DNA of 35,721 nucleotides, taken from assembly GCA_903915955.1 (NCBI GenBank), contig CAIWUU010000078.1:1-35721 (forward strand), written 5' to 3'. Shown here one piece after another: positions 1 to 35,721 of this stretch. Source of the stretch: an uncultured Chlorobiaceae bacterium. GTDB lineage: Bacteria; Bacteroidota; Chlorobiia; Chlorobiales; Chlorobiaceae. The notes beneath the pieces were generated by a model that did not search any database, was not told where the DNA came from, and saw only the letters and a program-made list of their open reading frames with translations. A program made the translations under genes and the position numbers. The first letter of the stretch is position 1. Each line of letters starts with the position of its first letter.

Positions 1-223
1 AAGCCGAGAGGATCGTTGCAAAAAGAAGGGTAAGAATCAAAACATTTTTAAACTGTTCAAGCAACAAGAGCCAGGGACTTGCCCGACGCTCAGCTTCAAG
101 GCGATTAGGGCCATAAACCCCAAGGCGACTGACTGCCTCAGTATGAGTGAGGCCAGCAGCAGAAGAGTCTGTTTTTTCAAGAGCCTCCAGAGCAGACAAC
201 GTATGCCACTGTTCAAAAGCCAT
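1..223 (-). CDS. P-type cation-transporting ATPase, N-terminal fragment (runs off window)
   Basis: The reverse strand reads 74 codons from an ATG at 221-223 without a stop to the window edge. The translation has the pattern of a cation-ATPase N-terminal domain: an amphipathic start, then YGPNRL, then SPWLLLLEQFKNVLIL leading into the first membrane helix. Such proteins use ATP to pump Ca2+ or other cations across the cytoplasmic membrane. An AGGAG ribosome-binding site lies about 8 bases upstream of the ATG, which supports this start. The catalytic DKTGT loop lies outside the window, so the transported ion cannot be told; the tail of the visible part most resembles the Ca2+/PMR1-like (P2) group. 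Confidence 0.85.
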   Translation of the reverse strand, partial: MAFEQWHTLSALEALEKTDSSAAGLTHTEAVSRLGVYGPNRLEAERRASPWLLLLEQFKNVLILTLLFATILSA

Positions 224-302
224 CAACTTACTCCTGTTAAATTTTTACCTGCAAAATCACCCGGAACATCACATCCCTGCTTCTGAAGATTCATCAGCTG
301 CC

Positions 303-713
303 TCACTCCTTGCCAAATGAAGAAAAAACCATAATCTTTCCGGCGCTGATAACATCGGCTACGCCACCGGGAATATCGCCTTCAGAGAATTTAGCGGTCG
401 CTCTGGCAGAATATACTGTTGCTGATTGTGGATTCAGTTCAATAGCCTTCGTAAGGTCAGTAATCGCGCCCTTGTTATCTCCTGCGGCATATTTAACTGC
501 GGCGCTACCAACGTAGACCTTCGCCGAAGTGGAGTCAAGTTTTATTGCTTTTGAAAACTCGGCAATTGAACCCTCGACAGCGCCACTGCCAATCTTGGCT
601 CCCGTACTCAGTAAACTGTTTTTTGACTCATCGGACACGTTGTCGCAAGCTGAAACAGTCATACCCATGAGGGCGACAAACGAAAAGGAGAGTATTCGTA
701 ATGCTTTTTTCAC
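303..713 (-). CDS. Small TPR-repeat lipoprotein
   Basis: This 136-residue protein starts with a lipoprotein signal: a Lys-Lys N-terminus, a hydrophobic stretch and a VSAC lipobox (Cys at residue 23). It should therefore be lipidated and membrane-anchored outside the cytoplasm. About two tetratricopeptide repeats follow (roughly residues 45-115), with the AKVYVGSAAVKYAAGD and AIELNPQSATVYSARA patterns. TPRs mediate protein-protein contacts; no catalytic motif is seen. The start is GTG, preceded by an AGAGG-like site. It begins only 9 bases after the stop of the upstream CDF transporter gene, so the two are probably cotranscribed, but a shared function is only inference. Confidence 0.8.
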   Translation of the reverse strand: MKKALRILSFSFVALMGMTVSACDNVSDESKNSLLSTGAKIGSGAVEGSIAEFSKAIKLDSTSAKVYVGSAAVKYAAGDNKGAITDLTKAIELNPQSATVYSARATAKFSEGDIPGGVADVISAGKIMVFSSFGKE

Positions 714-722
714 TGGCGACCT

Positions 723-1727
723 CTATTTTATGAGAGTTAATGATGCGTTGTGCTTGTGATTATTCGAAACATTTTCAACCGTCCACTCTACTCTTCGCCT
801 GAATTCTGCCTTACGAACAGTGCAGCCCTCTTTTTGACATATTTCACACGAAAAGTCAAGACAGCCATCCGTATGGACAGATAACTCGATAGTTTCACCA
901 AAACTTTCGTTAACCAGTCTGTTGAGTTTGTCGATTTCCCGATGAGCTTCGTGGACATTGAGGTACCAGGGAACCGTCAGATGGCAATCAAGATGGAGTG
1001 TGCTGCCGTGCTTGATAATGCGCATATTGTGCAGATCAATCCACTCCTGAGGACGATGAGCCTCCAGCAGGTCAACCATTTTTTTCAGTAACGCTTCATC
1101 TGCCTCATCCATAATTCCCCTGAGCGAGTCACGAATAATCTTGTATCCGGTATAGACGATGAGCAGGGCAAACAGCAGGGCAACAACGCTGTCGAGCCAG
1201 AGCATTTTTGTAACATAGAGGAGAATCAGACCGAGGATGATGCCAATCGTCGAATAGGTGTCTGACTGGAGATGTTTGCCGCTGGCAACAAGGGCAAGAG
1301 AGTTATTCTGGCCTCCTTTTTTGACGGCAATCGCCCCAACGACATAGTTTATTACAGCGGTTGCCGTTATCAAAAGTATGCCATAATCAAGCTTGCCAAT
1401 CGGCTCAGGAGTGCCAAGAAGGTTTTTGATCGCCTCATAGATAATGAGCAAGCCAGCGCAGGCAATCAATGTTCCCTCAATTGCCGCAGAAACAAACTCA
1501 ACCTTACCATGCCCGTAAGGGTGATGACTATCTTTTGGCTTTGCCGAGATATAGAGGCTGTATAATCCTATAAAGGCGCTGGTGACATTGACCGTACTCT
1601 CCAGTGCATCGGTAAGGATAGCTACTGAATTGGTCAGGTACCAAGCGACCATTTTAATGACAAAAAGCACAACACCGGTAACCGCGACAATCTTCTGAAA
1701 ATTAAAGTTTTGCTGTGCTTTTGTCAT
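723..1727 (-). CDS. Cation diffusion facilitator (CDF) family metal transporter
   Basis: This 334-residue integral membrane protein has the CDF layout: about six helices in residues 12-200 and a cytoplasmic C-terminal domain. Family marks include HPYGHGKVE after helix 2 (residues 69-77) and the metal-site H152-x3-D156 in helix 5. In helix 2 the usual His/Asp-x3-Asp pair is replaced by E43-x3-N47 in DALESTVNV, so the substrate (Zn, Fe, Mn or other) cannot be assigned. CDF proteins export divalent metals in exchange for protons. The C-terminal domain ends in an unusual cluster of four cysteines (C289, C294, C297, C302) and a His-containing tail. The TPR lipoprotein follows directly. Confidence 0.9.
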   Translation of the reverse strand: MTKAQQNFNFQKIVAVTGVVLFVIKMVAWYLTNSVAILTDALESTVNVTSAFIGLYSLYISAKPKDSHHPYGHGKVEFVSAAIEGTLIACAGLLIIYEAIKNLLGTPEPIGKLDYGILLITATAVINYVVGAIAVKKGGQNNSLALVASGKHLQSDTYSTIGIILGLILLYVTKMLWLDSVVALLFALLIVYTGYKIIRDSLRGIMDEADEALLKKMVDLLEAHRPQEWIDLHNMRIIKHGSTLHLDCHLTVPWYLNVHEAHREIDKLNRLVNESFGETIELSVHTDGCLDFSCEICQKEGCTVRKAEFRRRVEWTVENVSNNHKHNASLTLIK

Positions 1728-1765
1728 TATACTGCAAGGTTTACATCACTAAATAGATAAGAATA

Positions 1766-1800
1766 GCCAAGAGAAGCTACCAAAACAGCTCTCTCCTGGC
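1766..1800 (-). terminator. Possible imperfect terminator hairpin after the FISUMP gene
   Basis: GCCA and AGAGAAGCT on the left pair imperfectly with AGCTCTCT and TGGC on the right, with small bulges and an 8-base loop. On the minus strand it lies just past the stop of the FISUMP-domain gene and before the CDF gene, followed by a T-rich but broken tract. Support is weak. Confidence 0.3.
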
Positions 1801-1817
1801 AAATCGAGTCACAAAGG

Positions 1818-2498
1818 TCAATCCTTAATGCAACGCACAGACATCCCATCAATTTTTTGTTCCCCACTTCGAACAAGCGTTGTCAGATGAAAATTAAGGA
1901 CACTGTACCATGCGACTGTGGGAGTATACTCAGAATCGGACCAATAATAAGCGCTCTCACCAGCAAAGTAAAACCCTCCGTCGATTCCTCTCATACCACC
2001 CGGTAGTGCACTAAAATAGCTGCTGTTGTCAGCCCCAACATTGGGAGTAACCCAGATTGACAATTCTGTGGACTTCATTTTGCCTCCAGCGACATTTGTG
2101 CCGCCCAGAGTTTTTGCCAAAACCATCCACTCTTGGTCACTTGGCACATGCCACCCGGCAGGAGCAAGACCACGAGGATCGTTTACTGCAAACCAGTTAT
2201 AGAGACGACCATACTTTTCACTTTTAGCCGAATCATTATTATAATAACACCACGCGCCTTCACCTTTTGCGCCAGCATCAAGCCACTCTTTATTCGAACC
2301 GGCATATCGAATCGGATCTCCGTTTCGATAACGACTTACGTTAAGATTTTCATGCATCCAAACCTGATTTCCTATGGGTACTGTAGTTACAGCATGTCCA
2401 TCAATATCAAGTCCTGCAGCACGAAGCTCTGAGGTCGAAGTCAACAGGGTTAACAAAAGAAAAAGTAACCCAAACATGATACTCTGTTTTTTTTTCAC
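1818..2498 (-). CDS. Exported FISUMP-domain protein
   Basis: This 226-residue protein has a signal peptide (KKK, then a Leu-rich core, cleavage likely near LRA-AG around residue 28). It is followed by one complete 'Fibrobacter succinogenes major paralogous' (FISUMP, TIGR02145) domain. Recognisable segments are GNQVWMHENLNVSRYRNGDPI, then YGRLYNWFAV, GLAPAGWHVPSDQEWMVL, ALPGGMRG, YYWSDSEY and the ending SVRCIKD. The domain is common in secreted and surface proteins of Fibrobacteres, Bacteroidetes and Chlorobi. Its molecular role is unknown; it resembles C-type-lectin/formylglycine-enzyme-like folds, but no catalytic role is claimed. It stands alone between the zinc-ribbon and CDF genes. Confidence 0.82.
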   Translation of the reverse strand: MKKKQSIMFGLLFLLLTLLTSTSELRAAGLDIDGHAVTTVPIGNQVWMHENLNVSRYRNGDPIRYAGSNKEWLDAGAKGEGAWCYYNNDSAKSEKYGRLYNWFAVNDPRGLAPAGWHVPSDQEWMVLAKTLGGTNVAGGKMKSTELSIWVTPNVGADNSSYFSALPGGMRGIDGGFYFAGESAYYWSDSEYTPTVAWYSVLNFHLTTLVRSGEQKIDGMSVRCIKD

Positions 2499-2553
2499 AG
2501 GTTGCTCCCTATTTAAAAGTTTATGGTTTTCGATGAAATCATGTACTCTTTAA

Positions 2554-2844
2554 CTAATCAAACAGTTCGCCAAGAAATCCAAGCGCTCCCCCTTTTCTCT
2601 TTCTCTTTCCCGTTCGAGGATCAATATAATAATCGTGATCATCGTCATGGTGACCATGATGCGACTCCTCTTTACGATATTCTTGAGCATAATCCGCAGT
2701 GCGCGGCTGAGGAGCAGCACGTTCAATTATTTTATCCAGCTCACCCCGGTCAAGCCAGACCCCCCGGCATGATGGGCAGTAGTCAATTTCAATACCCTGA
2801 CGTTCAGAAAGAACCAGATCAACATTACAAGCGGGACATTTCAT
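2554..2844 (-). CDS. Zinc-ribbon (zf-TFIIB type) small protein
   Basis: This 96-residue cytoplasmic protein begins with the zf-TFIIB pattern: CPAC at residues 3-6 and CPSC at 23-26, followed by RGVWLDRGELDKII. Four cysteines should bind one zinc ion. The second half is a charged linker with a His/Asp-rich stretch (HHGHHDDDHDYY) and a basic segment (RTGKRKRKGG), ending in a short hydrophobic tail. Proteins of this type are widespread and of unknown function. An AGGAG ribosome-binding site (CTCCT on the plus strand at 2850-2854) precedes the ATG. The His/Asp-rich part may be a second metal site. Confidence 0.85.
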   Translation of the reverse strand: MKCPACNVDLVLSERQGIEIDYCPSCRGVWLDRGELDKIIERAAPQPRTADYAQEYRKEESHHGHHDDDHDYYIDPRTGKRKRKGGALGFLGELFD

Positions 2845-2870
2845 GACACTCTCCTTAAGTTATTAGACTA

Positions 2871-2903
2871 TAGTTCACTCTCCATTTCTCTCTTTGTGAA
2901 CTA
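2871..2903. promoter_or_regulatory. Inverted repeat, candidate operator for the zinc-ribbon gene
   Basis: TAGTTCAC at 2871-2878 and its exact reverse complement GTGAACTA at 2896-2903 are separated by 17 bases. The pair sits 27 bases upstream of the zinc-ribbon start and about 255 bases upstream of the ClC start. The half-site spacing would suit a dimeric regulator contacting DNA two turns apart. No regulator is identified. Confidence 0.3.
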
Positions 2904-3006
2904 AATATATCTGAGAGAACCTTAAAGAAGTCGAAAGCCAAGCTTAAGAAATGCTTAAAACAGATATCATGGCATCTGCTGAAGCCCCAAGTCAAGAAAA
3001 AATGAT

Positions 3007-3030
3007 GGCTTCTTGAGAAGCCCCTTTTTT
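3007..3030 (+). terminator. Terminator-like hairpin in the leader of the ClC gene
   Basis: GGCTTC at 3007-3012 pairs with GAAGCC at 3017-3022 over a TTGA loop; CC and six T residues follow at 3025-3030. This is a small Rho-independent terminator on the plus strand. Yet no plus-strand gene ends upstream, so it lies in the 5' leader of the ClC gene. GAAGCC at 2981-2986 can compete for the same left arm, which is the arrangement of an attenuator. Confidence 0.45.
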
Positions 3031-3158
3031 GCTACAAGTCCACTCCGCAACCTCCGGAGTCCCGAAAGCGGCTACGTTTGCTCTTCAAAACTCCTTGACC
3101 GAGTACATATCAGGTTTCTGTGATATTTTTATGACTATTTTTTTTCGCACATTGAAAT

Positions 3159-5042
3159 ATGAAACAATCGCCTCGCATAAAAGGGAGACCGGGCAGAAAG
3201 ATACTTGCATTTTTCTACAGCATTTTCCGAAAAAGCAGATATTTCAAAGGCAATTCTCAACAGTTTTTTCGACTGAGCCTTGATTATCTACTCGTTCAAC
3301 TGAATCTGAATCAAGATATACCATTTCTTCTTGTTGCGGTATGTGTGGGGCTTCTGACCGGCTATGTCGCAGTGGTATTTCATGATGCCATTATGACGAT
3401 CAGTACCATGATTTTTACTGACCTTCGAACAGTTGGTAAAAATAGTATCATCGACACTTACTGGATGGTTATTCTCCCCTTCATCCCCGCGCTTGGTGGC
3501 TTGCTGGTTGGTCTTTACAATGCGTTTGTGTTGAAAATGAGGCCTGGACATGGTCTTGCCTCAGTCATCAAAGCGGTTGCGCAGAATGATGGTATTATTA
3601 AACGCAACCTGTGGATTCATAAAAGTATAACATCGGTACTGAGTATTGGGTCAGGTGGTGGGGGCGGACGTGAAGCTCCAATTGTCCAGGTCGGCGCGGC
3701 CATTGGTTCAACGGTAGCACAGATGTTGCGATTTTCGCCAAACAAGACCCGTACACTGCTCGGTTGCGGGGCTGCGGCAGGTCTGGCAGCGGTGTTTAAC
3801 GCACCTATCGGCGGTGTCATGTTTGCTGTTGAAGTGCTGCTTGGGGACTTCAGCGTTAAAACATTCAGCCCCATTGTCATTGCGGCGGTCATCGGCACAG
3901 TACTTTCAAGAAGTTTTCTGGGAAACTCTCCAACGTTTCAGGTTCCTGAATACACTCTGGTGTCGAACACAGAGCTGCTCTTCTACTGCCTGCTCGGCAT
4001 TCTCGCCGGTCTTTCAGCCGTGATGTTCATCAAGGTCTATTACGCCATCGAGGAGTGGTTCCAAAGAGTTGAAAAACGATGGGAAATACCTGTTTGGGCA
4101 ATGCCAGCTATCGGCGGGCTCATGAGTGGCGTTATCTGTATCTGGCTTCCCGGTCTGTACGGATTTTCCTATGAAGCCATTAACCATGCAGTTCACGGCA
4201 CTGAAAGCTGGGCCAACATGATTGGCATTTACCTCTTCAAACCGGTCGTTGCCGGTCTCAGTATCGGTTCTGGAGGATCAGGCGGAATGTTTGCGCCAGC
4301 CATGAAAATGGGTGCGATGCTTGGGGGGATGTTCGGCAACATTGTCCATACGGTTTTTCCATCCATAACCGCCAGCTCGGGCGCTTATGCCCTTGTTGGC
4401 ATGGGTGCATTGACAGCGGGCATCATGAGGGTGCCTTTAACCGTCATCCTTATTCTCTTTGAGGTAACCGGTCAATATGAGATTGTGCTGCCTATCATGT
4501 TTGCCGCCGTTACCTCGTCGCTTATTGCCCGGCTTACCTACCGCCACAGTATGGAGAGCTACATTCTTGAAAAGGAGGGGGTCAGGCTGGGGTTTGGCAT
4601 AGCCCTGTCAGTAGCGGAGCATATCAGTATTACCGACATCATGAAAACAGACTATGTGAAATTCAGCGAGTCAGAAAGTGCGGCAACAATGATTGATGTG
4701 TTTTTCAATACACCGGAATCAAGCTTTCTGGTTACAGATGATCACGGCCTTTTTTCTGGAATTATCAGCCTTGATGAGATGAGAATTCTTCTTCGGGAAG
4801 ATGTTCTTGTTGGATTGATTGCCGAGGACATTGTGAAAAAGGATCTCCCTGTACTTTATAACACCTCAAAACTTGACGAAGCGCTTAAACTGTTTGAAAT
4901 TTCAGATTATGATGTACTGCCGGTACTGGATACCAGGAACAGCACCCTGCTGGGCGTGGTTCGTCAGGAGGATGCCTTTGCCTATTATCGCAAGCAGCTC
5001 AATCTGTATGGAACCGATCAGTTTGAAGGCCAGAAACTATGA
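3159..5042 (+). CDS. ClC-family chloride channel/transporter with CBS domains
   Basis: This 627-residue membrane protein has the ClC core (about residues 55-465) and a C-terminal cytoplasmic pair of CBS domains (about 490-615). The anion-site signatures are GHGLA (130-134, replacing GSGIP), GREAP (170-174, replacing GREGP, gating Glu172 kept) and GGMFAP (375-380). At the place of the proton glutamate of E. coli ClC-ec1 (E203), the sequence FAVEVLLGDF has Val226, as in ClC channels. The protein moves chloride or similar anions across the cytoplasmic membrane; the CBS pair may bind adenine nucleotides. The ATG at 3159 has no good ribosome-binding site, and the N-terminal 50 residues are basic and less family-like, so the start is uncertain. 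Confidence 0.9.
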   Translation: MKQSPRIKGRPGRKILAFFYSIFRKSRYFKGNSQQFFRLSLDYLLVQLNLNQDIPFLLVAVCVGLLTGYVAVVFHDAIMTISTMIFTDLRTVGKNSIIDTYWMVILPFIPALGGLLVGLYNAFVLKMRPGHGLASVIKAVAQNDGIIKRNLWIHKSITSVLSIGSGGGGGREAPIVQVGAAIGSTVAQMLRFSPNKTRTLLGCGAAAGLAAVFNAPIGGVMFAVEVLLGDFSVKTFSPIVIAAVIGTVLSRSFLGNSPTFQVPEYTLVSNTELLFYCLLGILAGLSAVMFIKVYYAIEEWFQRVEKRWEIPVWAMPAIGGLMSGVICIWLPGLYGFSYEAINHAVHGTESWANMIGIYLFKPVVAGLSIGSGGSGGMFAPAMKMGAMLGGMFGNIVHTVFPSITASSGAYALVGMGALTAGIMRVPLTVILILFEVTGQYEIVLPIMFAAVTSSLIARLTYRHSMESYILEKEGVRLGFGIALSVAEHISITDIMKTDYVKFSESESAATMIDVFFNTPESSFLVTDDHGLFSGIISLDEMRILLREDVLVGLIAEDIVKKDLPVLYNTSKLDEALKLFEISDYDVLPVLDTRNSTLLGVVRQEDAFAYYRKQLNLYGTDQFEGQKL

Positions 5043-5195
5043 CCGTTTTTCTGTAAAACACCTTCTTCTGGACTCAATGGAACCATTATTTTACCACATC
5101 GCAATTTTTAAGGTATTTTTAAGGGCCCCTTCAGACTCTTTTAAGCAACGGCGATTATCTTTCTCAAAAAGTTCGTAATGTCTGAACAATTCTGA

Positions 5196-5777
5196 ATGAT
5201 GTGGAAATCACTCCTTGTACAACGAACCATACCTCTTTCGGTATCATATCTGTTGCTGATTCTTGCTGGCATCGCTCTTGATAACATCCTTCATATTGCC
5301 CATCTTGTATGGGTTGGGCGATATCTTGGAATTGTGGGCACCATTTTTTTTGCAATGTCTGCGGTCTATTCAGCCCGCAAAAGCAAGTTTATAAAAAATG
5401 GATCGCTTAAATTTTTTCTCAAGCTTCACTGCCATTCAGGATGGATCGCCACTCTCATGATTATTGTTCACTCGGGAGTGCATTTCAACGCCATTCTGCC
5501 CTGGGCAGCGACAGCATTAATGATGATTGTCACGGCAAGCGGCCATGTCGGGCAACACCTGGTTAAAAAACTCAAGGAGGAGGCAAAGCTTAAAATGAAA
5601 CAGCTCGGAATCAATCCTGAAAAGCAAGAAAAGGCCGATAATGAACAATACTGGGATAGCGTGACGCTGAAAGCTCTTGAGCAATGGAGAGCGGTACACC
5701 GACCCCTGGTTGCTTTTTTAGTTGCATTGACGTCAGTCCATATTATTTCCATATTTTTCTTCTGGAACTGGAGGTAA
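5196..5777 (+). CDS. Membrane di-heme b-type cytochrome-like protein
   Basis: This 193-residue protein has four to five predicted membrane helices (about 13-33, 40-60, 77-97, 101-117, 169-190). Two helices each carry a pair of histidines 14 residues apart: H78/H92 and H168/H182. That is the H-x13-H spacing by which cytochrome b and ferric-reductase-like proteins hold two stacked b hemes in a four-helix bundle. Further histidines (H80, H96, H117, H121) lie near the ends. No flavin or NAD domain is present. The stop is 3 bases before the 20-heme cytochrome gene, whose Shine-Dalgarno sequence lies in the last codons here. The likely job is to pass electrons between the quinone pool and that cytochrome. 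The family name is not certain, and the start has no clear ribosome-binding site. Confidence 0.7.
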   Translation: MMWKSLLVQRTIPLSVSYLLLILAGIALDNILHIAHLVWVGRYLGIVGTIFFAMSAVYSARKSKFIKNGSLKFFLKLHCHSGWIATLMIIVHSGVHFNAILPWAATALMMIVTASGHVGQHLVKKLKEEAKLKMKQLGINPEKQEKADNEQYWDSVTLKALEQWRAVHRPLVAFLVALTSVHIISIFFFWNWR

Positions 5778-5780
5778 CTG

Positions 5781-7343
5781 TTGAAACCATTTCTTGTTTT
5801 TATCGCATCGGCCATCATCCTTGCTGCCCTTGCACTGGCGTACCCCGATCGGCTCATTAACCCGGGCACACTGACGAGAGGCCATAAGGCACTCAAGGGA
5901 GATTGCCTTGCCTGCCATACACCATTCCAAAGCATATCATCAGTGCAGTGCATCAGTTGTCACAAACAGAGTGACATCGGTCTGAAAACGGTTGCTGGTG
6001 CGATGCTGAAAAACAACAGTAGCAAGGTTCTTTTCCACAAAGGCCTTGCCGACAACTCCTGTATTGACTGCCACACCGATCACAAAGGGAAATGGACCAC
6101 AAAAGAGGTCAAGCCGTTCCGGCATGAATCGCTTGCACCTGCACTCAAGAATGACTGTATCACCTGTCACAGCAATCAAAAGCCTGCTGATACACTGCAT
6201 CAATTTGCTCAGGGAAGTTGCGCAGAGTGCCACCGCACCACAAAATGGAAACCGGCTACATTCGATCATAAAAATCTCGCCGCTTCAGATGCGAAAAAGT
6301 GTATCAGTTGCCACAAGGCTGAGAGACCAGCCGATAACCTCCACCAGAGTGTCTCAACCAGTTGCGCTGAGTGCCACCGCACCACAAAGTGGAAACCGGC
6401 TACCTTTGATCATAAGAATCTCGCCGCTTCAGATGCGAAAAAGTGTATCAGTTGCCACAAGGCTGACAGACCAACCGATAAACTCCACCAGGGTGTCTCG
6501 ACCAGTTGCGCTGAGTGCCACCTCACCACAAAGTGGAAACCGGCTACCTTTGATCATAAGAATCTCGCCGCTTCAGATGCAAAAAAATGTATCAGTTGCC
6601 ATAAAGCTGACAGACCAGCCGATAATCTCCATCAGAGCGTTTCAACCAGTTGCGCTGAGTGCCATCGCACCACGAAGTGGAAACCGGCAACCTTTGACCA
6701 TAAAAACCTTGCCGCTTCAGCGGGAAAAGCATGCATCAGTTGCCATAAAGCTGACAGACCAACCGACAACCTCCATCAGAGTGTCTCTACCAGTTGCGCT
6801 GAGTGCCATCGCACCACAAAGTGGAAACCGGCAACCTTTGACCATAAAAACCTTGCCTCTTCAGCGGGAAAAGCATGTATCAGTTGCCACAAGGCTGAGA
6901 GGCCAGCCGACAAGCTCCACCAGAGTGTCTCGACCAGTTGCGCTGAGTGCCATCGCACCACAAAGTGGAAACCAGCAACCTTTGACCATAAAAACCTTGC
7001 TGCTTCAGCGGGAAAAGCATGCATCAGTTGCCACAAGGCTGATGAACCGGCCGACAATCTTCACCGGCAATCGCAGGCAAGCTGTGGAAGCTGCCATAGC
7101 ACCAGCCGATGGAAACCGGCAACATTCGACCACAACCGATATTTCAGACTCGACAGCGATCACCGTGTAAGCTGCAAAACCTGTCACACTGACCCGGGGA
7201 ACTACAAAAAGTATACCTGTTACAACTGTCATGAACACTCTGAGGCACGGATGGCATACAAACATCGCAAAGAGGGGATCTCGAATTATCAGAATTGCGC
7301 AAAATGCCATCGTAATGGCGAAGCAGAGGAAAGTGACGATTAG
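5781..7343 (+). CDS. 20-heme c-type cytochrome with tandem diheme repeats
   Basis: This 520-residue exported protein starts at TTG with GGAGG 7 bases upstream. An N-terminal hydrophobic segment (residues 3-21) acts as a signal peptide or anchor. I count twenty CxxCH heme-attachment motifs and 21 other histidines, enough to give each heme a second His ligand. Residues 147-434 are six tandem 48-residue units, each with CAECH, WKPATFDH, CISCH and a LHQ-type His: two hemes plus two free His per unit. A partial seventh unit follows, and non-repeated four-heme N-terminal and three-heme C-terminal parts cap the array. Such proteins are periplasmic or surface electron carriers. The adjoining b-type gene suggests a quinone-linked conduit. 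The redox partner is unknown. Confidence 0.9.
   Translation: MKPFLVFIASAIILAALALAYPDRLINPGTLTRGHKALKGDCLACHTPFQSISSVQCISCHKQSDIGLKTVAGAMLKNNSSKVLFHKGLADNSCIDCHTDHKGKWTTKEVKPFRHESLAPALKNDCITCHSNQKPADTLHQFAQGSCAECHRTTKWKPATFDHKNLAASDAKKCISCHKAERPADNLHQSVSTSCAECHRTTKWKPATFDHKNLAASDAKKCISCHKADRPTDKLHQGVSTSCAECHLTTKWKPATFDHKNLAASDAKKCISCHKADRPADNLHQSVSTSCAECHRTTKWKPATFDHKNLAASAGKACISCHKADRPTDNLHQSVSTSCAECHRTTKWKPATFDHKNLASSAGKACISCHKAERPADKLHQSVSTSCAECHRTTKWKPATFDHKNLAASAGKACISCHKADEPADNLHRQSQASCGSCHSTSRWKPATFDHNRYFRLDSDHRVSCKTCHTDPGNYKKYTCYNCHEHSEARMAYKHRKEGISNYQNCAKCHRNGEAEESDD
6219..7082 (+). repeat. Six tandem 144-bp repeats inside the multiheme cytochrome gene
   Basis: Six in-frame 144-base units run from the first CAECH codon to the degenerate CGSCH unit at 7083. 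Units 1-3 share SDAKK before CISCH, while units 4-6 share SAGKA. This block structure is what successive duplication or gene conversion leaves behind. Nucleotide identity between units is high, with mostly third-position differences. Confidence 0.92.
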
Positions 7344-7516
7344 TTGAGCCAGGGGTAAATAAACATCCCCGCAACAGAGTTTCAGGAAATTTAACCTCAA
7401 CGCAAATAAAATCAGAGGAGATGCGTATATTCAGTTCGTCTAATAAGTTGCGTTGCTTATTTTGATATAATCTGTGACGATGTCTTTCTGATGTAATCAA
7501 TATAACCTTTCCTTTT

Positions 7517-7786
7517 ATGGCACAAGAAGAGAGCATACAAAAGCCTCAAACATCAATAACCCTTTCGGAACTTCCAGCGGGAGCTAAAGTGCTGATCCCG
7601 ATTATTGGCATTCCTGTGGCTCTTCATGCCTTGACCGGGGCTGCAGTTGGCGCATTGACCTTTGCAGTTGGCGCATTGACCTTCGCAGTCGGAGCCTTGT
7701 TCGTTGGGCACAATAAAGGAAAAATGCCTAAATCTCCTGAGCAATCATCGCCCAAAAGCACTGTTGAATCTGAAACAACTGCATGA
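7517..7786 (+). CDS. Small membrane protein with Gly/Ala heptad repeats
   Basis: I do not recognise this 89-residue protein. It has a polar N-terminus, then one long hydrophobic stretch (about residues 24-64) with a GALTFAV unit repeated twice and a third partial copy, GALFVGH, resembling a glycine-zipper membrane hairpin. A hydrophilic Ser/Pro/Glu tail follows. The repeat is exact enough at DNA level to be a recent duplication. Its stop overlaps the start of the downstream Nudix gene by four bases (ATGA), so the two are translationally coupled. No clear Shine-Dalgarno sequence precedes the ATG; TATAAT at 7466-7471 could be a -10 element, but no matching -35 is seen. Confidence 0.65.
   Translation: MAQEESIQKPQTSITLSELPAGAKVLIPIIGIPVALHALTGAAVGALTFAVGALTFAVGALFVGHNKGKMPKSPEQSSPKSTVESETTA
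7643..7684 (+). repeat. Two tandem 21-bp repeats encoding GALTFAV
   Basis: Two adjacent 21-base copies at 7643-7663 and 7664-7684 differ only at the last base. A third, diverged partial copy follows. The repeats lie in the hydrophobic part of the small membrane protein and keep frame, so slippage would add or remove seven residues. Confidence 0.85.
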
Positions 7787-8196
7787 GGCACCAGGGCACC
7801 AGCATCATTTTTTTCAATAGCCTCCATCAGGTTTTGCTGGTACTCAGGGATGACATTCCATCAATCTCATGCCCGGGAATGTGGGATTTACCGGGTGGGC
7901 ATATTGAAGAGCTTGAGAGTGCCGAAGAGTGTATTGTGAGGGAGATGCTTGAAGAGATGGAAATCAACGTTGAGGGATGCAGGCTTTTCCGTATCTACGA
8001 ATTTTCAGACAGAAGAGAGTACATCTTTATGAAACCGGCAGATTTCGAACCTCACAACATTGTACTGCACGAAGGGCAGATGATCCGGTGGTTTTCCAAA
8101 GAAGAAGTCGCAAACACTGAACTTGCCTGCGGCTTCAACGAAGTTCTCGAAAACTACTTCGACAGCCTGCCAAAATATCAGCGGATCAAGTCATGA
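7783..8196 (+). CDS. Nudix hydrolase
   Basis: This 137-residue cytoplasmic protein contains a Nudix box at residues 39-61: G-x5-E-x7-RE-ML-EE-M-E-I. The Glu residues of REMLEE bind the divalent metals used to hydrolyse nucleoside diphosphates linked to another group. The one deviation from consensus is Glu60 in place of the final Gly. Substrates of such short Nudix proteins (damaged nucleotides, ADP-sugars, dinucleotide polyphosphates) cannot be predicted from sequence. It overlaps the upstream membrane protein gene by ATGA and ends 20 bases before the convergent trxB stop. Confidence 0.88.
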   Translation: MRHQGTSIIFFNSLHQVLLVLRDDIPSISCPGMWDLPGGHIEELESAEECIVREMLEEMEINVEGCRLFRIYEFSDRREYIFMKPADFEPHNIVLHEGQMIRWFSKEEVANTELACGFNEVLENYFDSLPKYQRIKS

Positions 8197-8215
8197 CACT
8201 ATTACCTGAATTCCT

Positions 8216-9151
8216 TTACCGTATGGATTCGAGGAAGCGCTCGGCATCAACTGCAGCCATACATCCCGTTCCAACAGCCGTCACTGCCTGGCGATAAGAG
8301 TTATCCTGAACATCTCCGCAGGCAAAAACTCCAGGCACATTGGTCTCTGTTGACGATTTTTTGGTTTTAATGTAGCCATAGTCATCAAGATCAAGCTGAT
8401 CCTTGAACAAACCAGAATTCGGCGCATGACCGATTCCAAGAAAAACACCATCGCAAGAGTGCTCGGAGAAAGCGCCCGTCACAACATTTTTCAATCTGAT
8501 GCCGGTTACCTTCTTGCCATCACCAAGAATCTCATCAACCACCTCGTTGATCATCATGCTGATTTTTGGAGTTTTTCTGGTGCGAAGGGTCATAATTTTC
8601 GATGCCCTGAACTCTTCACGACGGTGCACAATAACCACTTCAGAAGCGAATTTTGTTAAAAAAAGAGCCTCTTCCATTGCCGTATCGCCACCACCAACAA
8701 CAAAAACTTTGCAATCACGAAAGAAAAATCCGTCACAGGTTGCACAAGCAGAAACACCTTTACCACGATAACAATTTTCTGATTCGAGGCCAAGCCATTT
8801 GGCATTTGCTCCAGTTGCAACAATAAGGGTGTGGGTCAAAAATTCGCGACCATCCTCAAGCGAAAGACAGAATGGACTTCTTGAAAGATCAACATCAGTC
8901 ACACTGCCCCCGACAAACTCCGCTCCAAACTTTGCAGCCTGCTCACGCATCCTGGCCATCAGCTCAGGGCCACGGATTCCCTCCGGGAAACCCGGGAAAT
9001 TCTCTATCTCCGTTGTAATCATAAGCTGGCCACCCGGCTGGATACCATCAATCACAAGGGGAGCGATATTTGCCCTTCCTGAATATATGGCTGCGGTATA
9101 ACCAGCAGGACCAGTTCCCATGACAATAAGGTCGCGTACGTTTCTCTCCAT
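8216..9151 (-). CDS. trxB: Thioredoxin-disulfide reductase
   Basis: This 311-residue FAD enzyme passes electrons from NADPH to thioredoxin. It shows the FAD-binding GTGPAGYTAA (residues 12-21), the redox-active CATC (C136 and C139) followed by DG, the NADPH fold GGGDTAMEEA (153-162), the NADPH-phosphate motif HRREEFR (176-182) and the C-terminal FAD segment GVFACGDVQD. The length matches E. coli TrxB. A GTG at 9193 would add 14 residues, but the ATG at 9151 places the FAD motif where the family has it; neither start has a good Shine-Dalgarno site. The thioredoxin gene lies just upstream on the same strand, so substrate and reductase are made together. Confidence 0.95.
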   Translation of the reverse strand: MERNVRDLIVMGTGPAGYTAAIYSGRANIAPLVIDGIQPGGQLMITTEIENFPGFPEGIRGPELMARMREQAAKFGAEFVGGSVTDVDLSRSPFCLSLEDGREFLTHTLIVATGANAKWLGLESENCYRGKGVSACATCDGFFFRDCKVFVVGGGDTAMEEALFLTKFASEVVIVHRREEFRASKIMTLRTRKTPKISMMINEVVDEILGDGKKVTGIRLKNVVTGAFSEHSCDGVFLGIGHAPNSGLFKDQLDLDDYGYIKTKKSSTETNVPGVFACGDVQDNSYRQAVTAVGTGCMAAVDAERFLESIR

Positions 9152-9238
9152 GATGCTTTTGGGGGACGGGAATAAATGAAAAAAACCAGCCACCCATGAT
9201 TAGTTTCCGGGGTAGCTGGCATCGTTGCTCTCGCTTTA

Positions 9239-9568
9239 TCAGCCGATATGTTCGTCGAGTTTTTTCGCGATCATGTTCTTTGGCATAGCGCCAAGCATCT
9301 GATCAACAACCTGGCCATTTTTGAAAACAAGCAGGGAGGGTATGCTTCTTATACCATACTGCGCAGCAGTGTTGGGGTTCTCATCAACATTGAGCTTTGC
9401 AATAACGGCACGTCCTTCGTAATCGTTGGCAAGCTCTTCGATAACAGGGCCGAGCATCATACATGGACCACACCATGCGGCCCAGAAATCAACCAACGCG
9501 ACCTTATCTGAATCAAGTATCTCAGCCTTGAAACTCAGATCTGTGGCCACAAGATATTTTCCACTCAT
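9239..9568 (-). CDS. trxA: Thioredoxin
   Basis: This 109-residue protein has the thioredoxin fold with active site WCGPC (Cys33 and Cys36), the buried Asp in ALVDFWA, and the cis-Pro segment RSIPSLLVF. It reduces protein disulfides in the cytoplasm, for example in ribonucleotide reductase and, in autotrophs, in redox-controlled enzymes. The length matches E. coli thioredoxin 1 (109 with Met). It is followed at a short distance by trxB. The gene starts 100 bases after the dnaE stop and may have its own promoter. Confidence 0.95.
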   Translation of the reverse strand: MSGKYLVATDLSFKAEILDSDKVALVDFWAAWCGPCMMLGPVIEELANDYEGRAVIAKLNVDENPNTAAQYGIRSIPSLLVFKNGQVVDQMLGAMPKNMIAKKLDEHIG

Positions 9569-9668
9569 TATGTTTTATGTACCAGTTTAGAATTAACAGT
9601 TAGCGTTGGCATGTATATCACAGTCAATCACTACAGAAAGTAATAAAATTTTTCTTAAACAAAGCGGC

Positions 9669-12600
9669 CTATCCTGAAATACGCACATTGTCTGGCCCCA
9701 GAATCTCTTCAAGCTTTTCAATGGTAGCCTCATCCGGATCGACAGGGGTACTACGGGCAAAAAGAGTGATTGTTTCAATGTTATCTCCTGACTGGGCCTT
9801 TACCTCAAACTCAACGGGAGTCCCTCCCTTGCTGGAATCAAAGATCTTCCTGACATGTCCAAGTTTTTCAATCTGAGCAGGATCATCCGCATCAATGTTG
9901 AGAACAATTTTCTTGACCAGGTTATGTCTGACCTTCTTTATAGGTACGACCTCCCTGACAAGCAGTTTAAGCATACCACCACTTACCTCTCCCTCAGCAA
10001 CAAGCATCAGCACCTCTTCCGGCTTGATAAGATGGCCATACTGCTCATAGAGACTGGCAAAAACGGTAAAATCAGCCTTACCGGTAAAATCCTCAATGCA
10101 ACCGAAAAGCATCTGCTTTCCTTTCCGGTCCTGGTAGGGCTTCACCGACACAACCACACCGATCACCTTGTACTGCTTGGCCGCAACCACCTCTTTTGAG
10201 TCAAGCTGAAGCGTAGCAAAGGCCTGCCAGTCGCGACGGTAAGGTGATAGTGGATGTCGGCTCAGGTAAAAACCGACAAGTCTCTTTTCATGAAGAAGCT
10301 TTTCCGCTTCAGGCATCATCTCTGCGGAATCCATATCAGGATAGTGGGATTCCTCAACTCCGTCACCATCTTCTGCCGAAAAAAAGCCGCACTGCCCAAG
10401 CGTCACCGAGCGATTCTGCATCTGCCCGAACTTGATTGCCTTGTCAATATTGGCAACAAGCTTTGCGCGATGTCGGTCAATCTCGTCAAATGCCCCGGAG
10501 AGAATCAGGCATTCAAGCGCCTTGCGGTTCATCACCCGCAGGTCAACCGATGCCGCCAGATCAAAGAGATTGACAAAGTCACGTTTTCGCCGCATCCTTG
10601 AGGTAACAACCGCTCTTGCCGCACCACCAACCTGCTTGATGGCACTCAGCCCAACCCGAATGTATGAACGACCATCAGCATCCTCAACCGAAAAAAGCGC
10701 ATCACTTTTATTGATCGACGGAGGAAGCGTTGCTATACCAAAACTTTTCGCCTCATCAGTCAAATGCTTCATCCGTTCAATATCACCAATTTCACTGTTC
10801 AGGACGGCCGTTACAAACTCAATCGTGTAATGAGCCTTGAGGTAGCCCGTCCAATAGGCAAGCACACCGTAAGCCGCAGAATGGCTCTTGTTAAAACCAT
10901 ACCCGGCAAATTCGGCCATCAGCTCAAAAACCCTTGTTGCAAGCGTATCATGCACACCCTGATCAATAGCCCCCTTGACAAAATCGGCCTTGTACTTCTC
11001 CATGATTTCAGGCTTCTTTTTTCCCATTGCCTTGCGCAGATTATCCGCCTTGGCAAGAGAAAAGCCACCCATTACCTGTGAAATCTGCATCACCTGCTCC
11101 TGGTAAACAATAACACCATACGTCTCCTTCAGAATGCCCTCAAGCATCGGGTGCATATAATCTATCGCCTCCCGCCCATGCTTGCGGTCAACAAAGAGAT
11201 CCACCGCATTACGCCGCTCATCAATCCGCGCATTGAGAGCGCCCGGACGGTAGAGTGCGCTCATGGCTATGATATCGCCTATCTGGGTCGGCTGGAGGCG
11301 GGTCATGTAACTCTGCATACCGGAGGACTCAAACTGGAAAATACCGGCCATCTTGCCCTCCTGAAAAATCTTGAAGGTCTTGCGATCGGTCATTGGCACC
11401 TTTTCAAGCTCGATATCAAGATTGTGCCGTCGTTTGATCATCTTGAGCGTCTCATCAATGACCGCAAGCGTTTCAAGACCGAGATAGTCAATCTTCAGCA
11501 AACCAGAGGTTTCAATCCAGTTTTTGTCAAACTGGGTCACAACCTGCTTCTCCTCACTGCCATCAGAACTCTTTCCCCTGACATGTTCCGGTGCATCAAG
11601 ATCAATTTCATCGGCAAACTTTCGTACCTCAGTCTCAATCTTGTTGGAGACATAGAGCGGCACCTGCTCCTCAAGCGGACCGTCAGTAATCACCACTGCT
11701 CCAGCGTGCATGGAGACATTCCTGGCGCGCCCCTCAAGAGCACGGGCGGAGGCCATCAGCTCACGAAGTTCGGGAGTGCTTTCGGAAAACAGTTTCAGCT
11801 CTTTTGATTCGTTCAGCGCCTTTTCAAGGGTAATGCCAGGCTTGACTGGAACCAATTTTGCAAGTTTATCCACCAGATTGAGTGGAACCTCAAGCACCCG
11901 ACCAGCATCACGAATGGCTGCCTTGGCGCCAAATGTACCGATGGCAATAACCTTGGCAACACTTTCAGTACCATATTTTTCTACCGTATATTCAAGAACC
12001 TTCTGTTTGCCAACAGGGGTAAAATCAATATCGATATCAGGCATTGAAGAGCGCTCTGGATTTAAAAAGCGCTCGAAAAGCAGCTTGTACTTCAGGGGGT
12101 CAATCCTTGTAATACCGATAAGATAGGCAACAATACTGCCTGCCGCCGATCCGCGGCCAGGGCCAACCGAATAACCAAGACATCGTGATGCGGCAATAAG
12201 GTCACTGACAATAAGAAAGTAGGAGCTGAAGCCCATCTTTTCAATCACCCCGAGTTCCAGTTCGATTCTCGCTTTCACCTCATCAGGCGAAATACCGTCG
12301 GATTCAGCCTCAGTATACTTCTCCTTTGCTCCTTCCCATGTGAGATGGCGGAGATAGGCAAACTCATTATCAAATCCCTCAGGAAGAGGAAAATGCGGCA
12401 GAACAGGTTCTTTATCACCAAAACGGTAGGAGCACTTTTCAGCAATACACACCGTGTTCGTCAACTCCCGATGCTCATCACTGAAGAGACGATTCATCTC
12501 TTCAGAAGATTTCAGATAATGGTCACTCCCGGCAAGCGCAAGCAGATTCGGACTTGAAAGCTTCTCCTTGGTACGGTTTGCCACCATTGCCCTGTAGCAG

Positions 12601-13238
12601 CCAGCATCTTTTCGTTCGAGATAGTGAACATTATTGGTGGCAACCAGTTCAACGGAAAATTTTTCAGCCAGAGCAATGGTCTGCTGGTTGAGCTTTTCAT
12701 CAAACGGGGTATTATGACGCTGGAGCTCAAGATAGAAGTTATCACCAAAAAGCTCCTGATAATAGGCCGTGAATGTCTCAGCCTCCTCAATGGCGCCAGC
12801 AAGCAGCGCCCGTCCTATTCTCCCCGAAGAGTAACCCGAAAGACAGACAAGCCCGTCATGACAGGTTTCAAGCAGACGGCTCTCAATATGCGGCATACCA
12901 TTGACAAACCCATCTTTTGCGGCTCTCGACAAGAGAATACAAAGATTTTTATATCCTGTTTCATTCTGGACAAGAACCACCAGCGAAGGAGAAACAGGAA
13001 CACGCCGACCCTGGTGGGCATCAGCTTCAAGCAACAGAAGCTCACTCCCGATAATAAGCCGCACACCGGCATTTTTCGCCTCACTGAAAAGCTCAGGCAT
13101 ATTGAACATTGCGCAATAATCCGTAACAGCAATACTCTCCATACCAAACTTCAATGCTGCCGCAAACAACTCATGCGGAAAAATCGGACTGCTCTGCATC
13201 GAATAGTGCGTATGAGCGTGTAAATGTATAAAATCCAT
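9669..13238 (-). CDS. dnaE: DNA polymerase III alpha subunit
   Basis: This 1189-residue replicative polymerase has an N-terminal PHP domain (HLHAHTHYS near residue 5, AVTDY near 38). The catalytic palm carries PDIDIDF near residue 400 and LLKIDYLGLETL near residue 580, the three metal-binding aspartates. The thumb/finger region and tau-binding C-terminal OB domain follow (about 990-1070). It is close in length to E. coli DnaE (1160). Between PLYVSN and VTQFDK (about residues 530-570) there is a charged insertion of roughly 35 residues absent from E. coli DnaE. The PHP domain keeps the HxH but has Tyr after the TD where an active site usually has His. No ribosome-binding site is evident. Confidence 0.96.
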   Translation of the reverse strand: MDFIHLHAHTHYSMQSSPIFPHELFAAALKFGMESIAVTDYCAMFNMPELFSEAKNAGVRLIIGSELLLLEADAHQGRRVPVSPSLVVLVQNETGYKNLCILLSRAAKDGFVNGMPHIESRLLETCHDGLVCLSGYSSGRIGRALLAGAIEEAETFTAYYQELFGDNFYLELQRHNTPFDEKLNQQTIALAEKFSVELVATNNVHYLERKDAGCYRAMVANRTKEKLSSPNLLALAGSDHYLKSSEEMNRLFSDEHRELTNTVCIAEKCSYRFGDKEPVLPHFPLPEGFDNEFAYLRHLTWEGAKEKYTEAESDGISPDEVKARIELELGVIEKMGFSSYFLIVSDLIAASRCLGYSVGPGRGSAAGSIVAYLIGITRIDPLKYKLLFERFLNPERSSMPDIDIDFTPVGKQKVLEYTVEKYGTESVAKVIAIGTFGAKAAIRDAGRVLEVPLNLVDKLAKLVPVKPGITLEKALNESKELKLFSESTPELRELMASARALEGRARNVSMHAGAVVITDGPLEEQVPLYVSNKIETEVRKFADEIDLDAPEHVRGKSSDGSEEKQVVTQFDKNWIETSGLLKIDYLGLETLAVIDETLKMIKRRHNLDIELEKVPMTDRKTFKIFQEGKMAGIFQFESSGMQSYMTRLQPTQIGDIIAMSALYRPGALNARIDERRNAVDLFVDRKHGREAIDYMHPMLEGILKETYGVIVYQEQVMQISQVMGGFSLAKADNLRKAMGKKKPEIMEKYKADFVKGAIDQGVHDTLATRVFELMAEFAGYGFNKSHSAAYGVLAYWTGYLKAHYTIEFVTAVLNSEIGDIERMKHLTDEAKSFGIATLPPSINKSDALFSVEDADGRSYIRVGLSAIKQVGGAARAVVTSRMRRKRDFVNLFDLAASVDLRVMNRKALECLILSGAFDEIDRHRAKLVANIDKAIKFGQMQNRSVTLGQCGFFSAEDGDGVEESHYPDMDSAEMMPEAEKLLHEKRLVGFYLSRHPLSPYRRDWQAFATLQLDSKEVVAAKQYKVIGVVVSVKPYQDRKGKQMLFGCIEDFTGKADFTVFASLYEQYGHLIKPEEVLMLVAEGEVSGGMLKLLVREVVPIKKVRHNLVKKIVLNIDADDPAQIEKLGHVRKIFDSSKGGTPVEFEVKAQSGDNIETITLFARSTPVDPDEATIEKLEEILGPDNVRISG

Positions 13239-13460
13239 AATGATATAAAAAGGCCATCAATAGAAGAACTGGTGAAGATATGCCTCATCAACAAACAACG
13301 TGCCATCAACGGACAGGTCATTTGCAACCCAAAATAGCACATTTTCGGGGAGAAATGTATCGATAATGTTACCCCTCATTTATGGCTGTAAAGCTTTTTT
13401 GTATATTGCCTGAATAAGGATTCTCTCTCCACTCCACTTAATTTAAATGCCGTTAGAATT

Positions 13461-14669
13461 TTGGAGCAACATACCTACAATCAATGTCCGATCTGTGGCT
13501 ACCCTCTCACCATGGACAACGCGATATGTCCCCGGTGCGGAAACGATATTTTTGAAGATGTCTCTTCGCTTGACCAGCAATCACCTGAATCTCATCATCA
13601 TAACATAGAGGACAAAAAAGCTGAGTGGTACACACGCTGCCTCACAGAAAAGCTCAATGTCAGTACGCATGACCCTGCCACTCACCCTCTTTCAGAAAAA
13701 ACCGATCATCAGGATACTGTACGGCAATCATTCAACCGTACAGATGAACTTGAATACCTTCGAAAAATTGCAAAGGCGGAGCTGCTGCGCGACAGCACTA
13801 CACGAAAAAAATGGTGGAATACCCTGACCACTGACTGGAAAGATGTCGTTAAAGCAACCCTGAAAATTGTCCGTGATCCTTCTGATCAGGAGCTGCTTGC
13901 CTTTTTCGAAACAACACATCTCCGCTGCGACAACAGAAGAGTTCATGATCTGTTACCTGTCCGTCTCCTTGAAAAGCTGCAGCACCTCCGTTGCGATGAA
14001 TCGCCTGTTGAAGATCTCGAGCCATTGATGCATCTCAAAAAGCTGCAATACATTTACGCCTTCGACTGTGACTTTTCGTCGCTCGAACCGCTTCGAAACC
14101 TTACAAGTCTGAAACTTCTATGGATATCCAGCACTGAAATAAGCTCACTTGAGCCAATCAGTCAGCTTGTTAATCTTGAGGAGCTCTATTGTTCAGAAAC
14201 CATGATAACTGATCTCTCCCCTTTGAAAAATCTTGCAAAGCTTCAAAAGCTCAGTTGCTATAAGACAGGAATATCTTCCCTTGAACCAATCGCACACCTT
14301 GAAAATCTCATTGAGCTTGGCATAAACAATTCAGGCATCCGCGATCTGGCACCACTCGCAGGCGTCAAGAGTCTGGAGTATCTCCGATGCAACAAAACAG
14401 ATGTCAAAAGTATTGAGGGCCTGAAATCGCTCTCCGATCTGCGAGAATTGAGTATAGCAAATACACCTCTTGCATCCATTGATGCTCTGGAGGGGCTGAA
14501 TAACCTTGAGGAGCTGGATATTTCCAATACCCTCGTCACCTCCATAGGCCCAATCATGCATCTTGAGCAACTGGAAAAAATCGAACTTTCAACTGGCAGA
14601 GTTCCTGCTGAAGAGCTTGAACGCTTTATTGAGCTCCATCCTGACTGTGAAGTGGTACTTAAACCATAA
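13461..14669 (+). CDS. Zinc-ribbon and leucine-rich-repeat protein
   Basis: This 402-residue protein starts with a zinc ribbon (C9-x2-C12, C23-x2-C26), then a polar linker (about 30-95), an uncharacterised segment with KKWWNTL and DWKDVVKATLKI (about 110-150), and about ten leucine-rich repeats of 22 residues (about 165-385) of the internalin-like form LxxLxxLxxLxxLxxSxTxIxSL. No signal peptide or membrane helix is seen, so it is probably cytoplasmic. LRRs bind proteins or other ligands; no enzyme motif is present. The start is TTG; the next in-frame ATG (13512) would lose half of the zinc site. A metacaspase-like gene follows 161 bases downstream on the same strand, suggesting a sensor/effector pair (inference). 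Confidence 0.8.
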   Translation: MEQHTYNQCPICGYPLTMDNAICPRCGNDIFEDVSSLDQQSPESHHHNIEDKKAEWYTRCLTEKLNVSTHDPATHPLSEKTDHQDTVRQSFNRTDELEYLRKIAKAELLRDSTTRKKWWNTLTTDWKDVVKATLKIVRDPSDQELLAFFETTHLRCDNRRVHDLLPVRLLEKLQHLRCDESPVEDLEPLMHLKKLQYIYAFDCDFSSLEPLRNLTSLKLLWISSTEISSLEPISQLVNLEELYCSETMITDLSPLKNLAKLQKLSCYKTGISSLEPIAHLENLIELGINNSGIRDLAPLAGVKSLEYLRCNKTDVKSIEGLKSLSDLRELSIANTPLASIDALEGLNNLEELDISNTLVTSIGPIMHLEQLEKIELSTGRVPAEELERFIELHPDCEVVLKP

Positions 14670-14830
14670 CGACAAACCCCTTGATGCCGGATATTAACAT
14701 TTTGGTTTGAAGTACATATTTATTATCATTGAGTGAGTCTTTTTTCGCGTCAACCAACACCGCAGCAGCAAAAAAAAGGAATAAAATCTGCGGCTCTTTT
14801 TACCACATTATTAACAATGGAGTAGCGCTC

Positions 14831-15685
14831 ATGGCAAAAAAAGCTTTACTTGTTGGGGTTAATGATTATGCCCCTGTCGGTGCCGGTGGACCTGATCTGC
14901 GCGGATGCGTAAACGATGTCCGGGATATGGCGAACACTCTTTCTGTTCTTGGTATTGTACCATCGAGCCCGACAACAATGCGGATTCTGACTGATTCCCG
15001 GGCGATCAGGGCCAATATTATGGCTGGACTAAAGTGGCTGACTACCGGAGCAAAAGCCGGAGACGTACTGGTATTCTACTATTCCGGCCATGGCTCACAA
15101 ATGGTTGATGTTGATGGAGATGAACCGGATGGAAAGGATGAAACAATTTGTCCGCACGACTTTGCAACCGCTGGCATGATCAAGGATGACGATTTACGCA
15201 AGGCATTTGCCACTCTGCCTGCCGGGGTCAATCTTGATGTTATTCTCGACTCCTGCCATTCCGGGACCGGAACAAGAGAGTTAGCCGCCCTTGCATCTAC
15301 TGATGAGAAGGTGAGTGTCAATTATCGGTTCGTCGAACCACCCATCGACTGGGGCTTCTTCCTTGATGCAAATCCATCACTCCCTGTGCGCGGCATACTC
15401 AAGCCTAAAAAAGGAGAAAAAGACGTAAGCATTGCTGCAGGACTGAATCACGTCTTGTGGGCCGGATGCCGCGACAACCAGACCTCTGCCGAAACATCCA
15501 TTGGAGGCGTTTACAGAGGAGTATTCACCTATAACTTCTGCAAAGTTTTAAGAGGGGCTGGTGTAACAATCACACGAAAAAGACTCGACAGTCAGATATC
15601 AACAGATATCAAAGCTATGGGCTACGCCCAAGTACCCCAGCTTGAAGGTACGGTAGCGTCTGTTGCTGAAAAGGTATTTACTTAG
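14831..15685 (+). CDS. Metacaspase-like cysteine protease (peptidase C14)
   Basis: This 284-residue protein has the caspase p20 fold: an N-terminal strand KKALLVGVNDY, then YYSGHGSQ with catalytic His87, and VILDSCHSGTGT with catalytic Cys142. Asp-rich DVDGDEPDGKDE (93-104) next to the active site resembles the acidic part of metacaspases, which cleave after Arg or Lys and often need Ca2+. No signal peptide or extra domain is present, so it would act in the cytoplasm. I chose the ATG at 14831 because GGAG stands 9 bases upstream and the fold starts there; a longer TTG-started frame from 14729 adds 34 non-conserved residues. The protease may be the effector of the LRR protein just upstream; otherwise its substrate is unknown. 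Confidence 0.9.
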   Translation: MAKKALLVGVNDYAPVGAGGPDLRGCVNDVRDMANTLSVLGIVPSSPTTMRILTDSRAIRANIMAGLKWLTTGAKAGDVLVFYYSGHGSQMVDVDGDEPDGKDETICPHDFATAGMIKDDDLRKAFATLPAGVNLDVILDSCHSGTGTRELAALASTDEKVSVNYRFVEPPIDWGFFLDANPSLPVRGILKPKKGEKDVSIAAGLNHVLWAGCRDNQTSAETSIGGVYRGVFTYNFCKVLRGAGVTITRKRLDSQISTDIKAMGYAQVPQLEGTVASVAEKVFT

Positions 15686-15705
15686 CTGGTCATCAAACTG
15701 ATAGC

Positions 15706-15742
15706 GGCGTGTCGGTGTTGGTAGAGTAACTACCGACACGCC
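15706..15742. terminator. Strong hairpin between convergent metacaspase and pgi genes
   Basis: GGCGTGTCGGT at 15706-15716 pairs perfectly with ACCGACACGCC at 15732-15742 (11 bp). An alternative inner stem uses GTTGGTAG and CTACCGAC. It lies 20 bases after the metacaspase stop and 10 bases after the pgi stop on the other strand, so it can serve both. No long T run follows on the plus strand (TTCTC). Confidence 0.65.
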
Positions 15743-15752
15743 TTCTCAGGGT

Positions 15753-17435
15753 TCAGTCAAAGAATGAGAGTTGCTCCTTTTTTATTCCTGCACTTTTTGT
15801 ACGAAAAGCTCTGTACGCATTGATAAGTGCATTGGTTGAACTGTCATGCCCACTCACCGTTTCGCCCCCCTGAATTTCAGGAAAAATCACCTTTGCGAGT
15901 TGCTTGCCAAGCTCCACACCCCACTGGTCAAACGAATTGATCTCCCAGATAATACCCTGTACAAAGACTTTGTGCTCATACATGGCAATGAGACTTCCAA
16001 GAGTGAAAGGGTTAATCTCCTCAAGAAGAATGGTATTGGTAGGACGATTGCCAGGAAATACTTTATGTGGCAGCAACATGTTCAGCTCTGAAACACTACA
16101 ACCGGATGCTTCAAGTTCTTTACGCACTTCTTGCTCGTTTTTACCTTTCATGAGCGCTTCGGTCTGCGCAAAACAGTTGGCAAGCAGTATGTCGTGATGC
16201 TCCCCTGCAGGATTCTGTGTTTTGAGAGGCACAATAAAATCGGCAGGAATAACTTGCGGCCCTTGATGCAGAAGCTGGAAAAAGGCGTGCTGGGAGTTGG
16301 TACCTGGCTCACCCCAGATCACCGGCCCGGTTGCATAATCGACCGCAGAACCATCGTATGTGACCTGTTTACCATTACTCTCCATATCGAGCTGCTGAAG
16401 ATAGGCAGGAAAACGGTGAAGATACTGGTCGTAGGGGATAACCGCATGAGATGAACAGGCAAAGAAATTGTTGTACCAGATGCCGAGCAGCGCCAGAAGA
16501 ACAGGAATATTGCGCTCAAGTGGCGTTTGACGGAAATGCTCATCCATGGCATAAGCACCGTTGAGCAACTCCTGAAAATGGTCAAAGCCGAGGAAAAACG
16601 CAATAGAAAGACCGATAGATGACCAGAGAGAGTAGCGTCCCCCAACCCAATCCCAAAAACGGAACATGTTGGCCTCATCAATACCAAACTCAACAACCTT
16701 TGTGCGGTTCGTTGAAACTGCTACAAAATGTTTGGCGATATGCGATGCATTGCCAGCATGCGTTAAAAACCACTCACGGGCGCTCATCGCATTGGTGAGG
16801 GTCTCCTGAGTGGTAAACGTTTTAGATGCTACAATAAAAAGGGTGGTTTCGGGATTGAGCCTCTTTAACGTCTCGCTGATGTGCGTGCCATCTATATTGG
16901 AGACAAAATGAACCTGGAGCTGACCATGGGCGAAAGGACGAAGCGCCTCGGTCACCATATAAGGACCAAGGTCAGAACCCCCAATACCTATATTCACCAC
17001 ATCAGTCATGCGCTTGCCCGTGAAGCCCGTCCACGTTCCAGAAATAACTCTTTCACAACAATCCTTCATCTGGGCAAGCACATCGGCAATCTCCGTTGAA
17101 AGATCAAGCCCATCAATCTGCAACGTGTAGCCTGATGGCCTTCGTAGCGCAGTATGCAGCACCGACCTGTGCTCAGTAACGTTGATGCTCTCTCCGTCAA
17201 ACATTGCGTCACGTTTTTTCTCCAGCCCGGCTTGACGTGCCAGCTCCAGCAGCAACTCCATGGTTTTCGGAGTAATCCGGTTTTTTGAATAGTCGAGCAA
17301 TAACCCTTTCCACCGAATGGAGAAACGTTCAAAGCGTGCAGGCTCTTCAACAAAGAGTTCACTCATCTGCAGAGACTCTATCTCATGCTGATGAGTCTGA
17401 AGTTCGCGCCACAGGAGGCTTTTTGACAAATCCAT
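15753..17435 (-). CDS. pgi: Glucose-6-phosphate isomerase
   Basis: This 560-residue cytoplasmic enzyme interconverts glucose 6-phosphate and fructose 6-phosphate in gluconeogenesis and glycogen metabolism. It has the two SIS-type domains with phosphate-binding [11 protein letters not shown] (150-160) and [13 protein letters not shown] (204-216). Catalytic residues are visible as Glu352 in MESNGKQ, His383 in TNSQHAFFQ and Lys511 in [10 protein letters not shown]. The length matches the long E. coli-type enzyme (549). The upstream RsbW-like gene is on the same strand, 60 bases away. The gene ends next to a strong shared hairpin. Confidence 0.97.
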
Positions 17436-17495
17436 GATAGTTTGATACCTGTTTTACCGTGTTAAACCGAACATACGAAGAACGACTGAATAATG

Positions 17496-17930
17496 TCAGT
17501 AGGGAATATAGCGCAAGATCAGGGTACAACCATCATCATCACACTCCAGAGCAACGCTTTCGACAATGCTTCGGATAATGAAGAGACCTCGACCTGATAA
17601 CTTGAAAAGATGAAGAGGATTGATGGGATTTGGCTGTTCGTCAGGGTTGAACCCTTTGCCACAATCTCTCACGAAAGCCAACAAAGTATTGTCTGAGGTA
17701 ATCAGCTTGCAGGATACGGTCAAATCCTCCTGCTCGCAATTGCCATGTTTTATAGCGTTAATAAAAGCCTCTTTCATAGACAATTGAAAAGATTCAATGA
17801 AAGGAGAGCTGTATCGTTCCCGTTCAGCAAACGATGCAATGAAGCCATGCAATGTTTCGTATTCCGAATATCTACCCGGCAACAAAATATCAGACCGACT
17901 CATGATACAGACTTCATATTCAAATGACAT
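17496..17930 (-). CDS. RsbW-like ATP-binding protein (HATPase_c anti-sigma/kinase type)
   Basis: This 144-residue single-domain GHKL ATPase has an N box with E54 and N58 followed by HGN (KEAFINAIKHGN), a G1 box DCGKGF (89-94) and a G2 box SGRGLFII (112-119). It lacks a histidine-kinase phosphoacceptor and sensor, so it fits the RsbW/SpoIIAB group, serine kinases that bind a sigma factor or phosphorylate a STAS-domain antagonist. Neither a sigma factor nor a STAS protein is encoded nearby. The start could be the ATG at 17930 or at 17903 (MSRSDIL); neither has a strong ribosome-binding site. Confidence 0.85.
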   Translation of the reverse strand: MSFEYEVCIMSRSDILLPGRYSEYETLHGFIASFAERERYSSPFIESFQLSMKEAFINAIKHGNCEQEDLTVSCKLITSDNTLLAFVRDCGKGFNPDEQPNPINPLHLFKLSGRGLFIIRSIVESVALECDDDGCTLILRYIPY

Positions 17931-18146
17931 TCAAGGAATCAGACGCTAATTTACAACGAAACAAGTAAAGAGCAAAAGTCAAGGGGATAATTCATTTGTC
18001 GTTACATAATAAGGGTAATAAAGCCGATGGCCTTATTTTTCTAAAAATTTTAATATTTTCAGCGGTTATTTATATTGAACTTGATAGCTTTATTAAAAAA
18101 GAGTTGAAGTTCTATTTCACATAATCAGACAAAGGTATTCAATACT

Positions 18147-18863
18147 ATGAAAAAAACAGCAAAACTTCTCAGCCTCGCCGTCGCACTTTTGGCAGGGATT
18201 GGTGGCACAGCCCAGGCTGAAGGATTTAAAGTCGGTGCAGATGTGGTCAGCAGCTACGTCTGGAGGGGTGGCGATTTGGGTGACTCACCGGCTATTCAGC
18301 CAGCTCTCTCCTATACTTTTCCTGGAAGTGGTATCATTGTTGGCGCATGGGGAACTTATGCAGTCAATGATGTTGGAGGAAACAAATACAACGAAACAGA
18401 CCTTTATGCAACAGTGCCGGTTGGAGACTTCTGCCTGACCGTAACTGATTATTATATTCCGGCCACGGACACTAAACCAAAGGCAAGAACCTTTGATTTC
18501 AGCAGTGACGGCCCGAACGTCATTGAGCTGAGCGTTGCTTATGCAAAAGATAACCTCAGCCTGCTTGCCGCCATTAATGTTGCGGGTGACAAAGGCAGTG
18601 CAGCAGCAGGAACAGACGGCACCGAAAATGCCAAGTACTTTGAGGCGGGTTACAAGTTCTACGATAAAGATGGCTATAGCGCAAAAGCTGTTGTCGGCAT
18701 TGGTGATGAAGATTACTATGGCGATCAGTATGTGGTCGGAAAAAATAGCAATATTGCCCTCGTCAACACCGGCATATCGGTTTCAAAAGATCGTTATACC
18801 GCATCCTATGTCTACAATCCTGACACAGAAAAATCAAGCCTTGTCTTCATGGCATCGTTCTGA
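18147..18863 (+). CDS. TorF-family putative porin (outer membrane beta-barrel)
   Basis: This 238-residue protein has a cleavable signal peptide (KKTAKLLSLAVALLAGIGG, cut likely after AQA at residue 24). The mature part consists of alternating beta strands with Gly and aromatic residues, ending in the Phe typical of outer-membrane barrels (SLVFMASF). The segment VSSYVWRGGDLGDSPAIQPAL near the N-terminus is the signature of the TorF (TIGR02001) family. It should form a small barrel in the outer membrane, possibly a pore; the solute is not known. AAAGG about 10 bases upstream may serve as the ribosome-binding site. A strong terminator follows, so it is likely a single-gene unit. Confidence 0.85.
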   Translation: MKKTAKLLSLAVALLAGIGGTAQAEGFKVGADVVSSYVWRGGDLGDSPAIQPALSYTFPGSGIIVGAWGTYAVNDVGGNKYNETDLYATVPVGDFCLTVTDYYIPATDTKPKARTFDFSSDGPNVIELSVAYAKDNLSLLAAINVAGDKGSAAAGTDGTENAKYFEAGYKFYDKDGYSAKAVVGIGDEDYYGDQYVVGKNSNIALVNTGISVSKDRYTASYVYNPDTEKSSLVFMASF

Positions 18864-18932
18864 CCTGTTATGATTCAAATCTTTCAGTGTTGTAACATGT
18901 GTTGAGAGATACAACAGGACATTATCACAAAT

Positions 18933-18968
18933 AAAAAAGGAGACTGATTTGATTCAGTCTCCTTTTTT
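18933..18968. terminator. Rho-independent terminator after the porin gene
   Basis: AAAAAAGGAGACTGA pairs with TCAGTCTCCTTTTTT over a TTTGAT loop: a nine-base GC-containing stem with A and T runs on both sides. It sits 70 bases past the porin stop and, being symmetrical, could also stop transcription arriving from the other strand. Confidence 0.92.
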
Positions 18969-18992
18969 ATTAACAATAGCACGACAAAAGCC

Positions 18993-19066
18993 ACCTGGGA
19001 GCGCCGAGCTCCAGCTCGGCACATTATCCTCTTTTTCTGCCGAGCTGGAGCTCGGCGTTCCCGGGT
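18993..19066. repeat. REPIN-like inverted repeat (two palindromic 29-bp arms)
   Basis: A 29-base left arm (18993-19021) and a 29-base right arm (19038-19066) are reverse complements except at two positions that still allow G-U pairs. They are separated by a 16-base T-rich spacer. Each arm is itself nearly palindromic around GCCGAGCTCCAGCTCGGC (8-base half-sites and a 2-base centre). Two inverted short palindromes with a short spacer form the architecture of REPINs, which are non-autonomous repeats mobilised by RAYT-type transposases. It lies in the non-coding gap between the convergent porin and GNAT-like genes. No transposase is in the window. Confidence 0.8.
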
Positions 19067-19123
19067 AGGGGTTCACACATACTCACGAAATCACTTCAGA
19101 ACCGACAGACAGAGCCTCGGGTC

Positions 19124-20257
19124 CTACAGATCAGCCTCGTAAATAACATACTCCTTGTATGGAGTCCCGCCAATCACCTTTGCGAGCTTGCTCATCGCCT
19201 CATTAGCCTTGAGTACCCAGCTCATCTCACTGGCATGAACTCCGTGTTTACCACCGTAATCGGCAATCTCGGCATTCATGATACTATCCACCCCCTTGTT
19301 GCGATACTCAGGCAGAACTCCCATCACGATGGTACGCACCATCGTAATGTTGCGACTGTACCAGAGATATTTCAGCAAGCCGATGGGCGAAAAAGGGTTG
19401 CCATCGACATGTTTGAGCGCCTGATTGACATCGGGAAGCGAAAGTGAAAAACCGACTGTACGCTTGTTACGATCCTCTACAAAATAGATGTAATTAGGAT
19501 TTGCAAGAGGTTTGAGACTTTTGCCCAGAAAATTGAACTCCTTGTCGGTCATGGGCACAAAACCCCAGTTTTTCTCCCAGGCCTTGTTGTAGATCTCCCT
19601 CATACGCTCAACTTCCCCGTCAAAATCTTTCATGTTCATGGGACGTATCGTCAACCCTTCACGCTTCTTCACATGCTCTGCTATACGGCGCAGACGCTCA
19701 ATATCAATACTCTCCTGATCGATATACCAGGCAAGCAGCTCCTGGCCGATACGGTGACCACTCTTCAGAACAAGGTCATTATAATAGGAAGGATTATAAA
19801 GCATGAGAAAGACCGGCGGGCTGTCATATCCTCTGGTCAACATGCCGCACTGGTCGTTCATGGATGGACTGACCGGCCCACGCATGGCGGTAAGTCCCTT
19901 TTTTTTCAGCCATCCGCCTGCTGCGTCAAAAAGAGCATTGGCAACGTCCTGATCGTTGATACACTCAAAAAAGCCCCAGAACCCAACCTTGTCTTCATGC
20001 ACCTCGTTGTGCAGACGGTTCTCGACAGCGGCAATAGTCCCTGCCATGACACCATCTTTCCATGCAGTAAACATTGCCAGATCAGCATGTTCATACAGGG
20101 GAAACCGCTCCGTATTAAGCGTTTTCATGTAATCGTCAATAACCGGCGGAACCCAGTTTTTATTGAGTTCAGGATCTTTGCGGTAGATCTGCCACGCAAA
20201 GGTTATAAACTCTCTCTTCTCTTTTTTGTTGCGAACCTGCCGTATCTCAATAGCCAT
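19124..20257 (-). CDS. GNAT-like N-acetyltransferase family protein (YghO-like)
   Basis: This 377-residue cytoplasmic protein resembles the YghO-type conserved family. The N-terminal half (RNKKEKREFITFAWQIYRKDPELNKNWVPP, then MRGPVSPSMNDQCG near residue 140) is characteristic. The C-terminal half has a GNAT-like acetyl-CoA fold with GVLPEYRNKGVDSIM near residue 310, equivalent to the Q/RxxGxG/A pyrophosphate loop. Substrate and pathway are unknown. It begins 10 bases after the stop of the DAHP synthase gene and is probably cotranscribed with it, although no link to aromatic amino-acid synthesis is known. Confidence 0.75.
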   Translation of the reverse strand: MAIEIRQVRNKKEKREFITFAWQIYRKDPELNKNWVPPVIDDYMKTLNTERFPLYEHADLAMFTAWKDGVMAGTIAAVENRLHNEVHEDKVGFWGFFECINDQDVANALFDAAGGWLKKKGLTAMRGPVSPSMNDQCGMLTRGYDSPPVFLMLYNPSYYNDLVLKSGHRIGQELLAWYIDQESIDIERLRRIAEHVKKREGLTIRPMNMKDFDGEVERMREIYNKAWEKNWGFVPMTDKEFNFLGKSLKPLANPNYIYFVEDRNKRTVGFSLSLPDVNQALKHVDGNPFSPIGLLKYLWYSRNITMVRTIVMGVLPEYRNKGVDSIMNAEIADYGGKHGVHASEMSWVLKANEAMSKLAKVIGGTPYKEYVIYEADL

Positions 20258-20267
20258 ACTCTCCTCT

Positions 20268-21320
20268 TCAACTGATTAGATTATGCATAACTGCCGCTCC
20301 TGCCCGAAGCATACATTCAGTCTCCTCCCAGGCAAGACACTCATCGGTTATCGACACGCCATACATCAGTTTGTCGGGATCTTCAGGAAATGGCTGGTTT
20401 CCACAATAGAGATTGCTCTCTATCATAACGCCGACAATACTTTTATTGCCAGCCTCTTTCTGTTTCAAAATATGTTCCCATACTGTCAACTGTCGCTCAT
20501 GTTTTTTCCCCGAATTGGCATGACTGCAATCAACAAGCAGCGATTGCTGCAAGCCAGCCTTGCCAAGCAACAACTCTGCGGCGGCAATACTCTCCTCGTC
20601 ATAATTGGGCTTCGCTCCACCACGCAGCACAAGATGGCCAAACGGATTACCCTTGGTGGTAATAACGCTGCTATACCCATCCTGGTCAATCCCCAGAAAA
20701 CTGTGAGGATGCATGGCTGAACGAATCGCATCAACGGCCACTCCAAGGCGTCCATCGGTCGAATTTTTGAAACCAACAGGCATAGAGAGACCACTGGCCA
20801 TCTGGCGGTGAGTCTGTGATTCAATCGTTCTTGCTCCGATTGCTGCCCAGCTCACGACATCAGCCACGTACTGGGGCGATATGGGATCAAGAAATTCAGT
20901 TGCCGCAGGGAGCCCCATCTCATTGATTTCAATAAGAAGCTTGCGCGCATGGAAAAGCCCGTGTTCGATATCATAAGTATCATCGAGATGAGGATCGTTG
21001 ATGAATCCCTTCCATCCGACAGTGGTACGAGGCTTTTCGAAATAGACCCGCATCATGATACAGAGCTCATGCTGAAGCTCCGTACGCAACAGGGCAAGTC
21101 TTCCAGCATATTCACGAGCCGCATCGACATCGTGGATAGAACAAGGCCCAACAATCACCAGTAAGCGAGCATCCTTGCCGGTCAAAATCTGTTCAACTTC
21201 ACGACGTCCGCCAGTAACCGTACCAGCCACCTGTTCAACCACCGGCAACATCCCTTTGAGCGCTCCTGGTGAAGGAAGCCGAATAATTCGTGAAACTCTT
21301 AAATCATGTAACTGTTCCAT
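20268..21320 (-). CDS. aroG: 3-deoxy-7-phosphoheptulonate (DAHP) synthase, class I
   Basis: This 350-residue enzyme condenses phosphoenolpyruvate and erythrose 4-phosphate to DAHP, the first step of the shikimate pathway. It has the AroF/G/H-type sequence and length: VGPCSIHD (metal-binding Cys), [21 protein letters not shown] (PEP and substrate binding), [11 protein letters not shown] and [12 protein letters not shown]. coli enzymes of this type are inhibited by Phe, Tyr or Trp; which effector acts here cannot be read from the sequence, so the symbol is by family only. It leads a two-gene unit with the GNAT-like gene and is divergent from serA. Confidence 0.95.
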
Positions 21321-21500
21321 CCGTTTTACACCTATAATAACGTCAAAAATAATATCACTAAAATTACAGTATGCAAGATAAAAAAAACCATCACATATAG
21401 TATAGTGCAGTACCCATACCGCTCAATTGCTGAAAATGGGAGAAACTCCTTGGCAAGAGACAGAGCTGCAAAATTTCCTTATATTAACCGTTGGACAAAA

Positions 21501-21514
21501 AATTGCATGCAATT
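21501..21514. promoter_or_regulatory. Perfect 14-bp palindrome upstream of serA
   Basis: AATTGCATGCAATT reads identically on both strands. It ends 21 bases before the preferred serA ATG at 21536, in the 215-base gap shared with the divergent DAHP synthase gene. Its position suits an operator or a leader hairpin. No regulator is identified. Confidence 0.35.
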
Positions 21515-21535
21515 CAAATCATCTCTACGAAAAAT

Positions 21536-23116
21536 ATGAATGTACTGATCACGGACGGTGTTGATCCCCAATGCGCTCAAATCCTTACACAGAACGGTTT
21601 TGACGTAACTGAGCGACCAAAAATAAGCAAGGATGAGCTTAAAGAGATCATCGGAAACTTTGACAAGCTGATTGTCAGAAGCGCAACCAAGGTTACCGCT
21701 GAAATTTTGGAATGTGGCACAAAACTGAATCTGATAGGAAGAGCTGGAGCTGGAGTTGACAACATCGACCTTGAAGCAGCAACCCGAAAAGGCGTTATTG
21801 TGATGAATACCCCCGGGGGCAATACCGTTTCCGCTGCAGAACACACCTGTGCCATGATGCTTGCAGCCGCACGCCGCATCCCGCAGGCAACAGCAGATCT
21901 CAAACAGGGTCACTGGAACAAGACAAGATTCAGCGGAGTAGAGCTTGAGGGAAAAACGCTCTCTATCATCGGTCTTGGTAAAATCGGTCGGGAAGTGGCA
22001 TCCAGAATGCAGGCCTTCGGGATGAAAACCATCGCCTACGACCCTATGATCCCCGATGAATATGCTGCGCAACTCAATATTGATCTTCTTCCCCTGCATG
22101 AGAATTTTATTCGTGCAGACTTCATCACCATCCACTCATCACTCAACGAATCAACGCGCAATCTCATCGCCAAAGAGACATTTGAGCTGATGAAAGAGGG
22201 CGTTATCATCGTCAACTGCGCCAGGGGAGGAATCATTAATGAAGCCGACCTTGCGGAAGCCATTATATCTGGTAAAGTTGCCGCCGTTGCACTTGATGTT
22301 TTTGAAAAAGAGCCAATCGACCCCGAAAACCCGCTGCTGAAACTCGAACAGGTCATTGCCACTCCACATATTGCCGCGTCAACTGCTGAAGCACAGCAAA
22401 AAGTGGCTATTCAGATTGCCGAACAAATTGTAGAATGGAAACGGACTGGAAAACTTGAGGGGGCTGTGAACGCATCAGCCGTCGAACTCGCACAGGCTCC
22501 AGGCGTGCAATCCTATCTCAACCTTGCAGAAAAACTCGGCGCAACCCTGGCGCAGATGGCACCAGTTGATGCCCATAAAATGACAGTAAGAACCTCCGGT
22601 GAGTTCCTCCACAAATTCAATGAGGTGATCACTGCAGCAGCTCTCAAAGGGTTTCTGGATATCAGCCAGTCAAAAGACACCAACTATATCAACGCATTCA
22701 CCATGGCCAAAGAGTGCGGAATCAGCCTGAATCAGAAGTTCGAAAAAGAGAACCTTGACTATACCAACCTTATCCGCATTGAGCTCGAAAACGATACCGA
22801 AAAACGGATGATTGGTGGAACAGTCTTTGGCGACAAAGAGGTACGCATCGTGATGATAGACCAGTTCCTTGTAGAGTTCAAGCCTGAAGGCAATATTATC
22901 ATCTACAACAATACCGACAAACCCGGTGTCATTGCCCATGTAACCCAGCTCCTGCTTCAGCACAATCTGAATGTTGCTTACGTGGCACTTTCAAGGGATG
23001 AAGAGAAAAAGGTGGCCATGACAGCAATTGTTGTTGATGGCGATGTGACCCATGAGCTGCTTGAAGAGGTAAGAAGAGTCAACGGCGTTGAAGTCGCCAA
23101 CCTTGTAATGCTCTGA
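21536..23116 (+). CDS. serA: D-3-phosphoglycerate dehydrogenase
   Basis: This 526-residue long-form enzyme catalyses the first step of serine synthesis, oxidation of 3-phosphoglycerate with NAD+. It has the NAD-binding loop GLGKIGREVA (147-156), catalytic Arg230 (NCARGG), Glu259 (DVFEKEP) and His278 (TPHIAAS), an allosteric-substrate-binding domain (about 320-445) and a C-terminal ACT domain (about 455-526, VIAHVTQLLLQHNLNVAYV). The length matches the 525-530 residue B. subtilis/Mycobacterium type. A TTG-started extension from 21491 would add 15 residues and overlap the palindrome; the ATG gives the family's usual beginning. It is followed by a perfect terminator. Confidence 0.95.
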   Translation: MNVLITDGVDPQCAQILTQNGFDVTERPKISKDELKEIIGNFDKLIVRSATKVTAEILECGTKLNLIGRAGAGVDNIDLEAATRKGVIVMNTPGGNTVSAAEHTCAMMLAAARRIPQATADLKQGHWNKTRFSGVELEGKTLSIIGLGKIGREVASRMQAFGMKTIAYDPMIPDEYAAQLNIDLLPLHENFIRADFITIHSSLNESTRNLIAKETFELMKEGVIIVNCARGGIINEADLAEAIISGKVAAVALDVFEKEPIDPENPLLKLEQVIATPHIAASTAEAQQKVAIQIAEQIVEWKRTGKLEGAVNASAVELAQAPGVQSYLNLAEKLGATLAQMAPVDAHKMTVRTSGEFLHKFNEVITAAALKGFLDISQSKDTNYINAFTMAKECGISLNQKFEKENLDYTNLIRIELENDTEKRMIGGTVFGDKEVRIVMIDQFLVEFKPEGNIIIYNNTDKPGVIAHVTQLLLQHNLNVAYVALSRDEEKKVAMTAIVVDGDVTHELLEEVRRVNGVEVANLVML

Positions 23117-23130
23117 ACAGCAAAAACAGT

Positions 23131-23170
23131 CAATAAAAAAACCTGCTCGTGATGGCAGGTTTTTTTATTG
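23131..23170. terminator. Bidirectional Rho-independent terminator between serA and the ArsA-like gene
   Basis: A perfect 16-base stem (23131-23146 with 23155-23170; core ACCTGC/GCAGGT, flanked by seven A and seven T) closes over an 8-base loop. It lies between convergent genes, 14 bases past the serA stop and 17 bases past the other gene's stop, and works in both directions. Confidence 0.95.
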
Positions 23171-23186
23171 CTACAAATACAAAATA

Positions 23187-24377
23187 TTATCTGGCGGCCT
23201 TTTCAAAATCAATGCTCAGCCACTTGTCTTCATACGAGGCACCTGTGGAATCCATGCCAGCAAGGAAAATTGGCAGGGCAACAATTTTCTGATAGTCACC
23301 AATACGAATGGTAAGATCATCACCAAGTTTGAGAATTTTCGGTTCGAGTCCCATATTCTCCATAAAGGGCAACCTCACGCGCACCTTGTAGTGTCCGTCA
23401 GAGACCTTCTTGATATCAATCGGGTTCTCGGTAAAAAAGATATCAAGAGGGTTCTTGTCTTCGTATACCTTCTCGCCGACTCTGCGAAGCATGGCCAGTC
23501 CAACAACCTCATCATCAAACAGCGGCACTTCTGCAATCGGAATAGGAGCAAAAGCCTCCTCAATCTGCTCAATATACTTCTGCTGAATAGCACGCCACTT
23601 CTGGAAGTAAGGATCAGGGCTCTGATCGGGCATGACACGGTTAATTGTAATACGGTCGACCGTAATACCATAAAGGTTAAGATAGGTCAAAGCGCGCATA
23701 GACTCCTTGATGACCATCTTTTCAGGATTCATAACAAGGCGCATCGTCGTTTTGGAGCCATCTGCAAGCAGGTCAATAATACCTTCGGTTGAAGAGAAGA
23801 GGTTGTCAACCTTTTCGTACACCTCTACAGGAGCAACAAAATCGTTTATCTTGTTAACTTTCTTTGCTAGAGGCCTGATCACCGGTTTCACCATAAATTT
23901 TTCGACATTGCGAATCATCTTGATAAACCATCCAAATGTTTCTGGCAGAGAGAGAAGACGAAGCGTCTCGCCGGTAGGAGCACAGTCAACGACAAGAAGA
24001 TCATATTCATTCTGTTCATTATAGCGCTTGATATAGGAGAGCGAAAAGAGCTCCTCCATACCAGGCAGAACACCCATCTCTTCAGCATAGACGCCTTCAA
24101 TACCACGTGCCTCCATGATATGAGCAAAGTGCTCTCTGACAACATCCCAGTTCAGATTGAGATCACCGAAAACGCTGACCTCCTGACCCCAGAGATTTTC
24201 AGCAACTTTAATAGGCGAAGGCCCTAACTTGACGTCGAGCGAATCACCCAGACTGTGTGCCGGATCGGTAGACATAATCAGGGTCTTGTACCCCATGTCC
24301 GCTGCCCGGAGCGCCGTCGCCGCAGCGATTGAGGTTTTACCAACGCCACCCTTTCCGGTAAAAATGATATTACGCAT
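23187..24377 (-). CDS. ArsA/Get3-family ATPase
   Basis: This 396-residue soluble ATPase of the SIMIBI class has the deviant Walker A GKGGVGKT with signature Lys9 (residues 8-15), the switch I segment [11 protein letters not shown] near 36-46 and the switch II segment [18 protein letters not shown] near 130. The last about 90 residues form a beta-rich HSP20/ArsA_HSP20-like domain. The protein has one cysteine only (in switch II), so it lacks both the arsenite-binding cysteines of ArsA and the zinc CxxC of Get3. No arsenic genes are nearby. Green sulfur bacteria are known to carry several such ATPases of unclear role; protein targeting or cofactor handling are possibilities. The gene ends at a shared terminator. 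Confidence 0.88.
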
Positions 24378-24505
24378 ACGTTTAATATTGCTCTTTTAAA
24401 GAATTATTGAATCAACGCTGTTTTTATGTCCTCAAAGATAATAAATAATATCCTTTAATCGAACATGAAAACAATTCATATCAAAACCCCGCAGCTCCAA
24501 TGCTT

Positions 24506-26155
24506 TTACCGTTTTCGTTTACGCGACGGGCGAGCACTCTTCGCTTTTACCAACTTTGATTTTTTGGCCTTGTAAAACTTCTTTGTTACAGGACGTTCTT
24601 GTTTTTCGTCCACCGTTTTTTCAATCTTGAGACGACTACCAACCGCAAGAGCTCTCTTTCCGCCAAGACGATTCAATGCGGAGAGACGCTCAACACTCAT
24701 TCCATACTTGCTTGCAATGGAGGCAAAAGTCTCCCCTTTTTTTACCTTGTGGCGACCTATCACCTTCCGCAGAGACTCAACACGTGAGTCTGCGGGAGCA
24801 GCAGCAGCGCCAAAAACAATCAACTTCTGTCCGGGAATAATATCAGGATCTTTAAGGTTGTTCCATGCAATAAGCTGACTGATATAGGTACGATACAATC
24901 TCGCAATTGAACCAAGCGTCTCGCCCTCCACGACGACATGAATTTTCTCCGTTTTCCCATCAGAACCCTGAAGGGCTGCTCCACCCTGAAGACTCCTTGC
25001 GCGGGCAAGAAGCTCTTCGCGTTCAATCGTTTTTGCGGATTTGTAAGCATATATCTCCTGTTCCCGCTTCTGGAATGGAACAGTAAACTTTTTCGGAAGT
25101 CTGAGAATATTTGCAACGCCAACTGTAGCGGGAATAATTCCAAGTTTATACTGCGGATTAAGGAACTGGAGATCGTTGGGAGGTACCCCTATAGTTTCAG
25201 AGATCTGCTCAAACGACAAAAGACGGGAAGTACGCAACGTATCGACATCCTGATAGAGATAACCGGGCTCAACAGGTCGAATATTATGCTCGCTATAATA
25301 ATTCATGATATAGTTAACCGCAATAAAAGCAGGAACATATCCCCTTGTTTCTGCTGGAAGGTAATCCCATATTGCCCAGTAATCCTTTATCCCGCCGGCT
25401 TTTCTGATCGCTTTGTTGACATTCCCGGGACCACAATTATAGGCTGCCAGCGCAAGAAGCCAGTCTCCGTAAATATTGTGGAGATCTTTCAGATGTTTAC
25501 TCGCAGCTACGGTTGCCTTATAGGGATCATACCGATCCTCAATAAATGAGGTGGATTCAAGTCCATACATCTTGCCAGTGCCATACATAAACTGCCATAA
25601 TCCTTTTGCTCCTGCCGAAGAGATTGCAGTAGGATTGAGGGCAGATTCAACAATAGCCAGATACTTCATCTCAAGAGGAACATTTACACCATCAAGCTGC
25701 TCCTCAAAAAGAGGAAAATAGAGTCTGCTCAATCCAAGAATTTTTGCAGTCATACTTCGCCGCTCAACGGCATAGGTTCTGATAAATCCCTTGACCTGGG
25801 CGTTGTACACAAAATGGATTGGCGTTTTGGTATTCAGTAATGCAATTCTTGCCGAATAAGTGGAATCATTGTACTGCGGCACAAAATTCGCTGGAAACCC
25901 AAATTTGTTTATCTCTTTCGATGGGCCAGAAAAGTGTTCATCCTTAAAATAGGTAGCATTGACAAGGCTGTCAAGCATATCGGAAACCGTAGATTTGCTG
26001 ATCAGCCCTTTATCGACTGGCTGGATTGGAGGCTCAACGGCAAAAAGCTGCAAAGCCCACAACTGGAAAAAAAGCGCTGCAACCAACACTCTGAAGGTCT
26101 TATTAAAGAGACTGATGTTCACAAGCCGCAGTTTAATTAGAGAAGTGGTTAACAT
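24506..26155 (-). CDS. MltD-like lytic transglycosylase with LysM domains
   Basis: This 549-residue exported enzyme cleaves the glycan strands of peptidoglycan. An N-terminal membrane/signal segment (about 22-40) is followed by an SLT domain with catalytic Glu170 in AIVESALNP, GAKGLWQFM, and AAYNCGPGNVNKAI. Two LysM peptidoglycan-binding modules follow (about 405-450 and 473-517), and a strongly basic Lys/Arg-rich tail ends the protein. This is the MltD architecture, although no lipobox is present. The 43-base gap to truA upstream indicates a shared transcript. AGGA precedes the ATG. Confidence 0.92.
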   Translation of the reverse strand: MLTTSLIKLRLVNISLFNKTFRVLVAALFFQLWALQLFAVEPPIQPVDKGLISKSTVSDMLDSLVNATYFKDEHFSGPSKEINKFGFPANFVPQYNDSTYSARIALLNTKTPIHFVYNAQVKGFIRTYAVERRSMTAKILGLSRLYFPLFEEQLDGVNVPLEMKYLAIVESALNPTAISSAGAKGLWQFMYGTGKMYGLESTSFIEDRYDPYKATVAASKHLKDLHNIYGDWLLALAAYNCGPGNVNKAIRKAGGIKDYWAIWDYLPAETRGYVPAFIAVNYIMNYYSEHNIRPVEPGYLYQDVDTLRTSRLLSFEQISETIGVPPNDLQFLNPQYKLGIIPATVGVANILRLPKKFTVPFQKREQEIYAYKSAKTIEREELLARARSLQGGAALQGSDGKTEKIHVVVEGETLGSIARLYRTYISQLIAWNNLKDPDIIPGQKLIVFGAAAAPADSRVESLRKVIGRHKVKKGETFASIASKYGMSVERLSALNRLGGKRALAVGSRLKIEKTVDEKQERPVTKKFYKAKKSKLVKAKSARPSRKRKR

Positions 26156-26198
26156 AAAAACAGTTCCTGACTATTACAATAATCATTTAGTTTTAGGA

Positions 26199-26930
26199 TC
26201 AGTAGCTTACCTTCCAGAGGAAAAGACCGGCTGGAGAGGCTGGGTTTAACTGAAAGGTGACGAAACCCGTTTTAAGCATCCGGGTGAACTCGTCAACAGT
26301 GAGCAGACCCTTTCCCGCGCTTATCATCGCATCCACAAGATAGCGCACCATACTTCTCAAAAACCGGTTCGCCGAAATCTGAAAAACCAGAAACCGACGA
26401 TCACGATACCATTCGCAGGAGTTCACTTTGCAGATTCTGCCCGGATTATCTCGATCTTCCTTTGAAAAAGCTGAAAAATCGTGAACCCCCTCAAGTAATG
26501 CTGCGAACTGACGCATAACGCCAAGATCAAGCGAGCCATACGAACAGCCCGCAAACCTGCCGTAAATGGCTGAAGGCTTTTCGAGTACAAAATAACGATA
26601 TTGCCTCTCTTTCGCACTATGCCGAGCATGAAAATCGAGAGAGACCTCAAGAGGATTGGCCGCATGAATAGTCTTTGGCAACAGCGAGTTCAGTGAATGC
26701 ATAATTCTTGACGGCTCCATTGACGAGTGCGTCACGAAGTTTATGGTCTGCTCTCTTGCATGAACCCCTTTATCGGTTCTGCCAGCAGCAGCAAGAGAGA
26801 CGGGTTCTTGCAAAATACGGGCAAGCGCCAACTCAATCTCCCCCTGTACGGTGATAATCCCGCGTGACTGCCTCTGCCACCCGGCAAAAGAGGTACCATC
26901 ATATTCAACCGTCATCCGAATATTTTTCAT
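26199..26930 (-). CDS. truA: tRNA pseudouridine(38-40) synthase
   Basis: This 243-residue enzyme isomerises uridines 38-40 in the anticodon stem of tRNAs. It has the TruA pattern: YDGTSFAGWQRQ (10-21), catalytic Asp53 in AAGRTDKGVHA, the middle RQYRYFVLE segment and FLRSMVRYLV near residue 190. The length is normal for bacterial TruA. It is the first gene of a minus-strand unit with the lytic transglycosylase and is divergent from the maltosyltransferase homologue, with a 107-base gap between the two starts. Confidence 0.95.
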   Translation of the reverse strand: MKNIRMTVEYDGTSFAGWQRQSRGIITVQGEIELALARILQEPVSLAAAGRTDKGVHAREQTINFVTHSSMEPSRIMHSLNSLLPKTIHAANPLEVSLDFHARHSAKERQYRYFVLEKPSAIYGRFAGCSYGSLDLGVMRQFAALLEGVHDFSAFSKEDRDNPGRICKVNSCEWYRDRRFLVFQISANRFLRSMVRYLVDAMISAGKGLLTVDEFTRMLKTGFVTFQLNPASPAGLFLWKVSY

Positions 26931-27037
26931 CAGGGGAGGTTATTCTTTTCATAGAGTTACCTCTAATTTAGTACATTCCATTCTCAAAAAAAGTTATCTT
27001 TTGCCAGTATCCGTCATCCCGAAAACAGAGTATCACG

Positions 27038-28942
27038 TTGCAGAAAACCAATCTTGAAACAGTTCTTCTGGCACTGAAACGCCTGCCCGTTCACGTCACA
27101 GAAAAGTCTTACAGGGTACCAACCTTGTGGAGCGGCACGTCAACCGGAGCAGAGGAGGTCAACCCAGCCATATATTTCAGTGAGATCATAGAAAAGATCC
27201 TGGGCAATAGCTCGATCAAAAAATCTTCGTCAAACTCAGGTGACTGGAGAGATGCCGCTGTCGTCTACAACCTCTTTATCCGCCTCACGACCGCTTTTGA
27301 CCATAACGGCGACGGCGCCATAAGCACAGAACCGCTTGAATCCGGATTCAGGGAGACTGGCACACTGTTGAAAGCCATTGCACTCCTTCCCTACATAAAA
27401 AATCTTGGAGTCAATACTCTCTATCTGCTCCCGGTCACCGAAATTGGAACAGAGAGCAAAAAAGGCTCTCTTGGCTCACCTTATGCGATAAAGAATCCAC
27501 GCAAACTCGATCCATTGCTCAACGAACCAGCACTCGGACTTTCGGCAGAGGTTCTCCTCAAAGCTTTTGTTGAGGCGGCTCATCTCCTTGAGATGCACGT
27601 GGTTCTTGAATTTGTCTTCAGAACAACCGCAATTGACAGTAGTTGGATAAAAGATCATCCCACATGGTTTTATTGGCTGAAAGAGCATGAAACCCCTGGC
27701 ACTTTTGGCCGCCCACACTTTGACCAGGGTACACTGAACAGGATTTATGAGCTGGTTGAACGCCATGAGATGCAGAGCCTTCCAGCACCATCAAGCGAGT
27801 ACCGTGACCAGTTCGTCTCACAACCAGTCAACGTGTACGAAGAGAACGGAAAGATTTTTGCCACAACGCCGGAGGGGACTCGCTGCCATATAGCAAGCGC
27901 CTTCTCCGACTGGCCACCTGATGACCAACAGCCGGCATGGAGTGATGTCACGTACCTCAAAATGCACAATCATGATGCGTTCAACTACATGGCCTATAAC
28001 ACCATCAGGATGTACGACAGCACTCTCAACAATCCGGAAACCTTCAACATCAGCTTATGGGATGAGATTGCCGATATCATCCCTTCATATCAGGATGAGT
28101 ATCAGATTGATGGTGCCATGATTGACATGGGCCATGCGCTACCGACACAGTTGAAACAGACGATAGTCCGCAAGGCTCGCGAAAAAAGGGTTGATTTTGC
28201 ATTCTGGGATGAAAATTTTAACCCATCTCCGGAAATCCGTGAAGAGGGGTTCAATGCCGTGCTTGGCTCGTTGCCATTTGTCATTCACGATATCGTCTTT
28301 ATCAGGGGTCTCTTGAACCACCTGAACCGAACTGGTGTAGCACTGCCATTTTTCGGAACCGGGGAGAATCACAACACCCCTCGCGTCTGCTTCCGTTATC
28401 CACGCCAGGAGGCTGGACGGAATTTCTCAACCTTTATCTTCACGCTCAGCGCCGTACTGCCAGCCATACCATTCCTTCAATCAGGCCTGGAGCTCTGTGA
28501 ATGGTATCCTGTCAACCTCGGCCTCAATTTCACTGATGAAGACCGTGCTCTTTATCCACCCGAAAAACTGCCACTCTTCAGCGCCTTATGCTACGACTGG
28601 GAAAAGTGTAACGATCAGGCTCCCCTCAACAGCTATATCGCAAAAGTCCTGGCAATACGGGCTCACTACCTTGACCTTCTCCTTTGCGGAGAGGTTGGCT
28701 CAATGACCATCCCCTACACCAGCGACCCAGATCTTTTTGCTGTCAAAAGAGAATTCGCTGAACAATCACTCCTCTTTGTCGGCAACAGCAACCTCTACGA
28801 CCGCAGAAGCGGCTTTCTTGAGTTCAGCATGGAGCGCTGCGAGCTTTACGACCTGATCAGCGAACAAAAGTATGCAATCAAGGATCATCGTCTTGAGTTG
28901 AGCTGCAATCCGGGAGAATGCATGCTTTTTAAACTACCATAA
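27038..28942 (+). CDS. GH13 alpha-glucan maltosyltransferase homologue (Thermotoga-type)
   Basis: This 634-residue protein resembles the Thermotoga maritima maltosyltransferase over its whole length (comparison from memory): [68 protein letters not shown] and a late PVNLGLN segment. In GH13 terms Asp363 is the nucleophile and Glu392 (FWDENF) the acid/base. Region IV reads ENHNTPR (443-449), with Asn446 where the third catalytic Asp is expected. The family moves maltosyl units between alpha-1,4-glucans, so a role in glycogen handling is likely if it is active. The start is TTG, with no later Met before residue 186. PfkB, symporter and maf genes follow closely. Confidence 0.85.
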
Positions 28943-28971
28943 CCTTTCGCTAACCAACCACTGTTACCTCT

Positions 28972-29883
28972 ATGGCTATTCTCATTGTCGGCTCTCTTGC
29001 CTTTGATGATATCGAAACTCCTTTCGGACGTTCCGACAATACTCTTGGCGGTTCATCTACCTACATTGCCCTGTCGGCCAGCTACTTTACCGACAAGATC
29101 CAGATGGTTGGTGTCGTCGGTTCTGACTTTGAAAAGCAGCATTTCGATCTGCTCCACTCGCGAGGTATCGATACAAAAGGGGTACAAAAAATCGAAGAGG
29201 GAAAAACATTCCGCTGGGCCGGACGCTACCACTACGACATGAACACCCGCGATACGCTCGACACCCAGTTGAACGTCTTCGCTGATTTCGACCCAGTGGT
29301 GCCCGAGCCGTACCGTCATGCAGAATTTGTCTGCCTTGGCAACATCGACCCTGAACTCCAGCTCAAAGTGCTCGGCCAGATCAGTAAACCAAAACTGGTG
29401 ATCCTCGACACCATGAACTTCTGGATTGAATCGAAACCGGAGGAGCTCAAAAAAACATTGCAGCATGTTGATATTTTCATCCTCAACGACAGCGAAGCAC
29501 GCCTCCTCAGCGGCGACCCCAACCTCGTCAAGTCGGCCAGGATCATCCGAGAAATGGGACCGAAGACGCTGATTATCAAAAAAGGAGAACACGGAGCGCT
29601 GCTCTTCACCGATAACGGCATCTTTGTAGCACCTGCCTTTCCGCTTGAGTCGATTTACGACCCCACCGGTGCTGGCGACACCTTTGCTGGGGGCTTTATC
29701 GGCCACCTCTCCCGCTGTGAAACCATCACTGATGTCGAGATGCGCCGCGCGGTACTTTACGGCAGTGCTATGGCAAGCTTCTGCGTTGAAAAGTTCGGTA
29801 CCGAAAAAATTGCCTCTCTCGACCTGCTTGAAATCGAAGATCGTTATCAGAGCTTCCGTGAGCTTTCAAGAATCGACGAGTAA
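28972..29883 (+). CDS. PfkB-family sugar/nucleoside kinase
   Basis: This 303-residue cytoplasmic kinase has the ribokinase fold. The N-terminal substrate region is AILIVGSLAFDDIETPFG, with LGGSSTYIALSAS (about 46-58) as the first signature. The C-terminal signature is DPTGAGDTFAGGF (230-242), with catalytic Asp236 and the anion hole GAGD. Such enzymes phosphorylate sugars or nucleosides with ATP; the substrate is not evident. It starts 29 bases after the maltosyltransferase homologue and 11 bases before the symporter, so an operon is likely. Confidence 0.9.
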   Translation: MAILIVGSLAFDDIETPFGRSDNTLGGSSTYIALSASYFTDKIQMVGVVGSDFEKQHFDLLHSRGIDTKGVQKIEEGKTFRWAGRYHYDMNTRDTLDTQLNVFADFDPVVPEPYRHAEFVCLGNIDPELQLKVLGQISKPKLVILDTMNFWIESKPEELKKTLQHVDIFILNDSEARLLSGDPNLVKSARIIREMGPKTLIIKKGEHGALLFTDNGIFVAPAFPLESIYDPTGAGDTFAGGFIGHLSRCETITDVEMRRAVLYGSAMASFCVEKFGTEKIASLDLLEIEDRYQSFRELSRIDE

Positions 29884-29894
29884 CAGCAACCACT

Positions 29895-31658
29895 ATGGAG
29901 CAGCTTAACATCCTTGACTACGGCTTCATCGTCGGCTACCTCCTGCTGACGCTTGCTATCGGCCTCTGGTTTTCAAGGCGCGCATCGGAGAGTGTCGGAG
30001 AGTTTTTTCTCTCCGGGCGCAAGCTCCCCTGGTGGATTGCTGGCACCGGTATGGTGGCAACAACCTTTGCCGCCGACACTCCGCTTGCCGTGGCGGGATT
30101 TGTGGCTAAAAACGGTATCGCTGGCAACTGGGTATGGTGGACCTTTGTATCGGGCGGGATGTTAACGGTCTTCTTTTTTGCCCGCCTCTGGCGGCGGGCT
30201 GAAATACTCACCGACCTTGAGTTTATTGAACTACGCTACAGTGGCCCAGCGGCAAGATTCCTCCGGGGATTCAAGGCGATCTATTTCGGCCTCTTCATCA
30301 ACGCCGTGATTATCGGGTGGGTCAATCTCGCCATGTTCAAAATTATCCGGATCATGGTGCCTGAGTTAAACCCCGAGCTGGCTATTGTAGCCCTCGTCCT
30401 GCTCACCACCTTCTATTCAGGCCTCTCGGGGCTATGGGGTGTCTCCATTACTGATGCGGTACAATTTATCATCGCCATGACAGGTTGTATCATTCTTGCA
30501 GTTCTTGCAGTTCAGTCACCCGCAGTGGTCTCTGCCGGAGGCCTCACCAAGGCTCTTCCTGCATGGATGTTCGACTTCTTCCCCACCTTCACATCCTCAT
30601 CTTCAGGAGAAAGTGTCACCGGAGCAGTGGCACTCCCCTTTATCTCCTTTGCCGCCATGGCCTTTGTGCAGTGGTGGTCCTCATGGTACCCAGGCTCTGA
30701 GCCCGGTGGTGGAGGCTACATCGCCCAACGGATGATGAGCGCTAAAAACGAAAAACATTCTCTCCTCGCAACCCTCTGGTTCACTGTAGCTCACTACTGT
30801 CTTAGACCATGGCCATGGATTATCGTTGGTCTTGCCAGCCTCGTCATGTTTCCGGATCTGCCGATGAATCAGAAAGAGGATGGCTTCGTCTATGTCATGA
30901 AAGCGGTACTCCCTCCAGGACTGAAAGGGCTGCTTATTGCGGCATTTCTCGCAGCCTATATGTCAACTCTCTCAACCCACCTCAACTGGGGCGCGAGTTA
31001 TCTGATCAACGACTTCTACAGGCGATTTCTGAAAACCGACGGTAATGAAAAACACTATGTCACCGTATCAAAAATTACCACGTTTCTGACAGCAGCCTTT
31101 GCACTCTACATCACCTTCTTTGTACTGGAAACCATCACTGGCGCATGGGAATTTATTATCCAGTGCGGTGCCGGCACCGGCTTTGTGTTGATTCTCCGCT
31201 GGTTCTGGTGGCGACTGAACGCCTGGTCAGAGATCACCTCCATGGTAGCTCCGTTTCTTGCATACTCATGGCTGCAGCTCTTTACCTCCGTAGCCTTCCC
31301 CTTCTCGATTTTTATTATTGTCGCCTTTACTATTACCGCAACGCTCATCGTCACCTTTCTCACACCTCCGACTGAGAATGCTCAACTGGAAATATTTTAC
31401 AGAACCACACGGGTGGGTGGTGTGTTATGGAAAAAAGTCTCCAAAAACCTGCCCGATGTTGTTTCCGATACCGGTTTTGTCATGCTCTTTGTTGACTGGG
31501 CGCTCGGCATTATCATGATATATGCGATCCTTTTCGGCACAGGAAAAGTTATCTTCGGAGAGACGCTGCAAGGGGCGCTCTTCCTTGGAGTTGGTATAGT
31601 AGCTGGAGGACTCATCTTTGCAGACCTGAACCGACGGGGATGGAACAACCTCAACTAA
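29895..31658 (+). CDS. Sodium:solute symporter (SSS) family transporter
   Basis: This 587-residue protein has about 13-14 membrane helices and the SSS beginning: LDYGFIVGYLLLTLAIGLWFSRR, then GEFFLSGRKLPWWIAGTGMVATTFAADTPL, where the Ser/Thr-rich helix 1-2 region binds sodium. A central GLSGLWGVSITDAVQF segment matches the family's GGxxAVxWTDxxQ motif. It imports a small solute with Na+ across the cytoplasmic membrane; the solute cannot be told. It is placed 11 bases after the PfkB kinase gene and 12 before maf. Confidence 0.92.
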   Translation: MEQLNILDYGFIVGYLLLTLAIGLWFSRRASESVGEFFLSGRKLPWWIAGTGMVATTFAADTPLAVAGFVAKNGIAGNWVWWTFVSGGMLTVFFFARLWRRAEILTDLEFIELRYSGPAARFLRGFKAIYFGLFINAVIIGWVNLAMFKIIRIMVPELNPELAIVALVLLTTFYSGLSGLWGVSITDAVQFIIAMTGCIILAVLAVQSPAVVSAGGLTKALPAWMFDFFPTFTSSSSGESVTGAVALPFISFAAMAFVQWWSSWYPGSEPGGGGYIAQRMMSAKNEKHSLLATLWFTVAHYCLRPWPWIIVGLASLVMFPDLPMNQKEDGFVYVMKAVLPPGLKGLLIAAFLAAYMSTLSTHLNWGASYLINDFYRRFLKTDGNEKHYVTVSKITTFLTAAFALYITFFVLETITGAWEFIIQCGAGTGFVLILRWFWWRLNAWSEITSMVAPFLAYSWLQLFTSVAFPFSIFIIVAFTITATLIVTFLTPPTENAQLEIFYRTTRVGGVLWKKVSKNLPDVVSDTGFVMLFVDWALGIIMIYAILFGTGKVIFGETLQGALFLGVGIVAGGLIFADLNRRGWNNLN

Positions 31659-31670
31659 TGGTGATCAATT

Positions 31671-32243
31671 ATGGGTAAACCTGCTCTGATACTTGCCTCG
31701 CAGTCACCGAGACGACGAGATATTCTTGCGATGTCGCTTCTGCCCTTTGAAACCATGTCAATAGAGACCAAAGAGACTCTCGACCCCGCGCTTTCAATCG
31801 AAGAAAACGTCACTCACATCGCCTACGAAAAAGCTGTCGCCGCATCGACTCTGCTGCAGGGACAAAACACAATTGTTCTCGCGGCCGACACCATCGTAGC
31901 GAAAGGAAAAAGTATTCTTGGTAAGCCAACTGGATTTGAAGAAGCATTCACCATGCTCAAAAGCCTCCAGAATCGCTCACATCGTGTCTATACCGGTTTT
32001 GTTCTGCTCTCTGCGAACAAAAGCCACATCGAATGCGTGAGCACCACGGTAGAGTTTGAACCAGTATCAGATAGTGAGATAAAACGTTACTTGCTTTCGC
32101 AGAAGCCCTACGACAAAGCCGGAGCATACGGCATACAGGACCCCCTGATGGCGTGCCATGTCAGACGCATTGACGGGTGCTATTATAACGTTGTAGGACT
32201 ACCGCTCGCCTCTGTCTGCAAGGCTCTGAAGGCTTTCTGGTAA
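31671..32243 (+). CDS. maf: Maf-family nucleotide pyrophosphatase
   Basis: This 190-residue protein hydrolyses dTTP, UTP or modified nucleotides to monophosphates, as shown for YhdE-type Maf proteins. It has the N-terminal SQSPRRRDIL (10-19, phosphate-binding Ser/Arg/Arg), catalytic Asp73 in LAADTIV, LGKPTGFEEAFTML, and KPYDKAGAYGIQD (145-157). The length is normal. It is the last gene of the plus-strand cluster that begins with the maltosyltransferase homologue. Confidence 0.93.
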   Translation: MGKPALILASQSPRRRDILAMSLLPFETMSIETKETLDPALSIEENVTHIAYEKAVAASTLLQGQNTIVLAADTIVAKGKSILGKPTGFEEAFTMLKSLQNRSHRVYTGFVLLSANKSHIECVSTTVEFEPVSDSEIKRYLLSQKPYDKAGAYGIQDPLMACHVRRIDGCYYNVVGLPLASVCKALKAFW

Positions 32244-32347
32244 ACACCTCTTATGGGGATCAACAGAAGTTTCAATTAAAACTCCAGAGGCACACTCGAC
32301 ATATTCATGTGAGATATCGTCTCTTTTCGCCTTATTGCAAACAAATA

Positions 32348-32379
32348 AACCCCATCCGTTCATTAAACCGAATGGGGTT
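32348..32379. terminator. Terminator-like hairpin between maf and nuoN
   Basis: AACCCCAT (32348-32355) pairs with ATGGGGTT (32372-32379), with a 16-base loop that can form a short inner pairing. On the minus strand the stem is followed by a T-rich tract (TTTATTT), so it probably ends the nuo transcript, 31 bases past the nuoN stop. Confidence 0.6.
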
Positions 32380-32409
32380 ATATGTGTACTATAATAAAAG
32401 CGAAAGATA

Positions 32410-33948
32410 TCAATTAAGGGTAATACCGAACATCGCTGAGGAGTATTTGGCAAAATCGGAGAGAGGCGCGAAGTAAAGACCAAAGTAAATGGTCAGGAAC
32501 ATCAGCAGGGCAATCATCACCTGTGCAAAAATGCCTGGATTCATCTCTTTGTCATCATTCTGCTTCGATTCACGGAGATACATGTTCAGTGGAATCAACA
32601 TGTAGTAGTAGAGCGAAATCACACTGGTCATAATACCAACAAGAGCAAGCCAAATATAGATCGAGCCTTTAGCAAGAAGCGCTGAAAAAATCATCAATTT
32701 ACCGATAAATCCTAATGTTGGGGGAAGACCAACCAGAGAGACCAGAAAAACAGTGAGAGCAGCAGCAGCAAGAGGCATCTTTTTACCCAGACCACGATAG
32801 TCATCAAGATTTTCACTTCCGGTCTTGTTCGCAATAAGAATGACGACATAGAAGGCACCGAAATTCATCAGAAAATAGGAGAGCAAGTAAAAAAGTGTTG
32901 CTTGTGTACCAAATTTGCCCATGACAATAATGCCGAGCAGGAGGTAACCTGCATGGGCAATTGATGAATAGGCAAGCATTCTTTTGACATTTTTTTGCCA
33001 GAGCGCTACAACATTACCATAGATCATCGAACCCACAGAGAGAGTCAGGAGCAGTGTAATCCAATCAATGCCAGTTTGAGAGGAGAGGGCGGATGTGCCA
33101 TGTGGTATTGCGATATAGAAGAAGCGCATCAGCAGTGCAAATCCTGCTGCCTTGGATGCAACGGAGAGATATGCTGTAATTGGTGTAGGAGCACCTTCAT
33201 AGACATCAGGAGACCAGAAGTGGAACGGAACGGCGCCGATCTTGTAGCCGAAGCCAGCAATGACAAGCAGAGACGCTAACATCAGCACCAACGAATGTGC
33301 ATTACCATCTGCAGCAAGCACTGCACCGATTTTAATGAGATTTGTTTCTGCAGTCAAACCATAGATAAGTGAAAAGCCATAAACCATAAGGCCTGAAGAG
33401 ACCGCTCCAAAGACAAGATATTTCAACGCCGCTTCCGATGAACGTGCGTCGCGTTTGAAATAGCCGGTCAGAATATATGCGGTGAAACTCACCAACTCCA
33501 TAGAGAGGAAAATCATCATAAGATCGGCTGAAGAGGCCATCATGATCATGCCGATAACCATCGAAACAATAAGGGCATAATATTCACCCATACTTTTCAC
33601 CTCCCTCTCGAACTGCTCATCTGCCATCGTCACAATAACAGCAAACATTCCAGAGAGGACAGAAAAGTACTTGAAGAAGAGAGCAAACTCATCGAGAACA
33701 TACATCCCGAAAAAGATCTCTCCCATCTGCAGGCTATGCTGCTGGTAGATAAAGAAAAAACTCCCAGCAAGCCCAATAAGGGTGGAGATGGCAAGGATAT
33801 TGTTTTTCCTGCCTTTTGCTACCAGATCAACAATGATAAGGAGCATAAAAAGCAATGAAAGATAAATTTCAGGTATAAAAAATCCAACGCTCACTCTCAG
33901 ACTTGCAATGATACCCTGGATTTCAGCACCTGATGGCAGCTCAAACAT
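32410..33948 (-). CDS. nuoN: NADH-quinone oxidoreductase (complex I) subunit N
   Basis: This 512-residue antiporter-like membrane subunit has about 14 helices and takes part in proton pumping. Typical segments are FLSMELVSFTAYILTGYFKRDARSSEAALKY (split across residues near 150-180), HFWSPDVYEGAPTPITAYLS near 245, and KRMLAYSSIAHAGYLLLG near 320, with the conserved charged residues of helices 5, 7 and 8 (Glu in SMELVS, Lys in KRML). It is the last gene of the nuo cluster, 47 bases after nuoM. Confidence 0.96.
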   Translation of the reverse strand: MFELPSGAEIQGIIASLRVSVGFFIPEIYLSLLFMLLIIVDLVAKGRKNNILAISTLIGLAGSFFFIYQQHSLQMGEIFFGMYVLDEFALFFKYFSVLSGMFAVIVTMADEQFEREVKSMGEYYALIVSMVIGMIMMASSADLMMIFLSMELVSFTAYILTGYFKRDARSSEAALKYLVFGAVSSGLMVYGFSLIYGLTAETNLIKIGAVLAADGNAHSLVLMLASLLVIAGFGYKIGAVPFHFWSPDVYEGAPTPITAYLSVASKAAGFALLMRFFYIAIPHGTSALSSQTGIDWITLLLTLSVGSMIYGNVVALWQKNVKRMLAYSSIAHAGYLLLGIIVMGKFGTQATLFYLLSYFLMNFGAFYVVILIANKTGSENLDDYRGLGKKMPLAAAALTVFLVSLVGLPPTLGFIGKLMIFSALLAKGSIYIWLALVGIMTSVISLYYYMLIPLNMYLRESKQNDDKEMNPGIFAQVMIALLMFLTIYFGLYFAPLSDFAKYSSAMFGITLN

Positions 33949-33995
33949 AATTCTTTTGTTTATTCTTTAATCCTCTGTCTCAGATTTCAAATAGA

Positions 33996-35630
33996 TCACA
34001 GTTGCGATAAAACAACCGGTGAAAGCACCTCTACAAGTTTGTTGATACTTGATGTCAGCATCCCCAGAACCGGCATTGGATAGACACCAAGCACAATGGT
34101 GATGATAAGCAGCGGCACAAGCATGGCAAGTTCACGTCCATCAAGATCAATCTTTCCTTTCCAATCGTGGAAATGGATGTGTTCGTGACCATCTTCGCCA
34201 GCAACAAGATCGTATGCTGCGTCCGGTTTCCTCTGCCCGAGGAATATTCTCTGGAGCGACCAGAGCAGGTATGCTGCACCAAAGACAATACCAAGAACAG
34301 CAACCATGGCAATGTAACGGGTCGTTACAGAGCTGAAGGCGCCGACAAAGACAAGCGCTTCAGAAATAAAGCCGCTAAGTCCAGGAAGGCCGAGTGAGGC
34401 AAACCATGCAACAGTAACAAATGCTGCGTAATGTGGCATGTGCGATGCAAGGCCTCCAAACTTGTCAATCTGACGGGTATGAGCACGGTCATAAATAACA
34501 CCGACCAGAAGGAAGAGCATGGCAGTAATGGTGCCATGGTTAAACATCTGGTAGAGTGCGCCAACCATGCCTTCGCTGTTTCCTGCGGAAAGACCAAGCA
34601 GAACATAACCCATATGGCTGATGGAGGAGTAGGCTACCATCTTCTTGAGATCCTGCTGCGCAAGTGCACACATTGCACCATAGATAATATTAATTGCGCC
34701 AAAGATGCCGATCACATACATACCTGCGTGAAAAACCTCAGGGAAGATCGGGAAGTTGATACGAATCATGCCATAGGTGCCAAGCTTCAAAAGCACACCA
34801 GCAAGAATAACTGAAATAGGTGTTGGCGCTTCAACGTGTGCATCAGGCAACCAGGTGTGGAACGGAAACATAGGCACCTTGATGGCAAATCCAATGAAGA
34901 GAACAATAAATGCAACGTAACGCCACATCACATTGTCCGGCCCAAGAATGGAGTCTTTAATGAAGTTGCTCTGGGTAGCCATGGCAACAAGGCTGAACGT
35001 ATGGTTCCCTGTAACTGGATCAGTAACGCTGAAGTAGAGACCTATCATCACCAAGAGCATGAAGACTGAACCAAAAAGTGTATAAAGGAAAAACTTGATG
35101 GCTGCATATTCACGGTTTGGACCACCCCATATACCAATAAGGAAGTACATAGGAAGAAGCATCACCTCCCAAAAGACATAGAAAAGGAAGAAATCAAGCG
35201 CTACAAAGCAACCCATCATGGCAGAAGCAAGCAGATTGTAGAGAATGAAGTACCCTTTAACCTGTTTCTGTATTGGCCAGCTTGACAAGATGCCGATTGC
35301 AGAGACAAGTGCGGTGAGAATAACCATGGTAACCGAGATTCCATCAACACCGACAAAATACTCGATGTTGAGAGGACCGAACCCGGAAAGATCGAGATTG
35401 ATCCACGGAACCCTTTCTACAAACTGGAATGAGCCAAGAGGGCTGCCTCCAGGTCCGGCGGTAATTCCGGGCAGAGAGGGATTATAATCTCTCCAAATCA
35501 GAAGCGCAAGCACTCCTTGGGCAAGTGCCGCAAGCAGTGAAACAATTCTGATTATCTGCTTTTGCGATGAAGGCACGGCAAGAATAACCAGACCGGCGAT
35601 GATAGGCAGAAAAACAATTAAACTCAGCAT
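33996..35630 (-). CDS. nuoM: NADH-quinone oxidoreductase (complex I) subunit M
   Basis: This 544-residue antiporter-like subunit has about 14 helices. Family marks are VFWEVMLLPMYFLIGIWGG near residue 155 (conserved Glu), PFHTWLPDAHVEAPTPISVILAG near 260 and KKMVAYSSISHMGYVLLG near 330 (conserved Lys). A cytoplasmic loop at about 455-490 (RKPDAAYDLVAGEDGHEHIHFHD) is His/Asp-rich and unusual among NuoM proteins. It precedes nuoN and follows the probable nuoL, the standard L-M-N order. Confidence 0.96.
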   Translation of the reverse strand: MLSLIVFLPIIAGLVILAVPSSQKQIIRIVSLLAALAQGVLALLIWRDYNPSLPGITAGPGGSPLGSFQFVERVPWINLDLSGFGPLNIEYFVGVDGISVTMVILTALVSAIGILSSWPIQKQVKGYFILYNLLASAMMGCFVALDFFLFYVFWEVMLLPMYFLIGIWGGPNREYAAIKFFLYTLFGSVFMLLVMIGLYFSVTDPVTGNHTFSLVAMATQSNFIKDSILGPDNVMWRYVAFIVLFIGFAIKVPMFPFHTWLPDAHVEAPTPISVILAGVLLKLGTYGMIRINFPIFPEVFHAGMYVIGIFGAINIIYGAMCALAQQDLKKMVAYSSISHMGYVLLGLSAGNSEGMVGALYQMFNHGTITAMLFLLVGVIYDRAHTRQIDKFGGLASHMPHYAAFVTVAWFASLGLPGLSGFISEALVFVGAFSSVTTRYIAMVAVLGIVFGAAYLLWSLQRIFLGQRKPDAAYDLVAGEDGHEHIHFHDWKGKIDLDGRELAMLVPLLIITIVLGVYPMPVLGMLTSSINKLVEVLSPVVLSQL

Positions 35631-35671
35631 GTTCCGTTTCTGTAAGTTTTCTGATTAAAGGTAAATCTCTC

Positions 35672-35721
35672 TTAATGGATCAGTCGTGTAAAATAAAAGA
35701 CAAAGTAGCCAAAAACGACGA
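35672..35721 (-). CDS. nuoL: Probable 3' end of nuoL (partial)
   Basis: On the reverse strand one frame reads VVFGYFVFYFTRLIH and then TAA at 35672-35674. This is a hydrophobic, aromatic-rich ending fitting a membrane subunit. It lies 41 bases upstream of nuoM, where nuoL stands in L-M-N gene order. Only 15 codons are visible, and another frame stays open to 35655, so the assignment rests mainly on gene order. Confidence 0.5.
   Translation of the reverse strand, partial: VVFGYFVFYFTRLIH

Follow-up and report, generated by a model that had tools for sequence, protein, structure and literature searches.

A multiheme cytochrome with a variable number of diheme units and its five-helix membrane partner in green sulfur bacteria

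Gene pair and anatomy of the cytochrome

The window analysed here is the whole 35,721-nt contig CAIWUU010000078.1 of assembly GCA_903915955.1 (uncultured Chlorobiaceae bacterium), read on the forward strand. The host draft genome of 2.52 Mb belongs to a green sulfur bacterium. Its contigs carry both the FMO antenna protein and dsrA, and its close relatives are Chlorobiaceae. At 5781-7343 the window encodes a multiheme c-type cytochrome, and the gene of a small membrane protein, absent from the first-pass annotation of this DNA, ends 3 bp before its TTG start codon. The ribosome-binding site of the cytochrome was read directly from the DNA and sits at the end of this partner gene. The features of the pair are listed below.

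5196-5777, + strand: partner gene, five-helix membrane protein of 193 aa, or 192 aa from the second ATG at 5199
5770-5774, + strand: ribosome-binding site GGAGG of the cytochrome gene
5781-7343, + strand: multiheme cytochrome gene, TTG start, 520 aa, 20 CxxCH motifs
5781-5846, + strand: N-terminal hydrophobic helix, modelled at residues 3-20 (pLDDT 82-87), the rest of the model being poor
5781-6218, + strand: constant N cap, hemes 1-4, 146 aa, a length kept in nearly all orthologues
6219-6362, + strand: diheme unit 1, block A
6363-6506, + strand: diheme unit 2, block A
6507-6650, + strand: diheme unit 3, block A
6651-6794, + strand: diheme unit 4, block B
6795-6938, + strand: diheme unit 5, block B
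6939-7082, + strand: diheme unit 6, divergent boundary unit
7083-7340, + strand: constant C cap, hemes 17-20, 86 aa

The earlier count of 20 CxxCH motifs and 21 additional His was reproduced exactly in the 520-aa ORF, which contains 41 His in all. All 40 Cys (40/40) lie within CxxCH motifs. Shuffled versions of the protein held 0.24 CxxCH on average and at most 3 in 2000 shuffles, compared to 20 in the real sequence. The domains PF14522, PF02085, and PF14537 matched above their curated cut-offs. TRF reported a 144-bp period with 5.9 copies, 90% matches, and 0 indels at 6216-7065.

The protein was cut at every CxxCH. The spacings between motifs were 15, 37, 32, and 21 in the N cap, 27 and 21 in the units, and 30, 15, and 26 in the C cap. 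The cytochrome thus consists of a constant four-heme N cap, a series of diheme units, and a constant four-heme C cap, so that its heme number equals 8 + 2n, with n = 6 in the window. The first-pass annotation had described a twenty-heme cytochrome built on six nearly identical repeats. The six 48-aa diheme units hold, but they carry only 12 of the hemes, and the other 8 belong to non-repeated caps. The likeness of the units is also unequal. Counted from the CxxCH, DNA identity was 90-93% among units 1-3 and 92% between units 4 and 5, whereas unit 6 was only 73-84% identical to the rest and nearest to units 4-5. Therefore, the two blocks proposed earlier are real, and their membership is {1-3} and {4-5} plus a divergent last unit rather than 1-3 and 4-6.

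Across relatives, the His of the FDH motif (unit position 17) and of the LH motif (position 42) were invariant in 82/82 units of 48 aa, as were W10, F15, and P37. A small secreted cytochrome with a signal-like N terminus and one copy of the unit motif was found in many Chlorobium genomes (L112:1631-2050, - strand; L113:917-1171, + strand; L114:1168-1404, - strand), although none was detected in the window's own genome. Both the retained His and the stand-alone protein give good support to the earlier idea that each unit is a self-contained diheme module, in which the two free His would complete bis-His ligation. A gene for a conserved small membrane protein (start FNWRVFISFGLF...) adjoins that of the stand-alone diheme cytochrome.

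The N-terminal hydrophobic helix is followed at once by the invariant residues P28, G29, and H35, and for this reason it is probably an uncleaved inner-membrane anchor. The AlphaFold2 model of the cytochrome, based on a 45-sequence alignment, reached a mean pLDDT of 49 and a pTM of 0.23 and was not used for geometry or fold search.

Several other ORFs lie around the pair. A small 89-aa ORF after the cytochrome is common to many relatives, with an in-frame 21-bp repeat at 7642-7689. A CLC chloride channel with a CBS domain (3159-5042) lies between a Zn-ribbon gene and the gene pair. It is missing at that place in L011, L014, L029, and L031 despite the same gene order. A stand-alone caspase-like peptidase is encoded at 14729-15685 (PF00656, E 1.2e-29).

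Unit number and turnover of the array

Fifty-eight loci were found in one scan of named genomes. After removal of partial, gapped, or divergent proteins, 45 intact ones remained, including that of the window. Every value of n from 0 to 6 was seen among them, corresponding to 8 to 20 hemes, and the heme number was even in 45/45. The units were 46-50 aa long, with 48 aa in 82/99, and the N cap measured 146-148 aa in nearly all intact proteins. The cultured C. ferrooxidans has n = 5. Outside the Chlorobia, there is a single unit in Magnetovibrio MV-1 (n = 1), none in Propionivibrio or Accumulibacter (n = 0), and more than one in a gammaproteobacterial MAG locus (L044).

On a tree built from the caps only, n must have changed at least 20 times across 37 Chlorobia. 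Near sisters differed in several cases, with n of 4 and 3 in L008/L013, 4 and 6 in L003/L002, 3 and 1 in L023/L028, and 3 and 0 in L020/L040. The even heme number, the full range of n, and these unlike sisters agree with the proposal that array length evolves by unit duplication.

Such fast changes among near sisters could also come from a neutrally drifting tandem repeat or from assembly artefacts, in which case length would have no functional meaning. Indeed, the array is broken at contig ends or N runs in L007, L009, L024, and L039. However, the frame, the ligands, and the even heme number are always kept, and dN/dS between units was mostly 0.03-0.17 (0.34 for units 5-6), which indicates purifying selection. 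An artefact is further opposed by the separately assembled window and its sister L002, both with n = 6, by n = 5 in the cultured C. ferrooxidans, and by the expectation that repeat collapse lowers n. We therefore regard drift or artefact without functional meaning as quite unlikely, although n itself may drift. The uniformly broken gene that the first-pass annotation had named as counter-evidence is excluded by the intact orthologues and the low dN/dS between units. The broken array of L009 was only apparent, being a run of N and not a mutation.

The age of the units was estimated from dS. In the window, the nearest units differed by 0.24 (units 1-2) and 0.28 (units 4-5). These values equal or slightly exceed the dS of 0.14-0.25 that separates the caps and partner from those of the 95%-identical sister L002. 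The dS between the two blocks was about 0.5-1.3. The earlier suggestion of recent expansion or gene conversion therefore fits the closest units, which are about as old as the sister divergence, but not the older blocks.

The blocks also shift between sisters. At the same n = 6, the division into block A, block B, and last unit is 3+2+1 in the window versus 2+3+1 in L002. Middle units were 97% alike within L008 and 94% within L010, compared to about 83% between these two proteins, and their last units were 87% alike between proteins. In arrays with n of at least 2, the nearest unit lay in the same protein for 18/38 internal units, 4/23 first units, and 6/23 last units. Most first and last units had their nearest match in another protein, usually in the corresponding end unit (13/23 and 17/23, respectively). 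These counts and the likeness within proteins suggest that turnover favours the middle of the array and that the ends are older.

Turnover is not constant, because most units match by position between C. ferrooxidans (L005) and its relative L006. A unit length of 46 or 47 aa is peculiar to some proteins and common to their units, which would follow if units multiplied once an indel had arisen. The unit number would change as 144-bp repeats are duplicated or lost in frame, mainly among the middle units.

Membrane partner, reductase operon, and known systems

The AlphaFold2 model of the partner (pLDDT 78.5) places helices at residues 6-34, 38-60, 71-95, 100-136, and 162-189. Two HX13H pairs are present, and in this model H78/H92 fall on helix 3 and H168/H182 on helix 5. 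The HX13H His, S115-G116-x-x-G119 on helix 4, and W164, which gives WX3HX13H, were invariant in 40 partner homologues. From the two HX13H pairs, the partner is predicted to bind two b-hemes. The PF01794 (Ferric_reduct) profile matched with E 2e-4 and 21.7 bits, below its curated cut-off of 28. A Foldseek search of the partner against the PDB gave nothing significant, with NOX5, SpNOX, and cytochrome b561 appearing only at E > 0.7.

The partner gene directly precedes the cytochrome gene in nearly all loci and lies downstream only in L056. Among 36 same-genus genomes, the partner was present essentially wherever the cytochrome was. Five genomes (G001, G011, G020, G022, and G035) have neither gene, and G029 has the cytochrome only as a contig-edge fragment. 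Second cytochrome copies stand without an adjacent partner in L019, L027, L042, and L046. The cytochromes of L042:3295-6756 and L046 lack the b-type partner and carry just 8 hemes. A DUF4405 membrane protein and a two-component system precede the cytochrome in one Chlorobium locus among the entries L042:3295-6756, L046, and L005:2474-7416.

In eight proteobacterial loci, a reductase gene with FAD, NAD, and C-terminal 2Fe-2S domains lies directly upstream of the partner (e.g., L050:4125-5414, L045:3880-5172, and L054:4082-5404). These reductases have an N-terminal hydrophobic stretch and are 51-57% identical to the MV-1 copy. The ninth proteobacterial locus, L047, has the reductase in pieces only. 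No Chlorobium locus has a reductase gene beside the pair, and a genome search gave only weak generic domain matches. The recurrence of the pair after a reductase gene in Proteobacteria suggests that electrons are exchanged across the inner membrane. Holders of this reductase-b-c operon include the magnetotactic Magnetovibrio MV-1 and a Magnetococcales MAG.

Similar pairs have been described. He et al. 2017 (PMC5566968), in the section "Other multiheme cytochrome c", report pairs of multiheme cytochromes (MHC) and five-helix inner-membrane proteins (IMP) with variable heme number and name C. ferrooxidans, and that section gives no function. As described there, a variable-heme cytochrome adjoins a five-helix protein that bears HX13H on its third and fifth helices, and another redox gene is often found too, as in the present loci. 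The IMP gene is often immediately downstream in those pairs, whereas it is upstream in the window and nearly all relatives. The likeness is one of described features, and the C. ferrooxidans gene of that section is a candidate for the same gene. The PCC3 and PCC4 inner-membrane proteins of the same source share SGXXG on helix 4, WX3HX13H on helix 5, and a many-heme cytochrome with the pair studied here. However, the PCC3 IMP, as described, has about 300 aa compared to 193 aa in the partner, which lacks the Trp four residues before the helix-3 motif. PCC3 clusters also include a porin and an extracellular multiheme cytochrome, neither of which was recognised in the ORFs that surround the gene in the window.

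Other multiheme families were compared as well. MtrA/DmsE (TIGR03508) is also a multiheme chain, but the match of 75.5 bits is far below the curated cut-off of 192.2, and no porin partner occurs here. To our knowledge, MtrA has no unit array. Among solved structures, the sixteen-heme cytochrome HmcA gave the best profile match (2e84, E 1.6e-14), although the NCBIfam model NF045713 gave 47.6 bits against a cut-off of 400. We know of no HmcA built from 48-aa diheme units. A single-sequence search of the PDB with the cytochrome returned no match at E 0.001. Membership in NapC/NirT (PF03264) was rejected. Its 37.7-bit match fell in the repeat units (residues 372-419) and not after the N-terminal anchor, and a genome-wide NapC search returned nothing at its threshold.

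The repeat-built cytochromes of Geobacter, such as GSU1996, are also modular wires, and PF14522 matches the window cytochrome too. GSU1996-type modules are triheme c7 domains, in contrast to the 48-aa diheme units here, and these cytochromes have, as far as we know, no b-type partner pair. Grafting and pruning of heme modules has reportedly been described by Soares et al. 2022, and it is well established that such modules can be gained and lost. In the open-access literature searched, we did not find the cap-unit-cap anatomy, a full 8-to-20 series in one genus, shifting blocks, a free-standing unit, or the reductase operon for this family.

Proposed function

We consider it fairly probable that the two genes form one inner-membrane electron-transfer module, whose c-type arm is built with interchangeable diheme spacers. 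In this module, the two b-hemes of the five-helix protein would cross the membrane, and the cytochrome, tethered by its N-terminal helix, would receive electrons at heme 1. The bis-His c-heme chain would then reach from the membrane into the periplasm. The caps may provide the specific contacts, the N cap with the b-type partner and the C cap with the next carrier, and each diheme unit between them would lengthen the chain by two hemes.

In Proteobacteria, the path may run from NAD(P)H through FAD/2Fe-2S and the two b-hemes to the c-heme chain. In Chlorobium, the pair would work with another cytoplasmic or quinone partner. Because of the reductase operons, transfer from the cytoplasm or quinol to the periplasm is likelier than the reverse.

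The 10 hemes of MtrA extend over 80 angstroms and the 20 hemes of MtrCAB over 185 angstroms (PMC12203936). By this yardstick, an extended 20-heme arm would measure about 160-185 angstroms and an 8-heme arm about 65-70. It is possible, and we propose it only tentatively, that the unit number is a tuned trait, with selection setting the length or capacity of a tethered periplasmic wire through units added or removed. If so, Chlorobium would provide the same wire in a natural set of seven lengths, provided that it is extended like MtrA and MtrCAB. However, n varies so freely that the precise length may not matter. This counts against the proposed module, as do the second cytochrome copies that stand without an adjacent partner, the Chlorobium loci with no reductase gene beside the pair, and the fold search of the partner with no significant match.

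The same freedom of n, which ranges over 0 to 6 within a single genus while the partner stays the same, would suit a charge reservoir. The units would then store periplasmic electrons, for example to buffer light/dark shifts of the photosynthetic chain, and n would reflect capacity and not reach. Near-identical units would have similar potentials, as suits storage. A wire would agree equally with the conservation of the caps and with the tight pairing to a membrane b-protein, and the reservoir appears unlikely.

Heme gain and loss, and the dependence of conduction on chain length, are usually studied by comparing unrelated proteins. Here, the same caps and partner occur with 0 to 6 units in close relatives, so chain-length dependence becomes testable on natural proteins, with one likely electron wire in seven natural lengths of 8 to 20 hemes. 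The array is also a clear case of heme-number evolution through duplication of a defined module. With the pair, the inventory of green sulfur bacteria, C. ferrooxidans included, grows by a widespread membrane electron module that is still uncharacterised.

The first-pass annotation had raised an extracellular or mineral electron donor, for which the pair would be a conduit carrying electrons inward from the surface, possibly from Cyc2-like porin-cytochromes. The photoferrotroph C. ferrooxidans does carry the gene pair with its five units, a Cyc2-like porin-cytochrome occurs elsewhere in the window's genome, and a porin gene is reported from the gene cluster of one C. ferrooxidans cytochrome of this kind (PMC5566968). 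However, neither the window nor the 6 kb around the C. ferrooxidans copy showed a recognisable porin or surface cytochrome, and both proteins are inner-membrane in character, with an anchor-like N terminus in one and a predicted b-type nature in the other. Genomes that have dsrA and lack a strong Cyc2 carry the pair as well, and n shows no relation to either. The donor conduit is therefore very unlikely, and the inner-membrane module remains the preferred reading.

A link of n to sulfur or iron metabolism was likewise rejected, as n covers similar ranges whether or not a genome has dsrA, and whether or not it has a strong Cyc2. The Cyc2 query was a self-written consensus peptide around the published motif, and its matches serve as a screen only.

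The Cyc2-like candidate of the host genome (L096:1658-2947, contig C176) would be a fused monoheme cytochrome-porin. It reads AIPSWARKY before the CxxCH, compared to the motif AXPXFAR[Q/K][T/Y], and has no PXL after it. Its presence makes surface iron chemistry possible, and nothing links it to the multiheme gene. A c-type cytochrome gene with two CxxCH (869-1456) lies just upstream of the candidate in L096.
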